This document shows positions 1-64,000 of a DNA stretch of 64,000 bases, piece by piece. The position numbers were made by a program, and so were the translations under genes. The stretch's first letter is position 1. Every line of letters starts with the position of its first letter. Source of the DNA: Bimastos eiseni (Eukaryota; Annelida; Clitellata; Crassiclitellata; Lumbricidae); contig OY365817.1 in the NCBI GenBank assembly GCA_959347315.1, forward strand, positions 2,390,295-2,454,294, given 5' to 3'. The notes below the pieces were generated by a model. It worked only from the letters and a program-made list of their open reading frames with translations, searched no databases and was not told where the DNA came from.

Positions 1-204
1 GGATGACCATCTGAGAGGACCTTGTCAGAGCCGACTGAACGTCCTCTAAGCTCGGCTTGATGATGACCTTTGGAATGGAGACGCTGATCTGGACCTGGAA
101 GAGGGGAGCGCTCTGGACGGCGGAGGACGTCTTGTCCTGATTGTAAAGACCGGAAGAGGTGCTTTGAATTCGCCGACGAATGGAGTCCAGCGACAGACGA
201 ATGC
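1..204 (-). CDS. DNAH5: Dynein heavy chain exon 20 (runs off window)
   Basis: From GTTTAAG|GC at 204 the exon reads IRLSLDSIRRRIQSTS, then SAPLFQVQISVSIPKVIIKP and SLEDVQSAL. This matches LEAIRKRI...[25 protein letters not shown] in DNAH5. The exon is open to the window edge, so the rest of the tail, the linker and the AAA+ motor lie to the left. The 20 exons sum to 2980 nt (993 codons plus one base) in one uninterrupted phase. Confidence 0.93.
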
Positions 205-1159
205 CTTAAACCACGACGATAGTGTTAAGACCACACGTGATCAATGTATGTCACATCGCGTACGCATGTATGTGTCTCTGAATGCATGTAAATGTAAACG
301 TGTGTGTTTTGTATGTATGTATGTATGTTTGTATGTATGTGTGTGTATGTATGTATGTATGTATGTATGCATGCATGCATGCATGCATGTATATATATAT
401 ATGTATTTATTTATGTGTGTATGTTGTATGCATTGTATGTATGCAACTGGCATATACATGATAGTATGTACGCATGCATGTTTGGTGCAAGTGTGTACGC
501 ATATATATATATACATATAAATGCCAAAGTTTGGAGCTGCCTCAGTGGCATTATCCCTCTTTAACTTCAAGTCCTGTATCGACTTCTCACTGCCAACGTC
601 GATCGACGGTCTCTCGGATCTACTGCTTGGGGCAACTTGACTATTCTTCGACCGTACTGCTATGAAGCAAAACCGGGCATTTGGAGTGATGGGTTCAACC
701 ATATAATGGACTTAGCCACCCCAAGAACTTCACTTCCAGCCCAAAACCTCCTCGTCCGCATTGTACTCATTACTCAAAACAGCCGAAGACGGACCGTGAG
801 TTCTTCCGAGTAGATATATATCTGAAGGGACCCTATATAAAGTTTGATCGAAATTAGTTGATGTGTATATGTATGAATGTATGTATGCGTGTTTCTGTAT
901 TTACGCAATGCAATTTAGGCCTATGTATGCAGTCTGAATTGGTTTATGTATGCAGTCTGAATGGGTGTATGTATGCAGTCTGAATGGGTGTACGCATATC
1001 AGGCATTGAAACTACGATGAGAAGTCATTCAAACTGAATTCTCTGCTCAACTGGAAGCCAGTGCCAGGTGTAACTAACGACCCGAGCGAGCCCTATGATG
1101 TATTGGCGCTATATAAATTTGAAATGACGATCACAAAAGAAGAGAATGGGTGTGCTTGC
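205..1159 (-). other. Dynein intron with (ATGT)n microsatellite
   Basis: This 955-bp intron holds (ATGT/ATGC)n and short (AT)n tracts at about 305-520 and a weaker ATGTATGC array at 865-990 with a repeated GTATGCAGTCTGAAT unit. No coding signal was seen. The open frames here are Cys/Met/Tyr/Val strings from the repeat. Confidence 0.8.
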
Positions 1160-1332
1160 ATTTTATGAGGGCATCGGTGTTTTTCTGGGTGAAGTAGAGG
1201 AGTAGAGCTGAATATGGATCTGGTTCGCTGTGATGGGGATCGGCCAACGTCATCATCTCTGTCAGTTCCTTTGGGGTCAGCGGGAACCTCACCAGATCCA
1301 AGAGATGCGACACTGAAGTCTCAACCGACAGA
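1160..1332 (-). CDS. DNAH5: Dynein heavy chain exon 19
   Basis: The acceptor GGTACAG|T joins the previous exon in phase. The translation includes LSVETSVSHLLDLVRFPLT and YFTQKNTDALIK, equivalent to the divergent linker and HFNHQNMDALLK of DNAH5. No GT follows the homologous end point. The only phase-correct boundary is AAAAT|GCAAGC, a GC donor (see findings). Confidence 0.85.
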
Positions 1333-3742
1333 CTGTACCTAAGGGATCGGAAGTGAGCAATTGGAAGTCATTAAATTTACATTGTAGTATTCATTGCACT
1401 GATTATCAGCAATTCAATAGGTTTTCAAGATCTATAGAAAAACAAACACGGGTTCAAAGGTGTCTAAAGACCCAAATAACAAATATCCAATACAGCCTAT
1501 TAAAGTTTGCCAAAATTAACAGCGCTTTGAGCCGAAAATATCTTACGATCAATAACAATGGCACCCAATACAATATTGAAAATTTATTAATGTCTCGATC
1601 CACAAAGCAAATTTTACACAAGAGCGCCTTTAGCTACATTCGCAGTCACAGCACAATGAATACGATCGGCAATATCCTGCAGACAAGCCTTGTGCAAAAG
1701 ATGTTATTGGGGTTAACTGATGTTGGAAGACCATTCCATGTTGTAAGGGTCCTGAGGTGGAGAATGCACGTTTTCCAAACATCCGGTTTTTGTGAAGTAT
1801 GGCAAATAAACTCGTGTGGACGGCCGGCTTCCTCTAGTGTTGGAAATTGGAATTACTACATGACGTAATCATTTATGCCGTGTATGAAGGATAGGCTCCA
1901 GAGCGTATATGATGTGCGAGAAGGGAAACTTTGACGGTGATATGGGTGCGGATGGGAAGCCACTGTAGAGGCTACAATGTAGGCATGAGGCAACATCTGG
2001 GCAAAAGACCTTTTACTAGGCGAGTGGCAGCGTGCAAAATGGGAAATGGGGCTGTAGTGTCGATGAAGGATAGAGGGAGATCCGATATCGAAGACCGAAT
2101 AGACAGAGAATGTAGGAAGACCGGGTATAGAGACCGAATAGACCGAGGATGGAGGGAGCCGGATATAGGAGACCGAATGGACATAATTCAGGGCGACCGT
2201 GCGCAAATTAAAAATGATTAAAAGATTTCAGGAGAAACATAAATTTGCTCGAATTTTTAATCGGCAGCATTAATGCCCTAATGTGATCAATTCTGATTAT
2301 TTGTAACGGTCATCTAGCGGCTACCAACACCAATGAGGTTGACTTTATTCCCAATATCATTCATAATTGGAATTTTCGAATTTCCTTAACGCATCGATTT
2401 GTGATTCGACAGATATGCTTGTGAAAACAGAATAAGTGGGACAGGTTGTTAAGCCTACACGTCCACAGGTGAAGGTGAATGGGAAACTGTGACGTAAGGA
2501 GTGGAATCAAAGGAGGTAGATCGAGTGGAAGAAGAAATGGAAATGAGAAGAAAGCTGAATGGAATAGTGAAAGGGAGTTAATACGCTCGGGTTGGTTGGC
2601 AATCAAGGGAGGTAGAGCTATCGTACTTTAAGACTAAAGTTGACTTATATACGTGCAGTTTAACGAAACCGTCATAACAATGATGATTGGCATCACCCTC
2701 CTTCTTTCAACAAGACTGTAATTGGCACCACAATTTGCAGGTTGATGGCGGAGTTCATAATTATTCTTGTGATAGGCGAGAGTGTAATCAGATACGGAAT
2801 TCTCTCCCAATTGTTTACGAGAGCAAAGCAAATCAATAACTTGATCATGGTCCTGAGAAGAAAGCAGAGAAAAACAGCCAAAGGGAGTTAATTCACGCAT
2901 GTTGTTTGGTTACTAATGGAGGTAGAGAGAAGTGGACAGTTTAAAGAAACTGCGTCATAACAAAGACGTTAAGCGTCATCCTCCTGCTTCCTACAAGTCT
3001 AGGATTGGCATCGCCACTTATAGGATATTTGCGGATTCATAATTATTATTCTGATGTAGAAATAGGAAAAAAAACTTCCTAATTTACAATTACCCCAGAG
3101 ATCAGGGACGAAAGTAATAATTCAGATGGTTTTCACGACCAAAGAAGTGAGTTAATAGCAGAAGCTTTAGTTTAGCGATAATAATCAATTAATCAATATA
3201 AGTGTATTTGGTAATCAAAGAACAATTTATATGAAAACTTTCTAATAAAGATAATAACAATTGCACTGGAGACGGAGACCTAATTAAGGGCGTAAGTTTA
3301 TACGTTTCTAGATAACAAAGATCATTAGTGTCGCCCTCCTCCTTTATCGAGGCTTGGGACTGGCACTGTCAAAGAGTTTATTCTGAAGTAGCAGGTTATG
3401 GTCACCTATCTATATGATGTTGTCTGCTGCTCGATGGTCAACAGAGGCAACCTGTTTCAGTTCATTCCTGTTATAGGCCTAAGTATCTTAAAACATGTAA
3501 AAAATATTAAAATGCAAGTATAATGCATGCAATCTCAACTGAGACATTCAGGAGTGAATGGAGTAAGAATTCAACTATTCATTCTGCTCGATCTCCCACA
3601 AGTGCAACGGATCTTCGGATTTGATTGATTGTTCGATTGATCTACACTCGGTTATGACCTGATCACGACTAGGTTTTGACTCCTTGTGCACAAGACACGG
3701 GCGCCATAGAAGTCACAAATCACAATCAACCATTGAACGTAC
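1333..3742 (-). other. Dynein intron, 2.4 kb, SINE-like repeats
   Basis: The intron is AT-rich with no recognised gene. A degenerate tandem repeat with a GACCGAATAGAC core lies at 2085-2185. Partial copies of a dispersed SINE-like family sit near 2655-2735, 2950-3022 and 3306-3385. A 171-codon plus-strand open frame at 1353-1868 has no recognisable domain and low-complexity composition, so I do not call it. Confidence 0.6.
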
Positions 3743-3950
3743 TTGGTGAGAAGCTGAACGGCCGACTGACATGTCTCTTCCGTAAGACGGAGAAACTTAT
3801 CAGTCGTGATCGGCTTCTGCTCAGAAAGTTCGCACAGAGGAACCTGCGACATTTCCTCAAAGACGGACTCAATCCTCGAATGCAGGACGTCCTTCGATTG
3901 GTCGCAGAGGCGCTGGACCTCGACCAGTACCTCACGACAGCTCGAAATGT
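3743..3950 (-). CDS. DNAH5: Dynein heavy chain exon 18
   Basis: The exon runs from GTACTCAG|AC to AA|GTACGT, 208 bp. It reads SCREVLVEVQRLCDQSK, then SRIESVFEEMSQVPLCEL and FLRLTEETCQSAVQLL. This follows the family segment FRIDAILEEMSSTPLCQL...FLQMTKDLC...AQIL. Confidence 0.93.
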
Positions 3951-4868
3951 CTGAGTACAAGTCGACAGAAGGAGTTCACAAAAGATGCTTAATTACATTT
4001 TCAGAATCTATTAATTTATATCAAAACACCAAAGATAATAATTATTATCATTTTATCATAATAATGACGTTAATAATATGCCTACTAAACAATTTTTACT
4101 ATAGTTAATTTTGTTTTTAAATTCTATTAATTTATATTAAAACAGTATCAGTAATAATCATTATTATTCTACCATAATAATGACGTTAATAATACTAAAC
4201 TAATTATACAGCAATCAATACTTTCACACTTGCTGTTTAATCTCTGTACACACCTTAAATTCGCGTTCAAAGACGCTATAGATTAGTTGCATGGTATCCA
4301 TAAACATGTTACTTAACATCCATATGGAATCAAACGTACAGTCGCTCAATCACACGAGCTTACTAGCCCTAACTTCGTGTAAGGTTCTGTGGAGTGCGTT
4401 GAGCAAATCCCATACAAGCTCTGCCGCTACTAGCAGTGCCAATCCCAAACCCTGGATAAAGGAGGAGGGCAACGCTAGTGTTTTTTTGTCACACAGTGTC
4501 GTTAAACTGAAACTACAACCACCCAAAACAATACAGAAATTAGTAGAGTTGTAATAAGAAACGAGTGTTATGCGGTCTGTGCTCACGTTTTATTAACATT
4601 TTTTATTATTATCGCATCATTTCCTTAAATCAATAATTGTGGGTGTATCCAACGATGATGACCTTTTCAGCATACTGTGCACTATCATTTTTTTATTTTT
4701 TTGACACAATTCGTCAAAATGACGCTTAACATGTTATTAATTGAGCCAGTGCAGAGAACGCCTCTAAAATAGTTATTCTGTGAGAGGCCCTATACAAATC
4801 CATAAAATTAATACAATACAAGGACAGAGAAGTAGATTTGAATGAGAAGATGGTCGATAGTTTCCTAC
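3951..4868 (-). other. Dynein intron, AT-rich
   Basis: The intron contains a direct duplication: a motif with TTTATATTAAAAC and ATAATAATGACGTTAATAAT occurs twice (about 4008-4080 and 4125-4195). A minus-strand copy of the dispersed SINE-like family lies at about 4400-4475. Nothing coding was seen. Confidence 0.55.
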
Positions 4869-5020
4869 ACTTGTCAACCATCAATGAAGTCCAGCTGTGC
4901 GTCGTTAGACCCGGCTTAAGAACAGTGACAATCCTCTCAATGTAAGGCTTGAAAACATCGACGAGACAACTTGGAACGTCGTTCTCAATGTTCTTGTAGT
5001 CCTGCAGTATATCCTCCAGT
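4869..5020 (-). CDS. DNAH5: Dynein heavy chain exon 17
   Basis: The acceptor TTCTTGTAG|A opens LEDILQDYKNIENDVP, then VFKPYIERIVTVLKPGLTTH and SWTSLMVDK. The PGLTxxxWTSL motif is a landmark of the heavy chain stem. A donor GT|GTAGGA leaves one base (T) that makes TAC with the next exon and restores exact family spacing. That donor is weak, but alternatives break the frame. Confidence 0.9.
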
Positions 5021-8000
5021 CTACAAGAACACAGCGTGGTAATCGTAATCTCCACATTTCTAAAGAAGTATGCCCTTAAGTTATGCCTGAAACGGCCAAG
5101 ATATAGGCCTAAGCCTATGAATTGCTGGACACACACATGCCTATTATGCCGGAATTCTTTTGTTCTTGCTTTCATAATGTCAGCTTATATAGCTGGTATT
5201 ATCATTATTGCTAATTTGTATCTGTGTGGCTACTCTAAGGCTGAGCACAAAGCAACTGGTTGTTCTTTACGATACGGAACCCATGAGAGCCAATAGTAAT
5301 TTAAACGGTTCTAGGGCAATTCGTCGCAGGACAATAATAATATGAAAATAATGGTAAATGCTTCATTAAGCAACCACACAAATAAACAACAATAATAACA
5401 CTAAAATATAAGCCTACGCTGTCAAGTTCCTCAAAATATTTAAGCATAGTATCAAGTTTTAATGGAAATAAATATAGACTACAATTATAGGGCCTATTAA
5501 ATCCTGAAGGTACTCTAATCTAACACGTTGGTCAACTAAATGTTAATATTTTTTTGACAAATGATCTCCTAAATTGTCCGACTGTTGGTAAATCGTTACA
5601 TTGGGCCAATGGTCAATTTCAGCCGGAACGAACCGGAACGCCGTTCCGGCACCTCCGGGCACTTCCACCACGTCTTTGCCCTTTGCTCCGAAACTTTGAT
5701 AACCATAGCATTTTCACATAATTATACGCGTTCAGCAAATGGACGGGGGACACTCAGAAATAGAGGAGGATGTACAAATTTTGCACTTCCCACGGTTCAT
5801 CACATGTTATATTTTGCTTTTTACCCCCTCCCCTCACATTCAAAAACTTTACGCTGAGGTGGGGTAGGAGAAACGCCTATCGTACAGTACCACCACTTCC
5901 ATAATAACAAATTGACCACTGAGCACATTAGGCCTATATCTCTGCGAAACTGGATTCTCTGTGATGCTTGCAAATAAAACAACACAGATCGAAACTTGAA
6001 CTTGAACCAGACTTACGTCTAAAATTCACATTAATAAAGCCTGATATAGAATTATTGTACAAATTTAGGGAGGCACCGTGCTCGCATAAAGATTATTATA
6101 CTTCCATGTTGACTTGAGTAATTACAGGCAATTAGCCTATATGGATGTTAGTCGAAAATAAGCGAATTTTCAATCAAATAACTGTTATTGTGAACATTGT
6201 ACAACAACAATTATTTAAGATATAATAATAGCAAAATTCAGTAATAATCATAACCAGTATTCTAATTCTAATAATCTATTGTCTATTCTAATACAATAAA
6301 TGTGACTCGTCAGCACAAAACCAGTCACTTGTATACAAAATATTTTTTCCTGTTTTTTCCACCATCCTGAAGCTGCTAGATTTACCTTTCCAAAATCGTT
6401 TTCAGCTAGTTTATGCCTTGCATACAGCCAAAGTTATAGAATTTCCAATGTGACCGTTTACGTAAAGTGCTATTCGAGAAAACTGCGTGCAAAGTTTAGC
6501 CATATTATTTTTATAATCTCCTTAGCAACGGCTATTGTTTTTGAACCGATTTTACTGAAATTTGGCACCATTGCAGCTGCAGGTATTGCAAATGTACTGT
6601 CGAAATTTGGTGTAGATATCTCAAGTAGGAACAAAGTTATTAAAGTTATTCCAGTTGACCAACGAGAAATCATTGAAACTAAATGTCAATTTTATTACAA
6701 AAGTCTCAAATTCCGAGAGAGGTTAAGCAGCTATTACCTGCTAAGGAATTAGATATTGCAATACAGTAATGGATAAAATTAACATCCATATAATAAAACA
6801 CAGAAATAAAATGACAGTTTATTCCAGTCACACTATGTATTCAGCGTCAGCTGGCAGTCACGGGTCTTCCACCACCATGACCTAGAGTTTTACATGTTCC
6901 AGCAGTAGGTGATTGTGAATCATCATTGGATTACGAGCTTCCTCTTTGTTTTGGCTCCTCTGTTGAAACAAGGTCCAATCCTTCAGTCTACCCACTGCCA
7001 CTGTTTACAGGTCACCTGCTATCATGTCCTCCAGTTTGGTGCAAAGACGATTTGTGGTTCTGCATCGTCGGAAGACGATGAACAAGCTTCATTTTAACGA
7101 TGCTGTGTGATAAAAAAGATCATTGTCGTCGCCCTCCTCCTTTATCCAGACTTGAGACTGGCACTGCCAGAGTAATGGTAGTGGTAGAGTCAAAAAGGAT
7201 TTGCTGCATCTTTATTCAGTATTCTTTATCGACTCTGTTTTTGTCCATGGCAGCTTCTTCCTCTATGTGTTGCAACGGGCAATCAAATTCTACCATGGAT
7301 CTACAACAATAAGACCTATCTTATAGTATACAGTCTCAAATACTAAAAGACATTTAAGAGGAATAATTTGTACAGGAATTAAATATCACAATATTAAATT
7401 TTAGATCTAAATTATAGATAAATAGCGAAGAGCATTTCCTTAAACTAATCTGAGAGGCAGTAATTGGTGTGAAGTGTCTGTGACTTCATATCTTAGCCTC
7501 AGCATGTCAGAGCGAGTGACAAATTCTCTCCCTCGCCGTATTACCCTTCCACCGACAGTGTACGAGCAATGTACTCATCACAGCTGAATTGGTAAAATGG
7601 CACAGGTGGAGCAGAAATCTCGATGCAAATCTTTGCACTAGAGAAGATTTGAATCTCTAATCTCTCTCTGAACAATCCAGCACACATCCCACAACACAAT
7701 CGAGCCCATCCACACATAAACAATATTTTTTAAATGAATTGGCCGCTTAGTCCAGCATGAGAACTGTCTTTATATTTCGGACAAAACGTGTGACTATTCA
7801 GCCAGTCACCGTTATGTTAAGTGCAAATTGTAATCTCAAATGTAAACAAAGCCCCAGGTGCTCCTCATACCAGAACACCACTGGAGCATTTCAGATTTCT
7901 TAAAAATAATTTTTTGCTTTTCTCAGGAAAATCATAGAAACATATGCAGTTCAAGTCAAACCTTTATCATGATCCTCGATAATGGAACTACGGTAGATCA

Positions 8001-8073
8001 ACGTGTTGTTTTGGCAAGTCCAACACAAATCAGTCATTGGCTTGCACGTCGTGATGAATGGAGCGAGTTGAAG
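5021..8073 (-). other. Dynein intron (3' part), no gene seen
   Basis: This is the 3' third of an 8.1 kb intron. It is AT-rich with scattered stops. A SINE-like copy lies at 7098-7172, with the shared CGCCCTCCTCCTTTATCC core followed by GACTGGCACTGCCAGAG. Sequence just left of 8074 continues the frame of the nested transposase-like gene past its stop, to an in-frame TGA at 7951-7953. Confidence 0.5.
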
Positions 8074-8659
8074 CTAGTACTGTTTGAAGATCGAAAATCC
8101 AGCGACTCGTTTTCCATGTTGTTCCATGCACGTTTGGTATAGGCCGTACACTTTGGTCTTGGTGTGGCTCGATGGCAGCAACTTGATATCATCCCGCTTA
8201 AATCCAGGAACCCTTCCAGGAAGCATCATCACGTGCTCGCTGGCATAATTTTCCAGGAAGCGAATGATATCTTCAATTTCGCTAAACTGAAAGCAGTGGG
8301 TGTTGTTCTTACGTACACCGCTTTGTTTTTCTTTTGGTGTTAAACCTTCTGTTTTATACCACTTGAGAATCCCCGTCAGTCTGTCCTGGCTAATCCCGTG
8401 GATGAACTTAAAGGTTATACGGCAGATCTGACGGCTTTCCAAATAATAGAATGTTCGCTGATATTGACGCACCGCTTGGCTGGATTTCCTGCTGCGACAA
8501 GTCTCATCGGACATGTTTAGTGTGCAAGAAATTTTGCCGAGTAGCACCAACATTTGATCCCGTGGGACAAGTGCAGCCATTTCCATTCTACGCCTGACCA
8601 TGTCCTCCGGAGCATACTGGCTACTGCATGGGAGTCCATTATTAAGTTTACATTGACAT
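8074..8659 (-). pseudogene. Nested transposase-like gene, exon 2 (prematurely stopped)
   Basis: The exon follows TTTATTTGTAG|A at 8660 and is phase-compatible with exon 1 (AG|A). It encodes about 195 residues: a Cys-containing start (RCQCKLNNG), a basic middle, then LENYASEHVMMLPGRVP, LLPSSHTKTKVYGLY and GFSIFKQY before TAG at 8074-8076. This arrangement resembles the N-terminal half of uncharacterised transposase-like proteins common in cnidarians and echinoderms. I cannot name the superfamily. The frame beyond the TAG still reads protein-like (LAPFITTCKPMTDLCWTC), so the TAG is probably a nonsense mutation of a longer gene. It lies inside a dynein intron on the same strand. Confidence 0.55.
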
Positions 8660-9307
8660 CTACAAATAAACAACCCATATAAAAATATTTTTTTCTATTT
8701 ATCAAATTCATTTCAGTTTGCTTTTTTAAAAGCCATGCAACAAAAAAGCAAAGCCAATGCTAAAAGCCCTGCATTCAAAACAAACAGCAATTTACAAGAT
8801 TTATCAACCGGTAAACTGCAATTATTGATTATCGAGAGAATCCTGACAAAAAGTAAATTGCAGTTGAAAGACTAATTATTATTTCCTATCATTAACTTAA
8901 TCAATTAATGATAAACTTGTACATTGCACAATAAGGATTGTAAAAGATGAAGTAGTGCAAGAGAGGAAATGACACAACTTTTGCATTTATACTTGAATAC
9001 TTAAAGACAAGCTCAATAATACAGGTTGTAAACCTAACCGTTATGCCTAAGGTCTTATAAAAAACGAGCACAGTGAGAAGAGGGTCTAAACCTAGTAGTT
9101 GTGCCTGAATATTTATAAAGACAAACTCAACTAGAACAGGCTAATCTTTACAGTTATGCCTGAAACTTATAATAATAATAAGCTCAATTAGAGCTTAGTT
9201 TAAACTGATTTTCGTATAGGAGTCGCAGTGAATCAGAAACAGTACGTGAATGTCTATAAACAAGGATCCTGTGGTGCACAGTATTTAAAAAAGTAATCGG
9301 GGCTTAC

Positions 9308-9600
9308 CTGAATTCAACCGCTTTATGATATTCAACGGCATTGTCATCAGTTACGAACTCACTAGATGTTTTAGCGTGCGTCATGACCTCTTCGAAATCC
9401 GAAACATTCATTTCATTTTCTTCTTGGTCATTTGAATCGTTGTTGGCATCAGATTCTGACCGAAAATCATCATCACTGAAAACCTGGCTTTCATCGCGAT
9501 CGTCATCGCGATCGATGATCAAATATTCTTGCAACAATTCGTGCACTTTTGCTCGTTCCGACCTTTTAGCATTAATCAAATTCGCGATAATCTTTACCAT
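9308..9600 (-). CDS. Nested transposase-like gene, exon 1
   Basis: An ATG at 9600 opens 97 codons plus two bases ending at a good donor (TTCAG|GTAAGC). The protein starts MVKIIANLINAKRSERAKVH and then becomes very acidic (RDDDRDESQVFSDDDF, DSNDQEENEMNVSDFEEV). The donor phase matches exon 2 at 8659, giving ...EFR|CQC. An intact first exon with a start codon, donor and an NRF1-type palindrome 86 bp upstream suggests a promoter that is, or recently was, functional. An intergenic insertion of a transposon with its own promoter is equally possible. Confidence 0.5.
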
Positions 9601-9685
9601 TTTCGAGAATTAAGTATTTCAAAATCAACAAACTAGAATGCATTCCGTGTGTGCGTGACATTTAAAGAGACCGGCTCATACCGAG

Positions 9686-9697
9686 TGCGCATGCGCA
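9686..9697. promoter_or_regulatory. NRF1-type palindrome upstream of the nested gene
   Basis: TGCGCATGCGCA is a perfect palindromic NRF1/EWG consensus. It lies 86-97 bp upstream of the nested gene's ATG, the usual place for TATA-less promoters. A partial copy (TGCGCATGCGGC) occurs at about 13827. Confidence 0.5.
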
Positions 9698-9700
9698 TAG

Positions 9701-11116
9701 CTGACCTTAAAACCATCAGCCAACCGCAGTTCAAGATTGTATCACGTGATCAAATCACGCGCTTCGGTTGCTAACATTATTCTGCTTCAAAACGAGACCA
9801 TGAAGGCGGGAAATCTCGAACCACAACCTAATTAAATATGACAACAAAGATAGCGAAATTTGAACCGAAATTATGATTTTCCGTCTCGTAACATTATAGG
9901 GCTGTTGGTAAAAATCTTTTTTGAAGCCTTTATGAAAGTCCAAACAAAAGTTTTATATATTATTTGTATTAAATATATATTTTTGTAATCGTTTCTGCAT
10001 TAATATCAATTACGACCGGTTTGAGGTTTCACGTCATTTTTGGTCATTTTAAACCTGATTGTAACCAGCGACAAGCGACTGCTTTCGAAAAAATTTTCCA
10101 CTAATTATCAAAGAACGTTTCTGACAATTTTTTTCTGTTGGGCGGTACGCGCACCAATATTATGTTTAGTTTGGGGTACAACATCATAAAAAATAAGGAT
10201 GGGATCCGCTGCCCTATGCGATAAACAAAGCTAATAGCCATTGAACTGTATTCAAATAGGCGCTAATAGCTAAGGAATATTAGAATGGATCAATACATTC
10301 ATCGCGCCTGAACGTCGGATGACATCTGGCGAAAAAGTTGTAAACTATATTAGACGAATGCTTCAAACGTGTGGTTTCAACTCGATTTGTGTACATTAAA
10401 CATCTATATTGCATATATTAGGTATTAAACAATGATTAATCAAATATTTGGCTGCATAACGGACTCGGTTTCATGTTTTTCCAATATATTCGGCACTGTG
10501 GTGCGACGTGTGCCTAAAAAGTCGTTTAAACTTTAAACACCTCAACAGACGTTGACTTATTTTGACTAATAAGCCCTGAAACGAGTCGTGGTTTAAGATC
10601 ATACTTTTAGGGATCATTTCTATAGTATGTATCGCCAGGACGTCAGGTAAAACTGATTACTGGACCGCAAACCAGGATGATGAGACGGAGCGTTTCTTCC
10701 TGAGCGTGAGAACGACTCTGCCGTGGAATGTTCTCGGTCCACAAGGCAGAGCTCGGCGATGATCGTTCCCTTGGACTTCAATAAAAGACCAGGTGGAGGG
10801 AGGAAACGCAGTCTGACTGGTTTGTGAAATAAAATAAGGAAGAAGTCGAGTAAGGTTTTTGATCAGAGCTATCGACTGTCTGTGGCGATGCGTTCGCACA
10901 ATTAATCAAGCAGCATCAATTTTATAAATCCTAGCAATAAACTCTTTAAAAGGTGTCGTTTTACCCTGTCTAAGAATGTCTTTCTGTCTCTTTGAACTGA
11001 CCTCGAATTTGATCGGATTTGTATCGGTGCGCCGTAGGTTGATGCTTTGCGTGTTACTATGGCGGCGCTATAGAAGTCTTTTTAGCTACTATGGTCATAC
11101 TTTGGATGGCAATATA
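9701..11116 (-). other. Dynein intron (middle part), no gene seen
   Basis: The stretch is AT-rich without a recognisable domain, RNA gene or repeat boundary on either strand, apart from low-complexity AT runs near 9950-9980. Confidence 0.4.
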
Positions 11117-12040
11117 TAGGGCCGTTGCTAGGGGCTGGCGAATAGGGCAGTCGCCCTGGGCGCCGAGGCGCTCCAGGAGCATAGGGGGCGCTAAAATGAT
11201 GTCAGTAGTTTAAAGAAAACTCGCTCAGTTAGCTATTACTCCGCCGCTCACAACGTTAAATTGAATTATTTACTTAACTACGTCATTGACTAAAATACAA
11301 TTTGATAACCGCAGACGAACGATTGATCGAATACTTAAAATAATTTTAATAATCAAAACAATAATTATTATATTAAACGAAATTTAGGCTCTCCTTAGGA
11401 ACACGGAATTTTTATTGGCAAGCCGCCCCCCCCTTGCAAAAAATATCGAAACAATAATTTTTGAAATATAATATTTAATTCGTGAGAATCTTTCTCAATA
11501 CAAATATAAAAACATTCGAAATACTGTTTCTGTCACTTTATCAATGTTATTTTTCCTGAGCACAAATTCTTCGATGAAATTTGGAATGCGCGAATGTAAA
11601 ATCCCATAGCGAGTCGTAATCTCGGTTTTTAAATGGAGCCAAAAATTCTCAGTATGATTCCAAACAATTATTTATACTCAAAAACTCGATAGCCGCCTCA
11701 ATTTTACGAAACATAGGATTTACAAAAGTAAAATGCACGGTGTTTGTGTTGTCAATGTATCTCATGGGATTGGAATATTTAAAAAAAAATTAACTTAAAA
11801 ATTTTTTAAAAATCCCGTGTTCCTAAGGAAAGCCGAAATTTACATTTTTCACAAAAGTTTAAAGACACACTTGCTTATTCTCAATTCCAAGTTGATTTAG
11901 CAGGGCCGTAGCAAGATCTTAGGTCTTTTGGCTAGTTGCTATTTTCAGGAATTACGTTTTTAGTATTTTGGTAGGGTTGTGGGGGGGGGCGCCAAACCCA
12001 CCCCTTGCCCTGGGCGCCAAAGGACCTTGCTACGGCCCTG
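11117..12040. mobile_element. hAT-like MITE with 8-bp target duplication
   Basis: The termini are TAGGGCCGTTGCTAGG and CCTTGCTACGGCCCTG, an inverted pair with consensus CAGGGCCGTAGCAAGG. The 8-bp duplication GCAATATA flanks both sides (11109-11116 and 12041-12048). The 924-bp element lacks a transposase frame, so it is non-autonomous. GGGCGCC-rich subterminal blocks (CCCTGGGCGCC) occur at both ends. The duplication and CAGGG terminus point to the hAT superfamily. It contains a second inverted-repeat element at 11380-11841. Confidence 0.8.
11380..11841. mobile_element. Inverted-repeat element nested in the MITE
   Basis: Arms at 11380-11413 and 11808-11841 are 34 bp and match inverted at 31 positions; the core is TCCTTAGGAACACGG. 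No target duplication is obvious and no coding frame is present. Its position inside the 11117-12040 MITE implies it inserted later or formed an internal hairpin-derived unit. Confidence 0.65.
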
Positions 12041-12152
12041 GCAATATATGCTAATATTAGTTTTTCAATCATCTGAAAAAGGAAGAGATAAGTGATTAGC
12101 AAATTGGATCCCGCTCCGGTTGCCATCGAAAAATCCTCCATCACGCTGAAAA

Positions 12153-12192
12153 CAAAGATGATAGAGTCGTAGCCTACACTCTATCATCTTTG
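12153..12192. repeat. Near-perfect hairpin, 15+3 bp stem
   Basis: CAAAGATGATAGAGT pairs with ACTCTATCATCTTTG. The stem extends through GTA/TAC with one bulged C to a 3-nt loop. GCTGAAAA flanks both arms as a direct repeat. It could be a cruciform or a fold-back transposon relic; as a transcript it is short for a canonical pre-miRNA. Confidence 0.75.
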
Positions 12193-12919
12193 CTGAAAAG
12201 GTTGAGAAACCTTTAGATGCCAGATCCTGAGCATATATTTCTTTCTAGTGTGTGGAGCACTCAGATCACAAGTCGACTTCGATAAACTATCTTCATTAGC
12301 TAATTTTTAATCACCTGACAGAAGCTCCTCAGGTGTCATGGACTTACACTGGGTCCAATACTCAGAAGGTTTTCTCTCTATTTTGCTTGATCTCAGATGC
12401 TTCAAGCGATTTCTGAATGCCGGCAGATAGGAAAAACTGGACATTATATGCGTAATAATTTGCGTAAACGCATGTCGATATGAAATTTACCACGACGAAT
12501 CGTCGAATTGTCCTGTTACCATTTCAACTAGGATAGACCTCAACGATTAAATACCCAAATGAAGCCACTTAAAGCCACGATCAACAAGTCAGCAACAAAT
12601 TGAACAACAACAGCAACCCTTACAGGGCCTACTAAAGGTGTGTCAGAACTTACAATGTCATGAGAAAACTAGCCTTCTCCTATTCACAGGGAAGAGGAAA
12701 CGCCCACTAAAGACAATCTCCGATACAGCGACCAGATAATATACATGTATACCAGAGCAATAAAAGTAGATGTATTCATAGAGATATATTAGCAGCAGGC
12801 ATCTAATATAATTACCCCAGCAATAGAAGCATAGTTAAGAACAGAAGAATGAGGGTATATATATATATATATAGGCATATGTATCCAACAATACCCCAGG
12901 CTTTTTCCAGGTTAACCTA

Positions 12920-13083
12920 AGGGACACTTCTTCCTCCTCTTCTTCCTCTTCCTCCTCTTCTTCCTCCACCTCTCCTACCTCTTCTTCCTCTTCTATCCCT
13001 TCTTCCTACTCGTTTTCCCCTTCCACCTCCTACTCCTTCTCATCTCCTCCTCCTCCTCCTCCTCCTATTTCTTCTTCTTTATA
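12920..13083. repeat. Polypyrimidine (CTTCCTCTCC)n tract
   Basis: About 160 bp of almost pure pyrimidine on the plus strand, with CTTCTTCCTC and CTCCTCCTC units. It ends about 40 bp beyond the donor of the dynein exon at 13120-13349, inside the intron. Such mirror-like homopurine/homopyrimidine DNA can form triplexes. Confidence 0.8.
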
Positions 13084-13119
13084 TTCTTAGATTAGCTTAG
13101 ATTAATAGATGAAACTAAC

Positions 13120-13349
13120 GAATCTCTGATCGTCTTGATCCGATCCTTGGTCCTGCACAGCCTCGTCACCGATTGATCGACCTCGATCCCCGTCCTCAGC
13201 ATGCAGTCGGCTTCATGGAAGACCTCACGGATCTTGGGATCGTAGTTGACGAAGAGCCTCTTGCTCTTGGGATGTTGGACGAGAAGAGAGGCGTTCAGAC
13301 CGCTCAGAGTCACATCGATCGTCTGAGACCAGGCACGCATGTGGATCAA
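13120..13349 (-). CDS. DNAH5: Dynein heavy chain exon 16
   Basis: This 230-bp exon runs from TTGCTGCAG|TTG to TC|GTTAGT. It contains IHMRAWSQTIDVTLSGLNAS, LFVNYDPKIREVFHEADCM and LCRTKDRIKTIRD, matching [20 protein letters not shown] and LFVNFDPQI..LFRETECM of the vertebrate tail. The split Ser codon continues in the next exon. Confidence 0.96.
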
Positions 13350-13399
13350 CTGCAGCAACAATAATACCGAATTAAACGATCGTAATAAACAATGGCCTA

Positions 13400-13690
13400 A
13401 CTTCTAGAATGATTGCGAATGGTGGAGGAATAAAATCTGCGTGATCCAAAGCAGAGATCGTTAAAAGAGCGTGGTGCAGTGTTGGCCATAGATCGATCGG
13501 AGACCTGAGAAAGTAGTGGTTGAGGGTAGAGATAGACTAAGACGTGAGGGTGATCCGGTAGAACGGGTTGGCTGGATGGGGAAGAGTTCACGAAGATAAG
13601 TGGGCTGGGAATATTGTATAGTGTTGTAGGGGATGAGCGTAAAAGATGTTGACCGTAATTGCAGCCCTTTAATGTTTGCCAAACTTTCTC
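13400..13690 (-). mobile_element. LINE 3' fragment (same family as 41220-43943)
   Basis: The minus-strand peptides NTIQYSQPTYLRELFPIQPT and RSTGSPSRLSLSLPSTTTF repeat the C-terminal part of the LINE ORF at 41.4 kb (NSIQYSQPKYLRELFTIQPT). Only this end remains, and the frame shifts, so it is a dead 5'-truncated copy. Confidence 0.75.
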
Positions 13691-13959
13691 AGCTCAACGC
13701 AAAAGCCGCTTACATATGACTTGAAGTGTCACCCTACTAAAACTGACGACTAAGCGCTCGTGAATAAGCTGGTACCCTGCGTTTGGCTTCTGATTGGCGC
13801 TTTTGATGAATGGATTTGGATTTTAATGCGCATGCGGCTAACAATAATTGACGCTGAATTATTAGAGCGCTTAGTAACACCTTGCTTCTAGCAAAGGTCG
13901 CTAATTTAACGTCCAATCAACTCGATCGGATAGGCGGCCGTGTACATAGTAAACAACAA

Positions 13960-13960
<1 letters not shown>

Positions 13961-14037
<77 letters not shown>

Positions 14038-14229
14038 AACCAATATATATATTGGTTGTTTACTATGTAAACATATATATATACATATATATATATATAC
14101 ATATATATATACATATATATATATATATACATATACACATATATATACACATATATATATATATTTGCGTGCGTGTGTGCGTGTGCACGTGTGTGTGTGT
14201 GCGTACGTGTGTGTGTGTGTGTATGCGTA

Positions 14230-14299
<70 letters not shown>

Positions 14300-14300
14300 C
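13961..14300. repeat. Compound (AT)n / (ATATAC)n / (GT)n microsatellite
   Basis: An (AT)n run at 13962-14032 is followed by AACAACCAATATATATATTGGTTGTT, a palindromic junction at about 14034-14061. ATAC-type repeats follow to about 14163, and then GT-rich DNA ends in a long (GT)n run at 14229-14298. The open frames here are repeat artefacts. Confidence 0.95.
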
Positions 14301-14999
14301 CAATGTTTAACGACATCTTATAGCATTGGCAACGTTGGCTGTTGACGTCTTTAAAATTCTGACGTATCTCAGTTCATTTTTGTGTATAGACCTAATGTTT
14401 ATAGGCCCCTAATTGGTTTACATTCTTTTTTCTTGTTATTTATTTATTTATTTATTTATTTATATATAAGTTTGGAAATGGATGACGAGGCGACGTTAGC
14501 CGAGAACGATATTGTGTATTATACTGCGTAGCGCCACATTTTTGTCGGAGAATAGAATCTTCGGACTATCGAACCTTCGGACTATCGAGCGAATACCATT
14601 TGAGCATGCCGAAGAGGCAGAGAACTAGAAAATGAAGTACAAGAAACAGTAAAGATTAATTTAAGTTTTTTTTTAATTCCTTAGGGTTCCAGGCGACCTC
14701 TGGCAAATCGTAAGGCGACCCACACCACAGGTTGACAACCGCTGCTGTCTAACGATTGAGAGGATGCAACTAAGCTAAGATATAGCATCGGAAACATCGA
14801 TTAAAAGGTGTCTAACTGGACAGCGCAAATTTTGATGTTTAATGTTTAACTCTTGGTCTCGGCCCATCGGTCTTGGTCTCAGTCTTGGTCTCGAATGCGT
14901 CGGTCTTGGTCTTAAAGCAACGGTATTGGGATTGGTTTCCGTCTTAAATTAGCGTTCTTATATTATGGGCAGCTAGCCCAAGTTATCACGCATGTATAT
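14301..14999 (-). other. Intron sequence between microsatellite and hAT
   Basis: It begins with a copy of a dispersed repeat (TTTAACGACATCTTATAG...GTTGACGTCTTTA) also seen near 27434, 40647 and 43942. It contains (TTTA)n at about 14440-14463 and a (GTCTTGGTCTC)n-like array at 14850-14935. No gene seen. Confidence 0.6.
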
Positions 15000-17900
15000 C
15001 AGTGGCTTAGGCAGGATTCCCCAAGGGGGGGGTTAGTATAGGCACTTTTGGGATAGTCATTTTCCCCCTCTAGATCTACAATAAATTAGAGGGCTCAATG
15101 AGCCAGGATTTTTTTAAAATTTTAGTCTTTTTTGCAATGCAACAGTTTTTTTGTGATATTACAAACACAAATACTTTTTTTAAATCGGCTAAGGCGCATA
15201 TCTAGTGATTTTATAACAATGGAAAAAAATTACAAACATATGCTCAAGCCTTAAATTTCATATGATTATAAAATAGCCCTGCCTATGCAAATCAGTCTTT
15301 GTGGCACATTGATAATGCAGATTCCATTAAAATTACAAAAATCCAAATAATTTGGACCAACTTCATTAAAAACTTTCAACTTAAGTAGAACTTTCAGGTG
15401 AACAACAGTATTAAATTATTGTCAATTTATTTTGGTCTTTAAGACTTCAATGCACACCGTGTGCAATTGTTTAACAATAGCACCTTTAACTAAGGTGTGC
15501 AGCACACCAATGACCAGCAACAGTTTGTCTATAATGTATAGTCACTTTGTTACATTATAGCAAAGTCCAAACGCCTTTGCTGTTTCATAAATTCCTTCAT
15601 TATTTCATCGGTAGTTGGAGTATGTGCGCGATGGATATTCAAAAGGGCCAGTCCATTGAGTCGTGTTTCGCTGCTAGTGTTTCGTAGATACGTTTTCAAT
15701 CGTCGGAGAGTCGAAAATGACCGCTCACTGGTACATGTGGATACGGGTAGTGTAGATAGGATTTGCAGAAGCTTTCTTATGTTTGGTTGCAATGTTGCAT
15801 TACAGACAGCCAGGGCGTCTAAGGCATTTCTTGGAATATCATCTTGACTCACACGTGACAGACGACGATACCATAATTTCGTTTCTGCAATAGCTGAATC
15901 TACATCACAATCTAGATCTTCATGATAAAACTCCACAAGATGCTTAAGGTCCTCCAACTGTTCACGAGATGGTGAATTATTCGGATCTTTAGGAAGAAGA
16001 CACTGGAAGCCTTGAAGAACACTCTTGTGATCTAAGAATCTAGATTGAAGTTGACTTATGAACGAGTCCAAGAATGGAATGTAAATTGCAATTTTGTAAT
16101 ATTCCTCATCAGAGGTAGTTGAAATGTTGCATCGTTTAGTTTGTTTTGCAGCTTTTCTTGGTCGCTTTAATGCAAAATCATGTTTTTCTGCAACCTCAGA
16201 TACAGCAACATACAACTTTTTAAATTCATCATCTGCTTCTTCTCTCAAACGTTGCACTTCTGCCATGATGTCTTCTGCTGAGTGCATGGCTTCCACAAGA
16301 TCAAGGTCAATCTTTTGGAATTCTTTACAAAGTTGCTTGCTATAGTTAAACACTTGAGCTGTGCAATGCAGAGCAATGTTGAACTCTGCTTGCTTCATGG
16401 CGCATAGAAGCTGCGTGGCTTGTGATGACGTATCTCTATCATTCTGATATATCATCTAAGGCAGAGAAAACAGCATCTTGAAGTTCTAAAAATGCAGATA
16501 CAGAGTTGTGCCTTTCGACCCATCTCGTTGCACACATCTGCGTCAATTTTTTTATATTAGACTTCGGACATGCCTCTGATATGGCCGATGATAAACAAGT
16601 TGCCTTTTTGGTGTATTTAAGAAATTGTACACTTTTGCTATTGTGCCCATGCAATTTCGAACAGACTGGACTTCACATGCATTTGAAATTGCTAAGTTCA
16701 AGCTGTGGGCAGCACAATGGACATAAATTGCTGTTGGAATTCATGCCCTTATGTGTGTCTGAACTCCATTATACTGACCGCTCATTGCCGCTGCTCCATC
16801 GTATCCCTGCCCTCGCATTTTGCTCAAGTCTATTCCATATGAACTAAGTGCTTCGAGGATTTTGGTTGCTATGCCAATACCAGTTGCTTCAGTGAGAGGT
16901 TCAAACTGTAGAAATATTTCATTGACTATATTTGTTGAAATATCGACAAATCTAGCACAAAGGGATAACTGTTCCACTCCTGAAATATCAGCCGTTTCAT
17001 CTGCCAAGATGGTAAAACAAGCAGCTTCATTTATTTGTTTCACCAGCTTCGTCAAAATGATGCTGTTGCAATCTGTAATAATATTGTTTTGTATTGTCGG
17101 ACTGGTATATCGTGCATTTCCTGCACTCAAGAGAAGCAAGTTTCTTGTGTCATCATTGATACTACCGTAATGTCGTAAAATTGCTCTAAAATTTCCATCG
17201 TTCTCCAGTGGTTCTTCTAGTGTTATCGGTCTAGAATCGCGGTGACCTCGTAAAGCTAGCCCTTGTCGTCCACACAGCAACACCGTTTCAATAATTGGAA
17301 TTATTCTTTTCCTATTTTTCAAAGCTTGACGTTGGCTTTCTTTGTTCAACTGTATCTCGATGGGGTCCTGAATTCCAGACACAATTCCAGTCAGCATATC
17401 TGATTCTTCAATACAATTTAGGTGATACTTTTTGTTTGATGTGCATCGAAACATTCTTTTGCATCTTTCCATTTGTTAAATTTCTTTTTGCATAGTTGGC
17501 CTAACGGCTGTCGACCTATGCCAGCTCCATCTTGAGCAAAAAGAACACAGTATTTACAAAATGCACCCTGCTCCAAGTCAGAGAATGCCAACCATTTCCA
17601 CTGAGAAAACCAATGGTATTTAAAACGTAAATTTCTGTTGCCTGCCGCAAATTCATAAGTGCTGCTTGGCATCCAGATGTTGTTTAACATATCGATTTTT
17701 TTCTCGTTTGGTACCTTCACATTGACATAATTTCAGATGTCGTTGGGATGAGTCGTTCGAATGTTTGGTGAAGGTGACAGATCAACTTCATCACGATGGC
17801 TCTCGATTGTTGCAATTGTTTCCACAACCAATGAAAGTGGAGCCACTTCTACTGAACATTCAGTTGGTAACTCAGCTGCGGCATCAGGTGGTGTACGAAC

Positions 17901-18434
17901 ACGTTTGAAATCCAAATAATTCAAAAATACATTACTCTGGCGTTTCTTAGACATAATGTTCTATTATTATTTATTTTATTTTAATCTGTACTAGTCTAGA
18001 ACGTTTAATAAAAATCTTGATTTTTAGCAGCCCTGAAATACCCCCACTAAATCTAAACAATTTTCTCTAAACTTCGTCAAAGAATCAAATTACAAATTTT
18101 ATATTTTATTCAAAATGTTTGTTTGTTTTCGTTAAAAACAATAAAGACGCTATATATTAAAATAATGACGTCATTAGCTGAATCCATGAAAGTACGGAGA
18201 CAAGTATGGGACATCAGACAAAACAAAACAAAATAAAATTTTATAAAAGAAATACTTAAACTTAACTTAACTTAACTTAACCCAACTTGATTTATACTGG
18301 TTTAGAAGGCCTTTCGGGATTGCAAACAACCAGTTTAATGAACTTTTATACTTACTGAAGTAACAAATGTTTTTGTTTTTTTAATGGGGAGGGGGGTTTA
18401 TCCCCCCAAACCCCCCCCCTTGTCTACGCCACTG
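15000..18434 (-). mobile_element. Full-length hAT transposon with 8-bp duplication
   Basis: The 3435-bp element starts CAGTGGCTTAGGCAGG and ends TTGTCTACGCCACTG, an inverted terminal pair. Both ends are followed inward by a run of eight or more G (C). ATGTATAT flanks it exactly on both sides (14992-14999, 18435-18442). An 8-bp duplication and CAGTG termini define the hAT superfamily. One gene, transposase on the minus strand, fills the centre. The perfect duplication argues for a fairly recent insertion, yet the transposase is already broken. It sits in the dynein intron 18528-13350. Confidence 0.93.
15550..17954 (-). pseudogene. hAT transposase (TTF zinc finger, DUF4371, dimerisation)
   Basis: Read 5' to 3' on the minus strand: ATG at 17954; a TTF-type zinc-finger segment (FKYHWFSQWKWLAFSDLEQG, FCKYCVLF); a DUF4371-like catalytic region with FTILADETADISGVEQLSLC, GQGYDGAAAMSG and CAAHSLNLAISN; TRWVERHNSV; and a C-terminal hAT dimerisation domain (LSTLPVSTCTSERSFSTLRR). 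Breaks: an in-frame TGA at about 17733, a frameshift in an A-run near 17455, a TGA near 16741, and frameshifts near 16615 and 16450. It therefore cannot make a full transposase. The architecture is like ZMYM1-type/'TTF-type zinc finger' hAT proteins. Confidence 0.9.
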
Positions 18435-18528
18435 ATGTATATAGACAAATGATCGAATTTCAGAATGACACAATCAGGTGGTGGGCAGCAACATTAAGAA
18501 CAGACTGTTATTCAAAATATAGGCCTAC

Positions 18529-18594
18529 CTCATATTCAACAAGTACTGCAGCCAATTTATTGAAGGCGCGTATGGCTTTTCTTCCATCCGCAGT
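18529..18594 (-). CDS. DNAH5: Dynein heavy chain exon 15
   Basis: There are 22 codons between TTTTTCAG|ACT and GAG|GTAGGC, phase 0. The peptide TADGRKAIRAFNKLAAVLVE aligns gap-free to [20 protein letters not shown]. The exon lies about 95 bp from the right end of the hAT insertion, which sits in the adjacent intron. Confidence 0.92.
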
Positions 18595-19364
18595 CTGAAA
18601 AATTGAACTTCTTTTTTTGAGAGAGAAAGTCGACAGGAAGTGTGATAGGAAACGATTAGACCAAGGAAGACATGCTAGAGCAGATAAGGCAAGGTAATTG
18701 TGTAATATAAAGGTAATCGACTCTAAGGCGGGTCTATTGTGGAATGAATGAACCAGTAAATCAATCAGTCAATCAATCAATCTATCAGTCACTCAATCTA
18801 ACAGTCAATCAATCAATAGGTCAATCAATCAACCAAACAAAGTATCAAGTTATGAATCAAAATCTTTTGGCAAATCAGAAAATCAGTTAAGAAATTAATC
18901 AATCAATCAATTCGATTGATTAATAGATTGATCAATGAGTCAATCAATAATAAATCAATTAATCGTTTTATACTTAAGAATTTGAATTAATAAACAAACA
19001 TTAACATTACTACATACTACATAAATTTACTAAATAAAGAATTAGTTAATTAACCATTTTATTAGTTTAATCAAAATGCGCTACATCAATAACTTTTCCA
19101 ACATCATTCCATCCTCATCCTTCTCCGCCTGTTCAGAAGATTTCGCACATTCAATATATTCCATATCTTTCAAGTAACCCGTGGAACCAAACGTTCATTC
19201 CTCGTCCCAGAGCCATGCACCCCACACGCTGTTACGTCGGACACTGAGCGACAGAGATCAGGTAGGTAACATAGAGCTGGGAGTGTAGTGAGAGGCTAAA
19301 GCGGCACTTCCGAAAGAAATCCACTAGGCCATAGGTAGCCACTGAAGCACATCATTCGAAATAC
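18595..19364 (-). other. Dynein intron with (TCAA)n
   Basis: CAATCAATCAAT-type tetranucleotide repeats occupy about 18745-18960, with interspersed GATTGATT in the opposite sense. The rest is unremarkable and no gene is seen. Confidence 0.7.
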
Positions 19365-19628
19365 CTTGAGTATTTCTGGTTTCATACGGAAGGCGTTCAT
19401 TGGTGCCTCGATCCTCGAATACAGCTGTCTCGCCCAGGAGATTCTTCCCGCGATGGGTGACGTATTCCGCGGGAGTTCGGGATCGTATTTGTCCCGCTCG
19501 TAAACCGCACCGACGTAGTCGATGTCTTTGAGGAAAGTGTTCAATGCGCGGTGGTACTTGTCTGTAAGATCAAGGTCGAGGCCCAAAAAGTTCTCAAACT
19601 TCAAGAGAAGATCAATGGTTTGAGTGAC
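19365..19628 (-). CDS. DNAH5: Dynein heavy chain exon 14
   Basis: There are 88 codons from TGTTACAG|GTC to AAG|GTATTT, phase 0. Recognisable parts are LLLKFENFLGLDLDLTDKYH, VYERDKYDPELPRN and IAGRISWARQLYSRI. The PPIAGKILWARQLFHRI motif is shared by all axonemal heavy chains. Confidence 0.97.
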
Positions 19629-19916
19629 CTGTAACAAAGAGTGATCAAGGTTGTTTTATTGTAATTATTACGATTACTGTTGGTGTCAAACCTTTATATA
19701 AGCAAATGGTTAGTGATGGCACTTTCTTTCCTAATGCATTAAGATAATTGTGATTCAGAAGTGCTTGGATTAGATTAGATTAGCTTTTGAAATCATTATT
19801 TTAGATAAAATTTGATTTAGAAAAACGACTAAAGCTCCAGTCAAATGGAAGTGTTCGCACGGTTAACGATGACAGTGATAACTTGATTATGTACAGTTTC
19901 AATAAGGGAAAATGCA

Positions 19917-20040
19917 TACCGTGGGCAGAGAAAGAGAGAGACAGAGAGAGAGATAGACAGACAGAAAGACAGAGAGAGAGACGACAGAGGACAAGGACAG
20001 AGACAGACAGAAACAGACAGAGAGAGACTGACTGACCGAC
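19917..20040. repeat. GA/GACA microsatellite next to exon 13 donor
   Basis: AGAGAGAGACAGACAG-type repeats on the plus strand (CT/CTGT on the dynein sense strand) begin within a few bases of the donor of exon 20037-20132. The intron therefore starts with a long pyrimidine repeat containing tandem GTCAGT-like donors. Confidence 0.85.
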
Positions 20041-20132
20041 AGGTTTTTGCGAAAGCGAGAATTGATGAAATCCTCTCTCAACTTCTGCAGCGCATCATAC
20101 TGTCGGCAGAATTCTGCGTAGTCGACATCAAA
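20037..20132 (-). CDS. DNAH5: Dynein heavy chain exon 13
   Basis: There are 32 codons from CTGCTTCAG|TTT to TCG|GTCAGT, phase 0. The peptide FDVDYAEFCRQYDALQKLR is the DYxEFC motif of the family, followed by EDFINSRF. The donor sits at the edge of a CT/CTGT microsatellite (19917-20040), with GTCAGT immediately repeated as GTCAGTCAGT. Confidence 0.93.
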
Positions 20133-20853
20133 CTGAAGCAGAAAACACCAACCAAACATTTTAGATACCATGGCAGACGAACTAATGCAGGATTCGGTAT
20201 GTGGTGTGGGATATAAGTTTTGATTCAATTAGAAGGTGCAAATATACATTTGATCGTCCTGTCTGGTTTCATTCTCCTTCCTGTCTGTCTTCAACCGTTC
20301 TCAAATTCTCAATCCATTTCTCGCCCATTTCAATAATTAATTCTTTGCAACCAGAATATTCATTTATGTTAACTTGTCGTTTGCCATTGTCTCATGTTTT
20401 TTGGTTACCAAATAAAATAAAATTGAATTGAATTAACCAGTCAAATGATAATCCAGGCCACGATTCAGCCTCGCCAATACAAACCATTTTAGGCGCAGAA
20501 CGACAGCGTTGATCCACAACTCTTTAGCAATTTCCACTCTTCCACGGCACATGTCCGAAATGGGTTAAGCTCCTCCCTGCTTGATTAATCCAAGCGGAAT
20601 ACACAACTTCAAGCAAATCTTACTCCACGGAGCTCCTACCAAAGCTAGTTCAGTAGCACAAGTCTTAATTCAAAGTACAAAGCGAAATGACAAACAAGTG
20701 GGAATTGGAGACTGGGAATGGAAGTGTGTCTTCCACTCCAATTAATTAATATGGTACGACATGACGCAGCCCGTTGAATAAGCATGTGCCCTGGGTGTAG
20801 CTGAGAGGTTCGTCTTTAGAGGTTTGGGGCCTATGATTACGACTGGCGATTAC
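20133..20853 (-). other. Dynein intron, no gene seen
   Basis: A 721-bp intron with no recognisable gene, RNA or transposon boundary. An AATAAAATAAAATTGAATTG stretch lies at about 20410-20430. Confidence 0.5.
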
Positions 20854-21055
20854 CTCGGACCTCCGAAAGTCTAGAACATCGTAGGTTTTCTTCTTGATGG
20901 TCTCCACCATGACCCTGTAGCTCTCCGTCATTTCCTCGATGCCTTCAATCTTCACATCCATTAGTCCCGCGTACGTCTCAAAGGTCGTAACCATCAGAAT
21001 TATCTTCTCCAGACGCTTCGTAAATGTGTCGAATTTGCCAAATATGTAGTTTTCA
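20854..21055 (-). CDS. DNAH5: Dynein heavy chain exon 12
   Basis: This 202-bp exon reads ENYIFGKFDTFTKRLEKII, then TTFETYAGLMDVKIEGIEEM and ETIKKKTYDVLDFRRSE. It matches the YIFGKFETFHRRLAKI...IEGLEDM...IKKKEYNFLD region. Acceptor is GGACAG|T and donor GAG|GTAATC. Confidence 0.96.
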
Positions 21056-21260
21056 CTGTCCGACAACAAATGCATGAAGCAGACAAAACAAATAAATAAA
21101 TTATTATATATTCATGCCTCACCAACGTATAACAAATCGAGAGAGAAGCTGAGTTGTCAATTATTAGCCTTCTAAAGCCGACTTGGATAATTTCATGGAA
21201 AATAAAAAGGCCTAATAGACGATAATCCAGTATCAAATAATGCCTAAAGGATATCATACT

Positions 21261-21323
21261 TTTAACGACCAGCGCTATTGCTTACGCCTTACACTTTAGT
21301 AGGCCTACACGCTGGTCGTTAAA
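21261..21323. repeat. Inverted repeat, 14-bp perfect stem, 35-nt loop
   Basis: TTTAACGACCAGCG at 21261-21274 pairs with CGCTGGTCGTTAAA at 21310-21323. It lies in the intron 21056-21729 and may be a small fold-back element. The rest of that intron is AT-rich with no gene seen. Confidence 0.75.
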
Positions 21324-21729
21324 GGGTTGAAGCTTATTTATTATTTCAATATTGTGATTACCAGTAGTTGTGCATAATAACTAGTAGAGTAGAATAGAAG
21401 AGAGTTTGTTGATTATTGACACCTTTAACCAATATTACACCTTCTTTTGTCAATAGCAGTAGTTGTTGTAAAAATAATTATTTTTTATAATATTATCACT
21501 CCCACAACCACCAATATTATTACAGCAACGACCATGCTTACTATCACTACGTTGACTGCCCTATAATTGATGAAATCCATGTTTTCTCAAACATATATAT
21601 AACATCACATATAACATACAAAATCACACAGAATAGACCTAGTACTCTTAAGTCCTTCTCTTTGAACGGCATCAAACAAATGCTCAATTCCAATATAATA
21701 ATTACGAGTTAAAATAACGATGGTCTGAC

Positions 21730-22031
21730 CTGAGTTCGAACTGTCTTTCATCGGGTGACGTCTGTAGCCGAGCCTTCGTCTGATGAAATTGCGTTTGGTA
21801 TTCGCGATTCAGTCGAACGGAGTATTCCAGGCGACGCAGAAGGTCTTCCGCGGAGAGGTCCCAGACGCGAGTCACTCCCTGGTAGATGTACGCTCGACAG
21901 GTCGTGATCATCTGGTTGGTGACCTTGACGAAGAGCGAGGTCAGTCGCTCGGAGGTGTTGTAGTAGGAAGAGATGGTGTAGATGATGCGAATCGAGTTCA
22001 TCAGGTGAGACACAATGTCGATCATCGATTC
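21730..22031 (-). CDS. DNAH5: Dynein heavy chain exon 11
   Basis: This 302-bp exon begins ESMIDIVSHLMNSIRIIYTI after CTTCAG and contains SSYYNTSERLTSLFVKVTNQ and MITTCRAYI. It ends QFEL plus AG before GTCAGA, with the split Ser codon completed by the next exon. The YYNTSE..TSLFVKVTNQ block is diagnostic of axonemal heavy chain tails. Confidence 0.97.
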
Positions 22032-22144
22032 CTGAAGTTTAGACAATTGATACGCCAAATAATCATAAATTATATCAATTCAGTGAAGTTTTATTCTTTT
22101 AATTTACCTTAATATTTTAAAGGAAATCTACCATGCCATACGTA

Positions 22145-22301
22145 CAGGGCCGTACCGAGGGTGCAGCGGGGCCGTGGCCCAGGGCACAAATATGGAAAGG
22201 ATGGAATAACTTATTATTACATAAAATGCATTATTTTCAAAATGTGGGGGCGCCAGATTGATGCTAGGCACAGGGCGCAACTATAGCTCGGTACGGCCCT
22301 G
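22145..22301. mobile_element. Short hAT-like MITE (157 bp)
   Basis: CAGGGCCGTACCGAGG and CTCGGTACGGCCCTG form the terminal inverted repeat. The flanks CATACGTA (22137-22144) and CCTACGTA (22302-22309) match at 7 of 8 positions, consistent with an 8-bp target duplication. The terminus resembles that of the 11117-12040 MITE (CAGGGCCGTA), so the two may share a transposase source. Confidence 0.8.
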
Positions 22302-22319
22302 CCTACGTAGTAGTGGTTT

Positions 22320-22392
22320 CAGCTTAATGACACTGTGTGATAACAAAGATCATTAGTGTCGCCCTGCTCCTTTATCCAGGCTTTGGACTAGC
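22320..22392 (+). repeat. Dispersed SINE-like copy
   Basis: Core GATAACAAAGATCATTAG, then TGTCGCCCTGCTCCTTTATC, CAGG and a GGACTAGCAAC tail. Other copies in the window: 3306-3385, 7098-7172, 32756-32832, 40906-40977, 41040-41110, 44205-44268, 44338-44405 and 46905-46966, plus reversed ones near 4400-4475 and 26600-26650. No A/B box is obvious in the core, so its class is open. Confidence 0.75.
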
Positions 22393-22823
22393 AACAGTTA
22401 TATTTTCCCTGCTTCATTGGATTGAACACGTCATATGTTAATTGCCAGATCTTGATGGCATACAGTAACTTGGGGCCATCCAACGAGCATGGTGCGTTAT
22501 GATGACGGCGCTATAGAAGTGATTAGATCAGATCAGATTAGATTTGCTTACATATACAGACTAACAGTCCATTGGGTCTTGTATAACATCCTTACTATTA
22601 AGCCACAGCGGGTAAAGTCATGCGCTTATGGGATAGCACGATCATGACAACACGTACTGTGTTGGACTGAGTGGATTTGGATTGGACTGCTGGACTGGAT
22701 CTAACTACAATGAAAAACATTGTAATGTGAACTTTTGTGTGATGAGCAACGATGCGGATGAATTGACCCAACGTAAGATTGGACGATGAGATTGCAGATG
22801 TCAGACGATCTCCTGTCACTCAC

Positions 22824-22922
22824 CGGATCGCACTGGGTCAGCGTACAGAAGAACTTGTCGAGTGTGTACAGATACTTCACGTTATCCTTCGCTTCGTTGG
22901 CGGCATCGGTGATTCGTGCATC
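22824..22922 (-). CDS. DNAH5: Dynein heavy chain exon 10
   Basis: There are 33 codons between AAATACAG|GAT and CCG|GTGAGT, phase 0. The peptide [20 protein letters not shown], then [13 protein letters not shown], is a near match to [21 protein letters not shown] in DNAH5, one of the most conserved tail segments. Confidence 0.96.
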
Positions 22923-23798
22923 CTGTATTTTGTACATAGTAACAGTCACCATAGTAACAGGATAAAAATTCGCTGCATCAAGAACTTCTACATAGCAACC
23001 GCTTTCCACAGTGATAGGAAAGTAGCTTTCAACTGGGCTTGTAATGTTACGTATCGCATAGGTCGCCAATTGACCCTTTGAATCATCACAGTGGAATAAA
23101 ATCCCATGGGAAATTCGTCTCTTTTATAATCCTCACACGTTTAAAAATAAAACAAGAACCTTCCTCTTTAATTCTACTCCACGCATCAACTGTTTTAAAA
23201 GCAACACTTGTCTAAATAGTGCATGTAACTGGTCTAGTTAAGCAACCAACATCTCTTATTCTCTTCATTTATAGTTATTATTTTCAATAATTAACCTGAA
23301 ATTAGGAGAAACTGAATATGGCTTGTGTTAATGAACTCGTGCAGTCATTCTGATAGGATCTTATCAGCTCATACATTGATTGGTTAGATAAGGGTGGTAT
23401 CCCTATCTAGCGGGATAAAAGTCACTATTGGTTCTTCCTTTGCAACCAATGTCAAGTGTACTTTATTGATTCACTGCTGATGTATTTTCTTCAGTTGTCT
23501 ACAATTGAAAGTCGCTGATTCGATTTGATTTTACATCACGTCACTTTCGCACAGCAGCCGTGACTATGACAACAAAGAAGTTGTTTCTTACTGCCATGAT
23601 GTATTGTATGATGCATTGCATCGTGATGTATTATATTGCGATGTATTATACAATACAAAGCAACTATTATTTGATATCGCCCTTCTTACAGTTTAGTTCA
23701 AAACTGCATACAAACGCATCGATGGTGCTATTGCAGATGTACTGCAGAGCAATTGTGTGCAAAGGACTTGCTCAAGGTCCCTACACAGTGACGCCTTG
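22923..23798 (-). other. Dynein intron, no gene seen
   Basis: The intron holds TGATGTATTGTATGATGCAT-like repeats at 23595-23660, resumed at 23880-23920 on the other side of the tRNA-like sequence. Nothing coding was seen. Confidence 0.45.
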
Positions 23799-23872
23799 GA
23801 CGAGGGTCGAACCCGTTCACATAGCGCACACTGAGTGTTACAGGAGGCCGACTGCTCTAACCAATCGGCCAC
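23799..23872 (-). repeat. tRNA-like sequence, probably SINE head
   Basis: On the minus strand TGGCCGATTGG matches a Pol III A box and GGGTTCGACCC a B box, with tRNA-like spacing. No acceptor stem closes around them, and TGATGCATTG-type repeats flank both sides, so it is more likely a tRNA-derived SINE than a functional tRNA. Confidence 0.55.
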
Positions 23873-24062
23873 AATGACATTGTGATGCAATGTATTGTAT
23901 TTGTGATGTATTGTATATTCCAGCCATCTTCTGCAGCCAACTTATTTCTGTTCTAAAAATTCTTTTATCATCTTGAAAATGATTGACTTTTCTAATCATT
24001 TCCTAAACCTTTGAATTATTTAAATCCCTGCTATTTATATCAGAGACAGAAACTCTTCTCAC

Positions 24063-24156
24063 CAATCTCCTCCATTTCTCCACAGACTTCGATTTCGCTG
24101 CTTGAAGAGTTCCAATAAGAGCACGACACTTGACGCTCTTGATTCGATCCAAAAGC
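24063..24156 (-). CDS. DNAH5: Dynein heavy chain exon 9
   Basis: The acceptor ATATTAG|G and donor TTG|GTGAGA enclose 94 bp. The translation LLDRIKSVKCRALIGTLQ, then AAKSKSVEKWRRL, matches the family's LLEQLKSPDVKAVL...AAAKSKLLKTWREM without gaps. The 3' splice site is pyrimidine-poor. Confidence 0.93.
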
Positions 24157-24939
24157 CTAATATAAATACACTGCTTCATAATAACCATTTGAAAATATTA
24201 AATTTTGAAAATCATTGGTCTCATAAGCGAAATTTAATAGAGATAACAATAACAATGGTGGAAGTAGTAGCAAGACTAGCACTAGGAATAATGGTATAAA
24301 TAACCATTGTAGTAATTATAAAAAGTACTTATGATTAGACTACCGCTACTACTACATCTAAAGATAGTAATCAGAAATCCTGAAGGGGCGCTATAGAAAT
24401 GTTCGTTATATACAATACAATGGTGATCGTAATAACACTAATGACAGATATAATAACACTTATAAATAAACTAAATATTATTATAGTTGCGATCATGTTA
24501 CATCATTGACAACATTCTCCCTGCCCTTAGATCACCCCAATACCCTTTGGTGACCTCATAGAAGATGCAATCCGGGCCACATGACCTCACCCTACCTACA
24601 TTTGATGGCTTCGCACTCTTGTCATGGCTGCCTCTCAAGACCAGCCTTTAATATGGAACCAACTGATCATCTTCATTTCTCTATCAGCATGAATGAATTC
24701 CCAACAGAGAGCAACAAAGACCAAGGTTGAGTTTGAATTTAAGTTTAGGTTTTAAGTAAGTGTTATCTGGTTTTAAGTGGTTTAAAAGGTTTCGAGTGGT
24801 TTCAAGCTCTAAGTGGTTTCAAGTTTCAGGTTCCAGATTTTTCTTTAAGATTTATAAGCTGTTCCAGTTTGAGTTTTTGATTATGCTTCAAAACAAGATC
24901 CGGTTTCAGTTCGTATGAAATTTTCTAATTGAGTCGTAC
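24157..24939 (-). other. Dynein intron, no gene seen
   Basis: It contains a (GGTTTCAAGTGGTTT)-like degenerate tandem repeat at about 24735-24835 and otherwise nothing recognised. Confidence 0.5.
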
Positions 24940-25105
24940 ATATAGAACTTGGCCATTCTGTTCTTCCAGTAGAGAAGTTCTGCACTTGGACCAATGTCAT
25001 CCGCTTCCCTCCGGATCTGTTCGCTCTCCGCCAAGACCTGTTCCATCTGTCCGTACCATGTGGAAAACAACTCTTCCAGTCGCTCCAGAAACTCACTGCT
25101 CTTAC
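24940..25105 (-). CDS. DNAH5: Dynein heavy chain exon 8
   Basis: The exon reads EFLERLEELFSTWYGQMEQ, then VLAESEQIRREADDIGPSAE and LLYWKNRMAKF. The E(A)DDxGPxxELxxWK motif is a hallmark of dynein heavy chain tails. The donor AT|GTACGA leaves two bases that pair with the next exon's G. The exon opens with GTAAGAG directly after the AG, so the acceptor also looks like a perfect donor (see findings). Confidence 0.95.
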
Positions 25106-25576
25106 CTGCAACATCGGACCAATTGATGCATTAAACTAGTAAATTATAATTTTAATTGCATCACATGGCGCATCTTATTAAAAACTGTAACAACTGACCT
25201 ATGATAATATGCTAATCACATGAACTATCGTCAAGGTAAAGTGGTTGCCTAGCTAACTGGAATAATCACACTTCAATTATAAGTTATGTTGCCATCTGCA
25301 TAAGGTACCAACGGACCTTCACTTCGTATCCCTAGACAACCCATCGCACGAGACGTAGAGCTTACGAACAATCTGGTATTCTATGCTCGGCTTTCAAGTA
25401 GCACTCAATAAATTTCGAGACTCAAACTTACGTTGCCTAGCAACAATGCGACTTATTCGCCATTCTTCATTCCCTATTCGTAAACCAACCTAATAATATT
25501 ATTGACGATAGTTTACTCTTGACAAAGAAGTGTTACAGGTTGTTACTCTTGAAGTAGCTCTATAAAACTTTATATA

Positions 25577-25848
25577 TGAGGGTGTAACAAGCGGGGGCAG
25601 GGGGCACCGCCCCACCAGTTTCAAAACTGGGGGGAGGCCCCCCAGTTTTAGTGCTCAGTGCCCCCATGTGCTCCCTCAAATCGGTTCTTTTTATGTTTCT
25701 ACAATAGCCTGTAAGATGACTTTTGTTATGATAATTTGTAACCCCCATTTTTTAAATTTCTGGGGTGGCAAAATTCAAAAAGTGGGGAGGGCAATAAAAT
25801 TTGTTTTAAATTATGCCACCCACTTTTCAAAACCTTTTTGCACCTCTG
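25577..25848. mobile_element. MITE, same family as 35068-35369
   Basis: TGAGGGTGTAACAAGCGGGG at the left and AAAACCTTTTTGCACCTCTG at the right form degenerate inverted ends. The interior (CCCCAGTTTTAGTG, AAATCGGTTCTTTTTATGTT, CTGGGG, CCCACTTTTCAAAACCT) is shared with the better-preserved copy at 35 kb. The flanks are AT-rich ((AT)n at 25852-25869), so the duplication cannot be judged. Confidence 0.75.
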
Positions 25849-25911
25849 AAATATATATATATATATATACATAGGTATATTACAGTAATGAAGGTAGTGA
25901 ATAAAACTGAC

Positions 25912-26098
25912 TGGCAGCAATGTAGTCGGCGGGTGACGTCATCTTCTCCAGAGCAACACAACATTCCATCTCCGTGAGAGAAATGTCGCCAGCCATTAAT
26001 TCCTTAGCAGTCGACATGCTGTGCGTCACCTTGTCCAGTAGATCCAGAAAGTTCGACTTAAGGGCAGGAATACCCTCGTCGGCGCTTTCACCCCAACT
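25912..26098 (-). CDS. DNAH5: Dynein heavy chain exon 7
   Basis: The acceptor TTTATACAG|AGT is followed by SWGESADEGIPALK, the conserved WGE motif. The exon ends SPADYIAA plus one base (A) before GTCAGT. The split codon A|GT joins the next exon in frame and gives DYIAAS, matching DYLTLA. It lies after a 7.7 kb intron that carries the PLA2/integrase element. Confidence 0.92.
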
Positions 26099-29000
26099 CT
26101 GTATAAATGGAAACCCTTGAATTATACAAACTGCTTGTCCTCTGGGAAACAAGTACGGTCATTCGGTGTAGACTACTCTGGTGGAGAGCTTCTGGTGCTC
26201 CCCGTGCTGTAAGCACCTCGACTAAGAAGCACCGTGTCTTCTCGTTGGTTGTCCCTTGCACCTCGAACAGGCTCTCTCCTTAGAGAGCGCCTTTGTTTTA
26301 CAAGTTGCTCAAGACTTAATTGTATCGCCGTGGTTAGGATGGAAGCGCTTCCTAGCAGACTTCTTCAGAGGGCGGAGAAAAGTTGATTAGGAGGACAAGA
26401 GGAAAAACGAGATAGATGATGACAAGTGGTCACGGAAAGCTTTAAGACCAGGCCAAACAGCGAAGAGAATGGCGACAGAATGAAGAGAACCAAAGGAACA
26501 CAAGACTCTTTGATCATGTAATCAATTATTATTGGAAGTAGACGAGAGACAGAAACAGATGGAACTCAACTTCCCGAGATGCAGCCAATCTTTGAATCGA
26601 GGACGATTAAACAGTTGTAGTGCCAGTCCAACGCCTAGATAAAGGAGCGACAATAATAATCTTAATCGTAATGCAATGTAGTCGAAGATCTGCTTCGTTC
26701 CTCTTCAAGATATCTACTCAGAGGCACTCTCAGCGCTAGCCTGTAATTTTTATGTTAAATATAATTAATAACGAATAATTTTTTATATCGGTTAGCAGAA
26801 CTGTGCACAGTAAGATGAACGATCGAGTCGCCAGTGGTGTGTCCTTGCACAAGCGTAGAACCAACCAACGGATTACCGTCGACAGCGGACAAATGGAATG
26901 GATGTTCACAGTCTCTGGGCCAAGCTATACCGACAGGGTAGAGCGACGACGACTGCCAACATCGATTCGCAGACACGGGTATACGATGTCGACGAGTAGT
27001 CTCTCTGGAAAATGACGCGTGTAAGGATATTCGTCGAAACACGAGAAGGACGTAGAAAAGGCAGTCGTTTTGTGTTCGTCAGTAGATAGAATAGCTACCC
27101 GATGGCCTCGTCAGCCGCCTTTCACCGAGACGTAAACACCCGGCTACAACGGGCGCACATAGTCCGCCTAGATCTTTATTAGACGGATGGGCCTGATGCA
27201 GTCATGTGGACTAGTCGACTTGCAAACATATCGTCTCTCGGACGTAAATTTTTTTTTAATTTCTCCCTCAGTGGGACCATTGGGGAGGTACGAAAACCAG
27301 GGATAGCGGATCAGGGATTATCTGATCACCAGCCTAGGCCGAGAGCCAATAACATCGGCCTCACGCAGCCTGGTTAAAGTACATGTCAGGTATTAAGCCG
27401 ACAAGTAAACGCTTTGATGATGATGATCACAGAGATTTAACGACATCATATGACAACAATGGCCGTTGACGTCTTTATAATATTTATGGATTTTAATTTA
27501 TATTGGCCAATCGGCTCTTCAGATTGTTTTCTTTGTATATTGCTTTTTTCCTATTCAGTTTTCCGTCCTTTTTTCTTTTCTTTTTTTTCTTTTCTTTCTT
27601 TTTCGTCTTTCTTTATTTTTCTCTTTTCCTTTTGTATATTTTTTTGGTATTTCGTATTTTTTGGTCACTGGGACTCTTTTTTGGCCTCTTTTGGCTCTTT
27701 TTCCTTTCTTTCTTTTTTTAGTTTTCTTTTTCTTTTATATATATATATATTTGAGATATTGGATCTTTTTTGACCGTTTAGGCTCTTTTGTGCCTTCATA
27801 GGCTCTTTTCGTCCATATATCTTTAAAACGTTATTTACAATTATTTGCAATCACTTAACTAACATACATGTTTAATTATTACATATTGAAGAACATTATA
27901 TATTTATATGTACAGATTCTCAAGTATATTCACAATTATTTACAATTATTTACAAAACACATATACATCTGATTTACAATTCCTCAATGAAGGGCTTCAT
28001 TATTAACCTAAACATCACTGTGATCATAGATCACATTTGAAACTACATACAATTAAGTTACAATATAATGTTGATACAAGGATTAACTATTGATTTAATA
28101 CCAATTATCAACATTCATTTGACAATATCTGTAATTACTATAGTAATCATTTATTACTAATTTTATAAGTGAATATATGTCTATAATCAGCGATCATATT
28201 ACTGAGGTCACGTGATTAATATGAATAATCCTGATAAACACGTGGTGCATTTATCCTTTCAGAATTCGCAAACAGTTAAGTTACATTATAATATCTATAC
28301 ATCTACAAACATTGATTAATGATTGAAATAAGTTTGTTAATTATTATTTAACAATGCAATTTAATTATAATGTAATTATAAGATATAATGAATTATAATA
28401 TTATACCTATAATTATTATTTTTATACACCTATATATCACTATGATCGATAGTCATGCTACTGAGATCACGTGAGCTAATTAGTATGCGTCAGCCAGATA
28501 AACACGTGGTTTGTCTAGTCCATCTAAATACACATACAATAAATTATATAGTAATATAAATGAAAGAGATTTAATTACATTATTATCCCTTTACTTATTG
28601 TTTTAATAAATCTATAAGTGATACTTTGTATAAATCCTACATCAAGTAAATTTTTTACGTTAAATTCTAGTTTGTAAATGCTACATAGATCCTTCAACGT
28701 AGATGCTATAATATTATTTTCCTTCTTACACTCCATTAGTAGATGTTCAACGCTTTCATCTTGGCCAAAAGGTCTTTTATAGCGTGTTTGGGCGTTTAAA
28801 AAAAGTTTTCAATGACAAATCTTACTAACGGTAATAACTATTTGATTCGGTCATTCACAGAAAAGTTACTTCGAAATATGAAAGTATACAATTTAATGCA
28901 ATATATAAGTAAGTCACATGTCATTATAGCACAATAGAATATAAAATAACGCTCTTTCCCATCTGAGCCTATGTAATCAATTGTTACCATGTGCCGCCAT

Positions 29001-30513
29001 CTAACGACGTCGTTGTTAACTGTTCGTTATTTGGTCTTATTACTGCGTCGTTTCTACAATGTAAGAGATACTTCTGAGAACTTAAGGAAGGATCAAAATT
29101 GGTCTGGAAAAAAAGCTGGTGTGCAAAGAAAATACCCAGAGAAAGAAATTGTGAAAATCGTTCTGGATCAGTTTGTTGACAGATTAACAAGAAAAACGTT
29201 TTAGGTAGATAGATAGGCCATAAAAGTAGGCGTATAATTATATGTTTAGCCATACAGTAGGACTACAGTAGCGGTATTTTTGTATTGCTTTGCTTCATGC
29301 TAATCAGGTTGTCTGACATTATGATATTATTTTCTTTGTTAATCCACTTATTACTTCACTAATAATAATTATTATTTTATTTCGGTCTTGGTTTGACGAT
29401 AGGCTAAGAGTGCTTGCGAAAGCGGCTGGTTCCCCGCGACTGGCCGATGTAAAAATCTCGAGATCACGCTTAGAAACATAGCTTATAGGCCTTCTATCGA
29501 TATATTAATTATTAATATAATAATAATAATTATTATTATTACTATTATTATACTGCTGTTGTTGTCAGTTTGAAATTAAACACGCTGTCGGTGTTGCTGT
29601 TATTATTGTTAATATTATTATTATTATTACTACTACTACTACTACTCCACCCATTGCTACTACTACTACTACTACTACTGCTGCTGCTACTAATATTATT
29701 ATCAATACTACTTTTAACTTTCAGCTTTTACATTCAAATTTATTCAGTTTACATAATAATGACGTGAACATTATTATAATTATTATTATTACCATTATTA
29801 TATCATTATTATTATTATATTATTATTATTATTATTTATATTATTATTATATTATGCTGTTATCGCCCACGTGGGCGAGCTAAGTGAGTGGTGGCAATGT
29901 CCCGAAGAGGCAGGCGGCGTTCCCACGCTGAAGAACAACCGAGATACGTTGGAACAGAAATGACGTCTCCATTGGATCGTGGGTTGCAACACTCGTTCGA
30001 CTACCCAACTCTGAGATGAACTGCAGTCCTTCACTGCTCCAAGCGCCGCCGGATTCCAAGGAGAGGGCTACGAAGTCGTGGGTGTTGGTTATGGTGGAAT
30101 ACTTGGCCCTCTTCGTCTTAGCTACGCGTTCGGCTGCTTCGCCAGCTCTGATAGATGTGTCGGCAAGATGTGACTTGGCGTAGGTGTCGGGCACTGTTAT
30201 TATTACTATTATTTTTATTATTATTATCACTGCTACCTCCACGTCCACCACTCCTCCTCCTCCTCCTCCAACTACTACTACTACTCCAGTAACTCCACCC
30301 CTACCACTGCTACTACTACTGCTACTACTAATACTCCACCTACTACTTCCCTACTAGCCCCTGTTACTACTACTACAGCAACAACAATAACAATAATAAT
30401 AATACATTTTTAATCATTAAAAAAAGCAAGGCATTTTGATTACGATCGTTGTATGATCGGGAGCGCCGATGATTTGCTTTAAAAATGTTCATTTACAATT
30501 ACAATTACAAGTT
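26099..30513 (-). other. Dynein intron (3' part), repeats only
   Basis: This is part of a 7.7 kb intron. It contains a reversed SINE-like piece (about 26600-26650), a TTTAACGACATCATATGACA repeat copy at 27434, a T-rich pyrimidine tract (27560-27750), a duplicated AT-rich segment with GATCA...CACGTGA...GATAAACACGTGGT at about 28200-28250 and 28450-28512, and (ATT/ACT)n arrays at 29515-29870 and 30195-30410. The short open frames near 29000-29200 show no domain. Confidence 0.6.
29866..30190 (-). mobile_element. LINE reverse-transcriptase C-terminal fragment
   Basis: The minus-strand translation includes HDFVALSLESGGAWSSEGLQ, FISELGSRTSVATHDP and FLFQRISVVLQRGNAACLFG. This is the conserved C-terminal signature of certain non-LTR retrotransposon ORFs (ETxGxWG...FLxQRISxxxQRGNAA). 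No RT catalytic motif is present. It is flanked by (ATT)n and (CCTCCA)n repeats. Confidence 0.65.
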
Positions 30514-31084
30514 AGGGGCCCTTCACATATTATATAACGCTCAAGGGGTAGGTGGGTGGGTTCTGGTTTTGTTAGCGTTATAATGTGTAGGGTGGGAGGT
30601 AGGTTGAAGGTTTTGTTATATAACAAACTTTTTCAGCTTTTGCTATATTGCCTGTTTGCTTGCAAATTGGAAATTCTATGTACCACGGACCTTCATTGCT
30701 TCAATCGAAGTTCACAATACGTTGTGAACCAAAACTAGCACCATTAGCTGCCACCTGGCGAATTGATTTGATGTTCTTAGTTATTATTTTATAAATCCAC
30801 TTTTAACAATTTGCTGTTTACAATTTTAACAATTTCCTGTGCATAGCCTTAAACGCTCTAAAATTCAATTATGTGTGCTTTGTTTTGATTCTGGTATAAA
30901 TTAAAACTAATTCACTTGAAATAATTATTTTGATTGGTATTACGATGTTTGATTTCATTTTGCTATAGTATGTGTAAATAGTTTATGTTTGCTTAAATAA
31001 ACAATTGCAGTTCGGTAGTACACCACCCTGTTAACATCATACGCTATTAAATAGGTAGAGTTGTACCGCGAAGTTATCGATAAA

Positions 31085-31560
31085 TACCTGATAGTGCAAT
31101 ATTAAACCAGAATGGAAGGTCAATGCTTAGAGGCACATGTGATATATGTGGAAAGACAAAGACACAATTCGCGAAGTCTTCTGAAGGTGGTGATTTAGTT
31201 GGATCTTTAAATTCGGTTACCAGCGGTATTAAGCTGCCGTGGGTTAAATATCCAGGTGAGAGGTAATTGAAGGGACATTCGTTTACTGGTCCTGGTACTA
31301 GCCTTGAATCGAGGCTGAATTCCGATTGAACTCCTGAGGATTGGTCGAAGCCCATCAATAGAGTCGACAACGCTGCATATCATCACGATTTAGCTTACGA
31401 CCAGCACTCGGATACAGCTTCTAGGAATGTCGCCGATAGAGTGATGGTTAATGAGTTGAATAATATTCCTAATCCTAGCTTACGAGAGCGAATAGAAAGA
31501 AGTCTTGTGAAACCTGTGTTATCTACCAAAGCTAATCTCGGGTTAGGTTTAAAAAAACCT
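31085..31560 (+). pseudogene. Parvovirus VP1-type phospholipase A2 domain remnant
   Basis: One plus-strand frame contains a PLA2 catalytic-type motif (HHDLAY) preceded by a conserved WSKPINRVD-like stretch and followed by ASRNVADRVMVNEL. This is the pattern of the PLA2 domain carried by parvovirus capsid proteins (calcium-dependent lipid hydrolysis during entry) and by related invertebrate mobile-element proteins. At least two in-frame stops (about 31266 and 31324) lie upstream of the motif, and the frame ends before the integrase frame, so no intact protein is encoded. It is an old genomic copy, described only as found. Confidence 0.65.
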
Positions 31561-31570
31561 AAAATTACAA

Positions 31571-32515
31571 TGGACCGACCAACTCGCGGATGAGTTACAT
31601 AAGCCTGTAGTAAGACGTTTTAGGAAGAGGAAGGTGTACGTTGGTGGTATAGATGAAATATGGGCTGCTGATTTAGTCGATATGCAGGCTTTTGCTAAAG
31701 ATAACGATAGTGTGAAATACTTACTAACCGTAATAGATGTGTTTTCCAAGTACGGTTGGATCGTGCCATTAAATGATAAGAGTGGAAAATCTGCGGCTAG
31801 CGGCTTCGTGAAAATATTCGAGAGCGGTAGAAGACCAGGCAAGGTTTGGGTGGACAAAGGTAAAGAATTGTATAATAAAGACGTTAAGAAATTAGTCGAG
31901 TTGTATTCTACGGAGAATAAAGAAAAGTCGTGCGTTGTTGAGCGTTGGAATAGAACAATGCGTGAAAAAATGATGGAGTATTTTACACCTAATTCAACTA
32001 GAAGATATATCGATGTGTTTGATGAAATGGTTAGTAATTATAATGAAACTAGGTATTCTTCCATTGAAATGACACCCTCTAAAGCTAGTTTGAAAATGAA
32101 TGAAAAGGTAGTTTGGATGAACTTATACGGTGATGAGATCTCGAAACCTATTATACCCAGGTTTTCGATCGGTGATAAAGTTAGAATAACGAAGCAGAAG
32201 AACATCTTTGAAGAAGGTTTTACACCGAGATGGACGGAAGAGATTTTCACAATTTCAAAGATTCAATACACGGATCCACCAACTTATAAGATCACTGATT
32301 ATAATGGTGAGGAAATACAGGGCTCATTTTACGAACAGGAGCTACAGAAGACTACTCAAGAAATATTTAGAATAGAAAAAGTTATTAGGAAACGGAGAAA
32401 CAAGTCGCTGATGACATGGTTGGGTCATCCTGAGTCATTTGTTTCCTGGGTTGGGATAATGAAGACTTGGTGGCCACGTGATGACTCATCATCGAAACTA
32501 TTGAAAATTTCCTGA
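31571..32515 (+). CDS. rve-type integrase with chromodomain-like tail
   Basis: An uninterrupted frame (first ATG 31634, 293 codons; protein-like sequence extends upstream to about 31571) carries an RNase H-fold integrase core. It includes DLVDMQAF, then LLTVIDVFSKYGWIVPL, a second Asp in VWVDKGKEL, and Glu in VVERWNRTMREKM, giving the D,D-35-E arrangement. A C-terminal SH3/chromo-like part has RFSIGDKVRITK and LGHPESFVSWVG. The family is that of the transposon-derived protein F54H12.3. It catalyses strand transfer of element ends. The core looks intact, but the element is missing its right half, so mobility is unlikely. It lies in a dynein intron, antisense to the gene. Confidence 0.8.
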   Translation, partial: WTDQLADELHKPVVRRFRKRKVYVGGIDEIWAADLVDMQAFAKDNDSVKYLLTVIDVFSKYGWIVPLNDKSGKSAASGFVKIFESGRRPGKVWVDKGKELYNKDVKKLVELYSTENKEKSCVVERWNRTMREKMMEYFTPNSTRRYIDVFDEMVSNYNETRYSSIEMTPSKASLKMNEKVVWMNLYGDEISKPIIPRFSIGDKVRITKQKNIFEEGFTPRWTEEIFTISKIQYTDPPTYKITDYNGEEIQGSFYEQELQKTTQEIFRIEKVIRKRRNKSLMTWLGHPESFVSWVGIMKTWWPRDDSSSKLLKIS

Positions 32516-32755
32516 CGTCTTTCTTAGTCTGTTGGTTGATGTTTGACCTAGGGCTTTTGTTTTGTGTATCAATTGGTTATTTTTAGCCTATAAACAGGTT
32601 AAAAATACGTTTTGGCAACCTATTAGGTAGGTGACTTTGAGCTATGTTATGGTCAATTGTCCCAGATAGCGCGGTTTATACCTACTAAGCCAACAAGGAG
32701 GCGGCTTCACAGTCTGGAATCCATGCACCGGGTTTGTGGTAGTTGCATCTTAAAG

Positions 32756-32832
32756 ACACTGTGCAATAACGAAGACCATCAGCGTCGCCTTCCTTCATTA
32801 CCCAGGATTGGGACTGGCAATGCCAGAGTGCA
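32756..32832 (+). repeat. Dispersed SINE-like copy
   Basis: This is the GACACTGTGCAATAACGAAG ... CGTCGCCTTCC ... GGGACTGGCAATGCCAGAGTG unit. It immediately precedes the LTR-like minisatellite region. Confidence 0.7.
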
Positions 32833-32879
32833 AACAGTGGCCGAGTTGTACCGGTTTGTCATTGTGAAGTTTTCCGCTA

Positions 32880-33640
32880 GTTCAGCTTGGGGAAGGGGAG
32901 CGATATGTGCTACCCCTGTGCTACCCCGGGTAGCACTCTGTGCGGACTGTTCTACCTCTGTGTTACCCCTCTTGGCGGGCTGGGCTACCCCTCTTGTTAC
33001 CCCTGGTAGCACTCTGTGTTACCCCCTCTTGGCAGGCTGTGCTACCCCTGTGCTACCCCTCTTGGCGGGCTGTGCTACCACTGTGCTACCTCTCTTGGCG
33101 GGCTGTGCTACCCTTTTGCTACCCCTCTTGGCGGTCTGTGCTACCCCTGTGATACCCGGGGAGCACTATGGGCTACCCTGGGTAGCACTATGTGCTACCC
33201 CGGGTAGTACTCTGTGCTACCCCTCTTGGCTATATAACTGACTGTAGAGCTCAGACGTGAGGATAAATCAGTGGCAGTTTAGTAGTTAGTAGAGTCGCTG
33301 GCAGTCTGCTGTCGATTATTTGATTGTGACTATTATTGACTGTTCGCAGCTGCTGTACTTTACAATAAAGAATATTTCTCGAGCAACGTGTGTGACTTCA
33401 TCGCTAGCATAGTGACTCTGATTGTACCACCGGGACAGTCTTAAATCCTGCGCCAGACCGGGTAGGTCTTACCCAATGGATAATCAAGAAGAAGACGCGG
33501 AAAACCTCGGAGCTCGGCCTTCCGATGTACCAGAAGAAGACGGGAAGGAATTTAAGGTGTTCCCAGGGCGTTCGCCCCAACTGCTGCTGTCACGCGACGC
33601 CCGGTGTTGGACCGTAAGGGGATTCGCCATAAAATGATAC
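32880..33640 (+). mobile_element. LTR-like region with minisatellite and gag-like start
   Basis: A GC-rich tandem array of a CTCTTGGCGGGCTGTGCTAC-type unit (about 36-39 bp, 32905-33230) is followed by TATATAA (33230-33236) and ACAATAAAGAATA (33361). This is a promoter-to-polyA spacing typical of an LTR. Behind it ATGGATAATCAAGAAGAAG (33476) opens 53 codons (MDNQEEDAENLGARPSDVPE...) that look like the start of a gag-type protein and stop at 33635. No second LTR or pol is seen. A fragmentary LTR retrotransposon is the best reading, but the LTR ends are not defined. Confidence 0.4.
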
Positions 33641-33798
33641 GCAGAAGTGAGGTGAATCGAGGTCTGCCATATCATTCATTCAGAAGTTCATACAGAGCCC
33701 CTTCTGGGAAACTACACAGGAAGCTTAGGCTGACTACAAGAGCCGAACAATGTCATTCCTCAGAAATGCTGATAAGAAAGCAATGTCCGTGCACTGAC

Positions 33799-33975
33799 CT
33801 CTTGCGCTCTGAGGAAGGAGGCAAAGATCTTGTTGAGCACATGTTCGAGGCTCTCCATTAATCTTCCATCAGAGACATCTATGAACATGAGACTGATTTC
33901 ACTGGCTATGTTCTCAGACGTCAGAGCCCGACGACGATTCGGTCGCAGGAAAAAGTAACACATTCCGGTGGCACC
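33799..33975 (-). CDS. DNAH5: Dynein heavy chain exon 6
   Basis: There are 59 codons between TTTCTGCAG|GGT and GAG|GTCAGT, phase 0 at both ends. Recognisable segments are TGMCYFFLRP, then SENIASEISLMFIDVSDG and SLEHVLNKIF. These follow the vertebrate TGVCVFFIR...[20 protein letters not shown] block, the first strongly conserved part of the dynein N-terminal region 1. The exon falls between an LTR-like/gag fragment (32880-33640) and SINE-like sequence (34225-34330). Confidence 0.93.
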
Positions 33976-35067
33976 CTGCAGAAACAATTCCAGTTGTAAT
34001 ATTGTAAAAACAACAATTTCTATTATAATACTGTGATTACACCAATTTCAATTGTAATACTGTAATTACATTAACTTCCACTGTAATCCTGTAATTACAA
34101 CAGTTTCAATTGTAATACTGCAGTTAAAACAATTTCAAATACAACAATTTCAATTGTAATACTGTATTTACATTAACTTCCATGGTAATACTGCCAAGGA
34201 ACAGCAGTTCAGAGACCCGTCAATGCAATGGATGTTGACTTGGATGATAGTACAGTGGTCAGCGCAATGGACCGTGCATCGAGTGGGTAGAGGTTCAACC
34301 CCACCCCATCGCTCATTGCATAAATGCATGACCCATCTGCATCTTTGACCCAACTCGGCTACAATAAGCACACTGACCAGATCCTATTGTACCCCATCGC
34401 GGGAAGATGAAACGGTGAGAGCGAGGACAGGCCGCACGCCCTCACATGCACACGCTAAAAAGATGAAGACACTTCATAATCCTTCAGGGCTGCCCCAGGG
34501 ATCGCTCTTCTATTCTCTTTTTTTATTCTTCAACAGCATCGTCGTCAGTAGAAAGCTACTTCTAGGATGCTGTGGCGTTTTTGCGCCGGTACTGCCGAGG
34601 GGTAGCGTTTCGGCTGCCCTCCTTTACTGTTGATGGAGCTTTTTCGCTCCCTATGGGAGCAATTTCGCTCCCTCTGTGGGAGCCATTTCGCTCCCATTGG
34701 GGGCTCCCTAAGGCTATATAAGGGAGCGCAGAGTTGCACTCTAAATCATCCTTGTCATGGACGCGTCGTTAAATAAACTTATTACACACGCACCCTAAAA
34801 GAGGCAGCACACAGAAGGTCGGAATTGAACGATAGGCAGATTCGTTATGTTGACTGTTCGATGCTGATTTAGTTAATGATAACGTATATTTGTCCATCAA
34901 CGATTGGTTTCGTCTCCAGCCTAGTGATTTTCAAATTCGTAGCAGTCTCGAAAGCCTGCGCCTGAGCGAAAGCGCTTCAGTAGCAGTGGATACAATTATT
35001 AGACACCTTAATTTTAAACAATTTCATTCACATTAGCCATAAATTTTGGCACACACATTACTCATAG
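33976..35067 (-). other. Dynein intron with repeats
   Basis: It contains a (AATTTCAATTGTAATACTGT) tandem array at 33985-34195 (about 50-bp higher unit, 4 copies), a tRNA-like/SINE sequence at 34225-34330, and an LTR-like block at 34600-34800 with TATATAAGGG (34715) and AATAAA (34772). Three copies of an inverted GGGAGC...GCTCCC unit lie before that TATA. Confidence 0.55.
34225..34330 (+). repeat. tRNA-like SINE candidate
   Basis: A degenerate A box (AGTGGTCAGCGCAATGG) and a good B box (GAGGTTCAACCCC) lie about 60 bp apart. There is no closed acceptor stem. Confidence 0.4.
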
Positions 35068-35369
35068 CAGAGGTGTAACAAGCGGGGGGGGCAGAGGGGC
35101 ACCGGCCCCCCAGTTTCAAAACAGAGGGAGCAAAGCCCCCAAATTTTAGTGTCCAGTGCCCCCCCCCCCATGTGCCTCTCCAAATCGGTTCTTTTTATGT
35201 TTCTCCAATAGCTTTTTAAGATGACCTTTGTTAAGATAATTTGTGCCCCCATTTTTCAAATTTCTGGGGAGCAAAATTCGAAAAGTGGGGGGCCAAAATA
35301 ATGTTTGGCGCTTTGCTCAATATTTTTTAAATTATGCCCCCCACTTTTCAAAACCTTGTTACACCTCTG
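35068..35369. mobile_element. hAT-like MITE with near-perfect 8-bp duplication
   Basis: The ends CAGAGGTGTAACAAGCGGGG and AAACCTTGTTACACCTCTG are inverted repeats. The flanks ACTCATAG (35060-35067) and GCTCATAG (35370-35377) match at 7 of 8 positions. The 302-bp element has no coding capacity. A second copy is at 25577-25848, in another dynein intron. Confidence 0.85.
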
Positions 35370-35494
35370 GCTCATAGTAACAACCAGAATATCAACCACT
35401 GTTTGCACAGGCGCACACATAGAGCCTGGCCAATGGCGTCCTAACCCAGAGTTGACATTATGACCTGCAATCTTACAAAATGTCGACGTTGTAC

Positions 35495-35590
35495 CTCAAC
35501 TTTCCCTGTCGTTATGAAGAGCTTTTTGTTCAGTGACGATGACGATGTTGATGACGTAGATAGATGTTGAGCTCCGGGAAAATCTGATTT
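35495..35590 (-). CDS. DNAH5: Dynein heavy chain exon 5
   Basis: There are 32 codons between TTTATCTAG|AAA and GAG|GTACAA, phase 0. The exon begins with a Ser/Thr-rich linker (STSSTSSSS) and ends KKLFITTGKVE, which aligns to KPKVFVTEGNDV of DNAH5. The linker is poorly conserved in the family, but the overall length agrees to within one residue. A later acceptor would break the phase, which fixes the start. Confidence 0.82.
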
Positions 35591-36214
35591 CTAGATAAAA
35601 CATGGCAAAAATAATGGTCATTAGTGATCTGTCAGAAACTCAAAGATTCATTCTAAGAATAACAAGAGAATAACATATATATGTAACATGATGTATTCAA
35701 TTTTGTCTGTTTGCCCTTCTTACTTCCAGTTGTGATCAATTTTCATGTCGACATATGGGTCAAAAGGCACAAGCCATAATAAAGCTCTGGGGATGCCCCA
35801 CCATAGACTCAGGATGCAAAATTCTTTTGGCCATAAGCAACGTTATATCACATGAGCCTACAGAGGATATAAAGCAGACACTGTAAAATTGCTGGATATA
35901 TTCAGCATGTAGCAAAATGGTCACCTCAGGCTAAAAACTTCTCAGATAGGCTATGTCTTCTTTAAAATCAACAGACAACGAAACCACTCGCACAGTTCAA
36001 CTGACCACTTTACACTGGTTCAACAATATTAACTCTCAATCATCCAAATTTAAAAATGACAACATGAGCAATTTATTTTCGCACTACAGGTGCGACTGGT
36101 ACAAACAATGCAAAATGATAAAACTTAACACAATCCGGTTTGTATCCGATCTAAGAAAAACAATCCTTGTCAAATGCAATTCTAAAATGAGTTCGAGTGA
36201 TCAAAGTTACTGAC

Positions 36215-36286
36215 CGGTACATCTTGTTGGTAGAACATCAGTTTCTGACTCCCATTGACAGCCAGAAACTCCTCCAAGAGCCCAAA
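36215..36286 (-). CDS. DNAH5: Dynein heavy chain exon 4
   Basis: There are 24 codons between ATTGTAG|TTT and CCG|GTCAGT, phase 0 at both ends. The peptide LLEEFLAVNGSQKLMFYQQD matches the vertebrate IDQLFAVGG...LMFYYQD segment with no gap. The 3' splice site is unusual because an (AAT/GAT)n microsatellite (36291-36385) abuts it in place of a pyrimidine tract. Confidence 0.9.
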
Positions 36287-36290
36287 CTAC

Positions 36291-36292
36291 AA

Positions 36293-36337
<45 letters not shown>

Positions 36338-36385
36338 CATTATCATCATCATCATCATCTTCATCATCATCATCATTATTACATC
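36291..36385. repeat. (ATT)n/(ATC)n microsatellite at a splice acceptor
   Basis: A long (TTA)n tract followed by (ATC)n on the plus strand. On the dynein sense strand it directly precedes the acceptor at 36287. Confidence 0.95.
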
Positions 36386-36711
36386 AGTTTTTTATAGCGT
36401 CCCTTAAATGCCTTCTACTCAGAAGCGCTCCCACCCCCACCACGGTCAAACAGGACAGTCTTAAGGCCAGAGAAAAACAGAGCAGATTAACCTACAAGTG
36501 TGAGACGCAATGCAACTGGAAGGTCATTCCAGGTCACCGGACCAGCCAGTGAAAAAGCACGGCGCTGTCGGATAGCAGTCATCGCACGGGGGACAAGCAA
36601 CTCCGCTTGCGCAGCAGAACGCAACAAACCACGGCGTCCAACAGAGACAGTGCGGCAGCAAAGTTCAATCAGGTGGAGGAGCAATAAACAACCCTCTACA
36701 ATAAACAGCAC
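36385..36711 (-). mobile_element. LINE 3' fragment
   Basis: The minus-strand frame contains GLLRSAAQAELLVPRAMTA, then RRAFSLAGPVTWNDLPVAL, the conserved C-terminal signature of many non-LTR elements. It shares a GCGTCCC...CTCAGAAGCGCTC segment with pieces at 48.5, 54.9 and 62.3 kb, suggesting one LINE family. An AACA(A/G)CACTCTACAATAA tandem array follows at 36690-36785. Confidence 0.65.
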
Positions 36712-36789
36712 TCTACAATAAACAACGCTCTACAATTATAAACAACACTCTACAATAAACAGCGCTCTGCGATTAACAACGTTCTTATT

Positions 36790-37201
36790 TCGCTTTTTCT
36801 CTCACATTCACTTTCCTACTCTCTATCGCTTTTATGTCTGTCAATTGTGACTTCACGCTGCTCTCCTTCGCTCTAACTCGCACCCTTTCTCTCACTTTTG
36901 TCTTATCTCTCTTTTCTTTGCTCTCTCACTCCTTCCCTTTCTGTCTCTGCATCTCTCTGTCTCTTCCCCCTCTGTCTCTGTCTCTCTCTCGACCTCACTC
37001 TTTGCCTCGGTCTATGTATGCTTTACCGCCAACATCAGGCAAATTAATTGATGGTATAAAATCAAAATTCAACATAATTGCATTTTTCATAACAAGCCCA
37101 TGTACGCATGTACGGTTACAGTCGGAACGAGTGGACACTCTGACCCCTTCACTCCACAATACATCAATCCCTGACTCAATTAAAAGATTTACAGCTCATA
37201 C
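36790..37201 (-). other. Dynein intron, CT-rich
   Basis: CTCTCT/CTTTCT pyrimidine-rich DNA to about 37010, then ordinary sequence up to the exon at 37202. The 133-codon plus-strand frame at 36834-37235 is a low-complexity artefact. Confidence 0.6.
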
Positions 37202-37264
37202 CTTTTCATCGCCAAGGATAACATCTTCCACCTGACTAACATCCATATCCAACGCCGGTGCCAA
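37202..37264 (-). CDS. DNAH5: Dynein heavy chain exon 3
   Basis: The exon has 21 codons between CATTTCCAG|TTG and AAG|GTATGA, phase 0 at both ends. The peptide LDMDVSQVEDVILGDEK corresponds to the DNAH5 segment containing the VEDAIL motif. With the preceding 11-codon exon it reproduces the vertebrate spacing from LDARH to VED exactly (25 residues). Confidence 0.87.
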
Positions 37265-39361
37265 CTGGAAATGCAAAGCATTAATTTCGAAAAGGTATAG
37301 TTAAAATCTTACAATTACTAATAAAAGGCAAAGGTGTGCAGTGGAACAAATCTCGTGCGTTGCAGCATCTACTAGCTTTGATTAATTAGTCTTTCTCTTT
37401 TTTCACTCTTTGTTATTATTCCGCTTGATTAACATGAAATTTTTTTAGATGATTATCTGGGCCTAATCTGGGTGTCCCTTGTTAGCGTGATCTTCTTGGC
37501 CCTTTTAGGTGTCTCCCGTTGCCTTCTAATATTACCTACTTATATCAACTTATTATTTGCTAAGCTGAATGCAATAAAAGAGTATGTTATGTTATGGTTA
37601 TTAATCGTGTAAAATGAGGGGCTCTTGAGTCGCAATGCTGTCGACTCGGTCAAACATTTGCGGTTATCATTACGACGGTCTTGATCAATATATAATATTG
37701 AATTTTTAGTTTAAACTTCACGCATCTGCTGAATATTACCGTGAACACACACGAGAGGCCAGCAACTGCTCTGCCTAAGAACCCTAAATTTCTCTGCCAT
37801 GCAAACAGCATTTCTGTTTGTGGTCCTACATATCAAACGTAACTGATTTTTAAGTCAGTCTAGATCTACATGTAGGGCCGATGCAAGACTTTTAAACGGG
37901 TAGGCCTGCCTACATCAGCATTCACCAACCAGTTAGTAAACCACGCGACTAATTTTTAAGTGATAGTCTATTATATAGACCGTATACTTAAAAATTCTTT
38001 ACAATAGCAAGAAATAATATTCCGCTAAATAACTAACTGCAATAATATTGGACCATAAGACATCGACACGCATCCGAAAACAACAGGTTCTGTAACTCAA
38101 TTCAACCAGGCGAATGACGTAATGGCGTACAGTCAAGCGAACAGCCGATCGTCGTTGACCGCACGTCTAAGCAAATATTCGATAAAATAGTCTGATTATT
38201 TACCTCAGAACCATATCGCTAGCTCTCAAACGACTGGTTTTACACGTATAAAGCGGGAATTTATCAAATTTACGGTCCAAAATAACTTAAATCGGACTTT
38301 AAAGGCACGAAATGCCCGGCCATTCAGCTTAGACGATGCGGTCCAACAGCGCGTTCGAGGACTGATCACGTGACATTCGCAATCAAAATTGGCGCCATCT
38401 GGCGGTAGGTTTCATGCCTTAAGCATAGTCTGCATCAGAGACTCAAATGTCAAGCTTACGCCAATTAAAAGTAACAAGAGAAAGAATTCTCGTACGGAAA
38501 TGTAGCGTTTACTGAAGATAGTTAAGCGTATATTAGGCCTATGGCAGAAAATGGTCAATTGGACACATGACACATTGATTCAATCGCGTGTGATAAAAAG
38601 GCACGGTAACAAAACCCTGTTTTGCCAAAGGACAACTTAACGGTGAAACTCTTACAATTGCAGGAAGGCAGGAAGAGGAAATACAGACAAAAAACAGCCG
38701 CAAATGCACACACTTAAGCACACACACACGTCAGAGGTAATTTGTTTGGTCTGTTTGATCGCTTTGTTTATGGGACAGGCACGTTGAAGCATTTATATAC
38801 GTGCAGTATCACATGTATATCGTTGTGACTTTGAATCCTTAAAATTGACAACACATATGGCATTGACATGACAGATGTTATGAACCAACTGAAGCTCTAG
38901 GCGTTCTAATTTATGAGTAGTAATAATAATAATTACGACGACAACAATAACAACACTAATAATTAATGATATTTTGGACACTACATAGTTTAAGTTGCAT
39001 TAATTGTTATTATATACATACATATAGTCAGGATATATTTAATGCAAGCTATGAGCGTAGCGACGATCGCTTTGTGGGCACTAGCCGCAGCTGCTGTATT
39101 GGACTGTATCGAACCTGTGCTGATGTCAGGTTGCGCGCGAAATTTGCAGAGCTGCTGACTAGCAATTTTAGTTGTCGTGCGTTCGTTTTAGACCCTATGG
39201 AGTTCTAGCATTGTGTGCTGTTCTCGTTGATAATTGCAATTTGTGTTGGATAATATTTTTGGTATGAAAGTAATAAGAAAAGTTAAAAGAAATCGCAGTT
39301 GTTTCTCTATATTAGAAATACAATTAAAAAGTCGATCGATAGTTAGGCGAAATCTGAACGT
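37265..39361 (-). other. Dynein intron, no gene seen
   Basis: AT-rich with no recognised domain or RNA. It includes the motif GATCACGTGACATTCGCAATC around 38370 and short (CA)n near 38715-38730. Confidence 0.4.
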
Positions 39362-39363
39362 TA

Positions 39364-40278
39364 CACTCTAAAAACGACTACGTTAGACTCAACGTATATT
39401 GTTACGTAGTACTACGTTGTATATGTCCTGAGTAATACCACGTTAGATTGACCTAGTGACCTCTGCAACGTAGTAAACTACGTTAAATCTTCTAACGTAG
39501 ATCAACGCAGTTTGCAGCGTAGCATGCGTTTTCTGTCTGATGAATAATTATTAATATAATTCAAAGTGTCTTTTTTGACAGAAAACCTTCATATTGAATA
39601 ATTCTACATTTGCCAAAGAAATAAAGTTTTGGGGATTCGAACCCACGCCATTAACTCTACTAAAGCGCTCGAGGCAAACGCATACCCATTCGGCTAATCT
39701 GCACCACTTGAATACTTCCACTTAACTCATTGCATTTCGAACGACCATACCATGTCTATTTCTCTAACAGTTGTTTATGTTAATGTACTTTCTACTCCAT
39801 AGAAATTCAATTCCTGTCTCATTCTTTATGGAGATTTTATATTTAATAGCGTCGCACTGAAGAATCGATTGATAGCAAATAGAGTTCATTAAATGTGTTC
39901 AAGCGCAACGCTATGTGCGGTTCGAAATTTGCGAACTTCTCTAAATAATATTATTCACGTTAATTCTCATGTGTGAGAACATTTAATTATTTACTAAATG
40001 CTGATTTATCTGCTTAATAAAATTATTATTAAAAACCCAAGTCGCCTAGTGTACATGATTGCATCCGAACTACATTTTGCGCCCAAGCACACGATATAGG
40101 GTTATAAGGATGCAACGTATTTCTACGTTAGGTGAGGGTAACGTAGTTTCAATGCGTTCAACGTTAACGTAGTTTTCTTACGTTGAACGTATTCTACACC
40201 AATAACAACAGAATAAAACGTTAGAAATGGTTAACGTAGTCATATACGTTCTCCGCTAACGTAGTTATTTTTGGAGTG
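39364..40278. mobile_element. TIR element with TA duplication, tRNA-like insert
   Basis: CACTCTAAAAACGACTACGT at the left and ACGTAGTTATTTTTGGAGTG at the right are inverted. TA flanks both ends (39362-39363, 40279-40280), as for Tc1/mariner-type elements. Both subterminal regions (39375-39530, 40105-40270) are packed with ACGTAGTT/AACGTA motifs. No transposase is present. A tRNA-like sequence sits at 39630-39708. Confidence 0.75.
39630..39708 (-). repeat. tRNA-like sequence inside the TIR element
   Basis: On the minus strand TTAGCCGAATGGG fits the A box and GGGTTCGAATCCCC the B box perfectly. The acceptor arms (GGTGCAG, AAAACTT) do not pair, so a tRNA pseudogene or SINE head is more likely than a working tRNA. 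Confidence 0.55.
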
Positions 40279-40309
40279 TAGTCCGTTTGCTGGAGCGAGA
40301 GAAAGCTGG

Positions 40310-40315
40310 TTGACA

Positions 40316-40353
<38 letters not shown>

Positions 40354-40357
40354 TATA

Positions 40358-40393
<36 letters not shown>

Positions 40394-40395
40394 TC
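40310..40395. repeat. (ATT)n microsatellite
   Basis: About 27 copies of ATT with two small interruptions, just downstream of the 33-nt dynein exon in gene orientation. Confidence 0.95.
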
Positions 40396-40519
40396 GTTTA
40401 ATTTCAAACTGACAAACCGCATTATGATCACAAGCTCTGAATGAACGAACGATGACAAGTTATTATTACAGAAGTCGAATTTAACTGTCAGCAGCCAAGC
40501 AAGTGATAACAATACATAC

Positions 40520-40552
40520 CTTCGAGAAGAGGAAAAGATGACGAGCGTCCAG
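40520..40552 (-). CDS. DNAH5: Dynein heavy chain exon 2 (33-nt microexon)
   Basis: Acceptor TTTCTTTACAG|CTG and donor AAG|GTATGTA bound exactly 11 codons reading LDARHLFLFSK. This matches the conserved LDARH...F stretch near the N terminus of DNAH5. Both boundaries are phase 0 and join cleanly to the exons on either side. It is far too short for ORF-based calling and was found only by homology plus splice sites. It lies next to a long (ATT)n microsatellite at 40315-40395. Confidence 0.85.
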
Positions 40553-40639
40553 CTGTAAAGAAACAAAAACGAATTAATCTAATCTTACCTAAATTAATCC
40601 AATCAGATAAAATCTAATCAAATCTAACCTCATAATTGT

Positions 40640-41120
40640 AGTCGACATTTAACGACATCTTAGGGCATCGTAGCGCAGAGCCGTCGTCCTACAGGACTTG
40701 TCTTATTAAAGCGAGTAATAAATTATCAATTGTTTTTTTATTGTATTCCCAATGGCACTGCATTGTATTGTAACAAAGGCAGTTGGCGTCGACAGAAATA
40801 TTACTTATAAACATTTCTCACTTTGTGTGGCCTACATGTTATGCAGTTTTTGTTTAATTGATAATTGATTGACAGACGGTTAGAGTTGGTTGGTGATTGC
40901 TACCTAACAAAGTTGATTAGCGTCGCCCTCCTTTATGCAGGCCTGGGTCTGGCACTGCTGGAAGTACAAACAGTGACGCGTGGTGCCGTGGTTAAACGGA
41001 TAGAGTATCATATATAGTAGGAATTTTAGTTCAACGAAACTGTGATACCAAAGATCATTTTGCGTTACCCTCATCTTTTATGCAGGCTTGGGACTGGCAC
41101 AGCCAGAGTGCGAGCGGTGT
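40640..41120 (+). repeat. Tandem SINE-like copies
   Basis: A TTTAACGACATCTTAGGGCA repeat copy (40647) is followed by two units of the dispersed SINE-like family (40906-40977 and 41040-41110). They are separated by TTAAACGG and end in GCCAGAGTGCGAGC. The same order of units recurs at 43942-44405, so they may be parts of one composite repeat. Confidence 0.7.
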
Positions 41121-41219
41121 CCGAGTTTCTCGGAGCGACATAAATATATATAGCACATAACCCACGATTATAAAACATAATAACGCTGCTGAGACCGATT
41201 TAAAGTGTCTGACCGGATG

Positions 41220-43943
41220 CTAAATTTTAAATGTCAAGTATTCGTAATCGTAATCTCCAAATTTCTAAAGCGCCACTTTAAGGCTATGCGCGGGGCACCA
41301 GCTCATTCACGAGCGCTGCGTCAAATCAAAGGGGTGTCCAAAGGATAGTCCGTGGGCGGTCAGAGTTCGGTTACCAGGAAGTCAGCAGGGAGGCAGAGTA
41401 GCTGTTAAGGAGGGTGTCGCTTTGGTCGAGGATTGACAGGTGGGATGTCAAGTAGTGAGTCTGGGTAAGAGTTCTTGAAAAGGTGGGATTTAAGTTTAGG
41501 ATGGAAAGCCGGGGTGTGATGGACAGAGGCGCTAGGGACAGATGATGCTGCATGACGGGAAATGATGCTGAAGGAACCGAGAAGGCACGAAATTCAGGAG
41601 GTAGGTCGTACCAGAGACGAGGTGCGGCGTTTGATATTGCGCGGTTGGAGAACTTGAGATGAGATGTGATCGGAGGTCGAGTGAGGGTGAGGCAAGAGGA
41701 CGATCGGGTAGAGCGGGTTGGCTGGATGGTGAAGAGTTCGCGAAGATATTTGGGCTGTGAATATTGTATGGAGTTGTAAGTTAATGATAAGATTTTGAAG
41801 TGAATGCGCTCTGGGATTTTTAGCCAGTGAAGTGACTTGAGGATTGGGGTGATGTGATGATGCTTGGGTGTTCTGGTGACGGCTCTGGCTAATGAGTTTT
41901 TAATTAGTTGTGAACGTTTGATTTGTGTGGCTTCAAGGTTGAGGAAGAGGGAGTTGCAGTAGTCGAGCTTGGAGTGGACGATGGAGGTAGCAATGGTGGA
42001 AGCAGTTTTGAAGTCGAGCATGGGTCGGATGCGGCTGAGGTCTCGAATGTGCATGAAACAGGAGCGAGAGAGGTTTGAGATGTGATTGGAGAAAGAGAGA
42101 TGAAGATCAAAGGTGACGCCAAGATTTCGGACTGGGGCATCTGAGGTGAAGGGAAGGGATGAAGAGTTAGTGGGTAAGTGAATTGCAGGATCGGGTATTT
42201 TCTTGATTTTGTCAGGGAGGCCTATGAGGATAAATTCTGTCTTGGAAGGGTTGAGGCAGAGGAGGTTAGATGACATCCATTCGAAGACTAAGTTTACTAC
42301 ATTCAGTAGTTGTGCAATGGAGGTGGAGAAAGAGGTTGGGGAGAAGGATATGTAGAGTTGAGTGTCATCTGCATACAGGTGGTGGTCGACAGAGGAGGAT
42401 TGTATGAGATGACTTAAGGGTGTGGTATAGAGGATGAAGAGGAGTGATCCTAGGACGGAGCCTTGAGGGACACCACATGTGAGTGGAAGGGGTTGCGAGC
42501 AGAGTTCGGAGGCCTTGACAGAGAAGGAACTGGAAGATAAGTAGGATTGGAACCAGAGTAGAGCAGTTCCAGAAACGCCAAACCAAGAGGATAGTCTAGT
42601 CAAGAGAAGGCTGTGGTCAATGGTATCAAATGCAGCAGAGATGTCGAGGAGGCCGAGACAGGAAACTTGTTGATGGCTGACGGCAGAGACCAATTTCTTA
42701 TCTAAAGAGACAAGCAGAGTTTCTGTGGAGTGGTGTTTAGTGAAGCCTGATTGGTGGGGGTTTAGCAGTGAGTTTGTTGAGGCGGGTAAGAACAATTCAT
42801 TCAGTTAGTTTAGACAGAAAGGAGAGGTTAGAAATGGGACGGTAGTTAGAAAGACTCTCTTTGTCTAGATTTGCTTTTTTCAGTAGGGGAAAGACGATAG
42901 ATTGTTTAAAGACCTTAGGGAAAATTTCCGGTAGAAAGCGAAAGATTGATGATTTTAGTGATAATAGGAACAAGGATTGAGGCACAGTCTTTTAGGAGAG
43001 AGGTTGGGATAGGATCGAGTTCACATTGCTTGTTGGGAAGGGAATTTGGGAGGAGTAGTACTTCTGATTCAGTGGCAGGAGATAGAATTGAGAGCGATGA
43101 CTGATGCGAAGGCGGAGTAGGGTTGGGAGAAATCAGTGGAACAGTGTTGGAGGAGTTGGAGGCTAGAAGAGATTGTAGTGTGAAACGAAGAGATGAGATT
43201 TTGTCTGAGAAGAAAGAGCAGAAGGTGTCAGCGATAGAGGATGTGGGGATGGAGCTGGGCAGTGGTGAGGGAGACTTACGATGAAGAGAATTGATAGCTT
43301 TCCAGAGGTGTCTAGGATTGGAGGAACTGGAGTGGATAAGCGAGGAGTAGTATTTTTTCTTGGCTGCAGCGATAAGGTTATGGTATCTGTGTGTGGCTGA
43401 TTTGAGGGTAGACAGGGTTTTTGCTTTAGATGTTGAGTCTTTGGCGGGCTTGTAGGTGTGCTCAAAGCGCCTGCAGAAGGTTTTGAAAGCTTGGAGATAG
43501 GAGGTGAACCAAGGGTTAGATGTGCGTGAGCTGTGTGTGATAATGAGTGGTGCATGAGTGTCACGGAGGTTGGAGAGTGTTGAATTGGAACAAGACAGAA
43601 GATCATCTAGAGAAGGAGGAGGATTGAGGATAAGTTCGGAGTTAAGAATGTCCTTGATGAAGGCCTGACGGTCGATGGACCCGATGGAACGAGATGAGTG
43701 AGTGGTTGGAGGAGGGCGAGGAAAAGGCTTAATTTCGAGGTCGACAATGATAAGGTAGTGGTCGGTAATGTTTAGAATTGAGTGTGATAGCTTTGGAGAT
43801 AGGTGGGAGGCTGCGGAAGTGATAACAAGGTCGAGTGTGTGGTTCTTGATCTGGGTCGGAAAGTTGACGTGTTGAACGAGATTGAATGATGAGAGACGGC
43901 TGAGGAAGCCAGATGCAAGAGTATCAGAGGGATTGTGCGACAT
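41220..43943 (-). mobile_element. CR1/L2-type LINE, 5'-truncated, frameshifted
   Basis: The minus-strand ORF part 43943-42915 carries the end of an endonuclease domain and the linker (VITSAASHLSPKLSHSIL, NPRHLWKAINSLHRKSPSP). 42985-42797 carries [17 protein letters not shown]. 42795-41371 carries the reverse transcriptase, with motif A (LLDISAAFDTIDHSLLL), motif B (GVPQGSVLGSLLFILY) and motif C (YADDTQLY), ending in the C-terminal NAAPRLWYDLP region. The three pieces are in different frames, so at least two frameshifts inactivate it. The 3' tail (41370-41220) holds the GGCACCAGCTCATTCACGAG segment and ends near GTAATCGTAATC. Target-primed retrotransposition would explain the 5' truncation. 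Confidence 0.9.
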
Positions 43944-44878
43944 TTAACGACATTTTACAGCAGCGCCCCTCTTGTGCAAGACTTTTATTATCGAAGCGCG
44001 TTATAAATTTCAAGTAATCTTTATTTTATTTTATTGTATTGTAGCAAACGCCGTTGATGTCGACAGAAATATTTATTTAAAAAATTTCTTATCCTTGGTT
44101 TTGCACAAATGAAGGTTTTCGATTCAATTAGTAATAATTATTGAATGACAGCCGGATAGAGTTGGTTGACATAGTTGCTGCCTATGACGTCACGTCACCC
44201 TGTCATTACAAAGATAATTTGTGTCGCCCTCCTCCTATAACCAGCCTTGGGACTAGCACTGTTGGAGTACACTCAGTGATCAATCGGGTTAAACGGGTAG
44301 ATTAGTATGAGTTTCAGTTTAGTTAAACTATGTATATGATAACAGAGGTCATTAGCGGCGCCTTCCTTCCTTATCCATGCATGGGACTGGCACTACCAGA
44401 GTGCAAGCAGTGCAGTGATTCTATGAATTGACCTACTAATGAAACATTATTAATATTATTAGACCTACGAATTCAACATAGCGCTGCTATGGATCTACTT
44501 AAAGGTGTCTAACTGGATACCCATTTATTCCAAGACCGTTTGTGTCGACGTCATTTTTATCTACGTCGGTTAGCTCTTCCTCCTCCTACTCCTACTCCTC
44601 CGAGTAATCCCCAACTTCCTGCTCCTAATCGTCCTCATTCTCCTCCTCCTTCTCCTCCTGCTCCTCCTCCTCCTCCTCCTCTTGCTACAGTTCAGTCATT
44701 AGATAATAATTTGCGACTCTGTATCAACAACCAAGATGATTTGCGGAGTGTAGAACATAGAAATAATATAATTTTTAAAGGGTAATTTTTAAAACAATTT
44801 TGGAAATAGTTTTAGTTTTTGTCGTTTATTTAAGTGTCAATATGAAGCGATGCGGTTGGATGACTGTAAATTACTTAC
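43944..44878 (-). other. Dynein first intron (3' gene-strand end), repeats
   Basis: It contains a TTTAACGACATTTTACAGC repeat copy and SINE-like units at 44205-44268 and 44338-44405. A (CTCCTC)n pyrimidine tract lies at 44575-44690, giving a proline-rich open frame that I regard as an artefact. Confidence 0.6.
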
Positions 44879-44974
44879 GGTCAGCCTTCGTTCCTCTTTG
44901 CACGCTTTCAGTTGCTGCTGTAGTTTCTTCATCGCTTCTCCTGTCATCATGACGCTCGTTTTAACCACACGCGA
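44879..44974 (-). CDS. DNAH5: Dynein heavy chain (DNAH5/8-like) exon 1 of 20 in this window
   Basis: This is the most 5' dynein exon I can place. An ATG at 44950 opens 24 codons ending KACKEERRLT, followed by a strong donor (ACC|GTAAGT at 44878). The peptide MKKLQQQLKACKEERRL lines up with the start of vertebrate DNAH5, just before its LDARH motif, and the next exon begins LDARH in the same phase. A good acceptor (CTCTTTTGTAG|TCG) lies at 44975, so the exon may instead begin at 44974 (32 codons) with the true start further upstream. The product is the tail of an axonemal outer-arm dynein heavy chain, the ATP-driven motor of motile cilia; the tail binds intermediate chains and docks the motor on the doublet. 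The choice of DNAH5 over DNAH8 is not resolvable; many invertebrates have one ortholog for both. Confidence 0.75.
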
Positions 44975-45411
44975 CTACAAAAGAGGTACTTTGATGAGAC
45001 AGTCTCACCTTCCATCACAACGGTCATCACCGCCCTCTCAAACGCCAACGAACACCTCATTTACCTCAACAATAACCCTACAACCGTGTAGCAACACCAT
45101 CATAACCACCATCATTACCATCATCACATGCATTAACACTGATAACACCTATTATACCGCCATAACAAACGCTGTCACCATCAACGCCAGCATCAATACC
45201 ACTGACCACCACTACACGAATCCCACCAGGCTTACCACTGTTAGCATAAATACCACCACTACCACCTCTCTGCAGCACTCGACAGCAACACCACCACTAT
45301 GACATAAATGACACCGATGACATCAACATCACAAACAACATTACCAGAAGTTGTTCCTTATAATGATCTCGTTGATTAGTGAGTATGATAATTGACTTGA
45401 CAATTTAATTA

Positions 45412-45592
45412 ACTGACTGACTGACTGACTGGCTGACTGACTGACTGACTGACTGACTGACTGACTGACTGACTGACTGACTGACTGACTGACTGACTGA
45501 CTGACTGACTGACTGACTGACTGACTGACTGACTGACTGACTGACTGACTGACTGACTGACTGACTGACTGACTGACTGACTGACTGACTGA
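45412..45592. repeat. (CTGA)n microsatellite, about 45 copies
   Basis: An almost uninterrupted tetranucleotide array; the single variation seen is a CTGG unit near 45430. On the minus strand it gives an open SVSQ-repeat frame (45679-45341), which is not a gene. Confidence 0.98.
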
Positions 45593-45911
45593 TTCGCTAC
45601 TCACCTGCTTCTGATTAAGTGATTGGCGTCTATCCGTCAATCGAGTCTTGCTGATGTTTAGATCTGCAAAGCCAACCATCTTTCTTTAAGACACAATACC
45701 ACAGCCAACCCTAATGCGTGTATCATTATAATAGGCGAATCTTTCTTCCCTTAAAATCTCTTAATTTGTTTGTTACGTTAACCGTAAGCACTATTGCTAT
45801 CTGTTTGTTTTCCTATCTTATCATTTTGTTGTTACCCTAACTATAGTAACTAGCCCTACCATATAGCCAGTGTAGGCTAAAATTATCCACGTGAGCTTGT
45901 CTTACTTACCT

Positions 45912-45946
<35 letters not shown>

Positions 45947-46110
45947 TTGCATTAAACTCATTGCTATCTTTCTATCTTCCTATCTTGTAGCCTTAACCAC
46001 ACCTGGCGTGAATTATCCTAAGCACACCTTTCTTACCAATAATATATCTTCTTATTTATTCATTACATTTTCCGCATTGCGGCTAAGCGTTGATCTACTA
46101 TCGTTTGCTG
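45593..46110. other. No gene seen
   Basis: Ordinary AT-rich DNA with (TTTA)n at 45910-45950 and two loosely similar halves (CTATCTTTCTATCTTCC/CTAGCCCTACC near 45800-45870 and 45960-46020). Confidence 0.5.
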
Positions 46111-46340
46111 TCTAACGACACTCGTAATCGTAATCTCAAAACTTCTAAAGCATCACTCGAATTAAGCCAAAAGCAGGGCGCCAGGTTATTCACGAGCGCT
46201 GCGTCAAATCAATTGGGTTGTCAAATGATAGTCCTAGGAAGATCAAATTGAGTCCGGTTTCCAGAGGATCAGATGAGGCATAGTAGCTGTTATGGGGAAG
46301 GGTCGTTTTGATCGAGGTTTGAAGGTGGACGTTTTTATCC
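46110..46340 (-). mobile_element. LINE 3' tail (41 kb family)
   Basis: The run GTAATCGTAATCTC ... GGTTATTCACGAGCGCTGCG ... GTAGCTGTTA parallels the 3' end of the LINE at 41220-41400. Only the tail is present. A third tail copy lies at about 48960-49050. Confidence 0.75.
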
Positions 46341-46624
46341 CGATTTGGTACTGGGACAGCCAGAGTGTGAACAGTGCCGGAGTTACTTAACTCGTTTTTT
46401 AGTTAAGACGTAATATGGCTTGGGATGGAGTAACCACGCATGGTTGGCGTACCTCTGGACCTTAGCTCCATCACGTGGTACCCACGTGATTAGTAACTTC
46501 TATGGCGTCTGTGTGGAATGCACTGGGCAGCAACCGATGGTGCACGTCGGCTTCTGGAGGCTAACTCAGCGACAGTCTACGGACCGATACTATCATGTGG
46601 TTGGTTGCTAAACCAAATCGGTTA

Positions 46625-46765
46625 TCTTGGCGGCCCTGTTGACGCCCCCTCGACGTCCATCCTAGTGACCAACTTGGCGGTCACAATGGCTGCCATCTTA
46701 ACCATCAGCTTTGCGGCCATCTTGGTACTCCCCATGGCGGTCAATATTGGCGGCCATCTTCTTGG
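46625..46765. promoter_or_regulatory. Cluster of YY1-like GGCGGCCATCTT motifs
   Basis: CTTGGCGGCC (46626), GCTGCCATCTTA (46689), GCGGCCATCTTGG (46713), CATGGCGGTC (46733) and GGCGGCCATCTTCTTGG (46749) form a loose tandem array. Revcomp AAGATGGC is the YY1 core. It lies about 1.7 kb upstream of the first placed dynein exon. Confidence 0.5.
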
Positions 46766-47002
46766 GGGTCTATAATTTAATTGTCAAATGTATTACTCGA
46801 ATCAGCGCGCACCCCTCTCCGGAAGTAATCAACGACTTCCAGTTGCATCTTCGCCTCTTAATCGACTGGACAATTAAGTAGTAATTTCGGTTTAACGACG
46901 CTGTGTCAAAACGGAGATCAATCGGTCATCCTTGTCCTCTATCAAGGCTTCTGACTGGCAGAACAGGCGAATAACGCACTGGTTGGTCGATGGTCATCGT
47001 AC

Positions 47003-47183
47003 CCTTGACGGTGAGGTACGACTGGTTCTCTCCACTTCCACCTTCCCCTCCGAGTCCCTGAGTGTCCGTCATCCAGGTCGATGATCTCCTGCTGCTCCAA
47101 TCCTTTCCACTGGCCACGCTTGCACTGTCCACTCCTCCTCCGCCGCCTGCTTCCTCCATGACCGCTTGGACACGGTACAACAC
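47003..47183 (-). CDS. Possible Gly/Ser-rich coding exon
   Basis: TCGTCTTTCCAG|GTG is a strong acceptor and AAGG|GTACGA a fair donor. The 60 codons between read VLYRVQAVMEEAGGGGGVDS, then SASVASGKDWSSRRSSTWMT and a second glycine-rich part (GLGGEGGSGENQSYLTVKG). It has higher GC than its surroundings, codon-like composition and the dynein strand. It might be an upstream exon of the dynein gene (DNAH8-type N termini are long and low-complexity), but its 3' phase (1) does not fit the exon at 44974 directly, so another exon would be needed. Unassigned. Confidence 0.35.
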
Positions 47184-48184
47184 CTGGAAAGACGAGAATC
47201 CAGTCAGATAGTTATTCACTAATTGTTAGCGTCCATCGTTCAAGTCCAGTAAAATGCCCCACATGCATGGTGCAAAATTGTGCTTAAATAAGAGACAGTG
47301 GCCACGTTTTGTAGCGCTATTAACAGAAGAAGAACAAGAAGAAAGTAAACAATGATGATGCTGTTGCTGATGTTGCTGATTACGATGACGATTATCACAC
47401 CCAGAAGTAGGTGAAGATGAAGGAAAATGAGGAGGAGGAAGGGGGCATAAAGAAGGTGAAGATGACGGTAACTGATGAAGATGAAGGGGGCATAAAGAAG
47501 ACGAAGATGAAGATAAATGATGAAGAGGGTAGGGCATAAAGAGATAAGGAGAAATAAGTTAAAGATTGGAGATTAATCGATGAATATTTTTCAACGAGTG
47601 CCAGCCTTAACATAAATGAACAGTTACGCTTACCTCAGTCAGGCTCAGTGGCGTGTCACGTGTTGCGGGATTATTCTAGACTTCTTATTTCACCTCTAGA
47701 ATAATATTAATTACCAGCAGAATAAGTAGGCCTATGTCGTTGCACTGATACGAATTCCTCTACTTACAGACTCCACTGCCTGTGTGTTGCTAAAGCTTTC
47801 GAACGCAAACAAGTTAAATCAGGTTTATCAAGACCAACGTAGCGTTCTATCAGCGATGATGTCTATATCAATGTCTCGATAAGCAGACACCATGCGACTG
47901 CAAATTAACAACGTGTCGATTAGATTTCTCTGGAACACAACGTAAGCATGATATGATGCTTCATGTTGAAGTCTCAGCAGTGTTTGAAAGGAGTTAATGG
48001 GTTCTGCTGTTGGTCTCTGTCTTTCTCCATCTCTCTCCCTCTCTTTCCCACTCTCCCCTCTCTCTTTCTCTGACTCTCTCTCTTTCTCTGTCTCTCTGTC
48101 TCTCTCTCTCTCTGTCTTTGTCTGTCTGTCTCTGTCTGTCTCGGTCTGTCTCTGTCTGTCTCTGTCTGTCTGTCTGTCTCTGTC

Positions 48185-48248
<64 letters not shown>

Positions 48249-48515
48249 GTTGCCATGACAATGCGTGCCCATGGATTGCGTGATACTTCCTTGCAGCTGG
48301 CGTCACCTGGTGATTGGTATGGGCTGGCGCCGTCTCCTAAATAATTCAACGTCTTCGAAATCTTAATTTTATTTCAGGCGCTTGCCAACTAATTGATGGC
48401 GTTGACACTACGATTGCTTCGTCTATGCGTAGATCGCTGAATACGCACCTCCATTTATGCCGCTGACCGTACAATATGTATCGTTGTCTTTTTCATTCAA
48501 TCAATCGTGAAACTT
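47184..48515. other. No gene seen; CT-rich microsatellite
   Basis: A GAAGATGAAGG-type tandem repeat lies at 47405-47535. A long CTCTCTGT/CTGTCTGT tract (48020-48245) creates long artefactual open frames on both strands. Between them is ordinary sequence. Confidence 0.7.
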
Positions 48516-49050
48516 CTATAGCGTATCTACAGGGTTACTAGTCAGAAGTGCTCTCGACCCCATCACGGCTGAAACTGAAAGGCACAGCTTTAAGTCGAGT
48601 TTGCTATAAAAAGGATGAGAGTGAACCTTGGGCACAAGCTTAACGCCAACGGGAACGTGTTCTAGAGCGAGGGCCAAACACTGAGAAGACACGACTGTAC
48701 TTAGTATTTCTACGGGCAACTGGGGGCGACGATTAGCTCTCGCTCAGCAGAGTAAGACAGGCAGAGGCAGAGGTCAGACCCAACAAGCACCACCAGACCA
48801 CAGCTGTGATATTGTCTAGGGATTCGCTGCTGAGGGGGAAGCTAGTTAAGCCCATCCGGCAAACAGGTGTATAGCCGGAGACTGTCTGTTCGAGTCTGAG
48901 GACGTTTATTGTAAATATCTGTTTGCTCATCGCTCTGTGTCTGTTCGGACCAGACATCGAATCCCAAGCATCTAAATTTCAACATTTTCGAAAGCTGCAC
49001 GCAGGGCACCAGCTTCTTCACGAGCGCTGCGTCGAATCAAAGCTGTTGTT
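48516..49050 (-). mobile_element. LINE 3' fragments
   Basis: 48516-48730 resembles, at nucleotide level, the piece at 62285-62470 (CAGAAGTGCTCTCGACCC, GGAACGTGTTCTAGAGCGAG versus GGGAGCATGTTCCAGAGCGA). 48960-49050 holds the GGGCACCAGC...CACGAGCGCTGCGTC tail of the 41 kb LINE family. No intact frame. Confidence 0.6.
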
Positions 49051-49189
49051 TAAGGGTGTAATGGACAGATTTCAGTCGGGTGATCAGACTTGCGGTCCTT
49101 GATATGGTTATAGCGCCGGTGAATATGCTGGTCTCCCTGACGTGGCTTTTGTGGGCGCTGAGAATGTTTCACAGATTTGCATTGTAACA

Positions 49190-49320
49190 CAACATTACAT
49201 TATATTACATTACATTATATTACATTACATTCTATTACATTGCATTCTATTACATTACATTCTATTACATTACATTACATTCTATTACATTCTATTACAT
49301 TATATTACATTACATTACAA
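49190..49320. repeat. (ATTACATT)n minisatellite
   Basis: TTACATTATATTACATTACA-type units repeat for about 130 bp. Confidence 0.9.
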
Positions 49321-49500
49321 GTAGAGGTAGAGAAACTGCGGTTTCTATGTATTCAGGAAGGTCTGTGAATTCTTCAAGAGGTCAGCGTTCAGTTTGGGAT
49401 TGAAAGCCATTGCCATGCATGGAGTAATAATTTGTGGCATCGGTTTCAGGACTGGTAGCTTACAATTTCACCGCAGTTGAACCTCGATGGTTTGCCTATA

Positions 49501-50701
49501 GGGGCCGTTCACATATTATATAACGCACAAAATCACCATTTTTGGCCCACTCCTACCCCTAACAACGTTATATAACAGCAGCTGTGATTCCCCACCCCTA
49601 TATTATATAACAGATATGCTACCCACCCCCCTACCCCACCCCAGCCTATAAGCACATGAAAAGACATACAATCAACATAGTTGTATTGCACAATATGACA
49701 CTTATATAACAATACGATGTTAGTTAGCACTTTAATAGTATGATTCAACTGATAATTGCCTTTATCCAATTCGAGAACTGCAGTAAAAATCATCATATGC
49801 GCAATTAGCAATGTAACAAAAGCTACCTTAAAGTTGTGTACTTTCTCGTGCCAATAATGATTAGACCGAATGTAGGGAGTTCCTCAGCATCTTAATAATC
49901 GCACTTTTAATGGCGCTAAATTCACTTGTATTAATTACGGTAACTAATTGGGTAGTCGACGATTGTCACCATGTATCTACATATATGCCTACTAATACAG
50001 CATGATAATACATGGTAGTGACGTACATCCTATTTAAAAACACCATTTTAGTTTCCCTCCTGTTTTGCACTAGAAATGAGCATTACAGTATCATACAGAA
50101 TGGATTGGTTTAATATTGCACTATCAGGTAATTATCGACAACTGAACAACTCTTCCTATTTAATAGCGGATGACACAGAGTGTAGGCCTATACTACAACT
50201 GCAATTGGGTATTTAAGCAAACACATAAACTATTTACACATACTATAGAAAATGAAATCAAGCATTTTGATAATACGAACCAAAATAATAATTTCAAGTG
50301 AATTAATTTTAATTTAAACCACAATCATAACAAATCACACCGAATTGAATTTAAGAGCGTATAAAGCTATGCACAGGAAATTGTTAAAATTGTAAACAGA
50401 AAATTGTTAAGTGGATTTATAAATAATAACCAAGAACACCAAATCATTTTGCCAGGTGGCAGCTAATGGTGCTAGTTTTGATTCTCAACGTATTGTGAAC
50501 TTCGATTAAACAATGAAGGTCCGTGGTACATGGAATTTCCAATTGGCAGGCAAACAGGCAAAATAGCATAAGCTGAAAAAAGTTTGTTATATAACAAAAC
50601 CTTCAACCTACCCTCCCCCCCCACCCTACACAATATAACGCTAACAAAACAGGAACCCACCCACCTACACCTTGAGCGTTATTTAATATGTGAACGGCCC
50701 C
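49501..50701. mobile_element. Deleted derivative of the PLA2/integrase element
   Basis: Bounded by GGGGCCGTTCACATATTA... and its inverted form ...TTAATATGTGAACGGCCCC (TIR of about 26 bp with few mismatches). The right 600 bp (50100-50701) match, inverted, the left end of the 30.5 kb element, up to a junction near 50100 where the shared sequence TGGTTTAATATTGCACTATC stops. The left 600 bp have no counterpart there and presumably represent the lost right end. No coding frame remains, so this is a non-autonomous copy. GTTATATAAC palindromes recur inside both ends. Confidence 0.8.
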
Positions 50702-50704
50702 ACA

Positions 50705-50759
50705 CTATAGAGACTGAGTCTTAAGGTCCGAACCTAACTTCAAGATTCAGTCTCTATAG
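50705..50759. repeat. Hairpin, 18-bp stem with one G:T, 19-nt loop
   Basis: CTATAGAGACTGAGTCTT pairs with AAGATTCAGTCTCTATAG. It begins 4 bp after the right TIR of the 49.5 kb element, and CTATAGGCAAA on its far side mirrors TTTGCCTATAG just left of that element. Confidence 0.75.
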
Positions 50760-50822
50760 GCAAAACCTTGAGGTTAGACCGACATTGCTGGCTTATCACC
50801 ACACATATATCAAGCATTTTTA

Positions 50823-50825
<3 letters not shown>

Positions 50826-50863
<38 letters not shown>
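50826..50863. repeat. (GATT)n microsatellite
   Basis: About nine copies of GATT ending in GACACAGAATAC. Confidence 0.95.
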
Positions 50864-51202
50864 CACAGAATACAATGCCAGGCAACGATCGGTAACAACA
50901 CTACTCGTTATAGTTCAAGCGCTCACAGCCCAGCGGTTTTTTCCCAGCTAATTACAGCGCTATCTTCGGCGATATTCAGAGCCAATTATAGTATGTCATT
51001 GGAACTAATTAACGGACACACATTGATGATGAGAGAATTGAAGTGACTTCGCAAAATCGTAGTGGTTACTATTTTTTGCTTTGAATTTTGTTGGCCGTCA
51101 AAAAACGTGAGTAAATTATTGAGTCAAACATGGTTTGACTCATTAAAAGTGATATAACTTTTGTTCTGTTTGAAATATTTTAGTAAATTTTGACCATTAT
51201 AT

Positions 51203-52072
51203 TGTAACGGGACGGGGCCTATTCGACAGTGACCAGGATGACGACTTGCAGCCCCGTCCGATATGGGGTAGTTCGAGTTGCAGTCCGCTGAATAAGGCTT
51301 CAGTGGTTTGCTGAAGACTAACCATTTAAGGTTTAAATAGCTCCTTCCTGAATGACGCGAGAATAACACACGCTTGTTCGATAATCCTCTTTTAATGTAC
51401 AACGGAAAACAATACTTCTGTAGCGCCCATTCGGAAACAGTCCGTATCTCACCCCTCAATACGCCCTACGTCGATAACTAACGAGTAATTGCAACGTTAC
51501 GTCAATGGCTGACGGCGACTACTATGCTACGTCAATGGCTGACGGCGACTATCGCAAATCTACGACGACTATATCCACGACGACTATATCCACGATGACT
51601 ATCGCAAAGCAACGACGACTATTCGTGCTTCCTAGGAGCCGAGACTGCAAGGCCGAAGCCGAATCTACAAGGCTCCCTGATGACGATCTCCAGACGACGA
51701 CGATCTTCCAGACGAACTCCTTTTATACTAATTTGCTGTAGATAGTGGATGATACACAGTAGATAGGAGGCAGTAGACAGTAGAGACTACACAGTAGATA
51801 GCAGATAGACTACAGTAGATAGGATACAGTAGATAGTAGATATCTACAGTAGATAGTAGATGGATTACAGTAGATAGTAGATAATACACAGTAGATAGGA
51901 TACAGTAGATAGTAGATATCTACAGTAGATAGTAGATAGACTACAGTAGATAGTAGATAAGCGTATACAGCAGGTAGATACCACAGAAGAAAGAACACAG
52001 TAGACAGGCGTACACAACAGGCAGACACTACAGCAGGCCGACACTATGTAAGCGTACCCTTAAACCGTTACA
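51203..52072. mobile_element. Probable solo LTR
   Basis: It starts TGTAACGG and ends CCGTTACA, a perfect 8-bp inverted TG...CA terminus as in many Ty3/gypsy LTRs. Length is 870 bp. The interior has a tandem array of ACAGTAGATAGTAGAT-type units (about 51725-51990). The flanking bases (TATAT left, GTATG right) do not form a clear duplication, and no internal region or second LTR is seen. Confidence 0.55.
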
Positions 52073-52682
52073 GTATGTAAATATGAGTTAACTTACTGCC
52101 TGTAAAATTTCATTTGCTAGTCTCTACTTTTGGCCGAAATATTAGCAAATTGCCTGAGAGGGTTACTTGTTTAATGGCCCACCCTATACATGCAAAACAA
52201 CCCTGCGTTGGATGGAGTGGAAACGATGAAGGCGACAGAATTCACACCTCATCCTGGGAATGCCGGAAAAATGTACTCAAAAGTATCTCAAAGACAAAGT
52301 ACAATTAAATGCAACATTGATTTTAAACAGAAGCCAGAATATTAAAAGCACTTCAATTATGACAATTTATTCACGAAATCGCATACATGCGAAGCTACTT
52401 AGCCTAATTATCTATAGCCATAAATTTATTAATGCGTTTCGGTGAAAATGGAAATAATATAACAATCGCTGCCTAAATGTTTAAACATTAATTTTTTCAC
52501 TGATTTGAATCGTTAAACGCAGAGGTCGAACCAGTTCGTAAATGTTGAACCGCCTCTTTATAGGATTATATTGTCGACTGAATAAGGGTATTTAGCTTCT
52601 ATAGATTCTCAACCACGAGCTACAATGCGACGTTGGATTGTTTTTCCAGATGAGGGTAGGTTCAGCGAATAGCATGGATGAT
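52073..52682. other. Downstream flank of the 7TM exon; no gene seen
   Basis: AT-rich. On the minus strand it would hold the 3' UTR of the receptor exon. A possible polyadenylation motif AATAAATT (complement of AATTTATT at about 52360 and 52422) is present. Confidence 0.4.
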
Positions 52683-53147
52683 CTAGTACTCCGTTGCTTT
52701 GGGTGAATCCTTCTGGATGGCGCTCAGTCGAACGACTTCCTCATCGCGATCCAACGATGGAAACAGTCGGTGACAGCAACGGATGTTTCTCAGCTGAGAA
52801 CGAAACTCGTCTCTTAACGACTTCAGAATTACGAAACACAGAATCGGTTGAAGGGCGATTGACAACGCGAAGACCAGTTCGATAACTACTCTCAATGCCA
52901 CATATATGCCTAGTCCTACAGACCAAACACTTTGATGAAAAAAGACCAAGCCGAACTGTGAAAAGAAAATCATCGACGACAGAGTAACAGCGACGACTCT
53001 CATCTGCTCATCAAAAGCGGATCTCCCCTCGATCTGCGAGAATCCGAAGGCGCTGCCTTCTCTCTTTGTACACAGAATGATAAGCAGAATGATGGGTAGG
53101 AAGAAACCAAACGGTAGGACCCACATTATGATCGATTTGATAATGTT
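52683..53147 (-). CDS. 7TM receptor, last exon (TM5-TM7 and tail)
   Basis: The acceptor ATTTCCTCAG|AAC opens 154 codons ending TAG at 52683. Hydrophobic segments: about residues 8-26 (MWVLPFGFFLPIILLIILCT, TM5-like, ending in a Cys/Arg loop), 49-70 (VVAVTLSSMIFFSQFGLVF, TM6-like) and 80-105 (RVVIELVFALSIALQPILCF, TM7-like). An amphipathic RDEFRSQLRN with CC (helix 8, likely palmitoylated) and a charged tail follow. LQPILCF sits where rhodopsin-like receptors have NPxxY, so the motif is diverged. Ligand and subfamily are not identifiable. Upstream exons should lie to the right, but I found none. Confidence 0.6.
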   Translation of the reverse strand, partial: NIIKSIIMWVLPFGFFLPIILLIILCTKREGSAFGFSQIEGRSAFDEQMRVVAVTLSSMIFFSQFGLVFFHQSVWSVGLGIYVALRVVIELVFALSIALQPILCFVILKSLRDEFRSQLRNIRCCHRLFPSLDRDEEVVRLSAIQKDSPKATEY

Positions 53148-53380
53148 CTGAGGAAATAGATTATTTTAGAGCAATTTATGGAAAACCTGGACGAAGCAGC
53201 CAAAGTACGACAAGAGGCAGAGGGTATTCTATTCAAGTTGAATAGGCCTACCTTGGAAATTTGCATCTTATTGGTGTTCAGGTCTGTCGTCAGGGATAGG
53301 TTTCACCAGACAGCATAAAGCTGCAGAGCACAAACATGGATCTATAACCCTATAATCTATATATATATATATTATTAGTT

Positions 53381-53950
53381 CCTTGTTTTAAGATGAGTAG
53401 TTATTGGGTCCTTCTGGGTGCTGCTCTGTGCGGGCCTTCCCTTCCCTTACGCCCTATCCTTATCAGTGGCCGAGAGACACTCGCCTGTGGGACGGATGAT
53501 ATATAAAGGAAGTGAGAAGAGAGAGAAAGGTGGTTGGTTTTTGGTTGGCCTGGAGCAAGGAAGGGGACGGTGAAGAACGTGAGGAGTTGACGAAACGGAG
53601 GAAGGAGGTATGGGATTAGCGTGAGTGGTTGCGGTCGATCAACACTGATGAGAACAGAGGAGGCTGTCTCACGTACTACCGTTCCCTACTTTAGACGATA
53701 TTCTCGGTAATCAATTATCCTCAGGTACTTGGTTACTTTTCCTATACGTTGGTTATTATCTAAATCCTTGGTGCTCTGATTGTGAATATGAACATATCTG
53801 ACGTATGTAGATTAGTCATATAGTTCTCGCCTTTTTGTATTCCTAGTAATAAAGTTGGTTGTAATATATTATCTCTCCGAGAGTCTATTTTGACTAACTA
53901 GGGTTGAACAAATACAGCTTCGGCCGGGAACGATTGGAGATACTTGCAAG
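53381..53950 (+). mobile_element. LTR-like fragment
   Basis: GGATGATATATAAAGGAAG (TATA box, about 53495) and CTAGTAATAAAGTTGG (polyadenylation signal, about 53845) are 350 bp apart, followed by GGGTTGAACA. The spacing is LTR-like, but neither terminal repeats nor a coding region are defined. Confidence 0.3.
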
Positions 53951-54418
53951 GTTAACAGTTGAATGGTTCAATCCTATGAAAGTGCGAAATCCTGAGTAAG
54001 GCATTATCCCGCAAAGATATCTTATGGTTAGAGCAAAGGTAATATGTCTAACGTCACCAAAAGAGGGGCCTTATAGATCTGAACACAGCTGAAAAGCTCT
54101 TATAAATTTTCAGGTCATTGGTTGGCAGTTTAAGTGATTATTTTGTGGACTTTGAGGACAAAAGGAAGATCAAAATTGTTCTTGAAAATGAGCTGGTGTA
54201 CAAAGCAGATACCCAAAGAAAGAAAGATGGTATTTTGAAACTCAGAGGAAATGATGGCACTTTTAGAGATGTCAAGCCTCAAGGGACCCAGAGAAGCTTG
54301 AAGCCCACTTCATCGGTTAATACGGCTCTGGTTATAATAACAATGATAATTTTCATTTAATTAAAATTAACAGTAATAATAATATTATGATTTGGTGGTG
54401 ATGTTCGTTGTTAGATAA
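53951..54418. other. No gene called
   Basis: A plus-strand frame (54118-54360, 80 codons) contains an IVLENELVYKADTQRKKDGI stretch that looks compositionally protein-like. I recognise no family. It could be an exon or a degraded transposon piece. Confidence 0.3.
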
Positions 54419-54458
54419 ACACACCAGTTGGCACACCGCAATGTGCCAACTGGTGTGT
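54419..54458. repeat. Perfect 17-bp hairpin, 6-nt loop
   Basis: ACACACCAGTTGGCACA and TGTGCCAACTGGTGTGT are exactly complementary around CCGCAA. Confidence 0.9.
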
Positions 54459-54889
54459 AGCAATTGATGACAAATTTGTAGAGTCAATCGTGGCTTTTAT
54501 TATCATTATTAGGTCTACCAATGCTATAGCAGGGACTAATTAAATTAATATTGCGAGCCTTAGTCGAAGCAGCACTAATAGATCAACTTCAGGTAGACCT
54601 ACAGTAGTAGATTTAGTAGTAATTATAGCAGAAGTAATTGAAGCTATGCGCACAATGTACGTGCTTTTAAGCGTAGCGATGGCCATGGTAGGACTATTTG
54701 CACAGAGCGCTAGTGTCAAAATGTTGCATGAATTATTGTTTGACTCGTTCCAAGGTTCAGGCATTGAGGCCGAACCAGTATCAACAGCACATTGTGAAGC
54801 ATATTATCTGTTTGTTCAAACGTAGAAGACTCAGACATCATAATTGACCAGCTAGGTCTACGTATCAGACTACGAATTCCGAGAACAAT

Positions 54890-55240
54890 ACGTATCTGAT
54901 GATTTATATAGCGCTTCTTACAATAATTTTTTATTAGCTATTCAGAAGCGCTCTAATCATGACAGCCCCGAGAAAATATGAAAGTCTTCAGGCAACGAAG
55001 GGATAGGGATAGGAGGCCAAGTAATAGCTTGCTACGTATTATGGGGGGGGGGGCGGCGGGCGGTTAGGTCATTCCACAAAGAAGGGCCCACGATGACAAA
55101 GGCACGGTGTTAGGTCCTAACAGTTCTTGCTCGTGAAACAAGGAGAGTTGATTCGCAGACCGGAGAGGGCGGGAGGAGACAGCAGAGGGAGACAAGCAAT
55201 GAGCTTGGCTGCCGAGTTCATAACCGACTGCAGGGAGAAT
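54890..55240 (-). mobile_element. LINE 3' fragment
   Basis: It shares ATATAGCGCTTCTTAC...TTCAGAAGCGCTC and the RSANQLSLFHEQELLGPNT-type C-terminal peptide pattern with the copies at 36.4, 48.5 and 62.3 kb. Frames are broken. Confidence 0.55.
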
Positions 55241-58200
55241 AATTAAAGGATGGGTTTTCTTTCGGCCATCCACGTGCGCACTCATCCCTTCCAATATCAG
55301 ACAACCGACAGACAAGTGTCTGCTATGCGCCAGTTCAGCAACAGATGCCGCACTCTATATGTCCAGCCTTCCAACTTCTGTCTCCCTTCGACCGTCCGTA
55401 AGTGCAGATGCACTGTCACCGGCCAACAGAACCGGTAACCATATCTCTTGCATGCCAGGCGTTTTATCTTCTTCCTCATTCAGTCTATGGACCAGCGTTT
55501 CCCAAACTGTGTTTCGCGGAACCCTGGGGTTCCGTGAGGTGAAGACAGGGGTTCCGTGGAAAACTTTCAGTGTGAACAATATGCTTCGAGCAATTTATAA
55601 TAGGCCAAATCATTAAAAAAAATTCATAGGGGACTTCCTACTTAACATCTGTGTATAACTGTATGAAAGAGAATTCATGTGTCATTGTCATCGATATTTC
55701 CATTATTATTACCCTAATCTAAGCCTAAAACTTTTAATTGTCTGCATTCTCAAACGTTTGTACATAGGCCTACAACAGACTATGTTTAGTTTTGGATGTG
55801 GGTTCCGTCACAACAAAATTTAGTTCAAAAGGGTTCCAACTTCCAAGGCCAAAAAAGATTTGGAAACGCTGATATATGGCCAGTTATCCAACATTATATA
55901 ATTATTTTCGTGTATTCAATTCAAACAGATAAACTGCATTATGATTATGTTGTGTGTGTAACAGATGATAGGAAGTTTAACAGAAATCGAATTGGTCTGC
56001 TTATTGGTTGCCTCAAAATCGTCCATCTGTGCGGTTATTCATTTTAACGCTTGCCATCTAGCGATTGGAATGATTAGTCAACCTTAGTTACCTTACAGGT
56101 ATCGAACCCGCGTCCTACTGATCTTCTTATCAGCGTCTTACCATTCATCCAATTCCTCACCCCAGGCTGCCCGGAGTCACTAAGGAAATGTTAGATTTAA
56201 CTACTTGAACTATTTGAAATAAATAATATTCTTTATTTCAGGTTTTTACATTTGAAATCCAGAGGGGCATGCATGTGTCCCTCTTGGCTCATGGTGAGAA
56301 CACCCACGTCAATCGGCACACGACACTTGTCTGCATGACGTGATAAGAATGACCACATGCAGTGGCACGCATGTTATGCGCACCTCCGACACGGGCTCTA
56401 ATAATTGCAGGTCAGTAAGAATCATCTCACACGGTTGAGGTTGACAAATATAGGCCCTACTGCACGACCTAGGGCGAAAAACCTAATAAGGAAACCCGTT
56501 TTGATAAGAATGCTTAGGCTAATGGTGTTTAGATTGTCGAGTGAATCAATTTTATCAAAGGGTGGTTTATGCAGTTAGGTAGTTGTAAATATCTCCTACT
56601 TCTCTGTAGGCTCTATTTCAATTGTTTTCTCAGTTGCTTGTGGGTGCATCCTATTCTCACTTGTATGCGTACATTTTTATCGCTGTTAATTGTCATCTTT
56701 GCTCTTAGAGCTTTTGAGAGGTAAGCTCACTTGATATTGCGCTATAATCAGTGTTTGAATTGTCAAATTTGAACTGGGGAGGGGGTTGAAAATTATCCAC
56801 ATGCCAAGTTGTCCCAACCATAATTTGTAGGGACCTTAAACCTGTAAACAGAGGCTAAATTGTAAAGGGCGACAGTGGGTGGGTGTGTGGACCCGAATTT
56901 GATCTTATTGTTGTGTTTTGTTCAATCATCAGTTTTATGACATTTATCAGGGCAACATTGGCTGCTGACGTCAAATATAAACACCATAGGGGCTTACATT
57001 GGTATTTTACAAACAACATGCACATTTAAGCTGTTCAGGTAGTTATCATATTTGAGTCCCAGTTTCATTTACTACCAAAGTATACAAGAATCTGTAGTGC
57101 TGGCGAATTTAACCAAGATTGATCTACAGTAGGTATACTAATACACAGCAAACATTATTATGACCTTACCAATAATGAAGTGATATTAATGAAAACAGGA
57201 CACCGTAGTAGTTTTCGTTAATTTTGAACTCTAGCAATTTCAACTGTTGGCAAGCCTATAGTTTTGTCCAGGGCTCCAGGTTTGCCAGGCTTCAACCAAC
57301 TTATAACACACTTTTCGACATTCCAATGCGCGAGAGGAAGGACCATTAATACAAATACAAACCATAAAGAAGTCATCAACAGAATGTGTTAGTCAGTCTG
57401 TTTCTTTCCTTGGTACGATAGAGATTCATTTGACTAAGTCATCGCTCAAAATCAGCTCAAGATACAGGCAGCACTATCAAAGTAGCTAACTTAACTTGTT
57501 AGGTCTACCTAACATTGCACCATCACTGTTGTTGAACATGCCATACTCTTATGCAATATATTATGCTGCTTGTATTTCATTAAGAGGAAATTCTTTGCTT
57601 ACTTTTGCGAACTGTTTTTCGCCACAATTGCTCTGTTGAAAGCATTCTGGGCCATGATGATTGAAGAGTGAAAAGATAGTCATTATAAAGGAGTGAAAAT
57701 TGAGAAGAGTGGAGATACTCAAATTGTAACTGCCTAGAGGCCAGTTTTTCAGTCCTTTGGCCATTTTAGTTTATGTCAGAACGAGATTTCTCATACACAC
57801 TAGCTTTTGATTCATCAGCCTTCTCAGCTAGACTGTCACATCATTTCAATTTAGTTATCGCTGGTTCAGTTTCCCCATCGCATTCTTCAGTAACCGGAAA
57901 TCGCTTTGGCGGGAAAATCCAAACTTCTGCAAGCTCATTTATGCAGTGCTTAAAGAGGTTTGGTGATACATACCAACTACAAATTTAGGTCAGTGGCAGA
58001 TTGCATACCACTGCTGTATGGCTTCACCTCAATACCATCCCAGTAGGTGCACGCAGCTGCTGCGCCCAGTGGTCACACAGCGTATAAAATGGTTAGAGGT
58101 CATGCCCTCTCTCTGACACTGCCCGAGACTTATATGTCGACCCCTTCGACGTGCTGACTGATGAGGCTTCAAGAAATATTCAGTATAATATTATCATCAT

Positions 58201-58730
58201 CACCGAGCCACTTCATTATTACAGGCAAATCTGTATATTCAGAATAGTGCATGCACACGCAATTGCCTACTAGACAATTGTTATGTTACTGAAAATGTAA
58301 CATGACGATTTTTTAAATAAAAAAATATCACAATTAAAGAGGCTTGGTGGTACTAGCACTAGTTAGGGACCCGATTAAGATACACCAAGCCACTGAAAGT
58401 TTAGCAGAGGGGTTTGCCCTGACCCCCAATGTAATTTTTGAGAATTAACTAGGGGGTTGAAAAACGAACTGGGTGGGTTGAACCCTCCCCCCCCCCAACC
58501 TCCCCCCCCCGACAATTCAATCACTGGCTATAATAAGTGTCCCCGAATACATGGGCACACTATATACGTACATAAGCTTAGAATATACAAAACGGAATGT
58601 TTGACTTGATAATAAAAAAATTAAAATTCGAGTTGACTACGAAAATTTTTGGGATTTCAATTCTAAACGTCGACATGAGGCAATTATTAAGAGCCTAAAA
58701 GAAACCGCCAGACAAAGTCGTTCAACCGAG
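55241..58730. other. No gene seen
   Basis: Intergenic-looking DNA. GGGTTCCG direct repeats at 55525-55560 and 55800 fall in a decayed transposon-like stretch (TTTCGCGGAACCCTGGGGTT). A tRNA-like sequence is at 56095-56165, a GGCAACATTGGCTGCTGACG copy of the dispersed repeat at 56951, and C-runs at 58480-58510. No coding domain recognised on either strand. Confidence 0.45.
56095..56165 (-). repeat. tRNA-like SINE candidate
   Basis: On the minus strand GGATGAATGG (partial A box), a CTGAT/ATCAG anticodon-like stem and GGGTTCGATACC (B box) are in tRNA order. The acceptor stem does not close. Confidence 0.45.
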
Positions 58731-58779
58731 ACTCCGATGGTTGGTCACTGTAACATATCGCTGACGTACACCATTGATA

Positions 58780-58841
<62 letters not shown>

Positions 58842-58855
58842 AATAATAATAATAA
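58780..58855. repeat. (GAT)n(AAT)n microsatellite
   Basis: About 21 GAT units followed by AAT units; they produce Asp/Asn or His/Tyr runs in spurious frames. Confidence 0.97.
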
Positions 58856-58999
58856 TCGCGGGCGTCCGCAGAGGCGCAGGGTGGCGGATGTGTGCCCTTC
58901 TGGATTTTGCGTATATTTGCAGAGATTGCAGAGAAATTTGATAATTTGGTTATTATGATTATTTTAACACACATTTTTCAACGTGGTGTTGGGAAAACT

Positions 59000-60680
59000 C
59001 CAAATTATGTAGGCAATTATTTAAAAGTAACAATAGAAGCATAAAATTAATAATTAGGAGACCTAAAATATGTGTCCAAGGTTTCATCGCCGAGACGGGT
59101 TCGCAACTTGGAACAGATAACACCGACAGCAGAAAACGCCTGTTCAGCTTCAATACAGTCTGCTTGCTATAGGTGTTCAATCAAAAAATAATGCCAACAT
59201 CGTCAGAAATACAGAAAAATACGTGAACCTTACTGCGCACAGTTAAGAAATCTTCTAGCATACTTAGCCTATTAATTTTGGTCATATATCACACATGAAA
59301 TATACAATATCATATTCATTTATAGGCCTAAATAAAATAAACTTCTGCATCGTGTGCTCCATAAATAATTATAAAACCGAAATTCCGGAAGTCATGTTTG
59401 AAAGATTCCGGACATTCGGAATTTATAAAATACCGGAATTTTCGGCATTGCAGAAATTCCGGAATTGCAATCTCTAGTAGTTGGTTACCGTGACTGCGCG
59501 CGATCGTACCTCGGCGCCATAGAGTTCTCGAGATTGAGATACTATTCTCTGGACAGCCCATACTGACACGACGCAGCGCTCGTGAATAAGCTGGGGCCCC
59601 GCGCTTATTAGGCTAACGAGTATCTCATAAGAAATGATAAAAATACTATTATAAATTTTATTTCACACTTTCAAGTGTCATCCTCTCCTATTCATGCGCC
59701 AAATAATCATTGACGCCAAAGGAAGCAGTGTCTATTCGTCATACGTCCTCTGGTATAATGTGAATGATGGCCATATTGTATGATGGAATAACAGATTAAC
59801 ACAATAGAAAGTTTTATTATAATCGGCAAAACCATACTATACATTTTTCGTCCAGATTGTCGCTTATTTTTGTGTAAAAATCGGATGAACGCAGGATTTT
59901 TTATTGTTGCCGTGGTTAACGAACGTCGGCCAGAATGGCCTTAGAGCTCGTCTAAGACTGTCGACCATATTATATCACAACGTGCATAAGTAGGAAACGG
60001 TCCTTCGATGATTCTGTTCGTCATACTGCGTTATTATTATTGTTATTAGTCACTTTGTTAATCATAGTTAATCTTTCGCTAAGTCGAATTATAGGCGTTG
60101 TTTGTGTTATCATTTAAGTAAGTTTGTGATTCTGAAGTGACCGGCTAGAGAAAATCGCTGTGTTCTCGAGAGCGGCAGTTTAAACATTATCCGATTTACT
60201 CGACTGTGTTCTACAAATAAAAACTCGAACTGCGTGAGTATCTAGTATCGTATTCATTACATAGTCTGACTTATGAAGTTATGACCATTGAGTGTTTGAC
60301 CCGTTTTTTGTATATCCATTTTGTTAAGCAATTCAATTTCGCATGGGACCTACATGTCAGTGTTGGTTTACATGTGTTGAAGTTTACATAGGTTTCGAGT
60401 TACCATAGAAGTTTATGCCACTGTAAAGGAAGAGTGGTGCTTCTGCGGCCGAATCTTCAGCCATTGTGCTGCTAAAGATGTTTCACGTATATCTAAAAAC
60501 GACACTAACCTGACTAAAAGCCACTCACAGTGCCTAACTGCCCCTCATGATGCCTATCCAGGTCCTAATCATCCCTCATGACACTTATTGAAAGAAGTTT
60601 GGTATTTTTAATGGTGCACATGTGTCAAAGGTTGTTGACCATGATTCTTAAATCCTATTCTATGGGTAATCTGTTGTAAA
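59000..60680. other. No gene seen
   Basis: TTCCGGAA-containing motifs cluster at 59380-59470 (five in about 90 bp). GCTCGTGAATAAGCTGGGGC at 59580 is a plus-strand piece of the 41 kb LINE tail. Otherwise unremarkable. Confidence 0.45.
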
Positions 60681-60687
60681 GTGGGTA

Positions 60688-61372
60688 GTGCTGTACTGAT
60701 TATAGAGATATCGGATATCGGCAAAATAATTGGCGCCGATATTAAAAAATTTATTTTTCAATTTTATAATATTTTCAGTTTTTAAGACAAAATGACGATA
60801 ACAAGATCATTGGGTCTGTGAAGGACAGCATTCCGTTCGCTTCCCATAGCGTGGGAAACTCGGGATTCTACTTAGACCACCCAGTAACCATTGTGCTAGA
60901 CTGCCAGTACTGTGGGAAAGTGTCTACAGCAGTAGCTTGTTGTGCAAAGTGAGTCATAGTGCCTGCTTAATTACCATGGGCACAATTGTGTCATTTTAGG
61001 CCAAATTAGCAAGTCCTAAAAGTGACCTGTGGGAAGGAGGGAATTGCATCATTGGCATGTTAGAAGAAGGCATCTAGTTACATAGATTATCTTTCCTCTC
61101 CTCCGTCATGCAAGGTCGACAGCGGGCGGTGTGCCTAATCTGTATTGGCTGCCTAGGATTAGTCCCGAACTACATGTATACATCTCCTGCGGAGCAAGTG
61201 TTTTGCTTGTATCACAACTATAGGCAGTAGCAGTAGGTCTATCTTTTGTAACTGGACATCTTGGAAAACACAATGAAATAATTGGCTAAATAATGGGGTA
61301 TCGGCAAACGAATAATCGGCAATAATCAATATCGGCATAATCAACAAAGAGCGATATGGGTACAGCTCTAAA
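60688..61372. mobile_element. Possible hAT-like MITE with ATCGGC-rich ends
   Basis: TAGTGCTGTACTGATTATAG and ATATGGGTACAGCTCTA are weakly inverted (AGTGCTGTAC / GTACAGCTCT). Both ends are enriched in TATCGGCAAA-type motifs (60710-60750, 61302-61345). No clear duplication. Confidence 0.4.
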
Positions 61373-61479
61373 AGTAGGTCATGTAATTGAAGTCAACAGA
61401 TTACAGATTCAGAATTAGGATTTGATGGCATTGTGAAATGAAACTCCATGAGTCATCTTGTTACATTGCATTACCCTAC

Positions 61480-61790
61480 ATTACGTGTGATGACTTTATT
61501 CCGTTGCTGAAGGTACGTTGAATGAGATGAATTTGTTACATTGTGAGAAGGTCCTACAATACAGGTGATGATTGTAATATTGCAGAAGGTCCTGCATTAC
61601 TTATTACTTGATGTGAAATTGCTACATTGCAGAAGGTCCTACAGTGCATTAGATGACATTGCTACATTGCAGATGGTCCAACAGACTTTGCATTAGCCTT
61701 CATTACATTATATGAGGTTGCATTACATTATTTTGGCCCTACATCCCATTAGTCCGCTTTGCACTACGATGCATTACATTACGTAACAGT
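61480..61790. repeat. Degenerate TGCAGAAGGTCCTACA / CATTACATTA repeat
   Basis: Units of ATTGCAGAAGGTCCTACA recur four to five times between 61540 and 61685, then CATTACATTA-type units to 61780. It is followed by AT-rich DNA with (ATA)n at 61885-61925. Confidence 0.7.
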
Positions 61791-62269
61791 TCAAAAACTG
61801 CTGTAAGATCTTGTAATCTGAATTTATGGGTTTTGAATTGAGAAATTGAAATTTAGTACTAGATATATGTGTATATAAACTGAGTATAATAATAATGATA
61901 ATAATAATAATAATGATTATAATAAAAGAGATAAAGTAAGATTGACGAATAACAAGCTGATATATTTTATTAAGAGTGTACCAACACTGGTGTCTGGCGA
62001 TTGTTATCACTGATGTGGATGGAATACTTACAGATCGTGTGGCCTATACCAGACAAAACAGTTTAGACCTTTAGTGACTATAATTATTTCAAGCAATATT
62101 TAATAGCATGTTATTATTATTTGGTGTACCCAAGGTGTAAATTGTCCCTTGGGCTCCTTGATACTATCCAAGGAGTAAGAATGATTTTGGATCTCACTGT
62201 CCTCGTTCCCTATTGAGATCCATACAAGTGCCTAATTGGGCAATGAAACTCTGTGTGTAAATTTATTAT

Positions 62270-62870
62270 TCGTTGCAGAGATTTATATAGCACCCAGTCA
62301 AGGCTACTACTCAGGAGCGCTCCCGGCTCCAGCACGTTTAAAAAGAACAGTTTTAAGGCAAGTATAAAAAAAGTTAACTCATGGCGACAACCGCAACACC
62401 AACGGGAGCATGTTCCAGAGCGAGGGGCGAACAACTGAGAAGGCACGATTATGCTTAGTAGTTGTACGGGCAAATGGGACAGTGAGCATGCCTCGCTCAG
62501 TAGAGCGTAGAGAGCGGCGACCCAGTACACTCAAAGTAGAGTAACAGAGATCACGAAGATAGGCTGGGTGAGACCTAACAAGGACCGTCATACCAAAGAG
62601 ATGATACGGTACGAGATTCGCTGTTGGAGGGGAGCCAGTGGAGCACATCCAGCATATAGCCGGATACATAGCCAAATTTAGGAATGTGTCCAACAAGACG
62701 TGCAACAGAACGCAGGATCCGCTCCAAGCACCGCAAACACCCAGCTGGAAGGCCTGCATAGAGTGGAGTCTGGAGTTAGTGAGCGGGAAACAGTTTGAAG
62801 CTGACGCAACTGGTAGTAAATATATGGTAGATGTATTGAAAGAGGTGTTTTGTCTTACACAACCCACCAG
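62270..62870 (-). mobile_element. LINE 3' fragment
   Basis: The minus-strand frame has SLRSTERGMLTVPFARTTTK and HNRAFSVVRPSLWNMLPLVL, the non-LTR C-terminal signature. Upstream (62600-62867) degraded RT-tail sequence continues in shifted frames. This is the longest of the four related fragments in the window. Confidence 0.7.
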
Positions 62871-62879
62871 AAATTACAA

Positions 62880-64000
62880 ACAAATGACGAACCATGTGAT
62901 ATCATTATTATTATTATTGTTACCGGTATTGTTATTGCTATTGTTTATTATTGTTGTTGCTGTTGTTGGTTGTTTTTGTTGCTGATGTTGTTATAAGTAT
63001 AGTTATTGCATGGTTATTACGTCTATTTAATAATGCATGTGCTCAACTAGTAGTTATTCCTTCCCTGATTTTTAAAATTCGTTTATTTAGTTCAAACTAA
63101 TAAACTCCAGTTGTTTGTTTGATTGCATGTAATAATTGTGATTAGCAATATCTATCATCTTTCTGCTAAGCTCTGTATTTGATGCTGCCCCATATCAATA
63201 ATAATAACAATGCTTATTATTGCTAACAGCATTTAACTGAGGCGAGATCGAAATAACCTCGAGCTCTCATGGGACGAACACATGAGCAGAGTAAAATGTT
63301 AGCTTGTCCTTTGGGAGTAATATCTAGTGTCACCCCTTTAGAAATTTATAGGTCATTGTAAAATCAAGTTATTTGGCTGAGCTAACTCTTTCAACAGTAT
63401 ATTCATTTAGCTATAAAGAGTTTTTTTTTGCATTAAAGTTGTGTTATTATTTTATTGTTATTTTTTGTCCCAAAGCAGGAATACTTCTTAAGGATTTAAA
63501 CAGAGTAAAATGGAAATTATCACTTAATATTTGAATATTATTATTTCTACAAAGAAGAAATAATTTCTAATATTAGTTATATTATTTTCCTATTCTTCTG
63601 TATACTCTTCCTTTTCCTATTATTATTATTATTTTTATTATTATTATATTTAAGACAAAGTGATTATTATCCCTCAGGAGGCTAAAATTTCCAGAGACAG
63701 TTAATAGCATTATGATGATGATTGTGATGATGATGTTGTTTTCGTTATGCCATCATGATAATGACCGTCGTATTGTCGTGGGTTTAGAGTTGGCTTCAAT
63801 GTACCATCCGATGCATGTAGAACATAAAAGGCCTTATTTCTGTTCTAGGTCGTCATAACGTGATACTGATGCTGCCCAAGGGACGATCGCATTTTCTTCC
63901 TTGCGCAAAAACTCATCCATCAGCACACACCAAATGCCAAATACGTTCGGTGTCTGGTAGCGTCCGATAGTGTCTGGTGGTGTCCGATAGACATCGGACA
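62880..64000. other. No gene seen
   Basis: AT-rich with TTATTATTG arrays (62905-62995, 63605-63650). The window ends in a (GGTGTCCGATAGNNTCTGGT)-like direct repeat at 63945-64000, whose unit recurs about three times and runs off the edge. Confidence 0.5.

What the first reader, a model, noticed from the sequence alone, without database searches (positions are those of the whole stretch)
30515..32515. Mobile element pairing a parvovirus-type PLA2 domain with an rve integrase
A single TIR-ended element carries a (now broken) VP1-type phospholipase A2 domain immediately upstream of an intact-looking integrase with a chromodomain-like tail. Known members of the two families are parvovirus capsids (PLA2) and Polinton/adintovirus or F54H12.3-type elements (integrase). 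The combination suggests a capsid-bearing, integrating DNA virus/transposon lineage resident in this genome. The PLA2 and integrase frames adjoin within about 15 bp but are offset, hinting at either an ancestral fusion or closely packed genes.
Basis: partly seen in the sequence, partly recalled or inferred. Interest (0 to 1): 0.8.

Follow-up and report, generated by a model that had tools for sequence, protein, structure and literature searches.

The report
Earthworm Maverick fragment with phospholipase-integrase gene
The spot is a worn-out piece of a virus-like mobile element, present in hundreds of copies in what looks like an earthworm genome, in which a capsid-type membrane-cutting enzyme and the DNA-inserting enzyme appear to be made as one joined protein, probably by a slip of the ribosome.

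Summary
The PLA2-integrase pairing is real, but it is not one TIR-ended element. Window 31109-32686 is a right-terminal fragment of a high-copy Maverick/Polinton; 30515-31108 is half of an unrelated ~1.2-kb repeat. In this 660-Mb genome (COX1 points to an earthworm) two longer copies have AGTAGT//ACT-type ends and 6-bp target duplications, and 27 of 150 scored PLA2 places have a scored double-jelly-roll capsid match within 12 kb, all in one arrangement. Elsewhere PLA2 and integrase share one ORF in 25 of 26 proteins found with the PLA2 half (only lengths of about 271-861 aa could be found). Here they sit in different frames at TTTAAAAAAAG: of 92 junctions the integrase is in -1 in 53, +1 in 34, in frame in 5. 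The PLA2 frame stops right after the A-run in 47 of the 53, and 73 of 79 integrase frames have no Met before the first catalytic Asp. I read this as Gag-Pol-like -1 frameshifting; no stimulatory structure was found and nothing was tested at the bench. PLA2 genes in Mavericks are published; a PLA2-integrase polyprotein was not seen in the papers searched.

The parts
30515..31108 (+). Left half of an unrelated ~1.2-kb dispersed repeat (TIR-ended, MITE-like), cut off where the Maverick fragment begins; not part of the PLA2-integrase element
31109..32686 (+). Right-terminal fragment (1,578 bp) of a Maverick/Polinton; left end truncated, right terminus (..CCTACT) kept
31109..31266 (+). DUF5679 piece of the PLA2 frame, N-terminus missing, ends at a stop
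31267..31593 (+). Parvovirus-type PLA2 domain, interrupted by a further in-frame stop at 31327-31329; GPG motif in the short piece before that stop (seen in the sequence, not searched alone), HHDLAYD after it
31548..31559 (+). PLA2/integrase junction: T3-A7 run corresponding to the TTTAAAAAAAG site of sister copies; here the junction is of the shorter class and the integrase lies in +1
31553..32515 (+). rve (retrovirus-type) integrase frame, 320 aa stop to stop, D-D-E with the family's short second spacing; last residues depart from the family
32573..32686 (+). Right terminal inverted repeat region of the Maverick (matches the left end of another copy in inverse orientation, 77%)

Best explanation
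The window holds a decayed right-end fragment of a Maverick/Polinton that has multiplied to hundreds of copies in this animal genome. SHOWN by sequence: one gene unit encodes a DUF5679 piece (zinc-ribbon-like by its cysteines, by eye) and a parvovirus-type PLA2 followed by an rve integrase; many relatives elsewhere carry both in one ORF; in this host the two halves are in different frames at TTTAAAAAAAG, the PLA2 frame stops just after it, the commonest class has the integrase in the -1 frame, and the integrase frame mostly has no usable ATG. INFERRED: most ribosomes make the PLA2 protein (about 170 aa) and a few slip back one base on the A-run and make a PLA2-integrase polyprotein, as retroviruses make Gag-Pol. 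INFERRED: the join carries a little integrase into particles with the membrane-penetrating PLA2, so that entry and integration travel together.
For: Maverick identity: AGTAGT.. left ends..ACT right ends (one ..CCTACTACT, one ..CCTATTACT) and 6-bp target duplications (TATTTC, TATTAC) in the two copies examined; (AGT)2//(ACT)2 and 6-bp duplications are reported for vertebrate Mavericks (PMC8097293, passages). Double-jelly-roll capsid PF21738 2.2e-36; 126 of 1071 candidates scored in the genome, all 126 over cut-off. PLA2-capsid linkage: 27 of 150 PLA2 places within 12 kb of one of 126 capsid places, 27 of 27 on opposite strands with the capsid 5' of PLA2, 22 of 27 at 5.0-6.7 kb, 0.7 expected. 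One unit: one search gives 26 proteins for the PLA2 half of P0023; 20 bear both Pfam domains and 5 more run in frame into integrase by sequence. Of the 23 aligned, PLA2 matches 23 and rve 22. Junction: 92 of 98 loci given (1 duplicate, 5 without a readable junction): -1 53, +1 34, in frame 5. Whole-genome exact patterns: 220 places, 144 of the -1 length, 67 of the +1 length, 9 all others. PLA2-frame stop directly after the A-run codons in 47 of 53; TTTAAAA in phase in 41 of 53. No Met between the upstream stop and the first catalytic Asp in 73 of 79 copies; 4 of the 6 exceptions are in-frame copies. Copies with and without a 12-bp, frame-keeping insert both have -1 as commonest class (27 of 39; 26 of 53, against 24 in +1).
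Against: Folding just downstream of the A-run is unremarkable (mean z -0.59, sd 1.15, 29 copies); in sliding windows over 12 copies the lowest mean z, -1.12, lay in a window that begins before the site, and it was 0.04 just downstream. Pseudoknots were not modelled. 34 of 92 copies are in +1, nearly as many as -1 among copies without the insert (24 against 26); on the tree the two classes are nearly scattered (23 changes against 27.2, sd 2.1; 19 of 300 shuffles as low), which suggests recurrent A-run slippage or assembly error but leaves some clustering. Of the 120 nearest listed integrases only 6 have PLA2 in the same ORF, and 40 begin with Met within 12 residues before LAEELHKP, so in relatives the integrase may be a protein of its own. 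could not find stand-alone PLA2 proteins shorter than about 271 aa, so its high share of fusions is biased. All junctions come from one genome of decaying copies; no RNA or protein data.
Confidence: 0.55

Rival explanations
1. PLA2 and integrase are two closely packed genes making two proteins; the integrase starts at a non-AUG codon, by reinitiation, or from a spliced or separate transcript. The fused ORFs elsewhere are lineage-specific joins.
For: Spodoptera Mavericks have INT and PLA2 CAP as separate ORFs (PMC5803895). 40 of 120 nearest listed relatives begin with Met just before LAEELHKP. One divergent local copy (L029) has an ATG just before the integrase sequence. No stimulatory RNA structure.
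Against: In this genome 73 of 79 copies have no Met in the integrase frame before the first catalytic Asp, although that stretch is conserved as protein. Fusions at the same join recur down to 38% identity.
Confidence: 0.27
2. The active ancestor was a plain in-frame fusion as in the relatives, and the frame offset is decay of an A-run.
For: Single-ORF fusions exist in many relatives. The A-run is plainly unstable (A6 and A7 in 35 copies each).
Against: The in-frame class is the rarest: 5 of 92 and at most 9 of 220 exact patterns.
Confidence: 0.1
3. A single ~2-kb TIR-ended element.
For: A genuine repeat terminus does lie at 30515.
Against: Full copies of that repeat are ~1.2 kb with their own right end; Maverick copies continue left of 31109 into other sequence. 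Among the 40 places scored only the window's own extends left of 31109.
Confidence: 0.01
4. An endogenous parvovirus capsid gene that happens to sit beside an integrase.
For: The PLA2 domain is characteristic of most parvovirus capsid proteins (PMC4061559, passages).
Against: PLA2 and integrase are repeated together in dispersed copies and fused in distant relatives; the longer copies show a double-jelly-roll capsid.
Confidence: 0.02

Closest known systems
Maverick/Polinton (Polintoviricetes); vertebrate Mavericks of PMC8097293
   Same: AGT/ACT-type termini, 6-bp target duplications, rve integrase, double-jelly-roll capsid gene
   Different: Integrase joined to a DUF5679-PLA2 module; 'PLA2' and 'phospholipase' do not occur in the vertebrate paper's main text. 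PolB, ATPase and protease are not established here
Sf Maverick 1 and 2 (Spodoptera), PMC5803895
   Same: PLA2 'CAP' ORF and INT with chromodomain in one Maverick
   Different: CAP and INT are separate ORFs there; no fusion or frameshift described in the parts read
Adintoviruses (recalled: Starrett 2021; seen through PMC11071296 passages)
   Same: Adenovirus-like virion genes with an rve integrase and chromodomain
   Different: PMC11071296 suggests -1 frameshifting for Penton ORFs; the passages seen do not suggest it for the integrase, and 'PLA2' does not occur
Retroviral Gag-Pol frameshift (works-like comparison; recalled)
   Same: Slippery A-rich site, 0-frame stop just after it, integrase in the -1 frame without a start codon
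   Different: DNA virus-like element; PLA2 instead of Gag; no stimulatory structure found
Prototype foamy virus integrase
   Different: 18-20% identity in the full-length foamy virus rows; chromodomain-like tail; second D-E spacing 28-29 in 125 of 134 proteins read (whose raw figures 29-30 count one residue too many; 11 of 145 proteins not read)

Membership tests
Maverick/Polinton | 6-bp target site duplications | tested here: met
   TATTTC and TATTAC around the two copies examined; not testable on the left-truncated window copy
Maverick/Polinton | Terminal inverted repeats with AGT/ACT end motif | tested here: met
   AGTAGTAGG.. left ends in two copies; right ends ..CCTACTACT and ..CCTATTACT. 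The window copy keeps only the right end..CCTACT
Maverick/Polinton | rve integrase | tested here: met
   Window copy: rve 3.1e-6 but under the curated cut-off, relatives to 6.5e-160; the relative P0023 passes the rve cut-off and its model matches foamy virus integrase
[quoted passage not shown]
   PF21738 2.2e-36 and, after a stop in the same frame, 7.3e-11 in L011; 126 scored places; linkage. Absent from the window fragment
[quoted passage not shown]
   PolB-like pieces in L011/L013 by eye; Endonuclease_7 8.5e-5, 22.8 bits against a cut-off of 23.6; no Pfam family passed cut-off for the other pieces; a genome search for PF03175 did not complete
Maverick/Polinton | FtsK/A32-type packaging ATPase | tested here: inconclusive
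   P-loop ORF in L002:1059-1430-; Pox_A32 0.014, below cut-off
Maverick/Polinton | Adenovirus/Ulp1-type protease and minor capsid protein | not tested
   no dedicated search; none of the 20 ORF pieces scanned with Pfam matched one
Parvovirus VP1-type PLA2 (PF08398) | GPG calcium-loop motif and HDxxY catalytic motif | tested here: met
   GPG and HD..Y invariant in 23 aligned fused relatives; both motifs can be read in the window, on pieces separated by a stop, the HD piece over the Pfam cut-off. The roles of the motifs are recalled
Programmed -1 frameshift (Gag-Pol-like) | Slippery heptamer in phase, 0-frame stop, downstream gene in -1 | tested here: met
   majority class of junctions; the window copy itself is in +1
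Programmed -1 frameshift (Gag-Pol-like) | Downstream stimulatory structure | tested here: inconclusive
   no nested structure; pseudoknots not modelled
Programmed -1 frameshift (Gag-Pol-like) | Measured frameshift product | not testable with these tools
   needs peptides, ribosome profiling or a reporter

The most novel reading that the evidence does not exclude
A lineage of animal Mavericks makes a capsid-type phospholipase-integrase polyprotein, in annelids through -1 ribosomal frameshifting at TTTAAAAAAAG, so a double-stranded DNA virus has come independently to the retroviral Gag-Pol strategy: an integrase carried into the particle on a virion protein at low, frameshift-set dose, ready to insert the genome right after PLA2 opens the endosome.
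Probability: 0.35. Interest if true: 0.8.

Novelty: new variant of a known kind. Interest (0 to 1): 0.55.

Why it matters
Maverick particles had not been observed as of 2021 (PMC8097293, abstract in the listing), and how their integrase reaches a new genome is, as far as I know, open. A conserved join of an entry-type enzyme with the integrase would suggest that the integrase is a virion passenger and that these elements infect cells, and it gives a concrete, testable site. It would also be a case of Gag-Pol-like expression outside reverse-transcribing elements. The counts (220 exact junctions; 653 PLA2 and 1071 capsid first-look candidates, of which 150 and 126 were scored) suggest a large endogenous virus load in an earthworm-type genome.

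Tried and rejected
Rejected: single TIR-ended element; parvovirus capsid remnant; a ribozyme at the right end (Rfam at gathering level found only a U3 snoRNA elsewhere in the window; the best sub-threshold hit in 30400-33300, twister-P1 at 32784-32852 on the - strand, lies outside the element). Led nowhere: IMG/VR scans with the integrase, the 17-sequence alignment, a PolB-like piece and the capsid ORF found no relative; phmmer of the window integrase and of a PolB-like piece against PDB found nothing; NCBIfam and PHROGs gave only sub-cut-off or weak hits; the PDB comparison of the model was filled by the integrase part, so the PLA2 part was barely tested; a paper search for the Pfam name was garbled; a first RNA-folding script failed on a bug and was rewritten.

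Rows dropped before counts: junction survey, 98 loci given, L086 was a duplicate of L007 and L029, L044, L064, L065, L068 had no junction found by the anchors; Met check 79 of 92 readable; A2 left out 8 of the 26 proteins (P0121, P0122, P0123, P0132, P0136, P0138, P0139, P0143) and added 5. Of the 150 PLA2 places, 30 came as loci and 60 more were fetched (rows 31-90 of its table); these are the top-scoring ones, so the sample leans to well-kept copies, and 7 more came in as the best DNA matches to the window. The 'insert' class was set by junction length alone and includes two copies of a more divergent kind (L033, L067). The 14 control genomes gave no match, but those that names are prokaryotes, so they say little.

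Literature: searches listed no paper whose listing, or the passages I opened, describe a PLA2-integrase fusion or an integrase frameshift in Mavericks; for most listed papers only the listing was seen. The original adintovirus paper and most subscription papers were not seen.

Full report
What is there. The window shows a PLA2 frame (31084-31593, with in-frame stops at 31264-31266 and 31327-31329) followed by an integrase frame (31553-32515) in a different frame. Pfam: DUF5679 1e-7 and Phospholip_A2_4 2.9e-7, both over cut-off; rve 3.1e-6, under its cut-off, but the integrase finds 4544 proteins at E<=0.001, the best at 6.5e-160 and 80% identity. The window lies at C12:2390295-2454294 of a 660-Mb, 118-contig assembly. 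A COX1 taken from it (from C15, so probably a nuclear copy) is 97% identical in protein to Eisenia nordenskioldi and 96% to Amynthas, so the host is very probably a clitellate annelid, an earthworm.

Limits of the element. Comparing flanks shows that other copies go on to the left of 31109 and that many agree to window 32686 on the right. So the window copy is a right-terminal fragment, 31109-32686. The stretch 30515-31108 matches another dispersed repeat (40 of 1602 candidates scored, 91-93% apart from self); the five other copies fetched are about 1.2 kb long with short TIRs of their own. The 'TIR-ended element' is therefore two unrelated repeats meeting at 31108/31109.

What the whole element is. 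Two longer copies, read in pieces and never joined, show AGTAGT-beginning left ends, right ends ..CCTATTACT and ..CCTACTACT, and 6-bp duplications TATTTC and TATTAC. By coordinates they span about 13.0 kb (C1) and 7.9 kb (C3); the C1 copy contains an inverted duplicate of part of itself, so the natural length is uncertain. Vertebrate Mavericks have 5'-(AGT)2//(ACT)2-3' ends and 6-bp duplications (PMC8097293, passages). ORFs in the C1 copy include a double-jelly-roll capsid protein (PF21738, 2.2e-36, with the rest of the domain, 7.3e-11, after a stop in the same frame); a third copy (L013) has an F5/8-type-C ORF (1.4e-6, fibre-like by inference) and a NUMOD1 ORF (1.2e-5). A P-loop ORF resembling A32 (0.014, in L002) and PolB-like pieces (Endonuclease_7, 8.5e-5) stay below cut-offs, so ATPase and PolB are not established. 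In the whole genome all 126 scored of 1071 capsid candidates and all 150 scored of 653 PLA2 candidates pass cut-off. 27 of the 150 PLA2 places have one of the 126 capsid places within 12 kb, all 27 on the opposite strand and 5' of PLA2, 22 of them at 5.0-6.7 kb; about 0.7 would be expected. Both lists are truncated, so a low overlap is natural; that the other 123 lack a capsid gene is not shown.

The junction in this genome. In 92 of 98 loci (one duplicate, five unread) the integrase lies in -1 (53), +1 (34) or in frame (5) relative to PLA2. The typical -1 copy reads TTTAAAAAAAGCCTAA: codons TTA AAA AAA GCC TAA in the PLA2 frame. The stop stands there in 47 of 53, and TTTAAAA is in phase in 41 of 53. 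Exact-pattern counts over the whole genome agree: 220 junctions, 144 of the -1 length, 67 of the +1 length, 9 of all other lengths (reversed-pattern control 0). -1 is the commonest class with and without a 12-bp insert (27 of 39; 26 of 53, there only just ahead of 24 in +1), while the insert itself changes only 4 times on the tree. The +1 class, mostly one A fewer, is nearly scattered on the tree (23 changes; shuffles 27.2, sd 2.1, 19 of 300 as low), which fits repeated slippage of the A-run or assembly error. In 73 of 79 readable copies the integrase frame has no Met between its upstream stop and the first catalytic Asp; of the six exceptions four are in-frame copies (in three of them Met residues lie in the PLA2 part) and two are out-of-frame copies with a single Met. 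The stretch before the first Met is nevertheless conserved as integrase protein across relatives, so it is presumably translated somehow.

How it most likely works. Shown: Maverick identity of the family, the PLA2-integrase unit, the offset with a slippery-type run, the stop and the missing start. Inferred: ribosomes mostly stop after PLA2 and sometimes slip -1 to add the integrase, giving a minor PLA2-integrase polyprotein as in retroviral Gag-Pol (recalled); the join takes the integrase into particles. The folding test gave no support (mean z -0.59, 29 copies; windows in 12 copies), pseudoknots were not tested, and no expression data were available. I put the frameshift reading at about 0.55 and separate translation of the integrase at about 0.27.

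Known and new. PLA2 genes in Mavericks are in print: Sf Maverick 1 and 2 have a CAP ORF with PLA2 and an INT ORF (PMC5803895, section 11 part 1 and section 14 read), and PMC3671162 names PLA2 in its genome figure legend (section 5 part 1 read). PMC11071296 proposes -1 frameshifting for adintovirus Penton ORFs (passages). The main texts of PMC11071308 and PMC4028283, searched for the term, do not hold 'phospholipase'. Within searches I saw no PLA2-integrase fusion or integrase frameshift; this is not proof of absence. I call it a new variant of a known kind.

Noticed in passing
window 15550-16455 and 16741-17475, - strand: Remains of a hAT-type transposase: hAT C-terminal dimerisation region 1.6e-11 and DUF4371 3.5e-24.
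   Followed up: partly
window 41371-42804, - strand: Non-LTR-type reverse transcriptase ORF (RVT_1 8.9e-25; 'non-LTR' by eye), with another 342-aa frame upstream at 42915-43943.
   Followed up: partly
window 10595-10821, + strand: U3 snoRNA, full-length match, 134.8 bits.
   Followed up: no
window 33014-33157: 33-bp minisatellite right of the Maverick end.
   Followed up: no
window 30515-31108; L048-L052: High-copy ~1.2-kb TIR-ended repeat, apparently with 3-bp target duplications (read by eye in two copies); not classified.
   Followed up: partly
G000 C15, C16, C6, C5, C4: Near full-length COX1 matches on several chromosome-sized contigs besides the small contig C118: probably nuclear copies of mitochondrial DNA. 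The COX1 used to name the host is the C15 one.
   Followed up: no
P0125, P0143, P0145: Module shuffling: DUF5679-PLA2 on a different integrase (P0125), on fibre-like repeats (P0143, by eye), and a different, HNH-like (by eye) N-terminus on PLA2-integrase (P0145).
   Followed up: partly
L013:5322-5858 - and L013:4378-4719 +: A Maverick copy carries an F5/8-type-C (discoidin) ORF beside PolB-like pieces, possibly a receptor-binding fibre, and a NUMOD1 ORF by the capsid gene.
   Followed up: no
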